DNA from: Deltaproteobacteria bacterium
GTDB taxonomy: Bacteria > Desulfobacterota > BSN033 > UBA1163
Direction of reading: 5' to 3'
Length of the DNA: 64,000 nt
Assembly: GCA_020059605.1 (NCBI GenBank)
Contig: JAGVBT010000164.1
Location: 1-64,000, forward strand
In this document: positions 1 through 64,000 of the stretch, piece after piece
Layout: every line of letters starts with the position of its first letter
Position numbering within the stretch: position 1 is the stretch's first letter
Notes under the pieces: generated by a model
What the model saw: only the letters and a program-made list of their open reading frames with translations
Told to the model about the DNA's origin: nothing
Database searches by the model: none
Translations under genes and position numbers: made by a program

Positions 1-129
1 GAACCTTGGCCATGCAATGTAGATATAAAAATTATTGAGCTAATGAGGCATATCAGCACTAAAAAGGTTTTCTTTACCATACTTCCCCACCTCCTTTACG
101 GTTTGATTTGTTTGGATTTATTGAAGACC

Positions 130-215
130 AAAAGATAAAAGCCCCCCAAAGGGCATCATCCCCTCCCGGAGGCTTCATCAAGGCATTTTCTGGTGGGTCC
201 AGTTCATACGTTGCT
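130..215. repeat. degenerate dispersed repeat, copy 1
   Basis: This stretch ends in TTTTCTGGTGGGTCCAGTTC and is preceded by a run about clipped triple-C blocks and GGAGGCTTCATCA. A diverged copy ends in TTTTCTGGTGAGTCCAGTTC at about 5642-5664, preceded by CCTGGAGCTTTCACTCA. The order of motifs is the same in both, so they are copies of one non-coding element. The ORF at 108-299 lies across it and is not credible. Confidence 0.5.
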
Positions 216-243
216 CCTAAGATATTTCGATTTACCCCCGTCT

Positions 244-471
244 TCACTCTCCTCCTCCCCCGTCAAAAGGGGGGAGGGGATGGGTCAGCGGGTTTTTAGA
301 AATCGAAGGCGATACTAAAAATTTCCTTCCATCTTTTTTTATGTATCCAAATCCTCCGCACCTGGAACAAACGCTCCCATATTTACGGCCATAACTGTTA
401 CAGTGAGGACAAATCCTCATGCCAATTTTTTCCGGGTTGAAAACCTTACTTTCCATTTCGGTGATCACCAT
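244..471 (-). CDS. small zinc-ribbon protein, 75 aa
   Basis: A 75-residue protein with two Cys pairs, CPHC near residue 22 and CSRCGGFG near residue 36. The second pair plus the Gly-rich run resembles half of a DnaJ-type zinc finger, so a small zinc-binding role is likely. The target is unknown. A GGAGAGGGG stretch lies just before the ATG at 471; a second ATG at 456 (MESKVF) is possible. The last ~20 residues (PLTHPLPPFDGGGGE) are translated from a GC-rich palindrome of a repeat family seen elsewhere in the window. The original stop was probably lost and the tail is repeat-derived. Seen: cysteines and tail. Inferred: zinc binding. Confidence 0.6.
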   Translation of the reverse strand: MVITEMESKVFNPEKIGMRICPHCNSYGRKYGSVCSRCGGFGYIKKDGRKFLVSPSISKNPLTHPLPPFDGGGGE

Positions 472-559
472 CCCCTCTCCGGGGTATGCCTTCTCATATC
501 ATAGGCCAAGTCACAAATCGGTCACAGATACGGAGATTTTTTATAATTTTTTTTCGTAA

Positions 560-655
560 CCCCTCAGTTATGGTTTCTTAAGTTTACCATAACCTGTAAC
601 TCATCCCTTTAGGGCTGAGTTTTCAGGGCTCCTGCGGCAGGGCCCTGAGTTACAT
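560..655. repeat. cluster of inverted repeats
   Basis: GTTATGGT (567-574) and ACCATAAC (586-593) form an 8-bp stem with an 11-nt loop. Immediately after, GTAACTCA (596-603) and TGAGTTAC (646-653) form an outer stem around GC-rich inner arms (CAGGGC/GCCCTG). No gene covers the stretch between the zinc-ribbon protein start and the 66-aa protein end. It may be a transcription end or a mobile palindromic repeat. Confidence 0.45.
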
Positions 656-690
656 ATTTGACGAGTCATTTATCCCCGGTAACCGAGGGA

Positions 691-891
691 TTATTTTTTT
701 TCATCAGTCCTTCTTGATTTCTTTTCCAGTCGATCTTCTTTGGAGGAATTCAGGATCTCCCAGAGTTCGTCGAGGGTTGAGAAGGCTTTCTTTCCCTTTT
801 TGCCGGCTTCTTCCACGATCCCAACGATACGGTGGGGTTTGTCGGTAACAAACCGGTAGATGCGGACGATAAAACTAACAGAAGAATTCAT
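691..891 (-). CDS. small conserved-looking protein, 66 aa
   Basis: The ORF track extends to 975, but residues before MNSSVSF are translated from a repeat (GCGCATGGCGCATAGCGC), so the ATG at 891 is the better start. The remaining 66 residues, including RIYRFVTDKPHRIVGIVEE and a Lys-rich tail, have normal composition and end cleanly. I do not recognise a named family. The pattern V-x-I-Y-R-F plus a charged helix suggests a small soluble protein. No membrane segment or metal site is visible. It stands alone with no clear operon partner. Confidence 0.5.
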   Translation of the reverse strand: MNSSVSFIVRIYRFVTDKPHRIVGIVEEAGKKGKKAFSTLDELWEILNSSKEDRLEKKSRRTDEKK

Positions 892-1258
892 AAATCTTAG
901 AGGCCCGCATAGCGTCAGGCGCATGGCGCATAGCGCTATAAAAATCTCTGGATTTTTATGTAAGGTTGATACCACAGAGGAGCTTACAGATAGGATACAG
1001 ATTCGAGGAAATTTTTAGATTGTAGAAAAGGCTTTGGATTCAATGAGTTAAAACCGGTAGCCAATGCTGAGGCCGAAGAAAAATAAATGGGGTCATCCGA
1101 AAGTTTCTTATTTTTCCTATAGCTTTGGGCAATGACATGATAAAGCCCTCCTGGAAAATGAAATCACCGTCTTCTCACCATGACGCCTCCATAAGATCCC
1201 TTCTGTCAATATTTAATGATTTATGCCTTACCCCAAAAATGTTTGAAAGACATTTCAA
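892..1258. other. intergenic gap without a supported gene
   Basis: About 365 bases with no credible ORF. It holds a GCGCATGGCGCATAGCGC repeat (about 915-938). A related run, reversed, lies at about 7592-7620. The right end supplies the vapBC promoter. Confidence 0.5.
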
Positions 1259-1286
1259 TTGACATCTAATAGTTATGTATGATAAT
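1259..1286 (+). promoter_or_regulatory. predicted sigma70 promoter of vapBC
   Basis: TTGACA at 1259-1264 is followed after 16 bases by GATAAT (1281-1286). The imperfect dyad AGTTAT-GTATG-ATAATACT overlaps the -10 box and could be the VapB operator, since VapB antitoxins normally repress their own operon. Position about 30 bases ahead of the start fits. Confidence 0.5.
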
Positions 1287-1317
1287 ACTTAAAGAAATAT
1301 GTAAAGGAGAGATGTCT

Positions 1318-1524
1318 ATGAGTAAGACAACTGTTTTTGTAGATGAAGCCCTCATCGATCTTGCCATCAAGGTATCAAATTTAAAAACAAAAAGGGAAGT
1401 CATTGAAGCCGGGTTGAAAGAGTTGGTAAGGAAAAAGAACCGTGACCTGCTACGGCAAGAGCTTGGAACTTTCGATCTGGATCTCTCCTTGGAGGAGTTG
1501 AAAAGACGGAGGGCTGAAAAATAG
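1318..1524 (+). CDS. vapB: VapB-type antitoxin
   Basis: A 68-residue antitoxin whose N-terminal part (SKTTVFVDEALIDLAIKVS) reads as a ribbon-helix-helix DNA-binding strand and helix. It is followed by the KTKREVIEAGLKELVR helix typical of VapB proteins paired with PIN toxins. The C-terminal ELGTFDLDLSLEELKRRR segment is the part expected to wrap the toxin. The ATG at 1318 is preferred because AAAGGAG lies 8 bases upstream; 1312 and 1279 are in frame but badly spaced. The stop directly abuts the ATG of the toxin gene, so the pair is translationally coupled. Known of the family: the antitoxin neutralises VapC and represses the operon. Confidence 0.85.
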   Translation: MSKTTVFVDEALIDLAIKVSNLKTKREVIEAGLKELVRKKNRDLLRQELGTFDLDLSLEELKRRRAEK

Positions 1525-1935
1525 ATGGTCCTGATCGACACTTCGGCATGGCTATTTGCCCTGAAAAAGAATTTCCATCCCGTTATAAAGGGCAGGATTG
1601 AAAAGTTGCTGATAGGTAGTGATGTAGCGATCAATGGAATGATAGAGCTTGAGTTGCTTGGCGGAACGAAATCAGAAAAAGAATATCATAGACTCAAAAG
1701 CAGGCTTGGAGGCCTTCATTATATTGAAGCGGACAGGTCATTATGGGAGGTATCATGGAGACTGGCCTTTGATTTGAAGAGAAAGGGATTAAATCTTCCT
1801 TATACGGATATCTTTATTGCCGCCTCGGCCTTGAAGGAGAAGGCCATTCTTATCCATGCCGATTCCCACTTTGATCTTATTTCAAAGCATACTGACGTAG
1901 AAGTGGAGAGCCTCGTATCTCTCATCAGCAGCTGA
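1525..1935 (+). CDS. vapC: VapC-type PIN-domain ribonuclease toxin
   Basis: A 136-residue PIN domain of normal toxin length. The acidic residues of the Mg-dependent nuclease site are visible: Asp in VLIDTSAW at the N terminus, Glu in MIELELLGG, Asp in LPYTDIFIAA and Asp in IHADSHFDLI. VapC toxins cut tRNA or rRNA and arrest growth when the antitoxin is lost. All acids are present, so the toxin looks intact. The start codon follows the vapB stop with no gap. A large regulator gene converges from the other side 80 bases downstream. Confidence 0.88.
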   Translation: MVLIDTSAWLFALKKNFHPVIKGRIEKLLIGSDVAINGMIELELLGGTKSEKEYHRLKSRLGGLHYIEADRSLWEVSWRLAFDLKRKGLNLPYTDIFIAASALKEKAILIHADSHFDLISKHTDVEVESLVSLISS

Positions 1936-2016
1936 AACTGAACCTTCCCAGAATATACGGCGTTGTTGACGAACTTGAATTGCCTTCAACTTCCCCTTTT
2001 TTGCTCACATTTTTTC

Positions 2017-5000
2017 CTAATTTGTCGCAAGCAGGGCGTCGTGAAGGGCCTTTGTTTTGGGAGAGGGTTCAATCTCCAGGACTGTTTTAAGCCTCTTCTC
2101 GAAGCGCCTGTAAAAGGACAGGGCTTCGGCCTTCAATCCAAGATTTTGATAACAGTTCATGAGACCCCGGCATAACTCCTCGGCAAGATCATCCACATCG
2201 AGGCCTTTCTGGTAACATTCCCGTGCCTTTTCCCATTGGTTAGTTTGACACCAGTAGTCGCTGAGCGTCCTGACACCCCGGAGAAACTTACTCCTCGTCC
2301 GTTCGCTCATAGCCATGGTCCAGGGCTGTTCCATCTCCTGTCCCAGGAACGGACCTCTGTATAATTCTAATGCCTTCTCTGTAAGCACGGTAGCGCGCTC
2401 GCTAAACCCATCTCTCCATTGAAGATCTGCTTCCTCCAAATATCTCTCAAAGGCCCAGAGATCGACCCAGCAGATTCTTTCATTCAATGTCAGCCTTCCC
2501 TCAGACAACCGAATTGCATCTTCCCTCCCCAGCAACTGCCGGAGCCGGTGCAGGGTTGCTGTGACCGACATGTGAGCGGCATCGCCATCAGCCTCCGGCC
2601 ACAGGATGTCAGAAATCTCTTCCTCCCTGATTCCCCTGCCGCCAAGGGCAACCAGGACCTTAAGCATATCAAGAGGTCTCTGCTGAGCTTTTCTATGGGT
2701 AGGCAGGGGATTTCCATCTTTATGGATCACGAACCGTCCAAGCGTATAAATCTTCATAGGCCAGGGCCAGCGCTCCAGTTGAAGTAATCCTTTATCCGGG
2801 ATCAGATGTCGCTTTCGGATGATCTCCTGGACATACTCCACCTCAATCTCCGCCTCAAGAGCTTTAGTGCAGAGCCTTGCCGTGGCTGAGGGATCGTCGA
2901 AAAAAGTGTTCAAAAGCCTCTGATCTTTTCCCAGAGCAAAGGCCATTTTGAGATGATGTAAACCTGAAGCTTCTTCTCCTTGATCGAAGGCAAAGTAGGA
3001 TTGAGCCAGGAGAGAACCGAATTCGAGGATTTTGCTTTTAGTCTCCAGGGCGATAAGAGTCCCTTTTCTAAGCTGATCCAGGGCTTCTTCTTTCTTCCCA
3101 AGCCTGTGCATGGCAAGGGCACTCATCAAATGGGTTGTTGATAGGAGGAGAGGGGCCCCCACTTGATTGCCATACTTTAAAGCCAGATCCACATGTAAAG
3201 TGAGCTCAGCGAGATCTCCATAAGCCAGTGCATACCGGGCGCTCAAGGAGTGGTAGATGAGTCTATTTCGAATTTCAAAAATATTGTCGGATGTCAATGG
3301 ACGGTTCAAAGAGGAGGCCAGTCTATCTAGAGACTGCCAGGCCGTCTCAAAATCGTTTACATTGAGCGAACTCGATATGGCATGCGCCAGAAGCGGGTGA
3401 TCCATGTTATGGATGCCGGTCCTCCGGGACATATCCATGCCTTCAGATACAGCCTTCATACATTTTTCGTGTGATCCTGTAAATTGGTAGTATATAGAAT
3501 CAGCGACTTTTCCCATGATTTTTGGGAAAGGGGGGGCATCTCTGGATCCTGTCAATTGGGATAACAGGTCGAGGTTGTGGCCTGCCCTCTCGAACTTCCC
3601 CATGAAACATCCGTGGAGGACGAGGTGGAACAGAACCCACATTCTGATATTGATCAACTGAGGAGACTCGGTAAGCGAAAAAGCCTGATCCGTCCACTTA
3701 TGGAATTCAGGATGCTGGGGTTGCCTCAGTGTCAATGCCGAAACCATGCTCGATGCCACCCTTGCCCCAATCTCCTGAGAAGGAAACTCTTTGATATCGT
3801 GCAATAGGTCTTCCAGTGTATGAATCCAATGGTCAAGCAGGGAAAAATCGTTATGACTGAAATCGATCACATCGACAATGCCTGCCCATGACAGAAATAC
3901 TCCTGCTATGTCTCCTTCCTTGCGAAATCTCTCGAAGGCTTTTTCAAGACAACTGTGGCTAGACGAAGGGTCGAAGGGGAGCCGACATGAACCCAGCCAG
4001 AAAAGAAGCCATGCGGTGTTCTCAAGCAAATTCTTTGGAAGGCAAGTCAGCCATTTTTCAAGAGGTTGATACCTTCCCTGGGCCAACAGGGAAGGGGCAT
4101 GCTTCATGATAAGTCGAGTCAGTCCTTCCCAATTTTTCTGGTCCATATAAATTTGGGCCGCCTCTTCCATCTGGCCGGATTCCTCAAGGAGCAGGGCTGC
4201 CCTGTGATGTAAATCCAAAAGTGCCTCCCGAGAAAACGACTCTTTTGCCCGGGAGAGAAGAAAGTTCCTGAAAAGAGGATGATATTGATAGACAGGCACT
4301 ACGGAGTGATGTTGTTCTATAAAATAGTTGTTTCTGGTTAAGGATGTAAGAATGACTTCCCCATTTGTAATACCTGAAAGATTTTCCGCCATTTGAACGG
4401 TCATCCCGGGGAGAAAGGCGGTCTTCATGAGGAAGGTCTGGGTCTCCTCGCTCATTTTGGTGAAAATCTCACTTCCAAAATAATCAACGATCTCTTTCGA
4501 AGAAGACTTCTCAAGAAATTGAAGCTCAATCCCTCTTCTCACAGCATCCGAAACCAGGATAAGTCCAGCCACCCATCCATCCGTGATTTGATGAAGACGT
4601 TTAACCACCTCTTTGGAGAGAATCTTCGGCGCCCGTAAACGAACGATATCCCTGGATTCTTCCAACGTAAAACGGAGTTCGTTCCATTCCATAAATTCCA
4701 TCTGGTCATGGACATGCAGTCTGGCAAAGACTGCTGGAGATTCCCTCCGACTGATCAGGATGACATTGATCCCTCTTGGAATGATAGAGAGGCCATTTAG
4801 GATAACTTCATGAAATGGAGAGTCCAAAGCCAATCGGTGATAATTGTCAAAGACAATGAAGAAAGGGGTTTTTAAACGTCCGTAGAGGTTCTCAAAAAAT
4901 CTCAGCGTGAATGTGGGAATCCCCATTAAATATTCGGGTGTGAGCAGGGGAAGGGGCTTTCGGAAGCGGGGGGATGCCTTCTTTGCAGCAAGCCCTAAGT

Positions 5001-5241
5001 AGAAGAAGAAGGAGGCAATGTCCGAATCGCCTTCATCTACCTGATACCAGAGGCATGGGAGCTTTCGGCTATCGAGATAGCTTGCAACGAGGGTTGTTTT
5101 GCCCGAACCGGGCGGCCCGGACACCCAGAGGATGGGGTGATGGCGGGCCCGATCTAAAAGTTGGAAAAGCCTCCTTCGGGGAAGGATACCTTCTGCACTT
5201 GGCCGGGTAATCTTAGCAAAGTATATGGCTTCTCTTTTCAC
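2017..5241 (-). CDS. STAND-type ATPase / BTAD transcriptional regulator, 1074 aa
   Basis: A very large regulator. The N terminus carries a P-loop ATPase, with Walker A GPPGSGKTTLV at about residues 42-52 and a Walker B-like FFIVFDNYH near 130, as in MalT and other STAND proteins. The middle (about 350-800) is helical and TPR-like. From about 827 (IYTLGRFVIHKDGNPL) there is an OmpR/SARP-like winged helix with EEISDILWPEADGDAAH, followed by a BTAD domain to the end. There is no C-terminal LuxR helix-turn-helix, so DNA binding is probably by the winged helix. Such proteins act as ligand- and ATP-dependent activators. The target genes are not evident. The neighbours are vapBC (convergent) and a repeat-rich gap. 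Confidence 0.8.
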   Translation of the reverse strand: MKREAIYFAKITRPSAEGILPRRRLFQLLDRARHHPILWVSGPPGSGKTTLVASYLDSRKLPCLWYQVDEGDSDIASFFFYLGLAAKKASPRFRKPLPLLTPEYLMGIPTFTLRFFENLYGRLKTPFFIVFDNYHRLALDSPFHEVILNGLSIIPRGINVILISRRESPAVFARLHVHDQMEFMEWNELRFTLEESRDIVRLRAPKILSKEVVKRLHQITDGWVAGLILVSDAVRRGIELQFLEKSSSKEIVDYFGSEIFTKMSEETQTFLMKTAFLPGMTVQMAENLSGITNGEVILTSLTRNNYFIEQHHSVVPVYQYHPLFRNFLLSRAKESFSREALLDLHHRAALLLEESGQMEEAAQIYMDQKNWEGLTRLIMKHAPSLLAQGRYQPLEKWLTCLPKNLLENTAWLLFWLGSCRLPFDPSSSHSCLEKAFERFRKEGDIAGVFLSWAGIVDVIDFSHNDFSLLDHWIHTLEDLLHDIKEFPSQEIGARVASSMVSALTLRQPQHPEFHKWTDQAFSLTESPQLINIRMWVLFHLVLHGCFMGKFERAGHNLDLLSQLTGSRDAPPFPKIMGKVADSIYYQFTGSHEKCMKAVSEGMDMSRRTGIHNMDHPLLAHAISSSLNVNDFETAWQSLDRLASSLNRPLTSDNIFEIRNRLIYHSLSARYALAYGDLAELTLHVDLALKYGNQVGAPLLLSTTHLMSALAMHRLGKKEEALDQLRKGTLIALETKSKILEFGSLLAQSYFAFDQGEEASGLHHLKMAFALGKDQRLLNTFFDDPSATARLCTKALEAEIEVEYVQEIIRKRHLIPDKGLLQLERWPWPMKIYTLGRFVIHKDGNPLPTHRKAQQRPLDMLKVLVALGGRGIREEEISDILWPEADGDAAHMSVTATLHRLRQLLGREDAIRLSEGRLTLNERICWVDLWAFERYLEEADLQWRDGFSERATVLTEKALELYRGPFLGQEMEQPWTMAMSERTRSKFLRGVRTLSDYWCQTNQWEKARECYQKGLDVDDLAEELCRGLMNCYQNLGLKAEALSFYRRFEKRLKTVLEIEPSPKTKALHDALLATN

Positions 5242-5372
5242 TTCTTTTAAATCTTCTTGAGTTAAAACCGAATAAGAAAATAGATCTGTCCTCTTTTCTT
5301 CTATCGGAAAGTCAGAGATTTAAAAATGATGAATTTGTTTTGAAAAATTTATGAAGGTTGTAATGATGATGG

Positions 5373-5503
5373 TCTCGCAAAAAGCCTGAAAATGCCCTTT
5401 TCTGTCATTCCGGCGGATGCCGGAATCCAGTATTTTCAAATGCTTATAAATACCCTGGACTCCGGTTCCTGCCGCAGGACCGGAGCGATGACTTTTTACG
5501 AGA
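5373..5503. repeat. palindromic element with CTCGYAAAAAG...CTTTTTACGAG ends, copy 1
   Basis: The element starts with TCTCGCAAAAAGCC and ends with GACTTTTTACGAGA, which are near inverted repeats. Inside are CATTCCGGCGGATGCCGGAA and a second GC stem GGTTCCTGCCGCAGGACC. A second full copy lies at 33330-33476 with the same order of parts. This is a non-coding mobile-looking repeat able to fold into a long hairpin. Confidence 0.65.
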
Positions 5504-5594
5504 ACATCAATGATGAGAGGCCCCCCTTCCCAAGGTTTCATTTTAAGTGCAATTTTTTTCACTTCTCAATGAAAATTTATAATGGATTCGGGTA

Positions 5595-5670
5595 GGAGCT
5601 CCAAAGGAATATATTTATCCCCCTGGAGCTTTCACTCAGACATTTTCTGGTGAGTCCAGTTCATAACTTG
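5595..5670. repeat. degenerate dispersed repeat, copy 2
   Basis: Copy of the repeat at 130-215. Shared text is CATTTTCTGGTGxGTCCAGT, preceded in both by a CC-rich run and a GGAGxCTTCA block. Confidence 0.45.
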
Positions 5671-5702
5671 GTTTCCAGAAGTAGGGAACCTCTAATAATT
5701 CC

Positions 5703-5808
5703 CATTTTGTCACTCCCGCGAAGGCGGGAGTCCAGTAATGTCAAAAACTTATGGATTCCTGCTGGAGTTTATCCCGATGAAGATCGGGGCAGGAATGACA
5801 TTTTTAGA
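5703..5808. repeat. inverted repeat related to the palindromic element
   Basis: GTCACTCCCGCGAAGGCGGG near the left end and CGGGGCAGGAATGACATT at the right resemble the inner parts of the 5373-5503 element. The conserved outer ends are missing, so it is a partial or diverged copy. Confidence 0.4.
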
Positions 5809-6004
5809 GGTAGCCAGTAGTCTAACTATATAAAATAGTTAGGAAATGATTATTTTAGATCAGGGTTTTAATGTGAGAAAATCTTTTACGATTGTTTTGA
5901 CGGTGGATCCCCCCTTCTTCCTGATGTCTCATTCTTAGTGCAAAGTGAACTGCTTGTCAATATAATAATTTTTACACATTCATCTTCAACATTCATCTTT
6001 GGTC

Positions 6005-6033
6005 TTGACAACTAAACAAATGTATAGTATCCT
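6005..6033 (+). promoter_or_regulatory. predicted lexA promoter with possible operator in the spacer
   Basis: TTGACA (6005-6010) and TATCCT (6028-6033) are separated by exactly 17 bases. The spacer contains CTAAACAAATGTATAG (6012-6027), which matches the Myxococcus-type LexA box, as I recall it (CTRHAMRYBYGTTCAG), at about 12 of 16 positions. An operator here would give autoregulation. The promoter is seen; the operator is inferred and weak. Confidence 0.45.
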
Positions 6034-6118
6034 GAAAACCAGTTCGGAGTGATGAGTTCGTCCCGATAGAATCGGGGCGGGGAGTTTGGAAAACAAATTA
6101 AAAACAAAGAGGTGATTC

Positions 6119-6742
6119 ATGGAACTAACAGCTCGGCAGAGAGAGATATTCAGCTTCATCCAGGCCTTTATCAAGGAGAGTGGGTATCCTCCTTCGGTGA
6201 GGGAGATCGGTGGACATTTTAGTATCTATCCCCGGGCGGCCTTCGACCACCTGAAGGCGCTGGAAAGAAAGGGTTATTTGAAGCGGCGAAGCTTAATGTC
6301 CAGAGGTCTTGAGATACTTGTCTTTGAGGAAGATAGGCTCCGAAAGGGAAGCAGGCCGTTGATCCGGGACATTCCTGTTTTAGGCAGGGTTGCAGCAGGG
6401 AAACCCACACTGGCCGTGGAGCATGTGGAGGAGACCCTCCCGCTTCCGACAGAATGGGTGAATGGCAGGGAGGTTTTCCTTCTGAAAGTGAAGGGCGACA
6501 GCATGTCTCCGTATATCCTTCCGGGCGATTATGTGATTGTTCGGTCCCAGCCTTCGGCAGAAAATGGGGATGTGGTGGTGACCCTGATGGGTGAGGAGGC
6601 GACGGTGAAGCGGTTTTTCAAAAAGAGGGGAAAGATCGAGCTGAAACCGGACAACGAGCGCTGGGAGACGATCCGGATTGAAGAAGGAGCAGGAGAGGTT
6701 CAGATTCTTGGAAAAGTAACCGGAGTGTTCAGGAAAGTTTGA
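6119..6742 (+). CDS. lexA: LexA SOS repressor
   Basis: A 207-residue LexA with the N-terminal winged helix (TARQREIFSFIQAFIKESGY...PPSVREIG) and the C-terminal self-cleaving S24 peptidase domain. The scissile Ala93-Gly94 is in GRVAAGKP, the nucleophile Ser128 is in KGDSMSPYI, and the general base Lys164 is in EEATVKRFF. All catalytic parts are present, so DNA damage and RecA filaments should trigger cleavage. The recognition helix region (HFSIYPRAAFDHLKALERKG) differs from E. coli, so the operator will differ too. The gene heads a cassette with a RecA-like protein and a family B DNA polymerase 19 bases downstream, which implies damage-inducible expression of that cassette. Confidence 0.95.
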   Translation: MELTARQREIFSFIQAFIKESGYPPSVREIGGHFSIYPRAAFDHLKALERKGYLKRRSLMSRGLEILVFEEDRLRKGSRPLIRDIPVLGRVAAGKPTLAVEHVEETLPLPTEWVNGREVFLLKVKGDSMSPYILPGDYVIVRSQPSAENGDVVVTLMGEEATVKRFFKKRGKIELKPDNERWETIRIEEGAGEVQILGKVTGVFRKV

Positions 6743-6744
6743 TT

Positions 6745-6830
6745 ACAATGCGGAGTGCGGAATGCGGAATGCGGATTTTCCCTCTCCCTTCCGGGGAGAG
6801 GGTTTGGGTGAGGGGAGAGAGGATCCACTT
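6745..6830. repeat. GC-rich repeat overlapping the start of the RecA-like gene
   Basis: Direct TGCGGAxTGCGGAATGCGGA units are followed by a palindrome CCTCTCCCTTCCGGGGAGAGG. The same two-part structure (TGCGGA units, then a CTCTCCCC...GGGGAGAG stem) is found at 9258-9400 inside the polymerase gene. Confidence 0.6.
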
Positions 6831-7496
6831 GAAGAAATCCTGGCCCAGTTGACTCTGGACGGTGTTCCTTCTTCTCCGAAGAAGATACTTTTCCGGGGGG
6901 AAGGGACAGGAGGGATCGCCTCCTATGTGGCAGGGTGGATGGCAGGCAAGGGGATGGATGTCATCGTCCTGGATGGTGCGAATCGTTTCGATCCTTACGT
7001 GGTTTCATCTTATGCAAGAAAGGCATTGATTTCTCCGGAAAAGATTCTTAAGAGGATTCGGATCGCAAGGGCCTTTACCTGCTACCAGATGGCTACCCTG
7101 ATGGGTGAGAAATTGATTTCTTTTCTGGGGACAATTCATGAATTGCCCCTACAGAAAATCCAGGTGATCCTGCTGGGACCGCTTACGACCTTTCTGGATG
7201 AAGATGCGCCGGAGAGGGAGGTCCGGCCTCTCTTTGAGAGGTCTTTAAAAAGGATGGAGGAGATGGTTTTGAGAGGAGTTTCTTTCTTTCTGTTTCAGTC
7301 TCCTGTTGCTCCCGGTTCTAAAAGAGCATATCTCATGAAAGGGCTCTCCCAATTTTCGGACCTGGTCTGGAAAATCGATTTGGATGAACAAGAGGCGAGA
7401 GTTGTCCCGGAAAAGATCCCAAAAAACTTTTCCCGTCACCCTTCTGAACCATGCCCTGAACTTGTTTCACGGGTTGGTTCAGGGTCTATGACCTGA
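6762..7496 (+). CDS. RecA-like SOS cassette protein (ImuA-like role), 244 aa
   Basis: Placed between lexA and the polymerase. The core, with IVLDGANRFDPYVVSSYARK and ILKRIRIARAFTCYQMATL, resembles RecA/Rad51-fold proteins. The expected P-loop is replaced by FRGEGTGGIASYVAGWM, which has no GKT/GKS, so ATP binding is doubtful. In ImuA-ImuB-DnaE2 systems a RecA-like subunit without recombinase activity assists translesion synthesis; a similar helper role is inferred. The first ~20 residues and the last ~20 (HPSEPCPELVSRVGSGSMT) are translated from repeats. The true start may be the TTG at 6804 or later. Confidence 0.6.
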   Translation: MRNADFPSPFRGEGLGEGREDPLEEILAQLTLDGVPSSPKKILFRGEGTGGIASYVAGWMAGKGMDVIVLDGANRFDPYVVSSYARKALISPEKILKRIRIARAFTCYQMATLMGEKLISFLGTIHELPLQKIQVILLGPLTTFLDEDAPEREVRPLFERSLKRMEEMVLRGVSFFLFQSPVAPGSKRAYLMKGLSQFSDLVWKIDLDEQEARVVPEKIPKNFSRHPSEPCPELVSRVGSGSMT

Positions 7497-7590
7497 GGGG
7501 TTCATCCCTTTTTTTGATATGCCAAACTGAATCTACCCTGAAGAGATGCCGAAACGAGTTCGGCATGACATATTCTTCAGAATTCGACAT
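7443..7590. repeat. inverted repeats between two cassette genes
   Basis: Two palindromic units lie side by side. One is built on CCCTGAACTTGTTTC and GGTTCAGGG. The other is ATGCCGAA-acgag-TTCGGCAT with outer CTGAAGA/TCTTCAG arms. The first encodes the tail of the RecA-like protein and the second the artefactual N terminus of the next ORF. Confidence 0.5.
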
Positions 7591-7591
7591 G

Positions 7592-7622
7592 ACGCCATGC
7601 GCTATGCGCTATGCGCTTTGCG
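7592..7622. repeat. GCGCTATGCGC repeat
   Basis: The run ATGCGCTATGCGCTATGCGC lies directly upstream of the small cassette gene. A reversed, related run is at about 905-940. Confidence 0.45.
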
Positions 7623-7633
7623 GGGTTTTGTCT

Positions 7634-7951
7634 ATGGGACGGACCGTTCTTCCTTTCAGTCAGGTTCTGGAACAGGAAGTCCAGGAATGGCGAAAATTTC
7701 GAAGGGGGCTGCGTAAAGAGGATCAGCAGTGTCTCGACCGGCTCTTCGAACAGGCGAGACTTCATGTGCAGGCAGGCGTCTATGCTTCGAGACCCTGGCC
7801 TTTTGAGACGATCCTGATCTCCATGCTCATCGAGCATGAGAAGGCGCTGTTGGCATTGAGGGAGAAGCTGAAAGCGCTGGAGGAGAAAGAAAATAGTTTC
7901 TCCCCCTCACCCCCACCCTCTCCCACCAGGGGAGAGGGGGAGAATTTTTGA
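7634..7951 (+). CDS. small unknown protein of the lexA-polB cassette, 105 aa
   Basis: The ORF track starts at 7514, but residues before MGRTVLPFSQVL are repeat translation, so the ATG at 7634 is chosen. The core of ~86 residues is rich in Glu, Arg and Trp (VQEWRKFRRGLRKEDQQCLD) and helical, with the pattern ASRPWPFETILISMLIEHEKAL. I do not recognise a family. The last ~18 residues (SPSPPPSPTRGEGENF) come from a GC-rich palindrome. Its place between the RecA-like gene and the polymerase, with only 15 bases to the latter, argues for a subunit or partner of the polymerase. Confidence 0.6.
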   Translation: MGRTVLPFSQVLEQEVQEWRKFRRGLRKEDQQCLDRLFEQARLHVQAGVYASRPWPFETILISMLIEHEKALLALREKLKALEEKENSFSPSPPPSPTRGEGENF

Positions 7952-7966
7952 TATTTAGATATACCA

Positions 7967-10303
7967 ATGGAACTTATGGGATGGCTTTTCGATCTTTATC
8001 CCCTCGATTCTTCGATGATCCTCTGGATCAAAGACATCAGGGGCTTCATGCACCGGCTCGAAGATCCTTTTCGGCCCGCGTTTTATGCACAGGGAAGAAA
8101 GAGCGACCTTCTCGCCTTATATCAGACCCTCCGGAACAATCAGCAGGCCGTAGCGCACCAATGGATGGAAAAGAAAGAGTTCTGGAGCGGTGAAGAAGTC
8201 GAGGTGATGGAGATCGAAATGGCCGATCCGGAACATTACGCACGGCTTCCACGGATTCTTTCTCGCTGGGAGGAAAGAATAACCTTCTATAACTGCGATA
8301 TCCCTTCACCCCAGGCCTATCTCTATGAAAGGAGACTCTTTCCAACAGGTCGATGTGTCGCTGAGATCGAGGGGACTCGAATCTTCGGAATTCAACCCGA
8401 CCCATCCGAGTCGATATGGATCGATGATGGAGACCTCCTCGACCTCCGGGTAATGACCCTCAACTATCACGGTTCAGGGTGGGGAAAGGCGCTCCTTTTG
8501 GAATGTGAGGGGTATCGGATAGAGATGGAGGATGTGGATATTGGAGAGATCAGAAGGTTTATCAAACAGTTCGATCCCGATGTGATTCTGAGCGATCACG
8601 GAGATGCTTCTCTTCTCCCCCTTCTCTTTTCATTAGAGAGAAGATGGAAGACCTCCATCCCCTGGGACAGGGAGCCCCATCCCATCGCAAGGCAGATCGA
8701 TCCCAGGGGCCATTCCTACTTCTCCTATGGCCGAACCTATTACAGGGCCCCTGCCCATCTCTTTTTCGGAAGATGGCACATCGACCGGCGAAACTCCTTT
8801 ATCTACGGAGAGTCGGACATGGAAGGGGTGATCGAGCTGTCACGACTGGCTAAAATTCCGGTTCAGCGGATGGCGCGGACCTCTCCCGGAACGGCCATCA
8901 CCTCGATGCAGCTCGACCGGGCCTTTCAGGAGGGTATTCTCATTCCCTGGAGAAAGGGGGAGCCGGAGCGGTTCAAAACGGCCTGGGATCTGCTCGTTGC
9001 GGACAAAGGCGGTCTTGTTTTTCAGCCGAAACTGGGAGTCTTCGAGGAGGTGGCGGAGATTGACTTTGCTTCGATGTATCCGACGATCATGGCCATTCAT
9101 AATATCTCTCCGGAGACGGTGCTCTGCAAGTGCTGCAAAAACCACCGGGTCCCGGAAGCAGGCTATACAATCTGCGAGAAACGGGAAGGACTCGTTCCAA
9201 AAACCCTGAGGCCAATTTTGAAGAGAAGGGCATGGCTGAAGGAAAAGGGAAAAGCACATGATTGCGGATTGCGGAATGCGGAGTGCGGAATCCCCCTCAC
9301 CCTCCCCTCTCCCCCGAGGGGAGAGGGCATAACTTTTACTCCTTCTCCCTCGGGGGGAGAGGGCAAGGTCGCTTCGACTCGCAACCGAGGTGAGGGGGAA
9401 AAGCGAGAAATCTACAACCGCAAGCAGACGGCGCTGAAGTGGATGCTCGTGACCTGCTTCGGATATTTGGGCTACCGGAATGCCCGCTTCGGAAGAATTG
9501 AGGCCCATGAGGCGGTGACTGCATTCGGAAGGGAAAAACTCCTTCAGGCCAAGGAGATCTGCGAGGAGGAGGGATTTGAACTTCTCCATGCGATTACCGA
9601 TTCTCTCTGGATCCGGAAGAAAGGATTGAACGAGGAAGCGGTTCTGAATCTCTGCCGGAAGATCGGTGAGACCACCGGGGTCACAATGAGTCTGGAAGGG
9701 ATTTACCGATGGGTGGCCTTTCTTCCTTCAAAGGGGAATCGAGAAAGCCCCGTAGCCAACCGTTATTTTGGCCTTTTCAAAAATGGGAAGATCAAGGCGA
9801 GAGGGTTGGCCTTCCGGCGAAGCGATACGCCTCCCCTGATCCAGGAGGCCCAGAGCCGGATGCTCGAGATCCTGAAGACAGCAAAAGATGTCAGTGATTA
9901 CCGATTCAAGATGCCTGAGATTTTAGATCTTCTCTTCGAATATAGCCTGATGTTGAAAGATGGCCGGACAAAGCAAGAGGACCTGACTGTCGCCAAGAGA
10001 ATCTCCCGGGAGCCCAATGACTACAAGGTGGATAACCTGACGGCTCTCGCCGCCCAGCAACTGGAGGATGTAGGAATTCCGATTCATCCCGGAGAGAAGG
10101 TGAAGTATGTGATCAAAGATGCCCTGTCAAAAGACAAGGAAAGGAGGGTAAAACCTTTTCCGCTGATCGGTCCTGACGACACCTACGATGTGAAGAAGTA
10201 TCTGGAAATGCTTATCAAAGCAACCGAAGAGGTACTGATTCATTTCGGTTACGACAAAAAACGCCTTGAGAAGGTGATTGGGTCCTCCCCGGGAAATCTT
10301 TGA
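7967..10303 (+). CDS. family B DNA polymerase with degenerate exonuclease, 778 aa
   Basis: The polymerase region has motif A DFASMYPTIM (D366), a motif B-like KQTALKWMLVTCFGYLGYR (from K486) and motif C HAITDSLWI (541-549). Motif C has Ile where DTDS polymerases have the first Asp; the more important second Asp is kept. The 3'-5' exonuclease looks dead: Exo I should be near 162-168 but reads VMTLNYHG without the D-x-E acids, and Exo II reads ILSDHGDASLL without N-x3-F-D. A Y-x3-D as in Exo III remains (Y280, D284). Residues ~432-478 are a repeat-derived insert between motifs A and B. Its operon with lexA suggests a damage-induced, low-fidelity or structural polymerase of the PolB2 kind. The start has no clear RBS. 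Confidence 0.82.
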   Translation: MELMGWLFDLYPLDSSMILWIKDIRGFMHRLEDPFRPAFYAQGRKSDLLALYQTLRNNQQAVAHQWMEKKEFWSGEEVEVMEIEMADPEHYARLPRILSRWEERITFYNCDIPSPQAYLYERRLFPTGRCVAEIEGTRIFGIQPDPSESIWIDDGDLLDLRVMTLNYHGSGWGKALLLECEGYRIEMEDVDIGEIRRFIKQFDPDVILSDHGDASLLPLLFSLERRWKTSIPWDREPHPIARQIDPRGHSYFSYGRTYYRAPAHLFFGRWHIDRRNSFIYGESDMEGVIELSRLAKIPVQRMARTSPGTAITSMQLDRAFQEGILIPWRKGEPERFKTAWDLLVADKGGLVFQPKLGVFEEVAEIDFASMYPTIMAIHNISPETVLCKCCKNHRVPEAGYTICEKREGLVPKTLRPILKRRAWLKEKGKAHDCGLRNAECGIPLTLPSPPRGEGITFTPSPSGGEGKVASTRNRGEGEKREIYNRKQTALKWMLVTCFGYLGYRNARFGRIEAHEAVTAFGREKLLQAKEICEEEGFELLHAITDSLWIRKKGLNEEAVLNLCRKIGETTGVTMSLEGIYRWVAFLPSKGNRESPVANRYFGLFKNGKIKARGLAFRRSDTPPLIQEAQSRMLEILKTAKDVSDYRFKMPEILDLLFEYSLMLKDGRTKQEDLTVAKRISREPNDYKVDNLTALAAQQLEDVGIPIHPGEKVKYVIKDALSKDKERRVKPFPLIGPDDTYDVKKYLEMLIKATEEVLIHFGYDKKRLEKVIGSSPGNL
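9258..9400. repeat. in-frame repeat insertion inside the polymerase gene
   Basis: TGCGGATTGCGGAATGCGGA units are followed by two GC palindromes of the CTCTCCCC-GGGGAGAG kind, together about 143 bases. They are read as PLTLPSPPRGEG and TPSPSGGEGK. The frame is kept on both sides and polymerase motif B follows at once. Similar DNA is at 6745-6830 and 7900-7945. Confidence 0.7.
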
Positions 10304-10369
10304 GGGCAGGGTTTTCAAAAGACATGAAGTCATGTTATAAAAATAGTAATTAAGAAAGGAGGGATATGT

Positions 10370-10555
10370 ATGGACAAACAGAAAAAATTAGAAGAGTTAA
10401 AAGCAAAACTTGAGGAATTGAAGGGCAGGGATCCTTCCCACTGCTCCGGGACCGAGACGTTTGTGGGACATACCGGGCATTCGATGTCTCCGGAGCTTTT
10501 CCAGCAGATCGAAGCCCTGGAGGAGGAGATCAAGAAGTTAGAAAGGGGATCATGA
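10370..10555 (+). CDS. small helical protein, 61 aa
   Basis: Starts at an ATG behind GAAAGGAGGG, a strong RBS. It has two amphipathic helices rich in Leu, Glu and Lys (LEELKAKLEELKG and IEALEEEIKKLE) that flank a middle loop with DPSHCSGTETFVGHTGHSM. The loop holds one Cys and two His and could bind metal, but this is not certain. I do not recognise a family. It follows the polymerase by 67 bases on the same strand and could be its last co-transcribed gene. Confidence 0.6.
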   Translation: MDKQKKLEELKAKLEELKGRDPSHCSGTETFVGHTGHSMSPELFQQIEALEEEIKKLERGS

Positions 10556-10704
10556 TGTTCCGACATAGAGCCCGGTCTCGTTGAAAGTCGCCTTTCAATG
10601 GTCATCCGGTCGTTCCGACAGCGGGTCCCGAATGGGTTCATCCTGCTTGCGCTCTGATCCGGCGGGTGGGATAGGGGTTTAAGCCCCCCGCAAAGGAGTT
10701 TTTT

Positions 10705-11346
10705 TTGATTTCGGAGATTACCCAGTGGATTTTGGAGATAATGAGGGCCCATGGCCAGATTGCGGTCTTCATCGGCGTGATGATCGAACAGGTGATCGTC
10801 CCGATCCCTTCCCCGATGATCATCATGGGAGCAGGGGCCATTCTCATCTCCCCCGACTTAAACATCCCCCATGGGTTTCTTCAGATTCTGTGGATCATCG
10901 TTCTCCCCGGCACGATTGCTTCGACCCTGGGCTCGTATATCGGATATACCATCAGTTATTATGGGGGAAAAGCGTTGGTCATTCGTTTTCAGCGTTTTTT
11001 GGATGTGGATTGGAATCAGATAGAAAGGCTGGAAAAGCGGTTCCATGGGAAGAGGCAATGTTTGAGCCTTTTTTTCTTAAGGGCGATTCCAGTTTTTCCC
11101 CTCTCTCTGATTTCGATCTTTGCTGGACTGATCCGTTTCCCCATCCGGCCCTTTACCCTCTACACCTTTTTAGGTTCGATCTTCCGCTGTTTGTTCCTCG
11201 GTTTTGTGGGCTGGTGGATCGGCGCAACTTATGAAAAGGTGGCCGGCCATTTAGATTCATTGGAGACAATGATCTCGGTTCTCATGCTGATCGCCATGGG
11301 AGGCATCCTGGGATATCTTTATTATAAGTTTAGAAAGAAAGGGTAA
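10705..11346 (+). CDS. DedA-family membrane protein
   Basis: A 213-residue integral membrane protein of usual DedA length. It has the N-terminal re-entrant-like EQVIVPIPSPMIIMGAGAIL, later LGSYIGYTISYYGGKALV, and the FFLRAIPVFPLSLISIFAGL signature with its conserved Arg and Pro. DedA proteins are membrane transporters or lipid scramblases needed for envelope homeostasis. The start is a TTG six bases behind AAAGGAG, and no ATG in frame is better. It is followed by a ferredoxin gene 63 bases later on the same strand. Confidence 0.85.
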   Translation: MISEITQWILEIMRAHGQIAVFIGVMIEQVIVPIPSPMIIMGAGAILISPDLNIPHGFLQILWIIVLPGTIASTLGSYIGYTISYYGGKALVIRFQRFLDVDWNQIERLEKRFHGKRQCLSLFFLRAIPVFPLSLISIFAGLIRFPIRPFTLYTFLGSIFRCLFLGFVGWWIGATYEKVAGHLDSLETMISVLMLIAMGGILGYLYYKFRKKG

Positions 11347-11409
11347 ACCAAAGTTAATGAAATGCGTATCTTGAATCAGGGGGAATCAAAACGAAAAGGA
11401 GTCTAAAGC

Positions 11410-11598
11410 ATGAAGGCAACGGTTGATGAAGAGACCTGTATCGGGTGTGAATTGTGTGTCGACACCTGCCCCGGGGTATTTGAGATGGCGGATGACAAGG
11501 CCCGGGTAAAGATCAATGAGGTTCCGGAGGATACGGTCAAATCCTGCCGGGAGGCCGCCGAGAACTGCCCGGTGGAGGCAATTACATTAGAAGAATAA
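11410..11598 (+). CDS. single-cluster [4Fe-4S] ferredoxin
   Basis: A 62-residue ferredoxin with CIGCELCVDTCPG near the N terminus and CREAAENCPVEAI near the C terminus. The spacing fits the one-cluster type of Pyrococcus and Desulfovibrio ferredoxins. Three N-terminal Cys and the final CP Cys bind the cluster, and the other two Cys can form a disulfide. It should act as a low-potential electron carrier in the cytoplasm. AAAGGAG lies 9 bases ahead of the ATG. The partner enzyme is not evident from the neighbours. Confidence 0.9.
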   Translation: MKATVDEETCIGCELCVDTCPGVFEMADDKARVKINEVPEDTVKSCREAAENCPVEAITLEE

Positions 11599-11672
11599 AA
11601 CTTAATTAACCTCCGTTAGAAATTTCAGCTATTGGAACTCGGAACTGAGCGGCCCATTGTTTGTATCGGGGT

Positions 11673-11864
11673 TTATTCTTTGGGTTTTCCCTTGACCTCG
11701 TCCTCTACGAAAGGTAGGAATACGGATTCCATGTTGTTTGGATTGACAAACATTGATTGGAACCCGTCCTTTGCTCCCAAAAGAATGGTACGGGGATCAA
11801 CGCTTTTAACTATAAAGATTTTTCCACTTTCTATGTTTTTGAAAATGTCACCTGCTTTTATCAT
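11673..11864 (-). CDS. small unknown protein, 63 aa
   Basis: A compact protein beginning MIKAGDIFKNIESGKIFIVK, with alternating hydrophobic residues that suggest a small beta-barrel. Features such as SVDPRTILLGAKDG and FVNPNNMESVFLPF look like real folded sequence rather than shadow translation. AAGAAAGGAAAGG lies just ahead of the ATG. I do not recognise a family. It stands alone, convergent with the ferredoxin gene. Confidence 0.5.
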   Translation of the reverse strand: MIKAGDIFKNIESGKIFIVKSVDPRTILLGAKDGFQSMFVNPNNMESVFLPFVEDEVKGKPKE

Positions 11865-12340
11865 GGCCTTTCCTTTCTTGGAAACAGTGAGGGTTTTGAA
11901 ATCATAAACTTATTTTTTGCTTCCTTCCGTTCCGCCTGCCATGCCACCCATCTGACCCGGGTCTATGAAGGGGCTCCTCCGGAGATTTGAGGTCAAATTC
12001 CATTTCATTTTTCGATCCTCTTGTACACCGGCCAAGGGTCGGGCCGATCGATGGATAGAGCGATAAAAATCAATTTTAACCTCCATGTCGGCCTTTATGC
12101 TGGCAAAAAAGCCCGCAAAGAAGTCGTTTAGAGTTCTTGCGGGCATATACGTTAAGCCTAAAAAGCTCTTTGCAACTTATTATGTTCAAAATTGTAAGCT
12201 AATTTGCACTTAAAAGCAAGAAAATAAAGCTTGTTGTTGAGATAGTATCCCGTTTCAAAGGAATTCTCTTTAGGGGTTATTCCAAAAATCCAGCCATTGC
12301 TAAAGCCTTTTGTTTGTGTTATTAAATTGACATAACAGAG
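11865..12340. other. gap with hairpins but no supported gene
   Basis: The minus-strand ORF 11910-12146 is not convincing, although its end (GQMGGMAGGTEGSKK) looks like the tail of a decayed gene. At 12112-12134 lies a GCCCGCAA...TTGCGGGC hairpin followed on the minus strand by six T. The right part is AT-rich and probably carries the promoter of the cold-shock gene. Confidence 0.45.
12105..12136 (-). terminator. intrinsic terminator-like hairpin on the minus strand
   Basis: Read on the minus strand, GCCCGCAAGAAC pairs with TTCTTTGCGGGC and is followed by TTTTTTG. No minus-strand gene ends here. About 25 bases after the T-run comes ATGGAGGTTAAAATTG. This mirrors the layout of the cold-shock leader (terminator, about 20 bases, GGAGGTTATT, start), so it may be a decayed inverted copy. 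Confidence 0.5.
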
Positions 12341-12341
12341 G

Positions 12342-12397
12342 TTTTTCGAGACCCGCAGTGGAGCAAAGGCTTTTTGGACAAAGCGGGCTTCGAAAAA
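12342..12397 (+). promoter_or_regulatory. leader hairpin 1:2 of the cold-shock gene
   Basis: Segment 1 (TTTTTCGAGACCCGC, 12342-12356) pairs with segment 2 (GCGGGCTTCGAAAAA, 12383-12397) with one mismatch near the middle and a GU pair. It is a long stem just ahead of the terminator hairpin and would leave segment 3 free to pair with segment 4. Confidence 0.55.
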
Positions 12398-12409
12398 AAG
12401 GAAGCCCGC
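12383..12409 (+). promoter_or_regulatory. leader antiterminator hairpin 2:3
   Basis: GCGGGCTTC (12383-12391) and GAAGCCCGC (12401-12409) form a perfect 9-bp stem with the A-rich loop GAAAAAAAG. It uses bases of both neighbouring hairpins, so it excludes hairpins 1:2 and 3:4. Confidence 0.6.
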
Positions 12410-12443
12410 AAAGAGTGAGTTTCCCTCTTTGGCGGGTTTTTTA
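12404..12443 (+). terminator. intrinsic terminator (3:4) in the cold-shock leader
   Basis: CCCGCAAAGAG (12405-12415) pairs with CTCTTTGGCGGG (12425-12436) with one bulged G and a 9-nt loop, followed by TTTTTTATTTT. It sits 30 bases ahead of the csp start codon, after the antiterminator. It would stop the csp transcript unless 2:3 forms. Confidence 0.7.
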
Positions 12444-12472
12444 TTTTAACTCAAGTTCACCTGGAGGTTATT

Positions 12473-12673
12473 ATGTCAAGAGGAAGAGTGAAGTGGTTCA
12501 ACGATCAAAAGGGCTTTGGATTTATTGAAGTGGAAGGAGGTAAAGATGTGTTTGTTCACCACTCGGCAATCACCGGACAGGGTTTCAAATCCCTGAAAGA
12601 AGGTGATGAGGTTGAATTCGAAACCGCCCAGGGCCCCAAAGGTCCTAATGCCACTGATGTAAGAATAGTTTAA
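12473..12673 (+). CDS. cold-shock domain protein
   Basis: A 66-residue CspA-type RNA-binding protein. It has the invariant start [15 protein letters not shown] (RNP1) and DVFVHHSAI (RNP2), and ends at normal length. Such proteins bind single-stranded RNA and melt secondary structure. CTGGAGGTTATT ahead of the ATG is a good RBS. The leader carries a terminator/antiterminator set, so expression may be set by leader folding, perhaps by temperature or by a Csp protein itself. That control is inferred. Confidence 0.95.
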
Positions 12674-12737
12674 TCCAACCCAACATTTAAAGCTATTGCG
12701 GTTTTGGTGATTGGTGCTTGCAAAACGGCGCCATTTC

Positions 12738-13295
12738 TTACTCCAAAATCTTCTTCAGCGCCTCGTTGGTTTTTCTTCCTCTTGGCCCTTCACCAGGGAG
12801 GTAGAGCATCACCCCCTTGCCGCTCTTTAAGGGGATGATTTCGATTTTACCTTCGGAAGCCATCTTACTGGTGAATTCAATCGGGTCTTTGTCGAAGTGT
12901 TTCCGGAAGGCCTCATTGAACCCACTGAAAACACTATGGATTCCTTTATAAGGCTCCTTTCTTAATTTCTTAATTCCTTCAATCACAAATTCCTTTTCGG
13001 AAAGGGGTTGGCCCGTGGTTTCCAGTACCTGCCGGAGGATCTCTTCGGTGGTGGGCCTCTTTGGAGCCTCACCCGGAAGGAAAAGCATTACCCCTCCCTT
13101 AAAGGGCCTGGTCTCAATCTTCCCTTCACGGGTCAGCCGGTTCGTGGCTTCCACCGGATTTGTCCCAAAATATTGTCTGAATGCTTCGTTAAAACCGCTG
13201 TAGACAGTGTGGATGCCCCGGAACGGGTCTTTTTTTAACTTGCGAATCGCCTGGAGGACAAATTCTTCTTCTGACAGTTTTCTCTCTTCTTCCAT
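12738..13295 (-). CDS. tandem-duplicated unknown protein, 185 aa
   Basis: Two copies of a ~85-residue domain. Copy 1 begins LSEEEFVLQAIRKLKKDPFRG and copy 2 LSEKEFVIEGIKKLRKEPYKG. Both continue through I-H-x-V-x-SGFNEAFR, an (E)GKIE strand and a VMLxLPGE strand. The helical start followed by a beta hairpin is the pattern of a winged helix, so DNA binding is plausible but unproven. I do not recognise a named family. GGAGG lies ahead of the ATG. A 22-base palindrome lies about 50 bases upstream and could be its operator. Confidence 0.65.
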   Translation of the reverse strand: MEEERKLSEEEFVLQAIRKLKKDPFRGIHTVYSGFNEAFRQYFGTNPVEATNRLTREGKIETRPFKGGVMLFLPGEAPKRPTTEEILRQVLETTGQPLSEKEFVIEGIKKLRKEPYKGIHSVFSGFNEAFRKHFDKDPIEFTSKMASEGKIEIIPLKSGKGVMLYLPGEGPRGRKTNEALKKILE

Positions 13296-13344
13296 CGATT
13301 ACCTCCGTTCCTCGACCACTGGCCGCAAAAGCGCAATCAGGGGA

Positions 13345-13366
13345 AAGATTAGAAAATTCTAATCTT
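13345..13366. promoter_or_regulatory. near-perfect palindrome upstream of the duplicated protein
   Basis: AAGATTAGAA-AA-TTCTAATCTT has two perfect 10-base arms. It lies 50 bases ahead of the minus-strand gene start at 13295. Operator-like, but it could also belong to the transcript proposed at 13402-13492. Confidence 0.45.
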
Positions 13367-13401
13367 ATTTTAACCTTCCTCTAATGTGGATCGTGTATAC
13401 T

Positions 13402-13492
13402 TATTTACAACAAGAGAGAAAAATCTCTTTCCTCCTCCTTAAAAACCTTAACCCAATTTGATCCACCAAGCCTTTGGCTTGGTGGATTTTTT
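13402..13492 (+). ncRNA. candidate small RNA with a CU-rich loop and terminator
   Basis: No plus-strand gene ends here, yet a strong terminator is present. Ahead of it TATACT (13396-13401) could be a -10 box; no good -35 is seen. The ~90-nt product would contain a small stem AAGAGA-TCTCTT (13412-13429), a free CTTTCCTCCTCCTT stretch complementary to Shine-Dalgarno sequences, and the terminator. This is inference from layout. Confidence 0.3.
13461..13492 (+). terminator. strong intrinsic terminator on the plus strand
   Basis: ATCCACCAAGCC and GGCTTGGTGGAT form a perfect 12-bp stem with a TTT loop, followed by TTTTTA. It overlaps the stop codon of the convergent oxidoreductase gene. On the minus strand no T-run follows the stem. 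Confidence 0.75.
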
Positions 13493-14696
13493 ATTCCAAT
13501 TGTTTGAAATCGAATCCCCCTTTCAAGAGAGAACTCTTGATCTCCTTGATGTTGGCTTCCTTTTCGACAGCGCTGAGCAACTCTGCTTTTCCCTTGGTCT
13601 CCCCGAGCAGGATACAACCGACAATCTTATCTTCTTTGAATGTGACCTTACAATAACTGCATTTCTCACGGTCGCTCCTCACCACGCATTCATATTTTCC
13701 CTCCGCATCGATCTCTCCCGCGGAGGTGAGATCGATGCCAACCACCTTCAGGGTATTGGATACGACCGTGCCCTCGTAAATCTCATCCCCCCCCGACATG
13801 TTGGCACCGGCAATCTCGCCCTGCCTCTGGGCGGCAGGCCATATCCCGTAAACACGTCCCCGATGTTCCGCCACATCTCCCGCCGCAAGGATGCCCTCCG
13901 TCGTCGTCTCCAGCCGATTATTGACCAGGATCCCGTTCTTCACTTCCAACCCCATCTGCCTGGCCAGCCCAACATTCGGCCTTACCCCCGCGGAGATGAT
14001 TGCCATCTGCCCTTCAACCACCCTGCCATCCTTTAGTCGAACCCCTTCCACCTTCTCTTTTCCCAGAATCTCCTCGGACTGCCCATTGAGATAAAAGGAG
14101 AAACCCATGGATTCCATCTTCGCCTGGAGGATCTGCGCTCCTTCCTGGTCCATTTGCCTTGGAAGAATCCTCGGATTATGCTCAACCACTGCGACTTTCA
14201 GCCCTCTTCTTAATAAGGCTCCCCCCACCTCTAATCCGACCAGCCCTCCTCCGATCAGGATCGCGCGGCTTATTTTTTCCGAGTGGGCTTTCATTTGAAT
14301 GGCATCCTCCATGGTACGAAGTTTAAAGACGCCCTGTTTTTCATTTCCAAGGACCGGGGGCACAAAGGCCTGGCCGCCCGTTGCCATCAGGAGGAAGTCG
14401 TAGGAATAGGTCATCCCCTGCTTACTGAGAATCTCCTTTTTATCCGGATGGACCTCGACAACCGGCTCTCTAAGATGGAGGGAGATCTTCTTGTTTTGGT
14501 AAAACGCTTCGGTGTGTATGGTAATCTCCTTGATGGTAACTTCCCCGGCAATAAACTCCGGAAACCGAACCCGGTAGTAAAAAGGGTAAGCCTCTTTGGT
14601 AAAGATGTGAATTTCTCCTTGAGGGTCTCTTTCCCTGATCCTGACCGCCGCCCTTGCACCTGCCACTCCATTGCCTATGATGAGATACCGTTTCAT
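13491..14696 (-). CDS. FAD/NAD(P)-dependent oxidoreductase (NirB/rubredoxin-reductase-like)
   Basis: A 401-residue two-dinucleotide-fold flavoprotein. The N-terminal FAD site is YLIIGNGVAGARAA, the NAD site is AILIGGGLVGLEVGGALLRRG near residue 145, and the second FAD motif is GILAAGDVAEHRG. It matches rubredoxin reductases and the N-terminal part of NADH nitrite reductase. The C-terminal ~80 residues hold a single YCKVTFKED region. It probably passes electrons from NAD(P)H to a small redox protein such as rubredoxin, possibly in oxygen or peroxide defence. Its ATG overlaps the stop of a truncated macro-domain gene upstream (ATGA). Confidence 0.8.
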   Translation of the reverse strand: MKRYLIIGNGVAGARAAVRIRERDPQGEIHIFTKEAYPFYYRVRFPEFIAGEVTIKEITIHTEAFYQNKKISLHLREPVVEVHPDKKEILSKQGMTYSYDFLLMATGGQAFVPPVLGNEKQGVFKLRTMEDAIQMKAHSEKISRAILIGGGLVGLEVGGALLRRGLKVAVVEHNPRILPRQMDQEGAQILQAKMESMGFSFYLNGQSEEILGKEKVEGVRLKDGRVVEGQMAIISAGVRPNVGLARQMGLEVKNGILVNNRLETTTEGILAAGDVAEHRGRVYGIWPAAQRQGEIAGANMSGGDEIYEGTVVSNTLKVVGIDLTSAGEIDAEGKYECVVRSDREKCSYCKVTFKEDKIVGCILLGETKGKAELLSAVEKEANIKEIKSSLLKGGFDFKQLE

Positions 14697-14950
14697 TCAA
14701 ACCTCCTCCCGTCACCCCCAATTTTCATGATCTCTCCTTCCGTAATTACCGCAGATCCTGTCGGGCAACTCTTATATTTTGCCTTTAGTTCAGATATGAT
14801 GGCCTGGCCGCCTGCCCGATGGATGGCGCCATCGACACCGCCTCCTCCCGCGAGGCGGGAATTGGCGGCATGCCCGATCGCCCCGGTATCCTGCTGTGTA
14901 ACATCCCCCTGGACCACTTCGAGGATGGATTGATGAACGGTTGCTTTCAT
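14693..14950 (-). pseudogene. truncated macro domain (N-terminal half), 85 aa
   Basis: The protein begins VVQGDVTQQDTGAIGHAANS and continues RLAGGGGVDGAIHRAGG, the ADP-ribose-binding start of a macro domain. Macro domains need about 165-180 residues, but this ends after 85 with GEIMKIGGDGRRFE. The conserved NAAN is HAAN here. The missing half is not found in another frame downstream, where the oxidoreductase gene begins at the overlapping ATGA. A deletion that joined the two genes is the simplest reading. It is probably non-functional as an ADP-ribose hydrolase. Confidence 0.75.
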
Positions 14951-15037
14951 CGGTTTTCTCTCGCCCTCAGGTATTCCCTGTAATCCATATCAGAAATAGT
15001 TGACTTCGTCAATAAAGGAAAGTTAAGGTCTAAAACG

Positions 15038-16228
15038 ATGAAACACATTCACTACGGCTGGGTTATTGTTGGGGTTGGTGTTCTGGTTAAGATGGCAGGA
15101 CTGGGGTTCACTCGGTTTGCCTATCCCATGCTTCTCCCCGGCATGCGGGAATCCCTTCGGTTCAACTATGTCGAGATGGGGCTCTTGAGCGGGAGCATCC
15201 TTTTCGGCTACCTCCTCTTCTCCTTAGTCGGCGGAGTTCTGGCGACACGGTTCGGTTCAAAAAGTATCGTCATCGCCTCTTTGTTCTGTGGAACCCTCTC
15301 CATGTTTTTTATAGGGAGGTTGTCAGAATTTTCATCCCTTCTTTTCTTTACTTTTGCCATGGGAGGCGCCGGGGGCGGGGTTCACATTTCAATGACGACT
15401 TTGCCCATGGCATGGTTTGAGAAAGATCGATTGGGCGGAGCCCTGGGGATTGTGACGGGGGGGGCGGGCGTCGGCATTGTCATCACAGGGCTCCTGCTTC
15501 CTTATCTCCTCTCAACCCTGGGGGGAGGGGCATGGCGGGAATGCTGGCTTCTTCTGGCCCTGCTCACCCTTCTGGTTTTCTTTATCGCCTCCGTCCTGTT
15601 AAGGGAGAAACCGTCTGATCCGAATCCCGATTCCACCCATCTCAATGGAAGGATGAAGTTCTCTCCGCTCAGCCCTAAAGGGAGCAGCCTGACCCTTCGG
15701 GCCGTCTTTTTCATCTATTTCATCTTCGGATTGGCCTATAACATCTATGTCACCTATTTTGTCGCCTTTCTCGTGGAAGAGGCCCGGCTGACCGACGGAG
15801 TTGCGGGAGTCATCTGGTCGATCTTCGGCTGGATGTGCGTGGTGAGCGGATGGGCATGGGGATTTCTTTCTGACCGCATGGGCCGGAGGAAAACCCTGCT
15901 CTGGAACAATGGCTTGATTTCTGTTTCTGTTTTCATTCTCCTGCTGTTTCAGCATCCTTTCTTTCTTGGCCTCTCCGCTTTCCTTTTTGGGGGGACCTTT
16001 TTCGGAACGGTTACGGTGATTGCGGCATGCGTGAGCGATGAGGGAGTGGAGAAGCGGGCAACTCTCTATGGTTGGGTCACCTTGATTCATGGCATCGGGC
16101 AGTTTTTAGGGACCATTCTCGGGGGGTATCTCAGGGATTTAAGTGGTTCTTTTCATTTAACTTTTATGGTCTCTCTGGCTGGATTTATCCTTTGCGTGAT
16201 CCTCACTGCTCTAAACAGGAAAGGGTGA
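15038..16228 (+). CDS. MFS transporter, 396 aa
   Basis: A 12-span major facilitator protein. It begins HYGWVIVGVGVLVKMAGLGF. The loop 2-3 motif is VLATRFGSKS, and the central loop motif FLSDRMGRRK matches the MFS D-R-x-G-R-R rule. It most resembles YbfB/YjiJ or oxalate/formate-type antiporters. The substrate cannot be read from sequence. It is divergent from the truncated macro gene and ends in a hairpin with the next gene. Confidence 0.85.
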   Translation: MKHIHYGWVIVGVGVLVKMAGLGFTRFAYPMLLPGMRESLRFNYVEMGLLSGSILFGYLLFSLVGGVLATRFGSKSIVIASLFCGTLSMFFIGRLSEFSSLLFFTFAMGGAGGGVHISMTTLPMAWFEKDRLGGALGIVTGGAGVGIVITGLLLPYLLSTLGGGAWRECWLLLALLTLLVFFIASVLLREKPSDPNPDSTHLNGRMKFSPLSPKGSSLTLRAVFFIYFIFGLAYNIYVTYFVAFLVEEARLTDGVAGVIWSIFGWMCVVSGWAWGFLSDRMGRRKTLLWNNGLISVSVFILLLFQHPFFLGLSAFLFGGTFFGTVTVIAACVSDEGVEKRATLYGWVTLIHGIGQFLGTILGGYLRDLSGSFHLTFMVSLAGFILCVILTALNRKG

Positions 16229-16250
16229 AAGGAGTTCTCTCACCCTTTCC
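16220..16250. terminator. terminator hairpin between convergent genes
   Basis: AAAGGGTGA (16220-16228) and TCACCCTTT (16240-16248) form a perfect 9-bp stem with an 11-nt loop. The left arm contains the MFS stop codon. T/A runs on both sides are short, so strength is moderate. Confidence 0.5.
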
Positions 16251-16277
16251 CTCATCCTTGAACCTGGAGTGTCTCGT

Positions 16278-16895
16278 TCAGAGCGTTTCATAGAACGATT
16301 TTTTTACATATTTAAAAGAAGTTATAAATTTATCGAATGTGTCAAAGGCAGAGGGGTCATAGTCTCCATCCATCGGTCTCCACTGGGTGATGTAAAAGGC
16401 TACCACACGCTCTCCGCGTTTTCCGAAGATGATTTTTGACTTCGCTTTCTCTTTTTTGACAGGGTCTTTCCCCTCTGCCGTGACCTCCCACCCCTCTCCT
16501 CCTAAGACCTGAACCTTTCTTCTCTCCAGGATTTGAAAATCGAGAATGGCATTCCAGAGGAATCGTTTGAAAAATTCCTTCTCCCGCTCCTCAAACTTTT
16601 TTGAAAATCCAAAGGGTTCTTCGTCGTAGGCGAATACCGATTGGGACGGAAAAGGACCCGGATCCCTCTTCATGAATCCGAAGGCAAATTCCCCCTCGTC
16701 GTCTCCTTCCGGCCAGAAGAGGTTCCAGCCCAGGGGAGGCACTCTGAATTCGAATTCCTCTTTGTAGATGACCGTTCCCTTTGGCGTCACCTCATACGGT
16801 TTCGGCGCGGCGGACATTCCCAGGCCGGCACATCCGGAAAGAGAGAAAAGGGCGATGAACAAAGGCCATAGCATTAAAATTTTTTTTCTTTTCAT
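16278..16895 (-). CDS. exported lipoprotein, 205 aa
   Basis: The start at 16895 (MKRKKILMLWPL) is preferred over 16922 because GGGAGGAAAACC precedes it and a signal peptide follows directly. The lipobox is LFSLSGCAG, with Cys near residue 22, so the protein is lipid-anchored. The mature part has an FRVPPLGWNLFWPEGDDEG stretch and a VAFYITQW strand; I do not recognise a family. It lies 23 bases after the peroxiredoxin gene on the same strand and is probably co-transcribed. A role at the envelope in oxidant defence would be speculation. Confidence 0.75.
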   Translation of the reverse strand: MKRKKILMLWPLFIALFSLSGCAGLGMSAAPKPYEVTPKGTVIYKEEFEFRVPPLGWNLFWPEGDDEGEFAFGFMKRDPGPFPSQSVFAYDEEPFGFSKKFEEREKEFFKRFLWNAILDFQILERRKVQVLGGEGWEVTAEGKDPVKKEKAKSKIIFGKRGERVVAFYITQWRPMDGDYDPSAFDTFDKFITSFKYVKKSFYETL

Positions 16896-16918
16896 GGTTT
16901 TCCTCCCGTGGTCGGGTC

Positions 16919-17476
16919 TCATCGACCTTCCTGATTCAGCTTTTTAAGGAAAAGGAGAATATCCTTATATTGCGGGGTTCCATCCCGCACATATCTTATG
17001 GTCCCCTTCTTATCAATGATCACGGTCTTTCTTGAAAAAACCGGGTACCCCCTGATCTCAAGCGAGGGTTCGACGCCAAATGAGGCGCCGAGAAAACCGG
17101 TGAGGTTGGAAAGGAGGGGAAAGGTTAAATCCAGGCTCTTGGCCCAGTATTTCAATGTAGCCGCATCGTCGACACTGACGCCCAGGACCCGGGCGTTGAA
17201 GCGCTCATAGAGGTAAAGGTTCCTCTGATGGCCCTCCATTTCCCCGGTTCAGAGGGGGGTAAAGGCGGCAGGAAAAAAGGTTATGACCAGGTGGTATTTT
17301 CCGTAATACTCATCGGCGTAAGTGATCGCCCGATCCTGAGAAGACGGCAGGGTAAAATAGGGCACCTCCCTTCCAACCAGGTCGATCTTTCTTCTGGCTT
17401 CGATCGGAGAAGGTGGAAGAAAGAACAGCAAAAGAAGAAATAATAAGAGGAACAGATGGAACCGTTTTTTTCTCAT
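16919..17476 (-). CDS. exported selenocysteine peroxiredoxin (UGA readthrough), 185 aa
   Basis: The ORF track shows two pieces, 17249-17497 and 16919-17239. They lie in the same frame and are separated by one TGA at 17251-17249. Piece 1 ends FFPAAFTPL and piece 2 resumes TGEMEGHQRN, so UGA falls exactly where peroxiredoxins have the peroxidatic Cys (FTPVCT). Joined, the protein is a complete AhpC/TSA domain with VLGVSVDD and TVIIDKKGTIRYV. Residue 76 would be selenocysteine. CCTCTGA and TCAGAGG flank the site as a 7-bp inverted repeat with inner ATGG-AGGG-CCAT, a possible bacterial SECIS. The N terminus is a signal peptide (residues 1-29). AAGGAGG supports the ATG at 17476. Confidence 0.85.
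17222..17255 (-). promoter_or_regulatory. candidate SECIS hairpin at the UGA codon
   Basis: On the minus strand CCUCUGA (17255-17249, with the UGA at its end) pairs with UCAGAGG (17228-17222). Inside lies AUGG-AGGG-CCAU with Gs in the apical loop. Bacterial SECIS elements sit just after UGA with a G in the loop, which this fits in outline; the loop is slightly closer than usual. Confidence 0.45.
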
Positions 17477-17586
17477 GGTTGCCTCCTTTCTTAACAAATT
17501 TTAGCCTGTTTTCTTCGATTTTGCAATTTTAAGAATCGGTTGCCAATAGAGGAGCAAAGATGTTACATTACAACTGGAGAGGTAAA

Positions 17587-17994
17587 ATGATTGCTTACGA
17601 CCTCATCTGTTCCAACGGGCATCTTTTTGAGTGCTGGTTCAAGGACAGCGCCTCCTTCGAGGAGCAGCAGTCTGCCGGCATCATTAACTGCCCCGTCTGC
17701 GATGATACCCGGGTGGTGAAAACCTTTTCTCCATTCATGATCAAGAAGAACGATGGAGAGAGAAAGAAGGGAGAAGGGGTCGCTCTACAGGCCTTGCAGC
17801 TCATCCATGAGTATGTGGACAAACACTTCGAAGACGTGGGAGCCAAATTTGCCGATGAGGCAATCAGAATCCATAACGGAGAGGCAGAGAGGAGAAACAT
17901 CCGGGGAACGGCCACGACGGAAGAGGAGGTGATCCTGAAGGAAGAAGGGGTCCAGTTCTTAAAGGTTCCCATTGTCAAACGACTGCTGAACTGA
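17587..17994 (+). CDS. DUF1178 family protein
   Basis: 135 residues starting MIAYDLICSNGHLFECWFKD, typical of DUF1178. The Cys pairs C-x2-NGH and CPVCDD resemble a zinc ribbon. GGAGAGGTAAA precedes this ATG; the ORF-track start 27 bases earlier adds no conserved sequence. The function is unknown. The gene is divergent from the peroxiredoxin and convergent with the next gene. Confidence 0.8.
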   Translation: MIAYDLICSNGHLFECWFKDSASFEEQQSAGIINCPVCDDTRVVKTFSPFMIKKNDGERKKGEGVALQALQLIHEYVDKHFEDVGAKFADEAIRIHNGEAERRNIRGTATTEEEVILKEEGVQFLKVPIVKRLLN

Positions 17995-17997
17995 GGC

Positions 17998-18786
17998 TTA
18001 AGGTTTTAAAGAGAGGTTGGCTTCCTGAAATTTTTCGTCCCTGAAAAATAGAATCCGAACCGCGCTTCCTGCCTTAAGGGTATCAAACATTTCTTCAAAA
18101 TCCTTTACGCTTCCCACCTCTTTTTGATTGATTTTGGTAATGATGTCTCCCGCCTTGATTCCGGAGGTCCCCGAAAGGCTCTCCGGGAGCACCTCGGAGA
18201 CCAATACCCCCTTTTCCCCTTTAAAGTTGAAGTGAGAGGCCAGGGAGGGAGTGAGTTTTTGAATCCGGAGGCCATGCCGCTCTCCAAAATCCTCCTTCAT
18301 GGAAAGGGCCAATCCCTGCTGGTCCAAAATCTTGGCAGAGACGAGAATCGGGACTTTCGATTTCAATGCGAGAATGATGGCGTCGCTGGGCCGGGCATCG
18401 ATTTCGATCTTGGCTTTGTTTAATGTGAGAAAGAGGGTGGCATAGTAGGTTTGTTCTTTGAGATCGACGATCTTGACCTCATTCACCTTCACCTGGGCCT
18501 GTGCCAGTATGGAATGGAGAAGATCATGGGTCATTGGCCTGGAAGAGGGGATCTGGTTGAGCTCCTTGTTGATGGCGTTGGCTTCAAGAAGACCAATCCA
18601 GATGGGGAGAGCTTTTTTCTCCTCCTTGTCGGCGAGGATGACCACCGGACTCTGGCTGGCAGGGTCGATCCGCACTCCCTTCACCTCCATTTCAATGAAG
18701 GGGGGGGCTTTTCCCTTGCTCAGGGTGATCAGTCCCAGAGAAGCGATGAATAAAACCGACAGACCCATCAAGATATATTTTTTCAT
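17998..18786 (-). CDS. bifunctional-nuclease-like domain plus PDZ domain, exported, 262 aa
   Basis: The start at 18786 (MKKYILMGLSVLF) gives a signal peptide or anchor; the longer ORF start adds out-of-frame material. Residues ~30-160 match the DUF151/BFN domain (MEVKGVRIDPASQSPVVIL, LPIWIGLLEANAI, ARPSDAIILALKSKVPI). Residues ~175-260 form a PDZ domain (GVLVSEVLPESLSGTSGIKAGD, ITKINQKEVGS). BFN domains in plants and Mycobacterium have nuclease activity; a periplasmic BFN-PDZ is unusual and may bind peptides. Its ATG overlaps the stop of the gemA-like gene (ATGA), so they are coupled. Confidence 0.75.
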   Translation of the reverse strand: MKKYILMGLSVLFIASLGLITLSKGKAPPFIEMEVKGVRIDPASQSPVVILADKEEKKALPIWIGLLEANAINKELNQIPSSRPMTHDLLHSILAQAQVKVNEVKIVDLKEQTYYATLFLTLNKAKIEIDARPSDAIILALKSKVPILVSAKILDQQGLALSMKEDFGERHGLRIQKLTPSLASHFNFKGEKGVLVSEVLPESLSGTSGIKAGDIITKINQKEVGSVKDFEEMFDTLKAGSAVRILFFRDEKFQEANLSLKP

Positions 18787-19235
18787 GGTTTTCTCCTTTT
18801 TTGAGCTAAAGCCCTTTTCCTCATGATGGCCATGAGACCGATGATGATTTTCTGGCCCTCCCTTTTGGTCCGTGGTCCGGAGGATTTGATGATCCGCTGA
18901 CAGAAGCCCTGGTAATGTTTTCTCTCCCATCCCAACTCTTCAAGGAGGTAAGAGATAAAATCGGCCTGGCTCGGGGTGATCGATTTAAGACCCAGCGAAC
19001 TGTCCGAAGGGATGAGCCTGCCCTTTGGCGAAGGATGGTATGGATGAAGCAGGGAACCTTTAAATCCCATCCCCTGAAAACGGTCCATCACCTTTTTGAA
19101 CCCTTCCCTGTCCAACCGGGCTGAACTCTCCACCCCAGCCACCCCTTTGAGAATCCGACGGTAAGATTCCTCATCGAGGCGCAGGTTGTCCCTGGCAATG
19201 TGGACAAGGGCCTTCTTCTTACGACCGATCGCCAT
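18783..19235 (-). CDS. orphan Mu gp16 (GemA)-like regulator, 150 aa
   Basis: The N terminus KALVHIARDNLRLDEESYRR followed by ILKGVAGVESSARL matches phage Mu gp16/GemA (DUF1018), which modulates host gene expression and gyrase activity. The C-terminal SITPSQADFISYLLEELGWER also fits. No other Mu gene is nearby, so it is a domesticated or left-over phage gene. It overlaps the BFN-PDZ gene by four bases (ATGA), so it is read in one operon with a host gene. Confidence 0.7.
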   Translation of the reverse strand: MAIGRKKKALVHIARDNLRLDEESYRRILKGVAGVESSARLDREGFKKVMDRFQGMGFKGSLLHPYHPSPKGRLIPSDSSLGLKSITPSQADFISYLLEELGWERKHYQGFCQRIIKSSGPRTKREGQKIIIGLMAIMRKRALAQKRRKP

Positions 19236-19369
19236 TGTTCATTATAACTCAGATCGAGGTGAAAATGGAAATCCATTGATTCCATTGACAGGGTTCTCTT
19301 TTTAAAATAATATTAGCCGTAACGGTTTAGCGTAGCCCAATAGAAATAACCAAGGACTCGGAGCCTAAA

Positions 19370-19849
19370 ATGAAGATCGGTGTTCTTTCCGACACCCATT
19401 TAAGAGAACCCACTCCCGATTTTAAAAAGATGGCAGAGGTCCATTTCAGGGATGTGGAAATGATTGTCCATGCGGGAGATTTTGTGGACTGGTCCGTTGT
19501 CCAGTACCTCTCAGGCCTGAAAGAGCTGGTCGCTGTCTGCGGGAACATGGACCCTTCTGAAATCCGGAAGTTCTTTCCGCAGAAACGGACCGTTGAATTG
19601 GGGGGATTCCGGATCGGTCTCATTCATGGAGGAGGTGCGCCCTTCGGAATGGAGTCGCGAATCAAAGAAGAATTTGATGAGGAAGTGGATGCAATTCTCT
19701 ATGGTCACACCCATACCCCTGCCAATCACCGGGTGAAGAACCTCTTTTTTTTCAACCCTGGTTCCCCTACCCGGTCTTTTCTCAATCAACCCACCCTCGG
19801 CATTCTCCACCTCAATGAAAAGATCGAAGGGGAAATCATCACTCTATGA
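19370..19849 (+). CDS. YfcE/MJ0936-type metallophosphoesterase
   Basis: 159 residues with the calcineurin-like metal ligands in order: GVLSDTHLRE, HAGDFVDW, AVCGNMDPSE, LIHGGGAPFG and YGHTHTP. All are intact. The family hydrolyses phosphodiesters with two metal ions in the cytoplasm; the natural substrate is mostly unknown. AGCCTAAA precedes the ATG, so the RBS is weak. It is a single gene divergent from gemA-like and convergent with the peroxide cluster. Confidence 0.85.
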   Translation: MKIGVLSDTHLREPTPDFKKMAEVHFRDVEMIVHAGDFVDWSVVQYLSGLKELVAVCGNMDPSEIRKFFPQKRTVELGGFRIGLIHGGGAPFGMESRIKEEFDEEVDAILYGHTHTPANHRVKNLFFFNPGSPTRSFLNQPTLGILHLNEKIEGEIITL

Positions 19850-19852
19850 CGA

Positions 19853-19978
19853 TGAACCCTAAACGATGGACGATGGTCCACGAACCATGAACAAAAAAGA
19901 ACAACCAAAAAATTTAAAGCCGCAACTTTTTTAATCCTTCATGGATTGTTCATTGCCCATCGTTTATCGTTCATCGTA
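19853..19978. repeat. inverted repeat of the AACGATGAAC family
   Basis: ACGATGAACCCTAAACGATG at the left and its complement GTTCATTGCCCATCGTTTATC at the right frame about 125 bases between two convergent genes. Related TGAACGATAAACAATGAACA units lie at 46917-46970. It may also end transcription. Confidence 0.5.
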
Positions 19979-20587
19979 TTATTTCCCGAGTTTCTCCAGC
20001 GCGCCCACAAGGTCTTCGAGAGGGGGCCGTTTGTTAATGTCGTGGACATCGATGTAACGGATGATTCCTTTCTTATCGATGACAAAAAGAGCCCTTTCTG
20101 TAACTCCATCGGACCGGAGGACTCCGAACTTTTTGGCCACGGCTCCATGGGGCCAGAAATCGGAGAGAACGGGAAACCATAATTTCCCCATCTGGTTTGT
20201 CCAGGCAAAGAGGGTGGGGATATTGTCGACCGTGATTCCGAAAAGGATAGCATCGTTCTGTTCGAAAATGCCTTTGATGATATTATAACCGGGCCACTGA
20301 TCCGAGCAGACGGGCGTCCAGGCTGCTGGGACAAAGGAGAGAACCACATTTTTTCCCCCGCGATACCGACTCAGTGTCATCTTGCCTCCGGCAACCGATG
20401 GAAGTGTAAAATCAGGAGCCTGACTCCCCACGTTCACCATGAGCTTGCTATCGACGGGTTTAAGCGTTTCCCCCTTATAGATATTTTCCTTGAAGGCATC
20501 GGATGTGGCAAAGGCCGTTTGGCAAAAAGGAAGCACAGAGAGAAGACCAACGAGGCCGATCCAATGAATACATTTTTTGGTTTGCAT
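19979..20587 (-). CDS. exported AhpC/TSA-type peroxiredoxin
   Basis: 202 residues with an N-terminal signal peptide (QTKKCIHWIGLVGLLSVLP). The peroxidatic Cys94 lies in FVPAAWTPVCSDQ and there is LFGITVDNIPTLFAW after it. The C terminus has ALFVIDKKGIIRYI. It is a Cys version of the same exported enzyme encoded as a UGA protein at 16919-17476. It reduces peroxides in the periplasm. It closes the operon tpx, tlpA-like, prx, 13 bases after its neighbour. Confidence 0.9.
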   Translation of the reverse strand: MQTKKCIHWIGLVGLLSVLPFCQTAFATSDAFKENIYKGETLKPVDSKLMVNVGSQAPDFTLPSVAGGKMTLSRYRGGKNVVLSFVPAAWTPVCSDQWPGYNIIKGIFEQNDAILFGITVDNIPTLFAWTNQMGKLWFPVLSDFWPHGAVAKKFGVLRSDGVTERALFVIDKKGIIRYIDVHDINKRPPLEDLVGALEKLGK

Positions 20588-20599
20588 GGTTCCATCTCC

Positions 20600-21175
20600 T
20601 TACTTGAGCTCTGATGCTTTGAGGACCAGGTCGAGAAAGGGTTCCGGACCCGGATAGTCCCCCAACTGGGAATGGACGATCCGGTGGGACCCGTCATCAT
20701 TGATTTTGACAACGATAAAATAGGGCGTCCTGACCTCTCCACAGGCCTTGTGAATGGTAAAATCCTTATCCGGAAAGAGCGGAAACGGGACCTGATAGGT
20801 CTTTTTGAATGTGTCTACCTCGAAAGGAGTATTTCCTGCTCCGATTCCTATGATCTTCATCTTGTTCTTGAGGCCGGGGGTTTTTTCTATCAGGTGATAA
20901 AGCTCATTAATCCCGGGAGCGTCCTTCTGGCAAAAAGGACAATACATACTATAGATTTCGACAATCACCACCTTGGCTTTAATCTGTGGGATTTTGAAAA
21001 CGCCCTCACCCGAGAGGCCTAGATACGCCTTTTCCGCGGAAGTTTTTGGAATTGGAAGATTAAACGCCGGTAATGTCTCCCCCTTTTGGGGTGCTTTGTT
21101 GTCCGCAACAGCGGGATAAACCATAAACAAAATCAATAGGGTGAGTATCATGGAATGCGCAAAAGTTTTCTTCAT
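20600..21175 (-). CDS. exported TlpA/ResA-like thioredoxin-fold protein
   Basis: 191 residues with a signal peptide (KKTFAHSMILTLLILFMVY). The active site is EIYSMYCPFCQKDAP with Cys79 and Cys82 as CPFC. The Lys-rich ending KASELK and TPYFIVVKIN strand complete the fold. It likely supplies or removes electrons for the exported peroxiredoxin 13 bases downstream, as the operon order suggests. It is 15 bases after tpx. Confidence 0.85.
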   Translation of the reverse strand: MKKTFAHSMILTLLILFMVYPAVADNKAPQKGETLPAFNLPIPKTSAEKAYLGLSGEGVFKIPQIKAKVVIVEIYSMYCPFCQKDAPGINELYHLIEKTPGLKNKMKIIGIGAGNTPFEVDTFKKTYQVPFPLFPDKDFTIHKACGEVRTPYFIVVKINDDGSHRIVHSQLGDYPGPEPFLDLVLKASELK

Positions 21176-21189
21176 TTTTCAACCTTCCT

Positions 21190-21705
21190 TTACGTCAATT
21201 TTTTAAGGGCACCCAGCACAGATTCATAATCCGGTTCGTTCGTCAGTTCTTTGACGATCTGAATATACTGGAGGGTCCCTTTTTGATCCACCAGGAAGAC
21301 GGCCCTGGCGAGGAGCCTCAGCTCTTTAATCAGCACCCCGTAAGCAGTGCCGAACGTGGCGTCCCGGTGATCCGAAAGCGTTTGCACCTTATCCACACCG
21401 CTTGCGGCGCACCATCGTTTCTGGGCAAAGGGGAGGTCCATGCTGATGGTTAAAATCACCACATCCGGACCCAGGCGGCTGGCCTCCTCGTTGAATTTTC
21501 GAGTCTCCAGATCGCAGACCGGAGTGTCGAGAGAAGGGACGGAGGAGACGATGCAAATTTTCCCGCGGAAGGTTGAGAAACGGACAGGGGAGAGGTTATT
21601 GTCCAGGACCGTAAAGTCAGGAGCCCCTTCTCCCGCTTTGACTTCATTTCCCATCAGGGTCAGTGGATTCCCCTTCATCGTAACGATTCCTGTTCGCTCT
21701 TTCAT
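21190..21705 (-). CDS. tpx: thiol peroxidase Tpx
   Basis: 171 residues, normal for Tpx. The peroxidatic Cys64 is in SVPSLDTPVCDLETRKF, and the resolving Cys99 is in FAQKRWCAASG. The start at 21705 (MKERTGIVTMKG) follows an AAAAGGAGGTCTC site; the longer ORF to 21768 reads into a repeat. It is a cytoplasmic peroxidase, reduced by thioredoxin. It starts the three-gene run. Confidence 0.92.
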   Translation of the reverse strand: MKERTGIVTMKGNPLTLMGNEVKAGEGAPDFTVLDNNLSPVRFSTFRGKICIVSSVPSLDTPVCDLETRKFNEEASRLGPDVVILTISMDLPFAQKRWCAASGVDKVQTLSDHRDATFGTAYGVLIKELRLLARAVFLVDQKGTLQYIQIVKELTNEPDYESVLGALKKLT

Positions 21706-21719
21706 GAGACCTCCTTTTA

Positions 21720-21845
21720 AATGAGGAAATTCGAAACAATTTCTAATGTTCAAAATTCGAAACATCAAGACTTTTTTGTTTGAGTCATTTGAACATTTGG
21801 ATTTCGGATTTGTTTCGGAATTCGATATTCGGATTTCTAAAACCC
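21720..21845. repeat. palindromic element with TTCGAAA/TCGGATTTC arms, copy 1
   Basis: The left arm has AAATTCGAAACAATTTCTAA and the right arm GGATTTCGGATTTGTTTCGG and GATATTCGGATTTC. Other copies are at 33250-33580 (interrupted), 35104-35250 and 46066-46268, all between genes. The arms pair to give a long imperfect hairpin. Confidence 0.6.
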
Positions 21846-21890
21846 CAAAAACTTCTTTGGTTCTGGCTATGCCAGGTTAGGATTTATATT

Positions 21891-22388
21891 TTAGTCCATT
21901 TTCTTGAACATCTCCCCCTTAGCCCCGCACACCGGGCAAGTTCCGGGGGGCTCTTTTTCAGCTGTGTATCCGCAGACCGGGCAGATATAGTAAGGATAAT
22001 TCTCCTGAGGTTTTCCCAATCCGTCTAATACCTTCTGATAAAGCCGGGCATGGACCTTTTCGACTTCGTTGGCGAAGTTGAAACTTCGCTCCGCATCTTT
22101 TTGGCCATCGGCCTTGGCCGCTTCAATCATCTCCGGGTACATCTTCTTAAATTCATGGGTCTCTCCATCAATGGCTCCCTGAAGGTTTTCTTTCGTGCTT
22201 TTGACTCCCTTGAGAACCCTCAGGTGGTTGTGGGCGTGAATCGTCTCTGCCTCGGCCGCGGCTCGGAAAAGACGGGCGGCCTGGGGATAGCCTTCCTGGT
22301 CGGCTTTAGCCGCAAAGGCGAGGTATTTCCGGTTTGCCTGGGATTCTCCTGCAAACGCTTCCATTAAAGATTGTTCTGTCTTTGACAT
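21891..22388 (-). CDS. rubrerythrin
   Basis: 165 residues. The N-terminal diiron domain has SLMEAFAGESQANRKYLAFA and AEAETIHAHNHLRVL with the expected Glu ligands. The C-terminal rubredoxin domain has YICPVCGYTAEKEPPGTCPVCG with all four Cys. It reduces hydrogen peroxide to water, using electrons from rubredoxin or ferredoxin. AAGGAGGAAGATC precedes the ATG. It follows the PerR-like gene by 25 bases, the classic regulon of anaerobes. Confidence 0.95.
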   Translation of the reverse strand: MSKTEQSLMEAFAGESQANRKYLAFAAKADQEGYPQAARLFRAAAEAETIHAHNHLRVLKGVKSTKENLQGAIDGETHEFKKMYPEMIEAAKADGQKDAERSFNFANEVEKVHARLYQKVLDGLGKPQENYPYYICPVCGYTAEKEPPGTCPVCGAKGEMFKKMD

Positions 22389-22412
22389 GGCGATCTTCCT
22401 CCTTCGTTTGAT

Positions 22413-22817
22413 TTACGTTTCTTTCTTATTTTTGCACTTAGAACAGAGGCCGTAGAATTCGATGTGGCTGCCGATGATTTCAAACTCTTCGGTTTCGATT
22501 TTTGGCGGATCGAGGGGAAATTCGTTGTGAACATCCAGTATTTTCTGGCACCCGACACAGATGATGTGATGATGGACCTCGGTATTGGGATCAAAGCGTT
22601 TCTTTGAAGGGTCCACGTTGAGCTCCTTGACCTGCCCGCGTTTCTTTAATGTATCAAGGGTGTTGTATACGGTTGCGAGAGACATGGTCGGAAACTTTTT
22701 AATCATCCCCTTATAAATTTGGTCCACCGACGGGTGTTCCTTATTTCCTTCGAGAAATTTGAGTATCGCCAACCTCTGGGGCGTTAGTTTAAATCCTGAC
22801 CTTTTATTGTTTTTCAT
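22413..22817 (-). CDS. perR: Fur-family peroxide regulator (PerR-like)
   Basis: 134 residues. The winged helix includes LTPQRLAILKFLEGNKEHPS and MSLATVYNTLDTLKKRGQV. Metal sites are VHHHIICVGCQ and YGLCSKCKN (structural zinc Cys4). The neighbours are rubrerythrin and peroxiredoxins, so a PerR role is more likely than Fur or Zur. It should repress the nearby peroxide genes and itself. The assignment to PerR is by context. Confidence 0.85.
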   Translation of the reverse strand: MKNNKRSGFKLTPQRLAILKFLEGNKEHPSVDQIYKGMIKKFPTMSLATVYNTLDTLKKRGQVKELNVDPSKKRFDPNTEVHHHIICVGCQKILDVHNEFPLDPPKIETEEFEIIGSHIEFYGLCSKCKNKKET

Positions 22818-22849
22818 ATTCCATTTTCCCCTCGATCTAATAAATAGTA

Positions 22850-22877
22850 ATTATCATATTAGAATTGTTATTGTCAA
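22850..22877 (-). promoter_or_regulatory. perR promoter with Per-box-like sequence
   Basis: On the minus strand TTGACA (22877-22872), a 16-base spacer and GATAAT (22855-22850). The plus-strand text TTAGAATTGTTATTG (22859-22873) matches a Fur/Per box (TTATAATNATTATAA) at about 11 positions and overlaps the -35 box. Fits autoregulation. Confidence 0.5.
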
Positions 22878-22976
22878 GTATTTTCCCGTTTCGTGTTTGT
22901 CGTTGCGAAATGTCTTTTCCAGGACGGGAAATTGTGGTATACTGAAATAAATGATCTTTGGTCTACGGGAGGAGAG

Positions 22977-23387
22977 ATGGATCCGATTTATTTTGGTCTG
23001 ATTGCTTTTGCCTTTACCGCCGGGGTTGTGATCTTTATCATCGTCATGATCGAACTGAAGGGCGCCCTGAAAGAATTGAAAGAATTGATCCGGACCGCCG
23101 AAAAATCAATTAAACCAACCCTGACCGAACTTCAAGGGACTCTTAAAAGTCTTCGGGATTTTACCGACAATATCAATGAGGTGGCGGAGGACCTGAGAGA
23201 TTTTTCAGACTCGCTCAGGGGAGTCAGCGAAAATGTGAGAACGGTGAGTGAGAATGTGAAGCGTGTGAGTTCGATCGTTGGAGATGTGAATTCGCTGGCG
23301 AGGGTTGAGGCCTCAAGCATGAAGGCGGGTGTTAGGGCAGGTTTTCGTGCTTTTCTAAAAAATTTCATGGGGCATGACAGGACTTAG
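22977..23387 (+). CDS. DUF948-like membrane protein
   Basis: 136 residues. One N-terminal membrane span (YFGLIAFAFTAGVVIFIIVM) is followed by a long coiled coil with repeated LRDFTDNINEV, LRDFSDSLRGV and VRTVSENVKRV units. This is typical of DUF948 proteins, which are general-stress or envelope proteins of unknown biochemistry. The ATG at 22977 follows GGGAGGAGAG; the longer ORF is non-coding in its first part. The YtxH-like gene follows by 41 bases. Confidence 0.75.
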   Translation: MDPIYFGLIAFAFTAGVVIFIIVMIELKGALKELKELIRTAEKSIKPTLTELQGTLKSLRDFTDNINEVAEDLRDFSDSLRGVSENVRTVSENVKRVSSIVGDVNSLARVEASSMKAGVRAGFRAFLKNFMGHDRT

Positions 23388-23428
23388 TTTAAAACATAAA
23401 CCATTAAACGGATGAAAGGAGGCAATCG

Positions 23429-23746
23429 ATGAAACATGAAGAAGGAAGTCACTGTGCTGCTCCCTTGATCTTTTCTTTTTTTCTCGGGGGCCTGATCGGA
23501 GCAGGGGTTGCGCTCTTGGTGGCCCCCAAATCTGGGAGGGAGACAAGGGAGAAGATTAAGGAGTTGGCCGGCGAAGCGAAAGGGAAAGCCGAAGAGGTGA
23601 TCGAGCAGGTCAAAGGGAAGGTGACCTCCGCAGTGGAAAAGGGGAAGGAGGTTTTAGAGGAAAAGAAATCGATCGTGACCACGGCGATTGAGGCCGGAAA
23701 AGAGGCCTATGAAAAAGAGAAAGAGAAGCTGGCCAAGGGCCATTAG
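23429..23746 (+). CDS. YtxH-domain protein
   Basis: 105 residues with one N-terminal span (LIFSFFLGGLIGAGVALLVA) followed by the YtxH signature PKSGRETREKIKELAGEAK. The rest is a charged amphipathic helix. These proteins occur beside DUF948 proteins in stress operons. GAAAGGAGGCAATCG precedes the ATG. Its stop overlaps the stop of the convergent peptidase gene by four bases. Confidence 0.85.
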   Translation: MKHEEGSHCAAPLIFSFFLGGLIGAGVALLVAPKSGRETREKIKELAGEAKGKAEEVIEQVKGKVTSAVEKGKEVLEEKKSIVTTAIEAGKEAYEKEKEKLAKGH

Positions 23747-24519
23747 GATTCCTTCGGAAAGAAGAAAGAAGGCGAACGTGTTTTTAAATATTGAATGGCG
23801 GCCAAGATAAACGCACGGAAGAGCTTTTTTGAATAGGGGTCATTCTTCCAAGTTCCTTCAGGATGCCATTGTACGCCGAGGACAAATGTTTTCGAAGGAT
23901 GCTCGACCGCCTCAATGATTTCATCTTTGGCCTGAGCGCTGATGATCAGACCATGAGCCAGCTCTTTAATTGCCTGGTGGTGTTTTCCATTGACCCATAT
24001 TTCCCTTCTTCGGAAAATTCGATGGAGAGAGGTATTTGCCTCGATTTTGATCGAATGGGTATTGACCCCCTTGTCCGCTTTCTGGAGATGGTTGATGCTG
24101 CCTTTGACTTGGGCAGGAATATCCTGATAAAGCGTTCCTCCCTGTGCCACATTTAGGACCTGGATGCCCCGGCAAATGGCCAGGATCGGAAGGTCTCTTT
24201 GGAAGGCAAGTCTTGCGATCTCGATCTCCATCAGGTCGAGACCCTCATCGACCTCTTCCAACCCGGCCAGTGGCTCTTCCCCGTAATTTCTCGGATTGAT
24301 GTCCGGTCCCCCGCTTAGGAGAAGACCGTCCAGGCGGTCAAGAATCGTTCTGAGGGTTTCCCGGGTTTGAGCAACCGGGATGAGGACAGGGGCTCCTCCG
24401 CCGTGTTGAATCGCCTGGCTGTATTCATTGTAGATATAATCCATAAAGTGTCCCGGAGAATAAACTCCCCAGGCACCTCCCACCATTCTTGAACAGGTGA
24501 TTCCGATCAATGGTTTCAT
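23743..24519 (-). CDS. gamma-glutamyl hydrolase-like class I glutaminase (peptidase C26)
   Basis: 258 residues of a class I glutamine amidotransferase-like hydrolase (PuuD type). The nucleophile Cys is in LPILAICRGIQVLNVAQGG. The His and Glu of the triad are in FVLGVQWHPEGTW. The start IGITCSRM is typical. It cuts gamma-glutamyl amide bonds in the cytoplasm. It is the last gene of the peptide-import operon, 12 bases after iadA-like, so imported gamma-glutamyl peptides are likely substrates. Confidence 0.85.
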   Translation of the reverse strand: MKPLIGITCSRMVGGAWGVYSPGHFMDYIYNEYSQAIQHGGGAPVLIPVAQTRETLRTILDRLDGLLLSGGPDINPRNYGEEPLAGLEEVDEGLDLMEIEIARLAFQRDLPILAICRGIQVLNVAQGGTLYQDIPAQVKGSINHLQKADKGVNTHSIKIEANTSLHRIFRRREIWVNGKHHQAIKELAHGLIISAQAKDEIIEAVEHPSKTFVLGVQWHPEGTWKNDPYSKKLFRAFILAAIQYLKTRSPSFFFPKES

Positions 24520-24531
24520 CCGTCTCTGTCC

Positions 24532-25692
24532 TCACTCTTCAAACGTTCCCTTGACCAGGACCGTTCCCTGGTGAAGCATTATCTGCCCCTTGGCGATGAC
24601 GGTTTCAATTTCAAGATCCTTGTTCAAAATTAACAGATCCGCATCTTTCCCTTCTTCAATCCTCCCTTTGGAGCCATCAATCCCGGCTCTTTTCGCCGGG
24701 TTGGAGGTCACCATTTTTAGAACCTGTTCGAGGGGAAAACCCCCCTTCACCAGGTCCTTGCATTCGGAATGGAGGTGTCGGATATCTCCAACCGCCAGTT
24801 TAACCATCTCCCCTTTTTCATTGAAGACGGGCATCGAACCGTTTGAATCGGAACTCAGAGTGATCTGTTCGGCATGGACTCCTCCATCGAAGGCCGTTTG
24901 CAAAGCCCTGGCGGTTGTCAACGGGAATTGTAACTCCTGTCCCCTCACTGTAAAATCGATATTCCCTCCCATCCCGGCAAACTGGATGGACTGCTCCAGG
25001 AGGGAAGGAGTCCGGGTCAGGTGGGTGGGGAGAAACTGGCGGATGGGGATCTCTGTCTCTTTTACGATCCGGATGATGGGATCAAGCATTCTTTTGCCGC
25101 TTCCCAGATGAAGATGGACCAGCCCTGCTTTTCCACCGATCATTCCTCCCACGCGCGCTTCGGCCGCCACACGACAGAGCTCTTCAAAACTGGGCTGGGA
25201 GGACCGATGGTCGGAAACGGCAATCTCTCCCACTCCTATCACCTTAGGGATGAGAGCGATATCCCTTCTGATGTTTCCCGTAATCGTTGCCATTGGAAAT
25301 TGATAGGAGCCAGAGTAGATATAGGTCGAGATTCCTTCTTCGTCCAGTTGCATCGCCTTGGCCAAGAGGGTTTCAGGCCTCCGGGAGACATCGTCCGTAC
25401 CGAGGCAGCCGACGACGGTCGTCACCCCTGCCTGTATGATCTTGGAGAGGGTGATTTCCGGTGTCCTCGTGCGGGGCCCCCCTTCCCCACCGCCTCCAAG
25501 GAGATGGACGTGAAGATCGATCAAACCCGGCGTGACGATCTTTCCGGAGGCGGAGATCACCCGTACATCAAATGCTTCCGGAAGGTCCATGTTCGTGGAG
25601 ATCCTGGCAATCGTTCTCTCGAAGATGAGGATGTCCTGGGTTCCCTTTTTTTCAGGGCCATAAAGAGATCCCCCCTTGATTAATGTAAACAT
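24532..25692 (-). CDS. iadA: beta-aspartyl peptidase (isoaspartyl dipeptidase)
   Basis: 386 residues of the amidohydrolase family. The metal ligands are seen in VTPGLIDLHVHLLGGGGEGG, with the GGGGEGGPRTRTPE signature of IadA. The SDSNGSMPVFN segment contributes the active-site Asp. It removes N-terminal isoaspartate from dipeptides, which arise from aged proteins. AAGGAGAAGATCG precedes the ATG. It is placed between the oligopeptide ABC transporter and the glutaminase, which fits peptide scavenging. Confidence 0.88.
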   Translation of the reverse strand: MFTLIKGGSLYGPEKKGTQDILIFERTIARISTNMDLPEAFDVRVISASGKIVTPGLIDLHVHLLGGGGEGGPRTRTPEITLSKIIQAGVTTVVGCLGTDDVSRRPETLLAKAMQLDEEGISTYIYSGSYQFPMATITGNIRRDIALIPKVIGVGEIAVSDHRSSQPSFEELCRVAAEARVGGMIGGKAGLVHLHLGSGKRMLDPIIRIVKETEIPIRQFLPTHLTRTPSLLEQSIQFAGMGGNIDFTVRGQELQFPLTTARALQTAFDGGVHAEQITLSSDSNGSMPVFNEKGEMVKLAVGDIRHLHSECKDLVKGGFPLEQVLKMVTSNPAKRAGIDGSKGRIEEGKDADLLILNKDLEIETVIAKGQIMLHQGTVLVKGTFEE

Positions 25693-25787
25693 CGATCTTC
25701 TCCTTAATAGATAGGTTTCGAGTGCTCAAGGATTCGAGGGTTCAAGTCATGATCTTCTGAGATCATCATGTGACCCCTTGGTTACTT

Positions 25788-26756
25788 TCATGATGAATAG
25801 AGGTGGCAGGCGACCCACCGATCGCCCTCCACCTGATGGAAAAAAGGATCCTCCTCGAGACATTTCGGGAGAACATACCGGCATCTTGTATGAAACCGGC
25901 ACCCCGAAGGAGGGTTGATAGGACTGGGGACATCTCCCTCGAGGATAACTTCGACTCTCTTCCTTTTTGGATCGAGGGAGGGGACGGCAGCTAAAAGGGC
26001 TTTGGTATAGGGGTGAACCGGAGATTGAAACAGTGCCTTTTTTTGTGCCATCTCCACGACCTTTCCCAGATACATCACCGCAACTCGGTCACTGATATGG
26101 CGAATGACGCTGATATTGTGCGAAATGAAAAGGTAGGTCAGCCCCAGCTCTCTCTGGAGCTGTTTCATCAGGTTCAAGATCTGGGCCTGAACGGAGACGT
26201 CCAGGGCAGAGGTGGGTTCATCGGCGACGATCAGCCTGGGTTCAGTGGCCAGCGCCCTGGCGATTCCAATCCGCTGCCGTTGTCCTCCGGAAAATTCGTG
26301 AGGATATCGGCTGAGATGTGCTTTCATGAGTCCCACGGACTGAAGGAGTTGACAGACCTTTTCATCCCGCTGGGATCGTTCCACCAGGCCATGGATTTCC
26401 ATCGGCCTTCCAACGATTTCACTGACCGTCATACGGGGATTGAGAGAGGCAAAGGGGTCCTGAAAAATGATCTGAAAGGCACGTCTCAAGGGACGGATTC
26501 CTTTTTTATCCAGATGAGCGAGGTCCTTTCCCTCAAAGAGGATTTTCCCGTCGGAAGGTTCAATGAGTTTTAGGATGAGCCTTCCGACCGTTGTCTTTCC
26601 ACATCCCGACTCTCCCACCAGGCCCAGGGTTTCCCCCTGACGAATCACAAAGTCGACCCCGTCCACCGCACGGACAAAGGTTTTTTCCTTCCGCCATCCA
26701 CGGGCGACCGGAAAATATTTTTTAAGATGCTTTACGTTGAGGAGAGGGTTATCCAT
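25788..26756 (-). CDS. peptide ABC transporter ATPase, OppF/DppF type
   Basis: 322 residues. Walker [17 protein letters not shown], signature [15 protein letters not shown], Walker [15 protein letters not shown]. The C-terminal [15 protein letters not shown] carries the Cys-rich oligopeptide ABC tail. ATG at 26756 overlaps the upstream gene end by eight bases; the ORF-track start is too early. Second of two ATPases. Confidence 0.9.
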
Positions 26757-27744
26757 CGGTTTCTCCCTTGCTGTAGAGATAACAGGAAGCAAGATGCCCG
26801 GGGGAGATCTGAAAAAGAGGGGGAGTCGATTGATCGCAGGGCGCAAAACGATAAGGACATCGAGGATGGAATTTACACCCCGGGGGGAGTTGGCTCAGGT
26901 CAGGGACCATTCCTGGAATAACGGACAACGTTTCCCTTTCCTGATCCACGCGCGGGATGGCTCCCCAGAGCCCCTGGGTATAAGGGTGTCCGGGGCTTTC
27001 GAAGATTTCTTCAACCCCGGCCTCCTCGACGATCGATCCTGCATACATGACGGCAACCCGATCGCACATTTCAGCGATCACCCCCAGATCGTGGGTGATC
27101 AGGAGAATCGATGTTTGCAATTCGTTCTTCATCTCCTTGATGATTCTGAGAATCTGCGCCTGAATGGTGACATCCAGGGCGGTGGTGGGCTCATCGGCAA
27201 TCAGGAGCAGGGGGTGGCAGGAGAGTTCCATGGCGATCATCACCCTCTGTCGCATCCCCCCGCTTAACTGGTGTGGATATTGGTTCATGACCCTGTCAGC
27301 ATCCGGAATATGGACCCGTTGAAGCATCTCAAGGACCTTCCGGGAGGCACGGGATCGATCCAGGCGTTGGTGAAGCACGATCACCTCCACCATTTGATCC
27401 CCGATTCGAAACACGGGATTAAGGGAGGTCATCGGCTCCTGAAAGATCATCGAGATTTCTTTTCCCCGGATGGACCGCATTTCATCTTCGTCCAAATGGA
27501 GCAGATCCTTTCCCTTAAAATGGATTTCCCCTCCGATGATCTTACCGGGTGGGAATGGGATGAGCCGTAGAATCGAAAGAGCGGTGACCGATTTTCCACA
27601 CCCCGTCTCTCCTACCAGTCCAAAAACTTCTCCTTCCTCGATCTGGAAACTCACCCCATCGAGAGCCCGGATCACCCGGCCCGCCGAAAAGAAATGGGTC
27701 TTTAGGTTCTTTATACGAAGAAGTGTCCCCATAGGATTGTCCAT
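26749..27744 (-). CDS. peptide ABC transporter ATPase, OppD/DppD type
   Basis: 331 residues. Walker A GLVGETGCGKSVTALSIL, signature LSGGMRQRVMIAMEL, Walker B LLIADEPTTALDVTI, and a Cys-rich C-terminal CKFHPRCPYRFAPC. Works with the next ATPase on the inner face of the membrane. A 126-base gap separates it from the dppC-like gene; no terminator was recognised there. Confidence 0.9.
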   Translation of the reverse strand: MDNPMGTLLRIKNLKTHFFSAGRVIRALDGVSFQIEEGEVFGLVGETGCGKSVTALSILRLIPFPPGKIIGGEIHFKGKDLLHLDEDEMRSIRGKEISMIFQEPMTSLNPVFRIGDQMVEVIVLHQRLDRSRASRKVLEMLQRVHIPDADRVMNQYPHQLSGGMRQRVMIAMELSCHPLLLIADEPTTALDVTIQAQILRIIKEMKNELQTSILLITHDLGVIAEMCDRVAVMYAGSIVEEAGVEEIFESPGHPYTQGLWGAIPRVDQERETLSVIPGMVPDLSQLPPGCKFHPRCPYRFAPCDQSTPPLFQISPGHLASCYLYSKGETDG

Positions 27745-27870
27745 CTGACTTCATTGAAAAATTGCATGACACCTATCTGGAGCGTTGTAACCCAAAGAAA
27801 AGAGTGTCAGGACATGCGAAGTTTCAAACATTTCTTATCCGCATTAGGCATTCCTCCATTCGTGATTGGA

Positions 27871-28737
27871 TCAATCTCTGAGCCTTGGATCAAGGGAATC
27901 CCTCAAGCCATCCCCGAAAAGGTTAAAGCCCATCACGACCAGCATGATCGCCAGTCCCGGGGCGGTGGCCACGTGAGGAGCGGTGATCATGTAGGCTCTC
28001 GCGGTAGAAAGCATGGCCCCCCATTCCGGAGTGGGAGGCTGTACCCCGAGCCCCAGGAAGCTAAGGCCTGAAGCCGTGAGAAGAACGGTGGCCATCCGGA
28101 GAGTGGTCTGGATAATCATGGGAGCCATGGAGTTCGGCAGGAGATAACGGAAAAGGATGTTAAAATCATTTTCCCCCACAGCGCGGGCTGCCTCGACAAA
28201 CTCCTTTTCTTTTAAAGAAAGGATCGATCCCCGGACAATCCTCGCAAACTGGGGAATGGAATAGATCCCCGCGGCCAGCATCAAGTTGGTCAGGCCGGGA
28301 CCCAGGACGGCAATGATCGAGATGGCTAAAAAGATCCCCGGAAAGGCGAGGAGAATGTCCATCAACCTCATGATCAGGTTATCGAATTTCCCTCCGTAAT
28401 AACCTCCGACCATGCCGAGGAGCGTTCCGATGACAAGGGCAATCAATACGGCCACCACCTGGATCTGGAGGGAGATGCGGGCTCCATAGATAACCCGGCT
28501 GAGTTGGTCCCTTCCAAGAGGATCGGTCCCCAGGGGGTGTTCCCGGCAGGGAGGTTTCAATCGTTTCGTCAGGTCCCCTTCATTGGGCGGGTAAGGAGAG
28601 ATGACAGGAGCAAGGATGGCGACGAAAAAAAAGAGAAAAACGATCAACCCTCCGATGACGGCTGCACGGTTGCGTTTGAGTCTCCGCCAGACTTCTCTGG
28701 TCTGCCCGGTGGTTTTCATTGTTTTTGCTTCATTCAT
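27871..28737 (-). CDS. peptide ABC transporter permease, OppC/DppC type
   Basis: 288 residues. One N-terminal span (AVIGGLIVFLFFFVAILAPV), a periplasmic domain with HPLGTDPLGRDQLSRVIYGAR, then the EAA loop EAARAVGENDFNILFRYLLPN. It ends with ARDSLDPRLRD-like NLFGDGLRDSLDPRLRD, the usual OppC tail. It overlaps the dppB-like gene by eight bases. Confidence 0.92.
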   Translation of the reverse strand: MNEAKTMKTTGQTREVWRRLKRNRAAVIGGLIVFLFFFVAILAPVISPYPPNEGDLTKRLKPPCREHPLGTDPLGRDQLSRVIYGARISLQIQVVAVLIALVIGTLLGMVGGYYGGKFDNLIMRLMDILLAFPGIFLAISIIAVLGPGLTNLMLAAGIYSIPQFARIVRGSILSLKEKEFVEAARAVGENDFNILFRYLLPNSMAPMIIQTTLRMATVLLTASGLSFLGLGVQPPTPEWGAMLSTARAYMITAPHVATAPGLAIMLVVMGFNLFGDGLRDSLDPRLRD

Positions 28738-29650
28738 ATCTTATCTTGGGGTCAAAAAAAGCATAGGCGATATCGGTCAAAAGATTGACCAGTACAAAAG
28801 TCGTTGCAACCAGAAGCATAGAGCCCTGGACCACAGGGTAATCCCGCTGGAAGATTCCTTCCACCATCAGCCTTCCCACCCCGGGTAATGAAAAGACCGT
28901 TTCGGTCAATACCGCTCCACCGAGCATGTATCCGAATTCGAGACCGAAGACAGTGATGACAGGAATCATGGCATTCTTCAGGGCGTGTTTATAAATGATG
29001 ATGAACTCGCGAAGGCCATTGGCCCGTGCCGTTCGAATATAATCCTGCCGGATAACCTCCAACATGGAAGCCCGGGTCATGCGGGCAATGACCGCGGATG
29101 AAGCCGCTCCCAGGGCGATGGCGGGAAGGATGAGGTGCAGGGCTGTTCCCTTCCCTCCGGCGGGGAACCACCTCAGATGAACGGAAAATACGAGCATGAG
29201 GAGCAAGCCAAACCAGAAGATTGGCATCGAAACACCGAAGAGGGCCCCGATCATGCTCATGTTGTCAAAGAATGAATATTGTTTGGTTGCAGAGATGACT
29301 CCTGCGACTAAGCCGATCAGGCCTGCGATCAGGATGGAGAGGAAAGAGAGCTGGAGGGTAAAGAGGAATCGCTCCTTCAGAAGTTTGATGACCGGTTGCC
29401 GATTCCGGATGGAAATTCCAAAATCCAACCGGACGACGTGGGAGATGAAATGAAAATATTGAATGTAAAGGGGCTGATCTAACCCGTATTCCTTGCGCAG
29501 GGCCTGGATGAATTCCGGATTGGCTTCCTCTCCTGCCAGCAATTCGGCCGGGTCTCCGGGCACCATGTGGAGGAGTGAAAAGGAGACCAAAGAAACTCCT
29601 AAAAGGACAGGCAGAAGCATGAGGACTCTTTTCAGGATATAACGTCCCAT
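28730..29650 (-). CDS. peptide ABC transporter permease, OppB/DppB type
   Basis: 306 residues. The start YILKRVLMLLPVLLGVSLVS is typical of OppB, with HMVPGDPAELLAG after it. The EAA motif RTARANGLREFIIIYKHALKN is intact. The ATG at 29650 (MGRYILKR) is chosen; a TTG at 29668 is in frame but has its SD too close. Confidence 0.92.
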   Translation of the reverse strand: MGRYILKRVLMLLPVLLGVSLVSFSLLHMVPGDPAELLAGEEANPEFIQALRKEYGLDQPLYIQYFHFISHVVRLDFGISIRNRQPVIKLLKERFLFTLQLSFLSILIAGLIGLVAGVISATKQYSFFDNMSMIGALFGVSMPIFWFGLLLMLVFSVHLRWFPAGGKGTALHLILPAIALGAASSAVIARMTRASMLEVIRQDYIRTARANGLREFIIIYKHALKNAMIPVITVFGLEFGYMLGGAVLTETVFSLPGVGRLMVEGIFQRDYPVVQGSMLLVATTFVLVNLLTDIAYAFFDPKIRYE

Positions 29651-29770
29651 CTTGATGGTACTTTCCAATCCCCTTGAATTGCGTCAGTTGCTCTCGAGTA
29701 TAAAGGAAAGGGCGACCAATCCTGTGTTCAGTCGCCCTCCGATGAAATCTTTCCCACTGAGGGATAAACC

Positions 29771-31318
29771 TCATTTCTCAAGATAGGTTTGATGATCAAA
29801 GTAGGTCAGTTCCAGCGGCGAGTTGATCACGCCGTGGAGCTTTTTACTCATGCCGATCGTCTCCTTTGTCACCAGAATGAAGATGGAAGGGGCTTCCCTG
29901 ATCAACAATTCCTGAGCGTCCTTCAGATATTTATCCATCTCGGCTTTGTTCGTCGCCCGTGTAAATTTGGCGACCAGCTCGTCGAACTCTTTATTTGAAT
30001 AGAAGCTTCGATTATTTCCCTTTGGAACCCATTGCTCGGTCGTAAAAAGAGGATAGAGGATCCAGCGTGCCTCTGCCGTGGAGGGGGCCCATCCCAGCAG
30101 GAAGAGTTCGGATTCATTTTCTTCGGGGGGTTTACGGGTGGCGGCCAAATAGGCCGCCCATTCCATGGTGTCAAGCGTGCAGTCGATGCCTACTTTTTTT
30201 AACTGCTGTTGAACCACCTGGGCCATTTCGAAGTCTTTGGGATAACGGCCCTGGGGACTCCAGAGCTTGGCCTTGAAACCGTTGGGATAGCCCGCTTCCG
30301 CAAGAAGTTTTTTAGCCTTTTCCGGATCATAAGGGTAACCCTGAACCTGAACATGGCCGGTGGTGAGGGGAGCAACAATCCCCGAGCTGACCAATGCTCG
30401 TCCCTGGTAGATGTTTTTTACAATGGCCTCTTTATCCACCGCGTAATTGAGTGCCTGCCTGACCCGGATATCCGTGAAAGGCTTTTTAAAGCAATTGATT
30501 CCGATATATAACACGCGAAGGGTTTCCGTTGAATCGAGTTTGATCTTTGCGTCTTTTTCGAGCCTGGGGACATCCTCCGGGGGAATTCGAACGATCAGGT
30601 GAGCATCCCCTGACTGAAGCATCATGACCCGTGTGCTGTCTTCCTTGACGGTCTTGATGATGATCTTATCCAGATTGGGTTTTCCTCCCCAGTAATCGTC
30701 ATTGCGAATAAGCGTGATGTGATCCCCGTGAACCCATTCGACAAACTTGAACGGGCCTGTGCCTACGGGTTTGCGCGCGATATCTTTTCCGTATGTCTTC
30801 AAAGCTGTTGGGCTGATAATTCCCGACGCACTATGGGCCAGGTTGTTGAGGAAAAAGGCAAAGGGAGTTTTTAAATGGATCTTGATGGTGAAGTCATCCA
30901 CTATTTCGACGGAGTTTACGAAAGGAACATAGAGGCCCGCCCGGGATGGCTTCTCCGGTCCAATCATCCTTTCAATAAAAACCTTGACCGACTCGGCATG
31001 GAAAGGCGTGCCGTCGTGAAACTTCACTCCCTTTCTCAGAAAAAAAGTCCAGGTCATCCCGTCCTTTGACTGTTCCCACCGGGTTGCCAGGCCAGGAACA
31101 ATTCTCAGTTTTTCGTCAAATTTAACAAGGTTCTCATACATCATCCGGTTCACCGCTTCCGAGGGGTTGCTCTCTGCGTTGGCCGGATCGAGACGGTCTG
31201 GATCCGCACCGGCGGCATAGGTCACGGTTCCTCCGGATACCCTGGCCAGGCCGGAGGCTGGGAAAATGAGCAGACATGAGATGAGGATCAAAAGAAATAA
31301 GTTGAAAAATCGTTTCAT
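29771..31318 (-). CDS. peptide-binding protein of the ABC transporter (SBP family 5)
   Basis: 515 residues with a signal peptide (KRFFNLFLLILISCLLIFPA). The family 5 signature is present in RLDPANAESNPSEAVNRMMYE and ARKPVGTGPFKFVEW. The ATG at 31318 lies six bases behind AAGGAGG. It is the first gene of the operon dppA-B-C-D-F-iadA-puuD-like and binds the imported peptide in the periplasm. Confidence 0.92.
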   Translation of the reverse strand: MKRFFNLFLLILISCLLIFPASGLARVSGGTVTYAAGADPDRLDPANAESNPSEAVNRMMYENLVKFDEKLRIVPGLATRWEQSKDGMTWTFFLRKGVKFHDGTPFHAESVKVFIERMIGPEKPSRAGLYVPFVNSVEIVDDFTIKIHLKTPFAFFLNNLAHSASGIISPTALKTYGKDIARKPVGTGPFKFVEWVHGDHITLIRNDDYWGGKPNLDKIIIKTVKEDSTRVMMLQSGDAHLIVRIPPEDVPRLEKDAKIKLDSTETLRVLYIGINCFKKPFTDIRVRQALNYAVDKEAIVKNIYQGRALVSSGIVAPLTTGHVQVQGYPYDPEKAKKLLAEAGYPNGFKAKLWSPQGRYPKDFEMAQVVQQQLKKVGIDCTLDTMEWAAYLAATRKPPEENESELFLLGWAPSTAEARWILYPLFTTEQWVPKGNNRSFYSNKEFDELVAKFTRATNKAEMDKYLKDAQELLIREAPSIFILVTKETIGMSKKLHGVINSPLELTYFDHQTYLEK

Positions 31319-31606
31319 AAAAAACCTCCTTTCTTTTCTTCCTTCCATAAAAGAAGGAAAATGAAATTTTCTTAACCCATTCGACGGCGCCTAATCCTGT
31401 CTTTTTAGGACAGGAGATTTCTCTTTCAGCACAATTATTATCATAAAACTCTTCTCTTGACAATCAAAAAATATGATAAGATCCTAAAAAGGAAAAAAGA
31501 AAATGTTACTTTAAATAATGGTTCAATGGCGAATTAAATCGGCCGGTTACGGAACGTCGAAACGGCTGAATTTTCTAACGGGGCCTACAAGATCATCATC
31601 AATCCA

Positions 31607-31870
31607 CTATTTTTTCAGGGTGGCCAGGGTGGCTCCCCATGAACCGGCTTCCGGGGGAGCCTCCTTAAAAGTTTCAACCAGCGGGCTCTTTTCGAGAAAG
31701 GAGTGAACGATCTTTCGTTGCACTCCTTTTCCTTTTCCGTGGATGATTCGGACGTCTTGAAACCCTTTCTTCCGGCATTCCTCGAGGTAATCCTCTAAGA
31801 GAGAGGGAATCTCTTTGGGAGAAAAGGTGTGGAGGTCAATCCAGTCTTCAATGGGAATTCTGACAACCAT
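31607..31870 (-). CDS. Smr-domain protein, 87 aa
   Basis: An Smr domain alone. DWIDLHTFSPKEIPSLLEDY gives the DLHG-like motif (LHTF), and VRIIHGKGKGVQRKIVHSFL gives the H-G-x-G motif. Stand-alone Smr proteins nick nucleic acids or act in translation quality control. The LDLHG motif is changed here to DLHTF, so activity is uncertain. Confidence 0.8.
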   Translation of the reverse strand: MVVRIPIEDWIDLHTFSPKEIPSLLEDYLEECRKKGFQDVRIIHGKGKGVQRKIVHSFLEKSPLVETFKEAPPEAGSWGATLATLKK

Positions 31871-32042
31871 AAATTAAAGCGCGGATGATTCTCCCTCGCA
31901 GTTCTATTCATTTATCTTCTAAATCCACATCCTCCCTTTCATATCATATCTCTCTATCCTCTTTCAAGGAGAAAATGTCTTTTGACAGGGAGAGGAATTC
32001 TTGTTAAAAAGAATTGATACTTTTTGAAGAGTGAGGTGATCG

Positions 32043-33248
32043 ATGCCGACCTATTCCCATTCTCAACTATCCACTTATGAAACCTGTCCTTACCAGTATA
32101 AGCTCGCTTATATCCAAAAAATTAAGATCGATATCGAAGGAATTGAAGCGTTCATGGGTTCAAGGGTTCACGATGCCCTGGAAAAGCTTTACCGCGACCT
32201 GAAACTCATCAAGCTCAACACTCTCGAAGAACTGCTTGCCTTTTATCATCAAAGCTGGGAGAAACATTGGAACGGGACGATTCAAATTGTCAGAAAGGAA
32301 TACAGCCCGGAGGACTATCGCCGTCTTGGAGAGAAATGCATCACAGACTATTACAATCGTTATTCTCCTTTTGACCAGGGAAGGACCTTGGGACTCGAGG
32401 AGACCATCTATTTCCCCCTCGAGGAGGAAAAGGGGTACTGGATCCGGGGAGTGATTGATCGTCTTGCGCTCTTGAACCACTCCATTCTCGAGATTCATGA
32501 TTATAAAACATCCAGCCGGCTCCCAACCCAGAGGGATGTTCAATCAGACCGGCAGCTTGCCTTCTATCAAATGGGGGTGGAAGGGAAATGGAAAGATATA
32601 CAGGAGATCAAATTGGTCTGGCATTATCTTGTCTTTGATGCGGAGATCCAATCCTTGAGGACTCCTGACGAGCTTCGACAACTCCGGCAGGAGACAATGG
32701 ATCTGATCAGAAAAATTGAGTCGGACAGGGATTTTACTCCCAGAGAGAGTCCCCTCTGTGACTGGTGTGATTATCAAAGCCTCTGTCCGAAACGTCGGCA
32801 TCGGATTGTGGCAGAAAGCCTTCCCCCCAATGAATATCTCCAGGAGGAAGGAGTGACTCTGATCAACCGGTATGTGGAGCTGAAGGAAAAGAAGGGGATT
32901 TTGATCGGAGAGATGGATGCCGAGATCGCCAGAGTGGAGGAAGCTCTCTTCGCCTACGCGCAGCGGGAAGAGTTAGAGGCTATTTACGGGAGCGGGCATG
33001 TCGCTAAAATCAAGGTTGAGGTGAAAGAAAAGTATCCTTTAAAGGGAGATCCCCAACGGAGGGCATTGGATGAATTTATCAAGAACGCTGGAAAGTGGAT
33101 GGAAGTCTCTGACCTAAATCCCTGGATGCTGGCGAGGATTCTTGAGCGAGGGGGATGGCCTCCCTCTCTCGCCCAAAAAGTAAGGGAGTTTTCCACCGTC
33201 GAAAAGAATCGCACCATCACTCTGTCGAAACTAAAGGAAAGAGATTGA
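32043..33248 (+). CDS. RecB-like PD-(D/E)XK nuclease with Fe-S cluster
   Basis: 401 residues. The start YSHSQLSTYETCPYQYKLAY and GSRVHDALEKLYRDL resemble AddB/Cas4-like nucleases. The active site is LEIHDYKTSSRL (D-Y-K) after the HDYK strand. The cluster Cys are in CPYQYK near residue 17 and C-x2-C-x5-C in CDWCDYQSLCPKR. The protein carries no helicase part and stands alone. The C-terminal 110 residues are coiled and unlike Cas4. It may act in DNA repair or defence. The ATG follows GAGGTGATCG. Confidence 0.82.
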   Translation: MPTYSHSQLSTYETCPYQYKLAYIQKIKIDIEGIEAFMGSRVHDALEKLYRDLKLIKLNTLEELLAFYHQSWEKHWNGTIQIVRKEYSPEDYRRLGEKCITDYYNRYSPFDQGRTLGLEETIYFPLEEEKGYWIRGVIDRLALLNHSILEIHDYKTSSRLPTQRDVQSDRQLAFYQMGVEGKWKDIQEIKLVWHYLVFDAEIQSLRTPDELRQLRQETMDLIRKIESDRDFTPRESPLCDWCDYQSLCPKRRHRIVAESLPPNEYLQEEGVTLINRYVELKEKKGILIGEMDAEIARVEEALFAYAQREELEAIYGSGHVAKIKVEVKEKYPLKGDPQRRALDEFIKNAGKWMEVSDLNPWMLARILERGGWPPSLAQKVREFSTVEKNRTITLSKLKERD

Positions 33249-33249
33249 T

Positions 33250-33580
33250 GGTTCGTAATTTCGAAGCACGAAATCCGAAATTCGAAACAAGCACTAATTT
33301 CCAAAATTCGAATGATCGAAACAAGATAGTCTCGTAAAAAGTCTCAATGAACGCTTTTTTTTTCGTCATTCCGGCCCCGATTTGTATCGGGATAATCCAG
33401 AAGGTCTTGATATTACTGGACTCCGGTCGTTGCGACTCGAAACCGAGTTTTCACCGGTGTGACGACTTTTTACGAATGCATCAAACAGGGATTCAGTAAA
33501 AAAGAAAAATTTAGGAAATTTGGTCATTTGAAATTGTTTCGATATTAGATGTTCGGATTTCGAATTTTACAAGGTCGTAC
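33250..33580. repeat. palindromic element, copy 2, split by a second element
   Basis: The left arm, AATTTCGAAGCACGAAATCCG (33253-33325), and the right arm, TTCGGATTTCGAATTTTA (33552-33575), belong to the TTCGAAA/TCGGATTTC family. Between them lies a full copy of the CTCGTAAAAAG element (33330-33476), so one repeat has landed inside another. No gene is supported in this gap. Confidence 0.55.
33330..33476. repeat. palindromic CTCGTAAAAAG element, copy 2
   Basis: Starts TCTCGTAAAAAGTC and ends GACTTTTTACGA, with inner CGTCATTCCGGCCCCGATTTG and CTGGACTCCGGTCG. Same order of parts as 5373-5503. Confidence 0.65.
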
Positions 33581-33607
33581 AGGCGGCTTTCATTTGAGAG
33601 GTAAGCT

Positions 33608-35098
33608 ATGGAAATCCGGGTCGAAAAAGGCGTCGCTGAGAAGCATCCTTCCGAACTTCTCCTTCTCTTTTCTTTTGAATCGCCGGAGCCTTTGGAGGGG
33701 CCAATCAAAGTCGTTGATCGGGAGTGGAAGGGGTTTCTTTCCACTATCATCAACCAGGGCGATTTCAAAGGGGAGCTGTTTCAATGCCGGCTCTTGCATA
33801 CCCAAGGGGCGCTCCCTTCGAAAAGGGTATTGCTGGCAGGTCTCGGCAAAAAAGAGGAGTTCGACCTGGAGAAATGGAGGGGCGCGGCCTCAAAAGCCGG
33901 CCAATGGATAAGGGATTCGGAGATCAAACAGTTCGCCGTCCAGATCCGCTCAATCAGGGGTTTCTCCGAGGAAGAACTGGCGGAATCTTTTGTCACAGGG
34001 CTCCTGCTCGGAATTTACCAGTTCAACGAATTTAAAACATTGGAAAGAGAGAAGATCCGGCGGATCGAAGAGGCCGTCCTTCTCGGGGAGACCGGAGAAG
34101 AGATTGGGCGGATCAAACAGGGGATTGATCAAGGGCTGGTCATTTCAGAGGCGGTCTGTATGGCAAGAGATCTGGCAAACGCCCCAAGCAACCGGATCAC
34201 GCCATCGGCTCTCGCAGAGAAGGCCGGGGAGATTGCGAAAGATCAAGGACTCGGGGTTGAGGTTTTTGGCCTGAATGAGGCGGAGGCCATGGGCATGGGC
34301 GCATTTGTTGCCGTGGCCAAGGGGAGTCAGGAACCGGCGAAGTTCATCATCCTCGAATATAACCAAGGGAAGGGGATGGATCCCATCGTCCTGGTGGGGA
34401 AGGGGATAACGTTTGACAGCGGAGGCATCTCGATCAAGCCTGCAGACCGGATGGAACAGATGAAGGCCGACATGTCGGGCGCGGCAGCCGTCCTCGGCGC
34501 CATGCAGGCCGCCTCAAGACTTCAGCTTCCCCTTCACCTGGTGGGAATCATTCCTGCAACGGAAAACCTTCCAAGCGGAAAGGCCTATAAACCCGGGGAT
34601 GTTCTTAAGACCCTTTCGGGCCAGACGGTTGAGGTCATCAGCACGGATGCGGAAGGAAGGCTCATCCTTGCGGACGCCCTCACCTATAGCCTGAGATATA
34701 AGCCCAAAGCGGTTATCGATTTAGCGACCCTGACCGGAGCGGTCGTGATTGCCCTGGGAGATTACGTGATCGGCCTTTTCGGCAACAACGAGTCGCTTCA
34801 GAAAACGGTTGAAGAGGCGTCCCAAAAAACCGGGGAGAAAGTGTGGAGGCTCCCACTCTGGGATGAATATTTTGATTATATTAAGAGCGATGTGGCCGAT
34901 TTTAAGAATGTGGGAACCCGGGCGGCCGGCGCCATCATCGGGGGCATCTTTCTGAGCAAATTTGTCGAGAAGACACCCTGGGTCCATCTCGACATTGCGG
35001 GTCCGGCCTTTATTGAGAAAGAGAGACCCTTCATGCCTAAGGGGGGAACAGGAATAGGGGTGAGGTTATTAATACAACTGCTGAGAGATTGGAGGTAG
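33608..35098 (+). CDS. pepA: leucyl aminopeptidase (M17)
   Basis: 496 residues, normal length. The active centre has VLVGKGITFDSGGISIKPA and the signature STDAEGRLILADALTYS. Metal ligands and the catalytic Lys and Arg are present. It removes N-terminal residues from peptides in the cytoplasm and could use products of the neighbouring peptide-import operon. The N-terminal domain (residues 1-170) is less conserved. The ATG follows AGAGGTAAGCT. Confidence 0.95.
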   Translation: MEIRVEKGVAEKHPSELLLLFSFESPEPLEGPIKVVDREWKGFLSTIINQGDFKGELFQCRLLHTQGALPSKRVLLAGLGKKEEFDLEKWRGAASKAGQWIRDSEIKQFAVQIRSIRGFSEEELAESFVTGLLLGIYQFNEFKTLEREKIRRIEEAVLLGETGEEIGRIKQGIDQGLVISEAVCMARDLANAPSNRITPSALAEKAGEIAKDQGLGVEVFGLNEAEAMGMGAFVAVAKGSQEPAKFIILEYNQGKGMDPIVLVGKGITFDSGGISIKPADRMEQMKADMSGAAAVLGAMQAASRLQLPLHLVGIIPATENLPSGKAYKPGDVLKTLSGQTVEVISTDAEGRLILADALTYSLRYKPKAVIDLATLTGAVVIALGDYVIGLFGNNESLQKTVEEASQKTGEKVWRLPLWDEYFDYIKSDVADFKNVGTRAAGAIIGGIFLSKFVEKTPWVHLDIAGPAFIEKERPFMPKGGTGIGVRLLIQLLRDWR

Positions 35099-35103
35099 TA
35101 CCA

Positions 35104-35250
35104 AAATCCGAAGCACGAAATTGGAATTTCGAAACAAATTCGAATGACTCAAGCACAAAATTCAAAACGAAAGAATAACATCCGTTTTAGAAATTTGGCA
35201 ATTCGGATTTGAGATTTGTTTCGAATTTCGATATTCGGATTTCGAATTTA
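35104..35250. repeat. palindromic element with TTCGAAA/TCGGATTTC arms, copy 3
   Basis: AATCCGAAGCACGAAATTGG at the left and CGAATTTCGATATTCGGATT at the right pair through their matching parts. The whole unit of ~147 bases lies between pepA and hemE. Confidence 0.6.
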
Positions 35251-35268
35251 TTGTTTCAGGGTGATGTG

Positions 35269-36339
35269 ATGAACGAAAAGGAAAAGCAATTTCCATTTCT
35301 GAGGGCCTGTCACAGGCAGCCCACTCCCTATACTCCCATCTGGCTGATGAGGCAGGCAGGGCGTTATATGAAGGAGTACCGTGCGCTCCGGAAGAAATAT
35401 TCCTTCCTCGCAATGTGCAAGACCCCTGAGATGGCAGCGCAGGTGACCCTTCAACCCCTGAAGCATTTTAAACTCGATGCGGCCATCATCTTCTCGGATA
35501 TCCTCATTCCGTTGGAGCCGATGGGAGTGGAGTTCGAGTTCGCAAAAGGAGAGGGCCCTGTCTTTCATCGTCCTGTTCGCGAGATGAAGGATGTGGAACG
35601 GTTGAAGATCATCGAACCGGAGGAGGAGACGCCTTTTCTCATGGAGGCGATTCGAATCGTCCGGAGAGAATTGGGAGGGAAGGTCCCTCTGATCGGGTTT
35701 TCAGGGGCCCCTTTCACCCTTGCAAGTTACATCATTGAGGGGGGGTATTCGAAACAATACATCTTCACCAAAGGAATGATGTATCAGGACCGCCCCACCT
35801 GGGACGCGTTGATGGAGAAGCTTTCTCGGGTGCTGGTTCATTATCTGAATGCTCAAGTCCGGGCAGGTGTTCAGGCTCTCCAGATCTTTGATTCCTGGGT
35901 GGGTTGTTTAAGCCCGGCCGATTATGAGGAGTATGTCCTGCCTTTCTCCAAAAAAGTGATTAAAGGGCTCGATCGGAGCGTTCCTGTGATCCATTTTGGA
36001 ACTTCGACCTCAACCCTGTTGCCGATGATGAAAAAGGCAGGAGGGGATGTGATTGGAGTGGATTGGAGACTCGATCTGGGCGAGGCCTGGGCACGCCTCG
36101 GTTATCATGTGGCCATCCAGGGGAACCTCGATCCTGTGGTGCTGATGGGCCCCGTTGATCGGATCAGGAGGGAAGTGAAACGAATTCTTGATCAAGCGGG
36201 AGGCCGACCCGGCCACATCTTCAACTTGGGACACGGGATCCTTCCCGGCACACCTGTCGAAAATGTCGGCGCCTTAGTGGACATGGTCCATGAGTATAGT
36301 TCAATGATGAAACAGGGGAAAGGGGAAAGGTTACGGTGA
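35269..36339 (+). CDS. hemE: uroporphyrinogen decarboxylase
   Basis: 356 residues. The signature PIWLMRQAGRYMKEYRALR is exact for HemE, and GFSGAPFTLASYIIEGG is present. It decarboxylates uroporphyrinogen III to coproporphyrinogen III in the cytoplasm. The start at 35269 (MNEKEKQF) lies behind GGGTGATGTG; the longer ORF is repeat. The last three residues and the stop lie inside a GGTTACGGTGACGA repeat. Confidence 0.96.
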   Translation: MNEKEKQFPFLRACHRQPTPYTPIWLMRQAGRYMKEYRALRKKYSFLAMCKTPEMAAQVTLQPLKHFKLDAAIIFSDILIPLEPMGVEFEFAKGEGPVFHRPVREMKDVERLKIIEPEEETPFLMEAIRIVRRELGGKVPLIGFSGAPFTLASYIIEGGYSKQYIFTKGMMYQDRPTWDALMEKLSRVLVHYLNAQVRAGVQALQIFDSWVGCLSPADYEEYVLPFSKKVIKGLDRSVPVIHFGTSTSTLLPMMKKAGGDVIGVDWRLDLGEAWARLGYHVAIQGNLDPVVLMGPVDRIRREVKRILDQAGGRPGHIFNLGHGILPGTPVENVGALVDMVHEYSSMMKQGKGERLR

Positions 36340-36348
36340 CGAAGCCCG
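36329..36348. repeat. GGTTACGGTGACGAAGCCC repeat, copy 1
   Basis: A 20-base motif that overlaps the hemE stop codon. Other copies are at 39063-39082 (one base different) and 61448-61508, where it is part of a larger palindrome. Confidence 0.55.
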
Positions 36349-36470
36349 TCTGGTGTATGGTCAATGGGTTAGGGCTGATGATTTAAACCCTTGCCTTTAC
36401 CCATAAACCAAACTGGCATCCTTACCCTAACCTTAACCCAAAGCCAATGCTTTTATTTTCTCAATAAATT

Positions 36471-37412
36471 ATGAAAGCTCTTCTTCTCTTGGCCTTTGGC
36501 GGGCCCCGCTCTCTCGACGAAGTGGAGCCGTTTTTGACCCGTCTCTTCCGAAATCGAAAGCCTTCTCCGGAACAGCTGGAGGAGATTGAGGAACGTTATC
36601 GACTGATTGGGGGGAGATCGCCCCTGCCAGAGATTACATTTAAACAGGCTCAGGCTCTTGAAAAGAGACTGAACATAAGAGGTGACCGCTTCAAATCCTA
36701 CATTGGGATGCGCTACGGCCAACCATTGATTGGAGAAACCTTAAACAAGATTCTTCACGAAGGAATCGAAGACCTTGTTGCCATTCCCATGGCTCCTTTT
36801 CGGTCCCGATTCAGCACAGGCGCCTATCAAGAGGAGCTGAATCGAGCCAATCATGTCTCAGGAGAAACGTTAAGAATCACTTTTATAGAGGGGTGGCATT
36901 CCCACTCTCTCTTTTTGCAAGCAGTGGCAGAAAAAGTTGAAGAAGGGTTGAAACAATTTACTCCGGGAGAAAGAAAGAAAGTTCATCTCATTTTTACAGC
37001 CCATAGCCTTCCGGCATCAATCATCGGGAGTGATCCCTATGTTGATGATATGAAGGAAAGTGTCAATGAGGTTTTGAAAAGAATCGTGCCGCTTCCCTGG
37101 CACACGGCTTTCCAGAGCAAGGGAGGGGGACCCGAGAAATGGGTTGGCCCGGATGTTGAATCGGTGTTGGTCGAACTCAATAAGATTCATGTTCGGAAAG
37201 TGCTGGTCGTTCCCATCGGTTTTGTATCGGACCATATCGAGATTCTCTACGATATCGATATCGTCTATCGGCAGAAGGCCGAATCGTTAGGGATGGTTTT
37301 AAAGCGAACGCCTTCTCTTAATGTTTCAGAGCGGTTTATCCAGGCCCTAACAACAATGGTGGAAGAACATCCAAAAGGGTTCAAGGATTCAAGGATTCAA
37401 GTGGCCCAGTAA
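36471..37412 (+). CDS. hemH: ferrochelatase
   Basis: 313 residues. It begins LLLAFGGPRSLDEVEPFLTR. The catalytic His is in HLIFTAHSLPASII, with PWHTAFQSKGGGPEKW and GFVSDHIEILYDIDI later. It inserts Fe2+ into protoporphyrin IX or, in some bacteria, into coproporphyrin. The last residues (KGFKDSRIQVAQ) are from a GGATTCAAGGATTCAAG repeat, so the tail is probably not original. It lies in the run hemE-hemH-hemG. Confidence 0.93.
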   Translation: MKALLLLAFGGPRSLDEVEPFLTRLFRNRKPSPEQLEEIEERYRLIGGRSPLPEITFKQAQALEKRLNIRGDRFKSYIGMRYGQPLIGETLNKILHEGIEDLVAIPMAPFRSRFSTGAYQEELNRANHVSGETLRITFIEGWHSHSLFLQAVAEKVEEGLKQFTPGERKKVHLIFTAHSLPASIIGSDPYVDDMKESVNEVLKRIVPLPWHTAFQSKGGGPEKWVGPDVESVLVELNKIHVRKVLVVPIGFVSDHIEILYDIDIVYRQKAESLGMVLKRTPSLNVSERFIQALTTMVEEHPKGFKDSRIQVAQ

Positions 37413-37522
37413 AATCATTTTTGAAAATAATTCTTAAAGGATTTTTACTGGACTTAAGTTGAGTTTCATTGTTATGCTTGACCCCTTGACCCCTCGAACC
37501 CTTGAATCCTTGAATCCCTGTT
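37376..37522. repeat. GGTTCAAGGATTCAAG inverted repeat
   Basis: AGGGTTCAAGGATTCAAGGA (37376-37395) is at the left end, and CTTGAATCCTTGAATCC (37500-37516) at the right, as inverse arms. They frame the space between hemH and hemG. A related AAGGATTCGAGGGTTCAAG occurs near 25727-25745. Confidence 0.5.
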
Positions 37523-37534
37523 TTCGGAGCATTC

Positions 37535-39037
37535 ATGAAACGCATCATCATTATTGGCGGAGGCATTGCTGGCCTTGGCGCCGCCTGCAAAGTGACCCGG
37601 GCCGCATCCGAAGGCCATGAAGTCGAGTTTGTTCTGATTGAAAAAGACCCTCGCCTCGGCGGAAAAATTCTTACGGAGATTGTGCCTGATCCTTCGGGAG
37701 AAGGCAGATTCATCGTGGACGGCGGTCCGGACTGTTTTCTTACGGAGAAAACAGCCTGTCACCGGATTGCAAGACTCACTGGGATCTTTGATGACGAATT
37801 GCCGACCGACGATTCCCGGAGGCGTACCCTGATCCTGTCCCGCGGAAAATTGCATCAGATGCCCGATGGCGTCATGATGTTTGCGCCCACGAAGTTCATA
37901 CCGTTTGCCACGACCGGTCTCTTCTCATGGCCCGGCAAGATCCGGATGGGCATGGATCTCTTCATCCCGCCTAAAAAAGTGAAGCCTGGAGAGTTCAATG
38001 AGGAGACCCTGGAAAGTTTTGTAGTCCGTCGGATGGGCAGAGAGTGTCTCGATCGGTTAGCCGAGCCGCTTGTGGGTGGGGTCCATGCCTCCGATCCGGC
38101 GAAGATGTCGCTTGCCGCAACCTTCCCGCGCCTCCTGGAGATGGAGCAGAAGTATGGATCGCTCATGAAAGGATTCCTCGCGGCCCGCCGTATGGTTGAG
38201 GAGATGCGACGAAAGTATCCACCCACGCCGGGTCAGAAACCCCGGACCTTCTTTACCTCTTTTGCAAATGGCATGCAGCAATTGACGGACCGAATGGCAG
38301 AGGTGGCGGGCCTGGAGAAGATGCGGACGGGAGTGGCAGTTCACTCGCTTCAAGACATTGGCCAGAATAGATGGGCTGTCCGTTTATCCGATGGATCCAC
38401 CCTCGAAGGCGATGGAGTCATCATTGCCACAGAGTCATGGGCCGCAGAACCACTCCTTCGACCGCTCGACTCTGCCATTGCAGATGCGCTTGCCGACATT
38501 CCCGCCTCTTCTTCGGCGACGATTTCGCTTGCCTTCAACGAAACCGAGGTAGGTTTTGATCTGAATGCCTTCGGGGTTCTTTGCCCTCTCAAGGAAGACC
38601 GTCGCCTGATGGCGGCAACTTACTCTTCTACGAAATGGCCGGGCCGCGCGCCGAAGGGCAGAGTGTTGCTGCGCGGATTTGTCGGCGGCCCGCATAACCA
38701 GGAGATTATGAGGCGCTCCGATGAAGATCTGGTGCGGATTGTGCTTTCCGAGTTTCAGGATATCTTAGGCCTCCATCCAAAGGCGATGCCGCTTTTTTCA
38801 CGTCTCTATCGCTGGCCTCTTGGCATGCCCCAGTATACGATCGGGCATCTTGAGCGTGTCGAGTTGATTGAAAAACGAAGTGCTGTGATCCCGGGCCTTG
38901 CCCTGGCCGGCGGCAGTTACAGGGGCGTGGGGCTCCCGAACTGCATCGAGAGCGGGGAGCGTGTCGTCTCCAAGATTCTCAACGAGTGGGGCATCGATCT
39001 CGCCGAAGACCACATCGAAGAAAAACGGTACTATTAG
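37535..39037 (+). CDS. hemG: protoporphyrinogen oxidase (HemY/PPOX type)
   Basis: 500 residues, FAD-dependent. The dinucleotide fold is IIIIGGGIAGLGAACKV. Later LAEPLVGGVHASDPAKMSLA and GLALAGGSYRGVGLPNCIES are typical of PPOX. It oxidises protoporphyrinogen or coproporphyrinogen to the porphyrin with oxygen as acceptor, so the cell is not a strict anaerobe or uses it under low oxygen. The gene name hemG is used loosely for this type (also hemY/cgoX). It completes the heme operon. Confidence 0.92.
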   Translation: MKRIIIIGGGIAGLGAACKVTRAASEGHEVEFVLIEKDPRLGGKILTEIVPDPSGEGRFIVDGGPDCFLTEKTACHRIARLTGIFDDELPTDDSRRRTLILSRGKLHQMPDGVMMFAPTKFIPFATTGLFSWPGKIRMGMDLFIPPKKVKPGEFNEETLESFVVRRMGRECLDRLAEPLVGGVHASDPAKMSLAATFPRLLEMEQKYGSLMKGFLAARRMVEEMRRKYPPTPGQKPRTFFTSFANGMQQLTDRMAEVAGLEKMRTGVAVHSLQDIGQNRWAVRLSDGSTLEGDGVIIATESWAAEPLLRPLDSAIADALADIPASSSATISLAFNETEVGFDLNAFGVLCPLKEDRRLMAATYSSTKWPGRAPKGRVLLRGFVGGPHNQEIMRRSDEDLVRIVLSEFQDILGLHPKAMPLFSRLYRWPLGMPQYTIGHLERVELIEKRSAVIPGLALAGGSYRGVGLPNCIESGERVVSKILNEWGIDLAEDHIEEKRYY

Positions 39038-39062
39038 ATAGAAAATAAAGGTAACGTCTGAC

Positions 39063-39082
39063 GGTTACGGTGACGACGCCCG
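39063..39082. repeat. GGTTACGGTGACGA repeat, copy 2
   Basis: GGTTACGGTGACGACGCCCG, a second copy of the motif at the hemE end. Confidence 0.55.
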
Positions 39083-39110
39083 TATCGGCTATGAAAGGCT
39101 ACGAGGGGGC

Positions 39111-39155
39111 AAAAGGGGGACAGGCTACTTTTAAAAAGTAGCCTGTCCCCCTTTT
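39111..39155. terminator. bidirectional hairpin terminator
   Basis: AAAAGGGGGACAGGCTAC and GTAGCCTGTCCCCCTTTT form an almost gap-free stem of about 20 bp with T- and A-runs on each side. It can end both hemG (plus) and the nicotinamidase (minus). The same GGGGACAGGCTAC palindrome is common in REP-like repeats of many bacteria, so it may be of repeat origin. Confidence 0.7.
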
Positions 39156-39807
39156 ATTGAGATTTGATTTTTTCTAAGTCCAGGTCGTCGAGGATGACAA
39201 TTCCTTTGACTTTCATTTCTTCAATCGCTTTTTGGGAGGTATCCGGGGCGACTCCCCTGCACAGATTTTTAATGAGAATAACTTTGTATCCCGCTGTTAA
39301 TGCATCCAGAGTTGTTGCTCTCACACAGTAATCCGTGGCAATGCCATAGACGACGACTTTCTTGATCTCATTGTTCTTGAGTATTCCGTCCATCTCGGTC
39401 TTTTTTCCGCCGTCGTCCTGAAATCCTGAATAGCTGTCATATTGCGGGTCCATTCCCTTTTTCACAACGGCTTTGAATAATTTTCTGTCCAGAAGAATAT
39501 CGGCCCCCGGAGTCTGCTGAACGCAATGGGGAGGCCAGAGGACCTGATCCTTTCCATGGAGTTTGATCACATCAAAGGCCTTCTTGCGCGGATGATTGGT
39601 GAAAAAGGAAACATGGTCTTCAGGGTGCCAGTCCTGGGTTGCGTAGATAGGGAAGCCGGCAGCCTTAAGCCTTTTCGTATTCTCTTCTACGGTTTTGACA
39701 TGGGCCTCATCCGTTCCTTCAACAGCCAGTGAGCCATTTTTAAATGTTGTGAAATCTCCCTGCACATCCACCACAATGACACCTATTTGCTCCATTTTTC
39801 TTGCCAT
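39154..39807 (-). CDS. pncA: nicotinamidase / isochorismatase-family hydrolase
   Basis: 217 residues. The catalytic Asp is in VIVVDVQGDFTTF, metal ligands in YATQDWHPEDHVSF, and the nucleophile Cys in VYGIATDYCVRATTLDA. WPPHCVQQTPGA matches PncA. It hydrolyses nicotinamide to nicotinate for NAD salvage. It follows the GSA-like gene by 17 bases on the same strand. Confidence 0.9.
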   Translation of the reverse strand: MARKMEQIGVIVVDVQGDFTTFKNGSLAVEGTDEAHVKTVEENTKRLKAAGFPIYATQDWHPEDHVSFFTNHPRKKAFDVIKLHGKDQVLWPPHCVQQTPGADILLDRKLFKAVVKKGMDPQYDSYSGFQDDGGKKTEMDGILKNNEIKKVVVYGIATDYCVRATTLDALTAGYKVILIKNLCRGVAPDTSQKAIEEMKVKGIVILDDLDLEKIKSQ

Positions 39808-39824
39808 CCTCTTACCTCAAACCT

Positions 39825-41159
39825 CTAACCATCGGCCATCTCCCTGGCCGCTTCCCTGGCCGCCCGGATAATGGTTTCAATGTCTTTATCCGTATGGGCT
39901 ATGGATAACCCCCCCCCGCCATGCATCACATGGACACCCTTTGTAAGCATACGGATGCGAAATTCAACCTCTCTTTTTTCCGTATCAGACAATTGATTGA
40001 TCGACTGGGGAGAGTTCAAGGCGACTCCCTTCTGAAAGGGAAAGTGGATCTGGAAGAGGGAGCCGATCCCCGTGACGATGGCATTGGCCCCTTCATTGTC
40101 AAATACCTCCCGAAGTCCCTTTCGAACCTCTTCTCCTTTCGTTTCAAGGAAGGGATAGACTTCCTCTTTGTAATCCTTCAGGTGATGGAGCATTGCCAAC
40201 CCTGCAGCCACGGTGAAGGGATGAGAGGAAAATGTGCCTCCGCCGATCAGAATCTTTTCCCACTTTTTCCCTTTTTTCTCAGGCGAGGTTGCCTCAAGGA
40301 TCTCTCTTTTCCCTGCCAGTGCGCCGGCGGGAAACCCGCCCCCCATGATCTTCCCCAGCGTGGTGAGGTCAGGAAGGATTCCAAACCTTTCCTGGGCACC
40401 GCCTAAGGACATACGGAAGCCGGTGATCACTTCATCAAAAATCAGAAGCGCTCCGCACTTTTCCGTTTCAGAACGAAGCATTTTCAGGTAGTCCATCGCG
40501 GCCGGGACAAAGCCTCCCTCGCCGATGACGGGCTCGAGAATAATCCCTGCGAGATCTTTTCTGTTTTGATGGATGGCCTCGAGGGAGCCTGGAATATCAT
40601 TGTAGGGAATCGCTTTAGTATATCTCTGAAGTTCCGGAAACAGGCCGAGGCTTTCTTCTCTTTCGTATGGCATTTTAATGCCCACGGAGAGATCCGAACT
40701 GGCCCCATGCCATCCCCCAGCCATCTTCAAGATGATGTTTTTCCCCGTATACCCTCTTGCAAGGCGAGCCGCATACATGGTCGCTTCCGTCCCGGAACAA
40801 CAGAACCTGACCATTTCCGCACAGGGGATCAACTCCTGAATCAGTTCAGCCCACTCCACCTGTTTTTCAAAGACGATGCCCCAATGAAATCCTTCTGTCG
40901 ATTGTTTTTCAATCGCCTTGGCGATGATCTCCGGATGATGGCCGAGAATATGGGTGTAATGGCCCATCCATAGGTCGATGTACTCATTTCCATCCACATC
41001 CCGGATTTTAGAGCCTTTTGCACCCTTGATGAAAAAAGGGTAGGGCGGGAAATAATGGACATTGTGGGAAATCCCTCCCGGCATCACCCGTTTCGATCTT
41101 TCAAAAAGGTCTTTTGAGAGTTGGGTTTTTTGTCGATAGAGATCGAAGAAGTGTTCCAT
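39825..41159 (-). CDS. glutamate-1-semialdehyde aminomutase-like PLP enzyme
   Basis: 444 residues of the class III aminotransferase family. GLGTLWMG-like text is IDLWMGHYTHILGHHPEI; the PLP Asp is in LIFDEVITGFRMSLGGA and the catalytic Lys in LTTLGKIMGGGFPAGALAG. It is nearest to HemL, but a longer N terminus, and SNAHGGGG-like GVHVMHGGGGLSIAH, could mark a different subgroup. It is close to the hem genes but on the other strand, so a role in 5-aminolevulinate synthesis is possible, not certain. Followed by pncA. Confidence 0.75.
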   Translation of the reverse strand: MEHFFDLYRQKTQLSKDLFERSKRVMPGGISHNVHYFPPYPFFIKGAKGSKIRDVDGNEYIDLWMGHYTHILGHHPEIIAKAIEKQSTEGFHWGIVFEKQVEWAELIQELIPCAEMVRFCCSGTEATMYAARLARGYTGKNIILKMAGGWHGASSDLSVGIKMPYEREESLGLFPELQRYTKAIPYNDIPGSLEAIHQNRKDLAGIILEPVIGEGGFVPAAMDYLKMLRSETEKCGALLIFDEVITGFRMSLGGAQERFGILPDLTTLGKIMGGGFPAGALAGKREILEATSPEKKGKKWEKILIGGGTFSSHPFTVAAGLAMLHHLKDYKEEVYPFLETKGEEVRKGLREVFDNEGANAIVTGIGSLFQIHFPFQKGVALNSPQSINQLSDTEKREVEFRIRMLTKGVHVMHGGGGLSIAHTDKDIETIIRAAREAAREMADG

Positions 41160-41249
41160 CAGTTAAACCTCCGGTTGAGTTTGGTTTTTAATAGCATATT
41201 TTGGTTAGAATGGAAATGGTTCTCGTCGCTTTTATTTTTTGAAAAATAT

Positions 41250-41278
41250 TTGACAAGTGGGCCAAATTCATATAAATA
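41250..41278 (+). promoter_or_regulatory. predicted promoter of the TRAP operon
   Basis: TTGACA (41250-41255), 17 bases, TAAATA (41273-41278). Lies about 95 bases ahead of the TAXI gene. Confidence 0.5.
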
Positions 41279-41373
41279 ATGCTATCATTGAAGAAGGGGG
41301 GTGAGAAGAAAACTCAGGGGGTAATCATCCGTTGTTTTTGTAATCTAATTCTAATAGAAAAGGAGGAGTTGTG

Positions 41374-42339
41374 ATGAAAAAGAAGTTGCTTGTCGGAGTT
41401 ATGATTTTATGTATGGTGGTATTCTTTTCGGCCATGGGCGATCTGGCCCATGCCCAGAAGAAGTACGTCTCCATTGCCTCGGGCTGGGTTGTGGGAGTCT
41501 ATTTTCCTCTTGCAGGGGCTATTTCAAGGATTGCCCACGAAAAACTTCCTGACATTAAGATTACGGTGGAATCCTCAGGCGCCTCGGTTGCCAATGCCAA
41601 ACTGATTGCTTCAGGAGATGCCGATATGGCCATCCTGCAAAATGACATCGCCCTTTATGCCCTTCAGGGGATAAAGCCGATGTTTGACAAACCGGTTCCA
41701 AACATTCGGGGGATGACGGCTCTCTATCCGGAGCATTGCCAGATTCATGCACGGAAGGATGCTAAGATCGCATCGGTCAGAGATCTTAAGGGGAAAAGAG
41801 TGGCGGTTGGACCATTAGGCAGCGGAACAGAACAGAATACGATTCAGATTCTTGAGGCTTATGGATTGAAGTTTGAAGATCTCGCGAAAGTGGAACGGCT
41901 CACGGCTGCGGAATCTGGTGATTATCTTAAAGATGGACGAATTGATGCCGCGTTCTATACAACAGGTGTTGGAGCCTCTGCAATTGTCGATCCCGCCATA
42001 GCGGTGGATAGCATGATCGTTCCCATTGACGGAGCCCAGGCTGATGCACTGGTTAAGAAGTATCCTTTCTATTCAAAAGATAAAGTGCCTGCCGGGATTT
42101 ATAAGGGAGTCGATAAGGATGTCCCGACCGTGGCTGTGCTCGCCATCCTTGTCGTCAAAGCCGAGCTGGACGCGGACATGGTTTACCGTATTACCAAGGC
42201 GATATTTGAAAACATAAGGACCATCGAAGGGGCTCATGCCAAAGGAAAAGAAGTGAAGCTGGAGAAGGCTCTCATCGGCATGCCCATTCCTCTTCATCCG
42301 GGGGCGGAGAAATTTTTCAAAGAGAAAGGCATCAAGTAA
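41374..42339 (+). CDS. TAXI-family TRAP solute-binding protein
   Basis: 321 residues with a signal peptide (LLVGVMILCMVVFFSAM). ISIASGWVVGVYFPLAGAI-like start and SSGASVANAKLIASGDADMA are the TAXI signature. It catches a carboxylate-like substrate in the periplasm and hands it to the fused permease. AGGAGG lies 7 bases ahead of the ATG at 41374 (the ORF track starts at a GTG three bases earlier). Confidence 0.93.
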   Translation: MKKKLLVGVMILCMVVFFSAMGDLAHAQKKYVSIASGWVVGVYFPLAGAISRIAHEKLPDIKITVESSGASVANAKLIASGDADMAILQNDIALYALQGIKPMFDKPVPNIRGMTALYPEHCQIHARKDAKIASVRDLKGKRVAVGPLGSGTEQNTIQILEAYGLKFEDLAKVERLTAAESGDYLKDGRIDAAFYTTGVGASAIVDPAIAVDSMIVPIDGAQADALVKKYPFYSKDKVPAGIYKGVDKDVPTVAVLAILVVKAELDADMVYRITKAIFENIRTIEGAHAKGKEVKLEKALIGMPIPLHPGAEKFFKEKGIK

Positions 42340-42351
42340 TAGCAGTTCATC

Positions 42352-42390
42352 AAGGCCCTTCCTCTCCTTGAAGAGGAGGGGCCTTTTCTT
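42352..42390 (+). terminator. intrinsic terminator after the TAXI gene
   Basis: AAGGCCCTTCCTCT and AGAGGAGGGGCCTT form a 14-bp stem with a CCTTGA loop, followed by TTCTT. Partial termination would make more binding protein than permease. Confidence 0.7.
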
Positions 42391-42395
42391 CCCTG

Positions 42396-42902
42396 ATGCG
42401 CAAGAGAGGGTTCTTACTTATTTCAATAACAGTCGCTGCCCTACTTGCGGGAGGGATGATCCCCGTTTCCGTGCTTGAGGTTAAGGATGGAAAGAGCGGG
42501 GAGATCCTCTTCCATAAGAGAGCGGTTGAAGGGGATGTTTTCCTGTTTGGTTACATCCATTCGGTAGAAAAGACTCCCGTTGAGGGAACGTTTCTGGTCG
42601 AAAGGGGTGGCGTTCTACGGGTTTTAGAAACGCGTTTTTCTTCTCATGGAGCCGGGCTTCCTAATGTCTCAGAAAAAACCCTTCGAAAAAACGGATGGTT
42701 TGTTACGGAAGGAGGAGAGCGGCTGGACAAGCTAAGCTTCTTTTTTTCCCCTATCAATCGGCCTGTTCTCAAATTCAAGGATAAGGAAACTCCATTGGGA
42801 ACCAAGAAAGGGGAGGGGGGGTTGCTCGAAATCTCCGTAAGGCGTCATCCATTCATACTCCATGTCTTTAAAGAACTTTATCGCCTTCCATTTGATCAAT
42901 AG
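42396..42902 (+). CDS. DUF1850 protein of the TRAP operon
   Basis: 168 residues. One N-terminal span (GFLLISITVAALLAGGMIP), then a beta-rich DUF1850 domain with GYIHSVEKTPVEGTFLVERGG. DUF1850 proteins commonly lie between TAXI and fused TRAP permeases and their function is not known. It begins five bases after the terminator T-run and ends 40 bases ahead of the permease. Confidence 0.8.
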   Translation: MRKRGFLLISITVAALLAGGMIPVSVLEVKDGKSGEILFHKRAVEGDVFLFGYIHSVEKTPVEGTFLVERGGVLRVLETRFSSHGAGLPNVSEKTLRKNGWFVTEGGERLDKLSFFFSPINRPVLKFKDKETPLGTKKGEGGLLEISVRRHPFILHVFKELYRLPFDQ

Positions 42903-42942
42903 GGTAATCCCGCAACCCTCTAAAGAAAGGAAAAGATTGACC

Positions 42943-44970
42943 ATGGAAGAAACAAAACTGGTCGTTGACCAAGAGCTCTTGAAAAAGGCTGAAGAGATGA
43001 TACAGACCCAGGAGTTCGGCGAGCGCCGGCTTTCGGGAATTCCTTATAAAATCACTTATATCATTGCCCTGGGCATGGCCTGCTTTCAGCTCTATACAGC
43101 TTTCTTCGGGACCCTAACCGCGACGCTTCAGCGCTCTGTCCATTTAAGTTTTGCGATGACGCTCTGTTTTCTCTTTTACCCCCGCTCCAAAAAATCTAAA
43201 ATTAAAACCATTCCATTCTATGACTTTATTCTGGCAATGATCGCGGGGTGTTCGGCCATCTATGTGGCTGTTTATTACCAGGTTCTTGTCACAAGAATCG
43301 GAAACCCGACGCAAGTCGACCTGGTGATGGGTTGCCTGACCGTCCTTCTGATTTTAGAGGCGACCCGGAGGGCGGTGGGGCTGCCTCTCGTTCTGATTTC
43401 AGGGCTCTTCATCCTTTACGGCTTTATTGGACCGTATTTGCCGGATCTGATCGCCCATCGCGGATACGGATTTCGAAGAGTGGTTGATCATCTCTATCTG
43501 ACGATGGAGGGAATTTTTGGTATTCCCCTTTGGGTCTCTTCCACGTTCGTCTTTGCCTTTGTGCTTTTCGGGGCCATTTTTGAAAGGTCGGGAGCGGGAA
43601 CGTACCTGCTTAAATTGGCCATGTCCCTGGTAGGTCACACCCGCGGGGGACCAGCCAAGGTTTCGGTGATTGCCAGCGCTTTTTTCGGGACGATATCAGG
43701 AAGCGGCGTAGCCAATACAGCGACTATAGGGACGATGACGATTCCGATGATGAAAAAGGTTGGGTTCAGCCCGGAACTGGCGGGAGGCATTGACACGGCA
43801 GCAGGCGGAAATGGTCAGATCATGCCACCCGTCATGGGAGCGGCCGCCTTTGTCATGGCGGAGTTTTTGGGTATTCCATATCTTCAGGTTTGTGTTGCGG
43901 CAGCAATGCCTGCGGTGATTGACCAACTTGCCCTTCTCGGAGCCGTACATCTTCTTTCGGTCAAGTATGATCTAAAAGGCCTCCCTCGAAAGGAGCTTCC
44001 CAAGTTTATCCCAACCCTTGTAAGCGGCGCCCATTTCCTGATTCCGATTGCGGTTCTCTTTTACGCCCTTGTTGTTAAGCGACTGACCCCGCTCACCGCA
44101 GCGTCGATGGCGATCGGTGTCGCCGCTTCGATTTTTATCCTCCAGGGATTAGTGGCAAGCCTGGGGTGGGGTCGTCAGACCGATCAGACCGAGAAGAGTT
44201 CAGGCGCAGTGGAGACGGTTTCATGGGAGCCGTTGGTCTCTTCCTTCCGGAAGATGGTTGATGCTATGTTTAATGCATCCAGGACGATGGCAGGAATCGG
44301 GGTGACCTGCGCCTGCGCCGGCATTGTCGTAGGGATGGTGACATTGACCGGGGCCGGATTGAACATGACCAATGTGGTCGTGACCCTTTCGGCAGGGAAT
44401 CTCTATTTAGGGTTGTTCGTTACAATGATCGCCTGCCTCATTCTCGGAATGGGCGTTCCTACGACTCCCAATTATGTCATCATGGCAACGATCATGGCTC
44501 CGGCCCTCAAGGCTATGGCTCCCGAGGTGCCGATCATCGCCATTCACCTTTTTGTCTTTTATTTCGGAATTCTTGCTGACGGGACCCCTCCGGTGTGCCT
44601 GGCCGCCTATGCGGCAGCAGGAATTGCAGGCGCTGATCCGTTTAAGACAGGAGTCAACGCGTTCAAATTGGATATGAGGACGTTTCTCCTGCCCTACATG
44701 TTTATCACGGCTCCTCAGATGCTTCTGATCAGCACCAATGTTTTTGAAGCCACATGGATTTTTATTACGGCCTCCATTGGCATGTATGCCTTGGCTGGAG
44801 GCATGCAGGGTTTCTTCATAACTGACGACAAATGGTATGATAGGATCATTCTTCTTGGCTCTGCGGTTGCCTTGGTCAAGCCCGGCTTCTATACGGATGT
44901 GTTTGGTCTTGTTGGCGTAGCCCTGGTCTATTATTTGCAGAAAAGGAGGATAAAAAAAGCGGTTATTTAA
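42943..44970 (+). CDS. fused TRAP permease (DctQM type)
   Basis: 675 residues. A DctQ-like part (first ~200) is joined to a DctM part with SGSGVANTATIGTMTIPMMK and a second half of similar membrane topology. It imports solutes with an ion gradient, together with the TAXI protein. The start at 42943 (MEETKLVV) is chosen; the longer ORF overlaps the DUF1850 gene in another frame. SD AGAAAGGA lies a little far (12 bases). Confidence 0.9.
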   Translation: MEETKLVVDQELLKKAEEMIQTQEFGERRLSGIPYKITYIIALGMACFQLYTAFFGTLTATLQRSVHLSFAMTLCFLFYPRSKKSKIKTIPFYDFILAMIAGCSAIYVAVYYQVLVTRIGNPTQVDLVMGCLTVLLILEATRRAVGLPLVLISGLFILYGFIGPYLPDLIAHRGYGFRRVVDHLYLTMEGIFGIPLWVSSTFVFAFVLFGAIFERSGAGTYLLKLAMSLVGHTRGGPAKVSVIASAFFGTISGSGVANTATIGTMTIPMMKKVGFSPELAGGIDTAAGGNGQIMPPVMGAAAFVMAEFLGIPYLQVCVAAAMPAVIDQLALLGAVHLLSVKYDLKGLPRKELPKFIPTLVSGAHFLIPIAVLFYALVVKRLTPLTAASMAIGVAASIFILQGLVASLGWGRQTDQTEKSSGAVETVSWEPLVSSFRKMVDAMFNASRTMAGIGVTCACAGIVVGMVTLTGAGLNMTNVVVTLSAGNLYLGLFVTMIACLILGMGVPTTPNYVIMATIMAPALKAMAPEVPIIAIHLFVFYFGILADGTPPVCLAAYAAAGIAGADPFKTGVNAFKLDMRTFLLPYMFITAPQMLLISTNVFEATWIFITASIGMYALAGGMQGFFITDDKWYDRIILLGSAVALVKPGFYTDVFGLVGVALVYYLQKRRIKKAVI

Positions 44971-45001
44971 TTGTGAATTTCGGAATTCGGATTACAAATG
45001 T

Positions 45002-46063
45002 TTATTCGAGGACAATCTCTTTGAGGCGTTCGATTACTTTCATATAATCTTTGAATTCGATTCCATCAACCGAATGGCCCTGCCTGCGGGTGATTCCATC
45101 AATTGCAGGGCCATGGTGGATGAGATAGTCCAGAACCATTCCCTCCTGTTCCGGAGTTATTCTTTCGAGTAAGCTCACCTTTCCCACAGCCAGAGCAATC
45201 CCAGCCATCAACGCATACCCTCCCCAGTTTGAGATTCCACAGGAGATGAAATAGTCAGTCTTCATCCGGCAGCAGAAGACGGGCTCACGATGGGTAACAG
45301 AATTTTCCTTGAACACCTCCCACGGAATTTTCCCCGCACCGATCTCATTGCCGCGGTCTCCGATCCCAATCGTCTCGATGGGAAGATTCCAAATCTTTTG
45401 AAACTCGAGAAGAAGGTGGGTCCTGGCCGTAAACCGGGTAATGTCCTCCAAGCGGGAGTTGAAACACCGGTTTCTAATGGAAGGGGGAAGCATGGCCTCA
45501 AACTGTTTTACCGGCGGAGGGCCTTCTCGTTCCTGGGCAAGGAGGGAGTCGAGCGTATGATTGGGTCCCACTCTTTCAATAAAGATAAGATGGGAAAGAT
45601 TCCGGCCCAATGGACCATTGAGAAGCTCCTCAATGAAACGGACAGAAAAAGAGCCGGCCGGATCGAGATCGGAAGATTCCAGGGGAAAACAGATAAGGGG
45701 CACCTCTTTTTCAGAAAGGTTCAGTATCTTCAGGCCTGCCTTGAGGGCTGGAAGGGTATATTGATCGGAGAGAAGGGAAACCTCCATCCCGGCATTTTTG
45801 AGCCCTTCCGCCAGGATGAGAGCGCCGGGAGGACCATCGGTCTCCGTAGCCGGAGGTTCTCCGGAAGGGATATAAAAGCCGGTCACCACCATCGCCTTGC
45901 GCCCTTTCCTCACGAGAGAGGAGGCGGCTCCCGCTAAATCGGAATAGGGGACCATGGGCAGGTTTTCCCAACGGTAGTTACGGTGCCTGAGGAGAGAGGT
46001 GGGGAAGTTGATGACTTCCTCCATCAAGAATAATTTGTCCCGAATGTGACATGGAAGAACCAT
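45002..46063 (-). CDS. D-glutamate cyclase-like protein (DUF4392)
   Basis: 353 residues. The C-terminal part (from KAMVVTGFYIPSGEPPATET, then DGPPGALILAEGLKNAGMEV) matches the DUF4392/D-glutamate cyclase fold. Also LIFIERVGPNHTLDSLLAQE and IGIGDRGNEIGAGKIPWEV. It may convert D-glutamate to 5-oxoproline. The ORF-track N terminus is repeat; the start at 46063 or 46024 is undecided. Confidence 0.75.
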   Translation of the reverse strand: MVLPCHIRDKLFLMEEVINFPTSLLRHRNYRWENLPMVPYSDLAGAASSLVRKGRKAMVVTGFYIPSGEPPATETDGPPGALILAEGLKNAGMEVSLLSDQYTLPALKAGLKILNLSEKEVPLICFPLESSDLDPAGSFSVRFIEELLNGPLGRNLSHLIFIERVGPNHTLDSLLAQEREGPPPVKQFEAMLPPSIRNRCFNSRLEDITRFTARTHLLLEFQKIWNLPIETIGIGDRGNEIGAGKIPWEVFKENSVTHREPVFCCRMKTDYFISCGISNWGGYALMAGIALAVGKVSLLERITPEQEGMVLDYLIHHGPAIDGITRRQGHSVDGIEFKDYMKVIERLKEIVLE

Positions 46064-46065
46064 AA

Positions 46066-46268
46066 GATTATTAAGTCCGAAATCCGAATATCGAATATCG
46101 AATATCGAAATCCCTGCCTTCGCAGAAGCGCCTGCCCTCCGCAAGGCTTCTGGAGGCGGGGCTTCGCGCAGGCAGGCGAAACAAACTCAAAATTCAAATG
46201 ATCAAAACTATTTTGAACATTTGGAAATTTGGATTTGTTTCGCGCTTCGAGTTTCGTGCTTCGGATTT
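46066..46268. repeat. palindromic element with TTCGAAA/TCGGATTTC arms, copy 4, with GC insert
   Basis: Left arm CCGAAATCCGAATATCGAAT, right arm TTCGAGTTTCGTGCTTCGGA. A GC-rich inverted repeat (CCTGCCTTCGCAGAAGC ... GGCAGGC) sits inside the left arm (about 46110-46180). Lies between nth and the cyclase gene. Confidence 0.55.
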
Positions 46269-46908
46269 ATATTTTCGATCCATAATCACACCATTTCCGG
46301 ATCACACATAGATCGCAGAGAGGTTTGCGGGCGGCGCATATTTTCCGGCCATGCCAGATGAGGAGGTTTGAAAAGAGGGTCCATTGCTCCTCCGGGACGA
46401 TCTCCATCAGGTCGAACTCAATCTTGACCGGATCGTCCTGTTTGGTCAAGCCAATCCGTCGGCTCACCCGGTGAACATGTGTATCGACGGCAATACCGGG
46501 TATTCGAAAAGCGTTTCCCAGAACGACGTTGGCCGTTTTCCTTCCCACGCCGGGAAGCGTCACGAGTTCTTTGAGTGTTCTCGGAACTTTCCCCCCGAAT
46601 CGGGCGATCAATTCCCGGCAACCGTTCCGGATGGACTTTGCCTTGTTTTTGTAGAACCCCGTTGGCCGGATATCCTCTTCCAGTTCTTCCAGATCGGCCT
46701 CTGCATAATCCTTCGCAGAACGGTATTTTTTAAACAACCCCCTGGTTACCTCGTTCACTTTGATATCGGTGCATTGCGCGGAGAGAATCGTGGCGATGAG
46801 AAGTTCGAACGGAGTTGAAAATTTCAAGGCGATCTTCGAATCCGGGATTTCTTTTGAGAGGGCCCTGATGATCTCCGCAACTCTTACCCTTGTGGCCTGG
46901 TTCTTCAT
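46267..46908 (-). CDS. nth: endonuclease III
   Basis: 213 residues. The helix-hairpin-helix LVTLPGVGRKTANVVLGNAF and the catalytic Asp in GIAVDTHVHRVSRRIGL are present. The C-terminal cluster is C-x6-C-x2-C-x5-C in CAARKPLCDLCVIRKWC. It removes oxidised pyrimidines in base excision repair. The start at 46908 (MKNQATRV) lies behind CGGAGGTCGCC; the ORF-track extension is repeat. Confidence 0.95.
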   Translation of the reverse strand: MKNQATRVRVAEIIRALSKEIPDSKIALKFSTPFELLIATILSAQCTDIKVNEVTRGLFKKYRSAKDYAEADLEELEEDIRPTGFYKNKAKSIRNGCRELIARFGGKVPRTLKELVTLPGVGRKTANVVLGNAFRIPGIAVDTHVHRVSRRIGLTKQDDPVKIEFDLMEIVPEEQWTLFSNLLIWHGRKICAARKPLCDLCVIRKWCDYGSKI

Positions 46909-46916
46909 GGCGACCT

Positions 46917-46970
46917 CCGATAAACAATGAACGATAAACAATGAACAATGAACGGTAAACCGCTTTTTAA
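46917..46970. repeat. AACAATGAACGATAAAC tandem repeat
   Basis: GATAAACAATGAACGATAAA followed by CAATGAACAATGAACGGTAAAC. It lies ahead of nth. Same motif as 19853-19978. It is too short and irregular for a CRISPR array. Confidence 0.55.
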
Positions 46971-47196
46971 CCTTGAAACATATCAATTTTAACTGATCGT
47001 TTCCTTAAGAAACAACAGAAAAGAAGATTGGAGGAAAAATTGAACAACGGTGGGCAAGAAATGACCTCTAAATCCTTTTGACAACACCAGGGCATAAGAC
47101 ATCTTTTTTAAAATCCATAGGTTGGCCCATATTTATGCGTTTGGTATGGAAAATGCAGTTAACTCTTATCAAGTCCCGTCTCACTGGTGGAAAGTG

Positions 47197-47382
47197 ATGC
47201 TAAGAGAAAATAATGTCATGACGACCCAGGAAGCTTGTCAATACTTGCGGATATCGAGGCCCACCTTTCTCAAATATCTCTATCTCGGGCGGATTAGGGG
47301 GACAAAGGCAGGCAAAGGATGGAAGGTTCTCAGGTCAGAACTGGATCGTTTCCTTAAAGGGGAAATTTCAAGCACCCTATGA
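47197..47382 (+). CDS. excisionase/MerR-type helix-turn-helix protein, 61 aa
   Basis: An HTH_17-type domain, MTTQEACQYLRISRPTFLKY followed by GRIRGTKAGKGWKVLRSELD. Such domains bind DNA with the wing. The start at 47197 follows GGTGGAAA; 47146 and a TTG at 47122 are in frame and give longer forms without clear SD. Its stop overlaps the next gene ATG (ATGA), so it is the first gene of the chemosensory operon and may regulate it. Confidence 0.7.
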   Translation: MLRENNVMTTQEACQYLRISRPTFLKYLYLGRIRGTKAGKGWKVLRSELDRFLKGEISSTL

Positions 47383-49103
47383 CAAGAGCATTTATGGAGA
47401 AGAGCGTGTCCCAACCGAAAGAAGGATTAAAAGAAAAATTCATCGATGAGGAAAAGGCCGTTGAGGATAAGTCCGTCAGGGCCACCCGGGCGCTGATCCA
47501 GACTTTTCTTCAGACGGTCAAGGCTTTCCGTATCTACGAAGCCAATCACCCGATCCTCTTGAAGTTCATGGAACGACTGAAGAAGGATTTTGACAACTAC
47601 TTCGAAGAGTTCGATTCTTTTCCGCTGCTGGTGGGGGAACACCGGCTTTTCTATCGCGGAAAGGTCGTCTATGAAAACCAGGACGTCAAGGAAAGCCTGG
47701 CCTTCTTCTTTTTCAAGGATGGGATTCGGGAGATCAAATTTCTCGAGGGATTGGAGTTTAGAGAGGTGGTCGATTTTCTTCAAGTAGTGAGGAGGAGCGA
47801 ATCTGTCAACCGAATGGAAGATGACCTTGTGACGCTCCTCTGGGAGAAGGATTTTTCTCACATCCTATTCGGGACCGTGGATGAATTTTTGGAGGGAGGG
47901 AGCACATTTGTTCCTTCCACAGAGGAAGAATTTGACCAACATTTGGAATTCAAGGGATTTGAGGGGGGGGGAGCCGACGAGAGCGCCTTCGAAAAAGAAA
48001 AGGAAGAAACCTTTCCCCTCACGATCGAAGGCTTGAAACAGGCGCTGAACCCTTCCCCCGGTCAATCCCTGGTTCAAGCCTGCCTGCTCAGTCCGGAGGA
48101 GACCGATGAAATCAACCGTGAGATTGAACAGGAGTATCAACCGGATTACATCTATATGCTGATCGATAACCTCGTAGAGATCCTCTTGCATCTGGGAGAG
48201 GATATGGATGCCTATGAGAATATGATCTCCTACTTCGAACGGACGGGCGGGTCCTTCCTCGAACAGAGAGAGGTAAGAAAGGTCGTTGCCGTTTTGAGGA
48301 AACTGAACGATGCCATGGAATCCATGGCCCTGAAGGATAAGCAGATTTTTGCAATTCGCCGCATCCTGGACACGTTTTCCGGTTCCCGTCCGATCGACCT
48401 TTTAGGGGAGTCGATGAAGGGAAATGGAGAAGCGGATTCAGAAGCGATTCTCCAGTATCTCCGGCTCCTGACCAAGAAGGCGGTCGAACCCCTCTGCCAC
48501 CTATTGGCGAAGGTGGAATCCGGAAAATGGAGAAAGGCCGTTTGCGATACCCTCGCCGAGCTCTCCCGCGAGGAGATCAAACCTCTCCTCCCATTCTTGT
48601 CAGATCCCAATCCCTACCTGGTCTCGCATATCCTCTATGTCCTTGGCAAGATCAGACATCCCTCGACCGCGAAATATTTAGGGGACCTGGCCGTCCATGA
48701 GAATTCGAAAGTCAGGGAGGAAACCCTCCAGGTGCTTAAAAAATTGGGTGACCCAGCAAAAAAACTCCTTGAAAAATTTTTAAACGATCCCATGCCGGAG
48801 CTCAGGGCAAAGGCCTCGCTTGCTTTTGTTCAGGTCGCCAAAGGGGAGGCGGCAAAACCGCTCGCCGGGATCGTCCTGTCTAAAGACTTTTACAAAAGGG
48901 ATTATGAAGAGAAGGCCTCTTTCTTAAGGGCATTGGGAGAGACGGGGACGCAAGAGGTCATCCCGGTTTTACAAAAGATCTCCAGAAAAAAAAGGTGGTT
49001 TGGGAAAAGGAAATGGGATGAAACGAGGCTCTGCGCGCGCCATGCCCTGAAGATGTTAGGAGTCAATGAGGGGTTGGACACCCCGGTGAAAAAGCACGGA
49101 TGA
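47379..49103 (+). CDS. HEAT-repeat protein with N-terminal helical module, 574 aa
   Basis: The N terminus (RALIQTFLQTVKAFRIYEAN, then ILLKFMERLKKDF and VGEHRLFYRGKVVYENQD) is a helical/beta module. The C-terminal half has HEAT repeats (DPNPYLVSHILYVLGKIRHP and following units to residue ~570). These act as protein-protein scaffolds. A similar N-terminal module seems to open the next gene, the HD-GYP protein. It has no enzyme signature. It is the second gene of the operon. Confidence 0.75.
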   Translation: MTRAFMEKSVSQPKEGLKEKFIDEEKAVEDKSVRATRALIQTFLQTVKAFRIYEANHPILLKFMERLKKDFDNYFEEFDSFPLLVGEHRLFYRGKVVYENQDVKESLAFFFFKDGIREIKFLEGLEFREVVDFLQVVRRSESVNRMEDDLVTLLWEKDFSHILFGTVDEFLEGGSTFVPSTEEEFDQHLEFKGFEGGGADESAFEKEKEETFPLTIEGLKQALNPSPGQSLVQACLLSPEETDEINREIEQEYQPDYIYMLIDNLVEILLHLGEDMDAYENMISYFERTGGSFLEQREVRKVVAVLRKLNDAMESMALKDKQIFAIRRILDTFSGSRPIDLLGESMKGNGEADSEAILQYLRLLTKKAVEPLCHLLAKVESGKWRKAVCDTLAELSREEIKPLLPFLSDPNPYLVSHILYVLGKIRHPSTAKYLGDLAVHENSKVREETLQVLKKLGDPAKKLLEKFLNDPMPELRAKASLAFVQVAKGEAAKPLAGIVLSKDFYKRDYEEKASFLRALGETGTQEVIPVLQKISRKKRWFGKRKWDETRLCARHALKMLGVNEGLDTPVKKHG

Positions 49104-49139
49104 AAACAGAAAAAACTTAACCTTGAAGAGGCGGAGACA

Positions 49140-50630
49140 ATGGAATCAACGATTCAGTCCCGGGAGATTGCCCCCAGATCGTCAGAGGCAATGGACTCCC
49201 AATTATCCAGGCTGGGAAATCATCTCATCACCAAATTCCATGTGTTGATGAGGATTTCACAGATCTACGATTCGAAGAATGTTGCCCTTCAGCAATTCAT
49301 ACAGGAATCGCTCCAAGCCATCAACACATTTATCCGGAGGGAGGGAAGCCTCGGCCTCAAAATCGTGGCGGATGATATCTTCCTCAATGAAAGAAGGCTT
49401 CGCTACTCAGTGGAGGGTTTTACCAGTTTTAAATATCTCCTGACCCAATGGAAGAAACGGCTCATCGGAGAAGTTCTCTACAAAGGGCCCCTGGATGAGG
49501 AGACATTGGGAGCATTCATCTACATTCTGATGGGCCTGGAAGAGGGAAGGGAAGAGAATGCCCTTCTCTTTAATGAAAAATTAAAAGAACATCACATCTC
49601 CTCTATCGAGGTGGGTCCATTGGAGGTCTCCGAAACGGAAGAAGGGGTTTATCCCAGGAAAAAAGAGGACTCAAGAGAAGTTGCCAAAAAGGTATTTTTT
49701 GAGACGATCGGGACGGTCAAGGAAGTGATCACCCACATCAAGGGAAGACAGCATGCCGACGTGAGGAAATTGAAACGGTTGATCCGAAAGGCCGTCCACC
49801 TCATCATGGAAGATGAGTCGATCCTGCTCGGAATGACGACGATCAAGAATTACGACGAATATACCTTTAACCATTCCGTCAATGTGGCGATCTATTCCCT
49901 TGCCATGGGAAGGCGATTGGCGTTCTCCAGAAGTGGGCTGAGCGAATTGGGCATTACGGCCATGCTTCATGATATCGGGAAATCCAAGATTCCCCTTGAG
50001 GTGCTTAACAAACCCGGCTCCCTCGATCTTGAAGAATGGGGCCAGATGAAGAAGCACCCTCTCACCGGGGTGGAGATCGTTCTCAACCTGAAGCAGCTGG
50101 GTGAGGTCAATCCGAAAATGGTGATCGGCATCTTCGATCATCACCTGAAGAACGACCTCTCCGGATATCCTAAGCTCTTCCGTCAAAAGAGGGTGAGCCT
50201 CTTCGGTCGAATCATACAGATTGCGGATGCCTATGATGCCATGACCACTCCAAGGATCTACAAAAAAGTTCCTTACACACCGGAACAGGCCCTGGCCATC
50301 ATGCTCAAAGAAAGGGATGTCCACTTTGACTCCATCCTTCTCAAAATGTTCATCGGCCTGGTGGGGGTTTATCCCATTGGTTCCCTGGTCCTCCTCGATA
50401 CCCATGAGATGGGAATTGTCTTTAAACCCAATACGGATCCACAATGGATGGACCGTCCCCAGGTGATTCTTATCGATAGGGATGCGCGGGGAAAAGGAAA
50501 GAAGGAACGGGTAGACCTCGCGGAGGGGGACGGAAAAGGACATTTCAGGCGGAGTATTATGAAGACCTTGGATCCAAACAAGTACCACATCGATATTGGG
50601 AAATACTTTATCGGGAAGGATGGCCATTAG
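49140..50630 (+). CDS. HD-GYP domain protein, 496 aa
   Basis: HD-GYP domain with HDIGKSKIPLEVLNKPG (H277, D278) and HHLKNDLSGYPKLF. The second motif has HH and GYP, but the D-G of the standard HHExxDGxGYP is N-D-L-S here. The domain breaks down cyclic di-GMP; loss of the standard DG could lower activity. The first ~190 residues form the helical module shared with the HEAT protein. The C terminus has a small RNA-polymerase-like beta tail, IVFKPNTDPQWMDRPQVILI. 36 bases after the HEAT gene. Confidence 0.85.
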   Translation: MESTIQSREIAPRSSEAMDSQLSRLGNHLITKFHVLMRISQIYDSKNVALQQFIQESLQAINTFIRREGSLGLKIVADDIFLNERRLRYSVEGFTSFKYLLTQWKKRLIGEVLYKGPLDEETLGAFIYILMGLEEGREENALLFNEKLKEHHISSIEVGPLEVSETEEGVYPRKKEDSREVAKKVFFETIGTVKEVITHIKGRQHADVRKLKRLIRKAVHLIMEDESILLGMTTIKNYDEYTFNHSVNVAIYSLAMGRRLAFSRSGLSELGITAMLHDIGKSKIPLEVLNKPGSLDLEEWGQMKKHPLTGVEIVLNLKQLGEVNPKMVIGIFDHHLKNDLSGYPKLFRQKRVSLFGRIIQIADAYDAMTTPRIYKKVPYTPEQALAIMLKERDVHFDSILLKMFIGLVGVYPIGSLVLLDTHEMGIVFKPNTDPQWMDRPQVILIDRDARGKGKKERVDLAEGDGKGHFRRSIMKTLDPNKYHIDIGKYFIGKDGH

Positions 50631-50664
50631 CCAAAGGGTCTCGTCGATACAAGAAGGTTAAACG

Positions 50665-51042
50665 ATGGACGAGGTATTGATTATTCAGGATAGCCCCTCA
50701 GTCAACGCCATGCTGAAGTTTAGACTCGAGGCCGAGGGATTTTTAGTGGAGTCCGCTGAAACGGGCGAGGAAGGCATTGATAAGGCAAGAAAAGGTCATT
50801 ACCACCTTGTTTTATTGGATTATAAACTCCCCGGGATGAACGGAGATCAAGTGTGCCGAATACTCAAGAAAGAAAGCCATACAAAAGGCACGCCCATCGT
50901 GCTTATCTCCGCGCAGGACGAGGATAAATTGGGCCGGCTCACAAAAGAGGCAGGGGCGGATGGTTATATCGGTTTGCCCTTGGACGGGAAGACATTGGCG
51001 GAGAGGATCAAGGGGTTCCTGAAAAAAAGAAGAGAATCCTAA
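50665..51042 (+). CDS. single-domain response regulator (CheY-like)
   Basis: 125 residues, one receiver domain. The phospho-acceptor Asp is in HLVLLDYKLPGMNGDQV, with Thr/Ser in TPIVLISAQDE and Lys near GADGYIGLPLDGK. The conserved Lys seems replaced in GLPLDGK. It may be a phosphate sink or output of the CheA. 34 bases after the HD-GYP gene. Confidence 0.88.
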   Translation: MDEVLIIQDSPSVNAMLKFRLEAEGFLVESAETGEEGIDKARKGHYHLVLLDYKLPGMNGDQVCRILKKESHTKGTPIVLISAQDEDKLGRLTKEAGADGYIGLPLDGKTLAERIKGFLKKRRES

Positions 51043-51080
51043 TCGAGAAGACTGTCGAGCAGCTGGGGAATTCGAAGGAG

Positions 51081-51620
51081 ATGGAAAAAGAGCTTTCATC
51101 CCAACGGGGGGAGGACGTAAACGAAACGTCGATGGAAAGGGTCGAGGAAGCGGAAGACTTGTATGAAAGAAAGGAACGGAGGGAGGAGATGCTCCCGATC
51201 GTTATTTTTCGGCTTTCTCGAGAGTGGTATGGCGTGGAGATTACAAAAATAAAAGAAATCCTGAGAAAAGCCAGGATCACCCTCCTCCCTTCCAGTCCCG
51301 AGTATATCGCTGGGATTATCAACTTCAGAGGAAATATTCTGTCTGTGACTGATTTAAAAGCGATTTTGGGCCTCCCCCGGGACGAACCCACCGGTGGGAC
51401 GAGAATTATCGCCATCGAATCCGGGGGTCTGGAGACGGGTCTCCTTGTGGACGAAGTTGTGGAAACGATCGAGGTTCAGAGGAGCAAGATTGAACCTGTC
51501 CCTCCCCCCTTCCCTCTAGAAAGAAGAAAGTATTTAGAGGGCCTGTTTCGATGGGATAATAGATTCGTTGCTCTCCTCAGCGTCGAAAGGGTTCTTGAAA
51601 ATAAAGTGTCGGTCGGTTGA
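51081..51620 (+). CDS. cheW: CheW-like coupling protein
   Basis: 179 residues. A poorly conserved, charged start is followed by a CheW domain: [40 protein letters not shown] and [14 protein letters not shown]. It links the receptor to CheA. Second CheW is at 56947. Confidence 0.88.
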
Positions 51621-51673
51621 GAGGTTCAAGGCAACCATGCCTTTTATTCCTATCATCCTCATGGGAGGTTAGA

Positions 51674-53656
51674 ATGTTCAAGCTTAGAATATTTCCATCA
51701 TGGAGAAACAAACAGGCAGAAGAGGCGCTGCGGTATCGGGATATCCTCGAAAACATCGAAGATGGCTTATACGAAATGGACCTGAAAGGCAACTTTACCT
51801 TTCTCAACGATTCCATGGCCCGGATATTTGGATACCCGAGAGAGGAACTGATGCGCATGAATGACCGGCAGTATTTGGATCCAGAGAGCGCCGGGAGAAT
51901 CTTTCAAGTCTATAACAAGGTTTACAGGACAGGGGAACCCGTAAAAGGGTGTGATTATGAAATGATTAAAAAGGATGGGACCCGAGGATATGTTGAGACT
52001 TCGATCTCTTTAACCAGGGATGGTTCAGGCAAGCCCACCGGGTTTATGGGGATGATCCGGGACGTCACCGGGCACAAACTGGCGGAAGAGGCGCTCCACG
52101 CATCGGAGGAGAAATACCGAACCTTGTTCAATGAATCCAAAGAGCCCCTGTTCATCACCACAACGGATGGGAAATTTATCGACCTGAACGAGGCCATGGT
52201 CGACCTTTTCGGCTATGACCATAAAGAAGAACTCATGAACACCAAGGTTTCGCAGACCTATTTTAACCCGGAAGACCGAAACAGGTTTCAGGAGTTCATG
52301 GCGAGGCAGAACTATGTGAAGGACTGGGAGGTTGAGCTGAAAAAGAAGGATGGGAGCAAGATCCATGCATTGCTAACCGTGATTACGAAAAAAGATCTCG
52401 GAGGAAAGATAGCGGGCTACAAGGGAACGATCAAGGACATTACAGGGCGGAAACAGGCGGAAGAGGCCATGCGCCAGAGTGAGGAGAGATATCGAAACAT
52501 CCTTGAAAGCATTGTAGAGGGATATTACGAGACCGACCTTGCCGGTAACTTTGTTTTCGTCAACGATTCCATGTGCCGGATCCATGGGTATCCCATGGAG
52601 GACTTGTTGCGCATGAATGACCGGCAGTTCTTAGACCAGGAGAATGCCAAGAAGGTATTTGAGGCGTTTAATAAGGCCTACACCACAGGGGTATCCGGCG
52701 GGGTATGTGATTATAAGCTGATCAGGAGAGATGGGACCCGAAGGGATGTGGAGGTATCGATCTCCTTAAGAAAAGACTCATCGGGGAAACCCATCGGCTT
52801 TAGAGGGATTGTCCGGGATATTTCCGACCTTAAAAAAGCCTATGAAGAGATGAAACGTGTGGTTGAGCACCTCCGGAATGCATTCCTCCAAATCAGCACC
52901 TCTTCAGCGCAGATTCGAGCAGGCTCCGAAGTGCAGGCCACAGGCGCAGCGGAACAGTCCTCCGGGGTGAGCGAGGTGACCACCACCATCGAAGAGCTCA
53001 ACACCACGGCCACGCACATTGCCAGGAACGCCGAAAATGTGGCAAGGCTGGCAAGCGAAACATTGGCAGGCATGGAGGAGATGAATCTTAAGGTGAATGA
53101 GACGGCGCGAAAGATTCTCTCTTTGGGAGAGAAATCCCAATCCATCGGCAATATCACGAAGCTGATTGATGACATTGCCGACCAGACCAATCTTCTGGCC
53201 CTCAACGCCGCCATCGAGGCTGCCCGGGCGGGAGAAGTGGGGAGGGGGTTTGCCGTGGTTGCCCAAGAGGTGAGAAAACTTGCCGAACGCTCTTCTGAAT
53301 CGACTGAGGAAATACGCCAGATCATCCATGAGATCCAGGGAGAAACGAATGCCTCGATTATGAGCATCGAAGGCTCAACCCAATGGGTCCGAAAGGGGCT
53401 GGAGATGATCGAGGAAACGGCGAAATCGGCCAAGGAGATCTCGGTCGCCACCCAACAGCAGAAGTTTGCCTCAGAGCAAGTCGTCCAGGCCATGAGGGAG
53501 ATCGATTCTGTCACCAAGCAATTTGTTTCTTCCACCCGCCAGATGGCGGAATCCGCATTCCAGCTGAGCCAATTGTCAGAAGAGCTGAGGAAGGCCATTG
53601 CCGACTTCAGGCCCGGAGAAAAAACGGAAGAGATGAGAAACTGGAATTATGTCTGA
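51674..53656 (+). CDS. soluble PAS-PAS-PAS chemoreceptor
   Basis: 660 residues. Three PAS domains (about 20-135, 145-255, 265-385) with PAC ends, then an MCP signalling domain with [22 protein letters not shown] and the hairpin [20 protein letters not shown]. No membrane span or HAMP is visible, so it senses in the cytoplasm, perhaps with a cofactor in PAS. PAS 1 and PAS 3 are near copies of each other (both have NDSMxRIxGYPxE and RMNDRQ). GGGAGGTTAGA precedes the ATG. Confidence 0.9.
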
Positions 53657-55889
53657 GTTAAAGGATCTGATAGCCATTTTTAAGGCGGAGACCGAAGAGC
53701 ATCTGTCCAAACTGGAAAACGGGCTGGTCGAGCTGGAGAGGAAGCCTGAAAACCCGGAGCTTGTCCGGAACCTGAACCGGGAGGTCCATACCCTGAAAGG
53801 GGCAGCCCGGGTTTTTGGTTTTTTAGAAATTCAGGAGATTGCCCATCGGATCGAGGATATCCTTGAGGCAGTGGCCGAGGAAAAAGTTTTTTTTGATTCC
53901 TATCGAACGGAACAACTATTCAAAGGATTGGACGCCATCCGGATCATCATGGAAAGGATCGCACGGGGAAAAGAGATCGATCTCGATATATCCGATATCT
54001 GCAAAGACCTTGAGACGTGTCTTGCCAAGGGAGAAGCCACTGGGAGGCCGAGGTGTGAACCCGAGCAAAGACAAAAAGACCGAAGGGTTCAAGGAGAGAG
54101 GCTCCCCTGCCCGGGCCCGGGAGAGAGCTTTTCTCTGCCAGACCCGGGAGATGAATACATTCGATTCCCGCTGAGCAGGGTAGATAAGCTTCTCTATTTG
54201 GTGGGGGAGGTGGTGATCCACAGAATGAAATCCTCCGCCAAGATCGCCCAGGCGAAAAGGCTTTCTAAGCTCACCCGGGAAGTCCAGAAAACCGTTTTGA
54301 GTTTAGGCGAGGCGATGAAGAAGGAGCTTGCTCCTCAGAACGGGGAAGTGATGAAATGGTTCAGCCAATGTAATGGACAAATACAGAGGCTTAAAGAACA
54401 AGCGTCGGGGTTATACGACCAGGTCTCCTCGGAAGTGTTTCATCTCGATCCAGTCATCGATCAGTTGCAGGCGAAGATGAAAGGGATGAAGATGTTGCCC
54501 CTTTCCACCATCTTTGAAGGGTTTCCCCGCATGGTAAGGGATATCGCTTCCCAGAAGGGGAAAGAGATCCGTCTGGTGGTTTCAGGGGGAGAGACTGAAC
54601 TTGATAAAAAGGTCCTGGAAGGGATCAGGACGTCGCTCATCCATCTGCTGCGCAACTCCATCGACCACGGGATTGAAACACCCGATGCGAGGGAGGCTCT
54701 GGGAAAACCTCGGGATGGAATCCTCAAGGTTTCCGCCTTAAATGAAGGGGGCCATGTGCGGGTCGCCGTTGAAGATGATGGAAAGGGAATGGATCTTGGT
54801 GAGATCAAACAAAATGCCCTGAGGAAGGGGCTTGTCTCTGAAGGGATTCTCTCGAGGATGACGGACAGGGAGGTTTTGAATATTGTATTCCTGAATGGTT
54901 ACTCCACGAGTCCAGTGGTGACAGAGGTTTCTGGAAGAGGTATGGGGCTCGATATCGTCATGCGAGACATCACTCGTCTGAAGGGCCGAGTAACCTTGGA
55001 CACCCAGAAAAATAGAGGAACGAAATTCACATTGGTTCTGCCTTTATCCATTGCCATCATTCAATCGCTCTTTGTCAAAGTCGAGGATATGCGCTATGCG
55101 CTTCCGATGGCCTCGGTCAAAGAGTGCCTCCGCCTGGATCAGGAGGAGATTTCTACGATTGAGGGAGGGGAGGCCATCTCGTTCCACGAACATATCATTC
55201 CCCTGGTAAGATTGAGCGAACGACTGGGCCTTGTGGTTCCCCACGGCAAAGAGGAAAGGGCGGAGAAAACCCGATGGGTGGTCGTGGTGGCCACCTTTGA
55301 CCGGCAAATCGGTCTCATTGTGGATGAGATTATCGGGGAGGATGAGGTGTTTATCAAAAGTTTAGGGAAACATCTCGGCAAGGTGAGATACGTGAGCGGC
55401 GCAGCGGTTATGTCGGACGGTGACGTCGTCGTCGTCCTGGACATTGAGGACCTCATGGCTTATAGCGGCCTTCAACCACAACCATCGAGAGAAGAAAGGT
55501 TTCCTCCGAAAGGGATACGGAAAAACACAAGAATTCTATTGGTCGAAGATGCTTTTTCAACCAGGGAGCTGGAGAGGAGTATATTGGAGAATCATGGATA
55601 CCTAGTAGATACGGCAGTCGATGGTTTGGACGCATTGAACCGGATTACCGGGCAGTCTTACGACCTCATTGTCAGCGATATTGAGATGCCGAGAATGGAT
55701 GGATTTGAGCTTTGCAAAACCTTGAAAAAAAATGAAGCCTACAAGGATATTCCCATTTTGATGCTGACGGCCCTGCAGAAAGAAGAGGATAAACGCCGAG
55801 GGATAGAGGTGGGAGCAGCCGCTTACCTCATCAAAAACAGTTTTGACCAGAACAATCTGTTAGATACCATTGAACGATTGATTGGATGA
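53649..55889 (+). CDS. cheA: CheA histidine kinase fused to a receiver domain
   Basis: 746 residues. P1 with phospho-His47 in [14 protein letters not shown], a short linker (about 120-180), the dimer and ATPase part ([35 protein letters not shown]), a CheW-like P5, and a C-terminal receiver ([17 protein letters not shown]). P2 is reduced or absent. The C-terminal receiver can take the phosphate from H47. It overlaps the receptor gene by eight bases. Confidence 0.92.
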
Positions 55890-55890
55890 T

Positions 55891-56943
55891 ATGGAGACGC
55901 AACCTAAGGAAATCATCCGGGTGCTGGTGGTTGAGGATTCTCTGTTGATGTGTAAAATTTTGACCACAATCCTGAATGCCGATCCACAGATTCTCGTGAG
56001 CGCAATTGCACGAAACGGGAAAGACGCGGTTGACCTCGCACCTTACGTCAAACCGGATATCATCACCATGGATATGGAGATGCCCGTCATGGACGGGTTG
56101 GAGGCAACCAAACAGATCATGGCCTATCATCCCACTCCGATTCTGATCCTGTCTTCCTCCGCGTTCAAGATAGGGATACAGAAAGTATTTCGGGCCATCT
56201 CTCATGGGGCCCTGGACGTGATGGATAAGGGTGAGCTGGATCCCCGGGGAGGCAGGAAATCAGGAGATGTCTTGATCGCCAAAATAAAAAACCTGACCAG
56301 TGCAAAAATGGTGGATCGGCGTCTTATGAGGTTGTGGAACAAATGCCTCGTCCCGGACCTTAAAAAGCACAGTGGGATCCATTCCAATAAGATTGTTGCC
56401 ATCGTTGCTTCAACAGGGGGTCCCCAGGCGTTGTTGAAGATCCTCGGACAACTCCCCGAGGATTTTCCCTGTGGCATTGTTATCGTCCAGCACATCACCA
56501 GTGGTTTTCTCTCAGGCATGGTCGATTGGCTTGATAAGGAATGCAGGATCAGGGTGAAGATCGGTGAGGATTCGGAGGAGATCCGGCCGGGAGTGGCCTA
56601 TATTGCTCCGGACAACTTTCAGATGAGGGTAAAGGAGGGGGGGAGGATAAGCCTTGCCGATGAACCGGCCAATCAAGGCCACAAACCCTCAGGGGATGTG
56701 TTATTGGAGTCTGTGGGTAGAACTTATGGAAGAGGGAGCATAGGAGTCATCCTGACCGGCATGGGAAGGGATGGGGCAATCGGAATGAAGACGATCAAAC
56801 AGTCCCAGGGAAAAACCATTGCCCAGAATGAAAAGAGTTGTGTTGTTTTCGGCATGCCTCATGCGGCCTTAGAAATGGATGTGGTCGATCATGTGTTGCC
56901 ATTGGAAAGAATACCCGAAGAGATCATTTTAATGGTGAATTAG
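55891..56943 (+). CDS. cheB: CheB methylesterase with receiver
   Basis: 350 residues. Receiver with PDIITMDMEMPVMDGLEAT, then the methylesterase: Ser in AIVASTGGPQALLKIL, His in IVIVQHITSGFLSGM, Asp in ILTGMGRDGAIGMK. It removes methyl groups from the chemoreceptor. The ATG at 55891 is preferred over a TTG at 55882, both near the end of cheA. Confidence 0.93.
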   Translation: METQPKEIIRVLVVEDSLLMCKILTTILNADPQILVSAIARNGKDAVDLAPYVKPDIITMDMEMPVMDGLEATKQIMAYHPTPILILSSSAFKIGIQKVFRAISHGALDVMDKGELDPRGGRKSGDVLIAKIKNLTSAKMVDRRLMRLWNKCLVPDLKKHSGIHSNKIVAIVASTGGPQALLKILGQLPEDFPCGIVIVQHITSGFLSGMVDWLDKECRIRVKIGEDSEEIRPGVAYIAPDNFQMRVKEGGRISLADEPANQGHKPSGDVLLESVGRTYGRGSIGVILTGMGRDGAIGMKTIKQSQGKTIAQNEKSCVVFGMPHAALEMDVVDHVLPLERIPEEIILMVN

Positions 56944-56946
56944 GTC

Positions 56947-57462
56947 ATGTCCCTTAAAAAACAGGGCCTTGAAGAGAAGATGGAATGGCCCCCTCCCGGG
57001 GAAAGAAGGGAAAGACAGATACTTGTCTTCAATGTGGCGATGCAAGAGTTGGGTGTGGATCTATCCTATGTCCGAGAAGTCTTAATGCCAAGAGAAATCT
57101 ATCCCTTTCCCAAGGCGCCGGACTTTATTGAGGGAGTGATCCGCCTGAGGGGACATCTCATTGCCTTAATCGACCTGCGTAAAAGACTACATCCGAATCG
57201 CACAGAGGAGAACCAGGAAAAAAAGATCATCATCTGCCAGGTCAACAGGCTGATTGTCGGAGTGATCGTCGAAAACCTGAGGGAGATCCTTTCCTTGCCT
57301 TTGGAAGAGATTCGGCCTATGCCCAGAGTGATCTCCATGCAGATGGAGGCAGAGGTCATCTCAGGAATCGCCACGGTTGGGGAAAGGGTTATCCCCGTTT
57401 TAAACCTGGAACAGATCATCACGAAAAAAATGGTTGGTCAACTTTTACCGGGGGAGGGATGA
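56947..57462 (+). CDS. cheW: CheW coupling protein, second copy
   Basis: 171 residues. QILVFNVAMQELGVDLSYVR, FIEGVIRLRGHLIALIDLRK and GVIVENLREILSLP are CheW signatures. Two CheW proteins plus one receptor suggest a modified array. Three bases after cheB. Confidence 0.9.
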   Translation: MSLKKQGLEEKMEWPPPGERRERQILVFNVAMQELGVDLSYVREVLMPREIYPFPKAPDFIEGVIRLRGHLIALIDLRKRLHPNRTEENQEKKIIICQVNRLIVGVIVENLREILSLPLEEIRPMPRVISMQMEAEVISGIATVGERVIPVLNLEQIITKKMVGQLLPGEG

Positions 57463-58799
57463 GGCATATTCTACCCTTGTCATCCGGCGATTTTGCCTCC
57501 CTTCAAAGGCTTTTATCAGAAACCTATGGCCTTCGGTTTGAAGAAGACAGATGCCAAACCTTGCATCTCGCCCTCTGGAGGCGTTTGCAAAAAAGAGGTT
57601 ACCAATCTTACCAGGAATATTACCACTTTCTAAAGTATCATCCGGAAGGGCCTCTTGAAATACGGGATCTGGTCGATTTGATTACGATTCAAGAGACCCA
57701 TTTCTTTAGAAATAAAGCCCAATTTGATGTCCTGATACAATTTGTCCTGCCTGAGATCATCGCAAGGAAGAAAAGATCAGAGGACAGAAGTATCCGCTGT
57801 TGGTCGGCAGGATGTTCAACGGGGGATGAGGCCTATTCCATCGCTATTGCAATGTTGGAGGCTTTACCGTCGTGTCAGGAATGGAGCCTGTCCATTTTTG
57901 GGAGCGACATCAACAGAAACGGATTGGCCTGGGCAAGAAGGGGAATCTATAGTGAAAAGAATATTTCCAATTTGCCAAAGGAATATCTGAATCGGTATTT
58001 CAAGGTTCAGGGCTCAAGCTACCTTCTCCATCCTGAGATAAAAGAAATGGTTCAGTTTGAATACCATAACCTGGCGAAAGGTCCATTTGCCGATGAGAGA
58101 ATGATCAACATTGATATCCTCTTTTGCCGAAATGTCATCATCTACCTTGACGTTGAAACTACCCGACATATCATTGAACATTTTTATCATTGTGTTGCCC
58201 CGGAGGGCTATCTCTTCCTCGGCCATGCGGAGACCCTCTGGCAGATTTCCAACAGGTTTGAAGGCATTGAGTTTCCCTACACCTTCATCTACAAGAAGCT
58301 GATCAACCCGGTTCAGAAAGAGGGCGTAAAACCGCTGATGGTCTTACCGGAGATTCGTTTAGCGAAACTCGCCCCTGCTGCAAAACCAACCCTCCCTCCC
58401 TCCTTGACCATGGCAACCCTCTTGGCCAATGAAGCGAAATACAAAGAGGCGGCTGATATCCTTACAAAGATCATAGCGGAGGATAGCCTGAGCGTGGAGG
58501 CCTATTATTTCTTAGGAGTACTCTCTTATAAAACCGGTGATCTCAAAGAGGCCGAAGCCCAATTCAGGAAGGTCATCTATATTGATCCCAATTCAGCCCT
58601 CGCTTATTTCAACCTCGGGAATATCTATTTATACCAGGGAAGGATCAGGGAAGCGACCAGAGAATTTAGAAACGTTATTCGAATTCTGGAAAAGGGACCG
58701 AAAGATGAACAGATCAGGTTTTGTGAAGATTTCACGGCGGATTTTCTATTAAAGGCATGTGGAAAGATGCTTATGGAAATCTCAAAGGGGGGCAAATAA
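57459..58799 (+). CDS. cheR: CheR methyltransferase with C-terminal TPR
   Basis: 446 residues. N-terminal and SAM domains with TIQETHFFRNKAQFDVL, IRCWSAGCSTGDEAYSIAI and DILFCRNVIIYLD. The C-terminal ~130 residues hold TPR repeats (LSVEAYYFLGVLSYKTGDLK and LAYFNLGNIYLYQGRIREAT). It methylates glutamates of the receptor; the TPR may guide it. Overlaps the CheW gene by four bases. Confidence 0.93.
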   Translation: MRHILPLSSGDFASLQRLLSETYGLRFEEDRCQTLHLALWRRLQKRGYQSYQEYYHFLKYHPEGPLEIRDLVDLITIQETHFFRNKAQFDVLIQFVLPEIIARKKRSEDRSIRCWSAGCSTGDEAYSIAIAMLEALPSCQEWSLSIFGSDINRNGLAWARRGIYSEKNISNLPKEYLNRYFKVQGSSYLLHPEIKEMVQFEYHNLAKGPFADERMINIDILFCRNVIIYLDVETTRHIIEHFYHCVAPEGYLFLGHAETLWQISNRFEGIEFPYTFIYKKLINPVQKEGVKPLMVLPEIRLAKLAPAAKPTLPPSLTMATLLANEAKYKEAADILTKIIAEDSLSVEAYYFLGVLSYKTGDLKEAEAQFRKVIYIDPNSALAYFNLGNIYLYQGRIREATREFRNVIRILEKGPKDEQIRFCEDFTADFLLKACGKMLMEISKGGK

Positions 58800-58800
58800 G

Positions 58801-59910
58801 ATGAAGGAAGAGAAAAAAATGGAGGTTTACCTTTCTTCCGTGAGGCATGATATGCGAAGCGAGATCATGGTCATTCGGGAAGGGGCAAGCATCATCCTGG
58901 ATAATCTTGTCGGCTCAAATTGCGAAAACTGTTTCGCCCTCTTGAAGCATGCCTTAAAATCCACGGACCAATTGAATCAATTGGTAGGAGAATCCCTCAC
59001 CTCCTCCCGTTTCATGAACCTGGTTCAGCCTCTTCTCTCTGCAAAAGAGGAAGAACTGGCCCATGCGAACCGGGAGCGTCTGAAGAAGGAGGGGGAACTG
59101 GAAAGGTTGAAAGAACAACTTCGGGTGAATGAAGAGGAACTGAGAAGTGTCAAAAAGGAACTTCTGAAAAAAGAGGAGGAATGGAAGAGCGTCAGGGAGA
59201 AACTCCCAGCCATTGGCGATGAACCCCAGAAGGCAAAGGAGGGGTCCCCGGAGCGTAGGATGGGGCTGATCACCTATGAGCTGATGGGGATGATCTCCCA
59301 TATCATTCGAACTCCGCTGGCAGTCATCAAAGAGAGCCTCTCCCTGGTACTGGATGAAATACCGGGGGGGCTAAACACCCAGCAGAAAGAGTTGCTATCC
59401 AACGGGAAAAAAAGCGTCGATGGCTTAATCCACTCCATTGAGGAATTGTCACGGGAATCCTGGGATGAAATCATTCGCTCAGCACGGCAACATTTTTCCG
59501 CCGATTCCCTTTCTCCAAAGAATGAATTATTCCAGAAAAAGAGGATTCTTATCATCGAAGACCAGGCCATGATCTCCAACATGCTTAAGATAAGATTAGA
59601 GGCAAACGGCTATGAGGTCATTACGGCTGCAGATGGCCAGGAAGGTCTGGAAAAGGCACGCCGGGAAAACCCGAACCTGATTCTCCTGGATATTATGCTT
59701 CCTAAGATGGATGGATACAAGGTTTGCCAGCTTCTTAAATCGGACCCAAAGTATCGATCCATTCCGATCATCATCTCCTCTGGGAGGACACCCCAGGAAA
59801 TCCAGAAGGTGGGCAAGGAGGTTGGTGCGGATGCATTCGTATCTAAACCGTTCGAAGCAGAAGTGTTGCTCAAAAAAATTCAGGAGCTTTTAGAAAGAAA
59901 GGAGAAGTAA
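58801..59910 (+). CDS. DHp-like plus receiver protein without kinase domain, 369 aa
   Basis: Two segments look like histidine-kinase dimerisation helices: YLSSVRHDMRSEIMVIREGA near residues 10-30, and MGMISHIIRTPLAVIKESLS near 155-175. A long coiled coil lies between them. No ATP-binding domain follows; instead a receiver domain with LILLDIMLPKMDGYKVCQLL closes the protein. It could receive phosphate from CheA and pass it on. One base after the cheR stop (overlap-free). Confidence 0.75.
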   Translation: MKEEKKMEVYLSSVRHDMRSEIMVIREGASIILDNLVGSNCENCFALLKHALKSTDQLNQLVGESLTSSRFMNLVQPLLSAKEEELAHANRERLKKEGELERLKEQLRVNEEELRSVKKELLKKEEEWKSVREKLPAIGDEPQKAKEGSPERRMGLITYELMGMISHIIRTPLAVIKESLSLVLDEIPGGLNTQQKELLSNGKKSVDGLIHSIEELSRESWDEIIRSARQHFSADSLSPKNELFQKKRILIIEDQAMISNMLKIRLEANGYEVITAADGQEGLEKARRENPNLILLDIMLPKMDGYKVCQLLKSDPKYRSIPIIISSGRTPQEIQKVGKEVGADAFVSKPFEAEVLLKKIQELLERKEK

Positions 59911-59931
59911 GAAGACCGTTTGAGATCGAGG

Positions 59932-59975
59932 AGATAGGTCTCCCTATGACTCGATCGACCTATCTTCCCACCTTT
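59932..59975. terminator. terminator between the che operon and the next gene
   Basis: AGATAGGTC (59932-59940) and GACCTATCT (59957-59965) form a 9-bp stem, followed after a short gap by a run of eight T on the plus strand. The stem covers the stop of the convergent gene. Confidence 0.5.
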
Positions 59976-61315
59976 TTTTTCGGGGGAGGAGATACCGGTT
60001 CCTTGCAATCGGACTTCACCCATTCTTCATGAAATCTTCGTAGGATTTCCTCCTGCTGGCGGATGGCGAAATCCGCGTATTTGGGATCTTTCTTCCTGTA
60101 GGTTCTCTCAATAAAAGCGATGGCATTCTTCGTGGTTTTCATCTGAGAAAAGATCATCTCGCATTTCCTGAGTCCCCACCGGGCCTCAATGGAGTCTCCC
60201 GGATGGGGGGAGAGCCAGAGGTAGTTCTGGAAAAGATGGCGGAAGGTGACGGATTGCCCTTTCTGAATGGGAATTGAAATGGCTTCCATTTTCCCTTTTA
60301 CCCTTTCCCTGTCGAGGTCATTCGATTCAATGATCCGGGCGAGGTGGTCCATCAGGAGGATGATCCGGCCATCCCGTCCGGGCGTGCTGTGAAGTTCCCA
60401 GAGTGCGGACCCCTCCCGGCATCCTCCCTTGTGGCATCGCTGATACCCTGCCTGGACGATAGGGACCCGGTCCATGAGATAACGGACCGTGGTGTCGAGC
60501 ACTCTCTCCAGTTTTTCCCACGGGTCATAATCGGTTGGGTCAATCCGCTTTGCGACTGCTTCAACAAAGTCGGTATGACCTTCATAGAAATCGGAAGCAT
60601 ACTGCTCCAGCGAATAGAAGGGGTGTTCCGGCGGAGGCAGGTACTGCCATTTTCCATCTTTGAAGACCGGCCAGCGAAACCTTACCAGGCCGGAAAAGAC
60701 TGTGGACTCCGGCCTCGGGGTCAGGAAATCCCTCCCGCTTAATTGGTGGACCTTTGCCGGAGAGGTTGCCTCCCATGTCTGAAGGGGATGGGCGCTGCTC
60801 CCGTCTGAAATGACGCGGCCGATTACTCCGCCATGGGACTCTGTGACAAAGAAGGGTGTTCCCGGGGTGACCGACTCGCGGTCAATTCGGATGGGATAAG
60901 TGTCGGAGGGAAGGGTTCGTGTCGTTGTCTCCGAAAGCATATAGAGAAGGGCTCTCCTGAAACGGAGGTCTTTGTGCCATTCGGAATGGGTGGGAAGATG
61001 TCCCCATTGCGTCGACCAGTGTCCGATGAGTTGATTGTCTTTTGTCGTGGCGGCTGCGGGAAGGCGGGCAATTCGCGCATAGATCCACCGGACGGCGTAA
61101 AGGACATCCGCGCAGTCAACGGGTATGTTATGGCGGATGAAAAAATCTTCCGTGAGATTGACCTCGACCCACCGGGCGTAATTTTCTTCTTCTTCGATGC
61201 TCCATCGCCGTTCCCCAACGGTCCAGACCTGAAGCGGAGGCTCCAGGGCCGAACGGCCGAAAGCAGGGGCAACCGGAGAAAGCGACAGAAGAAGCATGAG
61301 CAGAATCAATTTCAT
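59960..61315 (-). CDS. exported unknown protein with possible papain-like fold, 451 aa
   Basis: A clear signal peptide (KLILLMLLLSLSPVAPAFG). The region VDCADVLYAVRWIYARIARL and ESHGGVIGRVISDGSS recalls the Cys and His of NlpC/P60 or transglutaminase-like proteases (C-x...H-G-G-V-x-G). The remainder contains YQRCHKGGCREGS with three Cys. The ending has KKKVGR. I do not recognise the family. It is alone, facing the chemosensory operon. Confidence 0.6.
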   Translation of the reverse strand: MKLILLMLLLSLSPVAPAFGRSALEPPLQVWTVGERRWSIEEEENYARWVEVNLTEDFFIRHNIPVDCADVLYAVRWIYARIARLPAAATTKDNQLIGHWSTQWGHLPTHSEWHKDLRFRRALLYMLSETTTRTLPSDTYPIRIDRESVTPGTPFFVTESHGGVIGRVISDGSSAHPLQTWEATSPAKVHQLSGRDFLTPRPESTVFSGLVRFRWPVFKDGKWQYLPPPEHPFYSLEQYASDFYEGHTDFVEAVAKRIDPTDYDPWEKLERVLDTTVRYLMDRVPIVQAGYQRCHKGGCREGSALWELHSTPGRDGRIILLMDHLARIIESNDLDRERVKGKMEAISIPIQKGQSVTFRHLFQNYLWLSPHPGDSIEARWGLRKCEMIFSQMKTTKNAIAFIERTYRKKDPKYADFAIRQQEEILRRFHEEWVKSDCKEPVSPPPKKKVGR

Positions 61316-61447
61316 TGATGCTATTTAAAAAGATTGCAATGAGATTGTCAACAGGTTCAAAATAAGGTATCCTTTTTCCAATAAAAACAATCCCTCATGT
61401 CGGAGCACCGCCCTCGAGGGATGAAATGTTCCAGAGTCACGGGTTAG

Positions 61448-61508
61448 GGTTACGGTGACGAAGCCCCTGCCTACCGGCAGGCAGGGGCTTCGTTCATAAA
61501 AGGTTACG
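61448..61508. repeat. GGTTACGGTGACGA palindrome, copy 3
   Basis: The GGTTACGGTGACGAAGCCCC motif is followed by an inverted half, GGCAGGGGCTTCGTTC, then AAAAGGTTACG. This is the largest copy and shows the other two are fragments of a palindromic element. Confidence 0.6.
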
Positions 61509-61668
61509 TTGATCGTCTTTTAATTGTTTTCCCTAACCGTTACCGATATCCGAAACGGGCCTCGTTACCCTAACCGAAAGACGAAGATCAAACTTCGGTA
61601 CGAGTTTCGACAACGACAAACGTTGGTTGTTACCATTGTCCTTTGGACGAAACCCTTATTTTCAGAGC
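61509..61668. other. gap before the histidine kinase gene
   Basis: No clear gene on either strand, apart from the artefactual N terminus of the ORF at 61627. The SD AAGGAGGT at 61669-61676 ends it. Confidence 0.5.
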
Positions 61669-61680
61669 AAGGAGGTTCAT

Positions 61681-63180
61681 TTGAGCCGGCAGATCCGGAT
61701 CTTAATCGCCGAGGAAGACGAGACCTTTGTCAAGATGATCGAACACTCCCTGAGGGAGTCGGGGGGGAGGTATCTCATCGAAAAAGTTTCATCCGGAGAA
61801 GCCTGCCTGAGCAAACTCCGGGACGAGCAGTTCAACATCCTGCTTCTGGACCATTCTCTTCCGGATGGAGAGGGACTAAACTGGCTTCGGAAGTTTAATC
61901 GGATGGGAATCGGTATTCCCACCATCTTCATCACCGCCAAGGGAGATCCCAGGATGTCCCTTCAAGCGATGAAGGAGGGGGTCTTTGACTATATCAACCG
62001 GTCTGCGGAGTGCGCCAAGGCGTTTCCTTTTGTCGTGAATCGGGCCATCGAGGGATATAACCTGATGGTGGAGAAGGTGAAGCTTCAAAAAGAGTTGATT
62101 GAGACAAAGAATTTTCTCGAATCGATCGTGGAGAGGGCGGGAGATGCTATTTCCGTGGTTGACCTCCAAGGAAAGATCCTTTACTGGAATGAGGGAGCGG
62201 AGAAGATTTACGGATACCCAAAAGAGGAGGTGCTTGGCAAACGACTGTCCGATTTTCTCTTTCCCGTGGACGAAAGCCTGAAAGTGGAAGAAGAGAGATT
62301 GTTGGGTGAATTGATGGCGAGGGTGAAAGAAGGAGAAGCGGTTCCCAATGTAGAAGTCAAAAGGAAGACGAAAGAGGGAAAAGAGATCATCACGAGCATG
62401 ACCATCTCTCCGTTAAGGGATGCGGAGGGAAAGGTCATCGCCGCATCGCGAATCTGCAAAGATATTACCCAATTGAAGAAAGCGGAGGAACGGCTCACTC
62501 TCGCAGAGAGGTTAACCTCTCTGGGAGAGATCTCCGCGGGCGTGGCCCATGAACTCCGAAATCCTCTCGCGGGAATCAAATTAAACACGCAGATTCTTCT
62601 ACGAAAAAAGGATTTCCCCGAGATGGGAAGGCGTCTCCTGGAGAGCACGCAAGAGGGAATCGAGAAGATCCAGAAGATCGTGGATGATATGCTCCACTTT
62701 GCCAAGCCAAGACCATCCCATTTTAAAGAGGTCGAAATCAACCGGGTGGTGGAAGACAGTCTCACCATTTTTCAGACGAAATTGAAGAGGGGCAATATCT
62801 CCCTGGAATTTTTTAAAGGCGAGAGATTGTCGGCGGTATGGATTGACCCTCATCAGATCCAGCAAGTCCTGATTAACCTTATGCTCAATGCCATTCAGGC
62901 AATGGAAAAAGGGGGAACCCTAACCCTGCGGACGTTTTTAGATCATGGGAATCATGTGGCGATTGAAGTGAGAGATACGGGAGTCGGGATTCCCCAATCT
63001 CATCTGAAGAAGATTTTTGACCCGTTCTTCACAACAAAATCTGAAGGGACGGGTTTGGGACTCTCCATCACCCTGAAGATTTTGGAGAGTCATGGGGCGA
63101 CCATCGATGTCGAGAGCCGGGAAGGGAAGGGATCCGTATTCACCATCCATGTGCCGGGGAGGAGTAAGGGTGAAGTTTAA
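61681..63180 (+). CDS. hybrid sensor histidine kinase (REC-PAS-HisKA-HATPase)
   Basis: 499 residues. A receiver (NILLLDHSLPDGEGLNWL), a PAS domain (VVDLQGKILYWNEGAEKIYG), then HisKA with phospho-His in SAGVAHELRNPLAGIKL and the ATPase (INLMLNAIQAMEKGG, EVRDTGVGIP, GTGLGLSI). The start is a TTG at 61681, behind AAGGAGGT; the ORF-track start at 61627 is upstream of the RBS. It pairs with the NtrC-type regulator, which overlaps its end. Confidence 0.88.
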   Translation: MSRQIRILIAEEDETFVKMIEHSLRESGGRYLIEKVSSGEACLSKLRDEQFNILLLDHSLPDGEGLNWLRKFNRMGIGIPTIFITAKGDPRMSLQAMKEGVFDYINRSAECAKAFPFVVNRAIEGYNLMVEKVKLQKELIETKNFLESIVERAGDAISVVDLQGKILYWNEGAEKIYGYPKEEVLGKRLSDFLFPVDESLKVEEERLLGELMARVKEGEAVPNVEVKRKTKEGKEIITSMTISPLRDAEGKVIAASRICKDITQLKKAEERLTLAERLTSLGEISAGVAHELRNPLAGIKLNTQILLRKKDFPEMGRRLLESTQEGIEKIQKIVDDMLHFAKPRPSHFKEVEINRVVEDSLTIFQTKLKRGNISLEFFKGERLSAVWIDPHQIQQVLINLMLNAIQAMEKGGTLTLRTFLDHGNHVAIEVRDTGVGIPQSHLKKIFDPFFTTKSEGTGLGLSITLKILESHGATIDVESREGKGSVFTIHVPGRSKGEV

Positions 63181-64000
63181 AATCTTGGTGATTGATGATG
63201 AACCCATTCTGAGAGAGTCCCTCGAAGTGGCGCTAACGAGTCTGGACCACGAGGTGATCACTGCCAGGACCGGAGAGGAGGGGCTGGAATTTTTGGAGAA
63301 AGAGCCTCCCGACCTTATCCTGCTGGACCACTGGTTGCCCGGCATCAATGGGGATGAAGTTCTCCGGAAGATCCAGGAGAGGGATTCTGAGATCCCCGTG
63401 ATCGTCATGACTGCCCAGGGTTCCATTGAACTGGCGGTCAGCTTAATGAAGATGGGGGCCTTCGATTTTCTGGTCAAACCCTTTGAGCTGGACCAGATTG
63501 AGAGTCTGGTCCAGAAGGGTCTTGAGAGAATCCGGTTAAAAAAAGAGGTCGAATGGCTCCGAATCCAGTATCAGGAAAAATTCCGTTCCGGTGGGTTCAT
63601 CGGAGTCAGCCGTAAGATGAAGGAAATCCTGGAATTGGCAGAAAAGGCAGCCCAGAGCTCCGAGACGACCATTCTGATCGAGGGGGAAACCGGAACGGGG
63701 AAGGAACTTCTTGCCGAATACATTCATTTCTTAAGCCCCCGCTCCTCCTTTCCATTTATTCCCATCAATTGCGGCGCCATCCCCAAGGACCTTTTTGAGA
63801 GTGAACTCTTCGGTTATGAGAAGGGGGCCTTTACCGGAGCCCTGGAGAAAGGGAAGATGGGGAAAGTGGAGGCCGCAGAGAAGGGGACGCTCTTTCTTGA
63901 CGAAGTGGGAGAACTCTCTCCGTCTGCACAGGTGAAGGTATTGAGGGTTCTTGAAGAGAAGGAATACTTTAAGGTCGGAAGTATTGAGAAGAGGAAGGCG
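63170..64000 (+). CDS. NtrC-type sigma-54 response regulator (partial, runs off the end)
   Basis: It is missing from the ORF track because it is cut by the window end. GTG at 63170 lies behind GGGGAGGAG and overlaps the kinase stop. Receiver with the phospho-acceptor Asp in LILLDHWLPGINGDEV, then an AAA+ domain with EGETGTGKELLAEYIH (Walker A) and the sigma-54 contact GAFTGALEKG. FLDEVGELSP is Walker B. The DNA-binding end is outside the window. It activates sigma-54 promoters when phosphorylated. Confidence 0.92.
   Translation, partial: MKFKILVIDDEPILRESLEVALTSLDHEVITARTGEEGLEFLEKEPPDLILLDHWLPGINGDEVLRKIQERDSEIPVIVMTAQGSIELAVSLMKMGAFDFLVKPFELDQIESLVQKGLERIRLKKEVEWLRIQYQEKFRSGGFIGVSRKMKEILELAEKAAQSSETTILIEGETGTGKELLAEYIHFLSPRSSFPFIPINCGAIPKDLFESELFGYEKGAFTGALEKGKMGKVEAAEKGTLFLDEVGELSPSAQVKVLRVLEEKEYFKVGSIEKRKA

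Follow-up and report, generated by a model that had tools for sequence, protein, structure and literature searches.

The cold-shock protein gene csp of the window (the whole 64,000-nucleotide stretch of deltaproteobacterial DNA that was analysed) lies behind a leader whose four segments can pair in more than one way. Is this leader a transcription attenuator, with 3:4 as the terminator, 2:3 as the antiterminator and csp perhaps controlling itself, as a sequence-only reading had it, or does its structure have another origin? The elements in question are the following.

12297-12325, plus strand: promoter-like site assigned by eye, TTGCTA (12297-12302), a 17-nt spacer and TATTAA (12320-12325).
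12342-12356, plus strand: segment 1, the 5' strand of the basal helix P1 of a small RNA (CM match to R1/R2; P1 pair changes C-G to A-U and C-G to U-A).
12357-12382, plus strand: degenerate remainder of the junction with a P4-like hairpin, GGAGC-AAAG-GCTTTTTGG (56-nt gap relative to G016; CM alignment).
12383-12397, plus strand: segment 2, the 3' strand of P1 (CM alignment, pair changes, G016 alignment).
12400-12447, plus strand: segments 3 and 4, the stem, loop and U-tract of an intrinsic terminator (fold; near-identity in G016).
12463-12467, plus strand: ribosome-binding site (RBS) of csp, GGAGG (by sequence; GGAGGTTATTATG is identical in G016).
12473-12673, plus strand: csp, encoding a cold-shock protein of 66 aa (Pfam PF00313 CSD, E 1.4e-27, 95.8 bits with a cut-off of 27).

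All the pairings that the sequence-only reading described are present at 12342-12447. Segment 1 (TTTTTCGAGACCCGC, 12342-12356) pairs with segment 2 (GCGGGCTTCGAAAAA, 12383-12397); the 2:3 pairing joins GCGGGCTTC (12383-12391) to GAAGCCCGC (12401-12409) by a perfect 9 bp; and segment 3 (GGAAGCCCGCAAAGAG, 12400-12415) pairs with segment 4 (CTCTTTGGCGGG, 12425-12436), followed by the U-tract TTTTTTATTTT. The MFE of 12330-12450 is -43.5 kcal/mol vs -30.4 +/- 3.8 for shuffles (z -3.49; 0/200 shuffles as good), and the MFE fold consists of 1:2 together with 3:4. The 2:3 duplex (-20.2 kcal/mol) was matched by none of 5000 shuffles of segment 3 and is thus beyond chance. In the full leader transcript 1:2 and 3:4 dominate from 15 to 50 °C, the expected pairs of 2:3 ranging from 0.000 to 0.25 at most. 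According to prefix folding, 2:3 is favoured solely when the 3' end of the transcript falls between segments 3 and 4, and 1:2 becomes dominant again once segment 4 starts emerging.

The intrinsic terminator stands between the promoter-like site and csp, the start of which is 26 nt past the U-tract. The site at 12297-12325 was not reported by a strict consensus promoter scan; promoters were assigned by eye. A promoter located after the terminator, the arrangement that the sequence-only reading had named as incompatible with it, was not apparent: no usable one was seen between terminator and csp, and the sole consensus match nearby (12446-12474) cannot serve csp because it overlaps the start codon. 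With this order and no visible second promoter, read-through of the terminator would be the simplest source of csp mRNA.

The closest relative of the locus is that of G016 (UBA2208), whose csp is 95% identical. Homology to the window begins at the promoter and ends with the csp stop codon; no neighbouring gene is common to the two in the stretch compared. The G016 promoter-like site, TTGCTA-17-TATAAA, is 79% identical, and further upstream identity falls to 52%. The terminator (12397-12445) is identical at 48 of its 49 bases (98%) and the stretch from RBS to ATG at 13/13; the csp coding sequences agree at 90% and their third codon positions at 53 of 67 (79%). A further 56 nt of the G016 leader are missing from the window. 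P1 (1:2) is kept in G016, where its innermost C-G has become U-A, a compensatory change. Pairing 2:3, in contrast, is broken there by three mismatches (-5.0 vs -20.2 kcal/mol in the window), with segment 3 unchanged, and formed in 0 of the transcript prefixes computed. Covariation across homologous leaders, the check that the sequence-only reading had itself suggested, hence upholds 1:2 and speaks against 2:3 as an antiterminator. In two copies of the leader away from csp, 2:3 is partial (-14.6 kcal/mol with a 6-bp core in G003, -8.7 kcal/mol in G012), and across the window, G016, G003 and G012 no mutually exclusive 2:3 antiterminator is conserved; by prefix folding, the window is the only copy with a 2:3 strong enough to compete.

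An attenuator of csp transcription, in which Csp or cold shifts the balance towards 2:3 and csp regulates itself, appears unlikely to us on these grounds. It would account for a perfect 9-bp pairing beyond chance that transcripts with a 3' end between segments 3 and 4 prefer, it fits the terminator-like hairpins in the leaders of most csp genes of the family and the known effects of Csp proteins on termination (see below), and an attenuator evolved locally, in the sole copy with a competitive 2:3, is conceivable. It accords poorly with the destruction of 2:3, beside an unchanged segment 3, in G016 as the only csp-linked relative, with the return of 1:2 as segment 4 begins emerging and with the occurrence of segments 1 and 2 without csp.

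The loci away from csp that the leader DNA matches are G012:C49 and G003:C166. These and G016 fold alike, into P1, an arm P2/P3, a hairpin P4 and then an intrinsic terminator. The RNA of the intact relatives is about 110 nt long and forms a three-way junction closed by P1 (segments 1 and 2); P1 has an A.C mismatch, and in G016 a wider internal loop instead. A CM made from the G012 copy alone gave 57.7 bits with G016, 44.2 bits with G003 and 27.9 bits with the window, and CM R2 also recovers G012:C74 (35.5 bits), a shortened copy in which a C-G of P1 is changed to A-U and no terminator was seen. Because MAFFT alignments misplaced P2-P4, a CM-fitted alignment was used for the pair counts. In five sequences 94.8% of the cells were paired and 17 of the 38 pairs had changed on both sides, which 0/500 shuffles equalled, percentages that lean towards the model since the alignment was fitted to it and that come from five copies of four species only; slid structures reached at most 57% paired in the same five sequences. 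The double changes in eight of the nine P2 pairs are the stronger part of this support. The window copy lacks the P2/P3 arm that G016, G012 and G003 have, and may no longer act as the RNA; given this loss, it may represent an RNA in decay, with the terminator retained for csp.

Convincing matches to the RNA were found in 4/17 family genomes, representing four species of this deltaproteobacterial family; in a search of 395 genomes of the phylum, nothing convincing turned up beyond the family. The exact 5' pattern, sought among 84,980 species, gave three records only, all already in this set, and in viral contigs no match. An Rfam search with the window and its relatives did not match the leader, and no description of a csp leader with this RNA was found in the literature searched. 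The RNA family appears previously undescribed and is absent from Rfam; its kind, a small RNA with a terminator, is ordinary, and its csp neighbour unusual. Weak CM matches in G289, G012:C225 and G000:C41 were rejected as chance. Another weak match in G004:C59 (L070, 1501-1590; 25.6 bits, E 0.04), with a P1 of GGTTAGGA...TCTTAACC, is situated directly upstream of an ilvC-like gene and could be either a remote copy of the RNA or a chance hit.

The copy of G003 (RBG_16_49_23) ends in a terminator of its own, and the next gene, about 130 nt past it, has its own promoter-like site. The C49 copy of G012 (UBA1163) likewise ends in its own terminator, with about 250 nt to a pair of ribbon-helix-helix-like and PIN-like genes (named by eye). 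Upstream of the RNA both genomes carry TTGxxx-17-TATAAA sites, again recognised by eye, so that each copy combines a putative promoter of its own with an intrinsic terminator and there is no fixed downstream gene. Because of these stand-alone copies with their own terminators and promoter-like sites, the RNA element looks like a small RNA gene and is regarded as a candidate for one. Its link to csp is not fixed, since the closest csp ortholog of G012 has an ordinary short leader and that of G003 a leader of another type, GTARGTTGTAAG...TTACAACTTAC...GGTGAGTTGTARTG. In G012:C49 (L155, 3457-4560) the RHH-like/PIN-like pair is flanked by the full RNA copy and a 3' fragment, each ended by a terminator.

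That 3' fragment, about 1 kb downstream of the full copy across the two-gene unit, would also suit a mobile repeat, i.e. a MITE-like palindrome inserted upstream of csp and devoid of RNA function, as would the unrelated loci of the copies, their inverted ends (TTTTCGAA...TTCGAAAA) and a scattered species distribution. The compensatory changes inside the arms P2-P4, the terminators belonging to the copies, the similar promoter-like sites upstream of them and a very low copy number make this origin very unlikely. Integron attC sites were considered and rejected; the order of the end sequences does not fit, and promoter-like sites and terminators are present in the units.

We propose that the region probably constitutes a transcription unit for a small structured RNA, placed directly ahead of csp, that csp is expressed by read-through of its terminator and that 2:3 is not a conserved antiterminator. 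The sequence itself shows how the RNA is structured and covaries, that promoter-like site, terminator and RBS are conserved and that the RNA occurs without csp; that the unit is transcribed and terminated, that csp mRNA arises by read-through and that the RNA has any biological role is inferred. RNA polymerase would start at about 12330 from a sigma70-type promoter at 12297-12325; in the transcribed RNA, P1 (segments 1 and 2) would close the three-way junction in the intact relatives; most polymerase would stop at the intrinsic terminator 3:4, at 12437-12447; and the minority reading through would yield the mRNA of csp, which has an RBS and no visible promoter of its own. That only promoter, RNA, terminator and csp are common to the window and G016, and that the terminator is 98% identical while the third positions of csp are at 79%, would count for such a unit. 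Counting against it would be the small number of copies (five, in four species), the absence of P2/P3 from the window copy, in which 2:3 is competitive, and the 6-bp core in G003.

A sub-case of this small RNA unit is a constitutive partial terminator, which would set a fixed low level of csp behind a highly expressed sRNA without any regulation. It needs no switch and would explain why no other part of the leader is as well conserved as the terminator, but a weaker promoter could set a constant level as well, and the unusual frequency of terminator-like hairpins in csp leaders of the family suggests regulation; we consider it doubtful, with a modest chance of being correct.

This frequency comes from a set of 64 csp genes of three families, 50 of them belonging to the family of the window. 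A strong hairpin with a U-tract, ending 28-115 nt before the start, was found in 36 of the 50 family csp genes and, among 25 control genes from the window, in 2, a comparison that is not a probability, the csp genes being related to one another. These frequent hairpins support the general idea that csp is controlled from its leader. Of the attenuator layout, then, the terminator between promoter-like site and csp stands, in company with hairpins in the other csp leaders, and the 2:3 antiterminator, which is not conserved, does not.

The window leader is of another kind than most hairpin-bearing csp leaders, which share GTARGTTGTAAG...[terminator]...TTACAACTTAC...GGTGAGTTGTARTG. Their middle strand TTACAACTTAC can pair with either of two partners, the 5' strand GTARGTTGTAAG (about -12 kcal/mol) and the start region GGTGAGTTGTARTG (mostly about -14.5), an arrangement predicted from sequence that resembles an attenuator joined to a translation switch. 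This leader is conserved in three families of the class, covers the ~140 nt that immediately precede the start codon, usually with an internal terminator, and precedes the csp paralogs L026, L028, L118 (G000:C132), L127 (G000:C10), L017, L025 and others; no Rfam model of its own was found for it. It resembles the window locus in having a promoter, an intrinsic terminator and csp within ~140 nt, but the two have no visible relation in sequence or structure, and in the paralogs the terminator is inside a long helix and the middle strand can also pair with the start region. A third csp type, seen in L132-L134 (G007, G003, G008), consists of a promoter-like site, the terminator GGCCACAAAGACTTTTGACTTTGTGG-T8 and csp, 46-105 nt before the start codon; in the G000 copy (L135) the 5' half of the terminator stem is lost. 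Among viral contigs, no relative of csp closer than 70% was found.

The E. coli cspA thermoregulator acts at the level of translation. Its Rfam model (RF01766) likewise concerns a csp gene with a structured region ahead of it, but there was no match in the window at the gathering cut-off of 78 bits (the G016 ortholog gave 27.7 bits), and the weak matches to related loci fall mainly in the csp coding part. Four-segment attenuators of the trp/his type and riboswitch expression platforms share with the window the sequence of promoter, alternative hairpins, intrinsic terminator and gene; they differ in that the 2:3 antiterminator of the window is not conserved and no known aptamer was found in the window.

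In E. coli, CspD attenuates the terminators of sRNAs such as SgrS, and Csp can raise read-through (PMC9765468); in B. subtilis, CspB and CspD alter read-through (PMC8307031). SgrS resembles our RNA as a small RNA with an intrinsic terminator and predicted read-through into a downstream gene, with the difference that in the window the downstream gene itself encodes a Csp, the action of which on the window terminator is hypothetical. Since Csp alters termination in both organisms, largely in opposite directions, feedback on csp is possible, if unproven. There is a slim chance that in two species the Csp protein loosens the terminator of the small RNA, a feedback that would yield more csp mRNA at the expense of the small RNA.

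In place of a switch that is plausible but not conserved, the locus thus offers something better defined, namely a covarying small RNA with a terminator placed to gate csp, and with most csp genes of the family behind a terminator-like hairpin, self-regulation of Csp by read-through becomes testable outside the usual model organisms. Adjoining csp, the minus strand of the window encodes at 12738-13295 a 185-aa protein of two similar halves with no Pfam match. On the same strand, at 12105-12215, a promoter-like TTGCTT-17-TACAAT is followed within ~100 nt by GCCCGCAAGAACTCTAAACGACTTCTTTGCGGGCTTTTTT, possibly marking a short transcript that diverges from the csp unit and ends at a terminator of its own.
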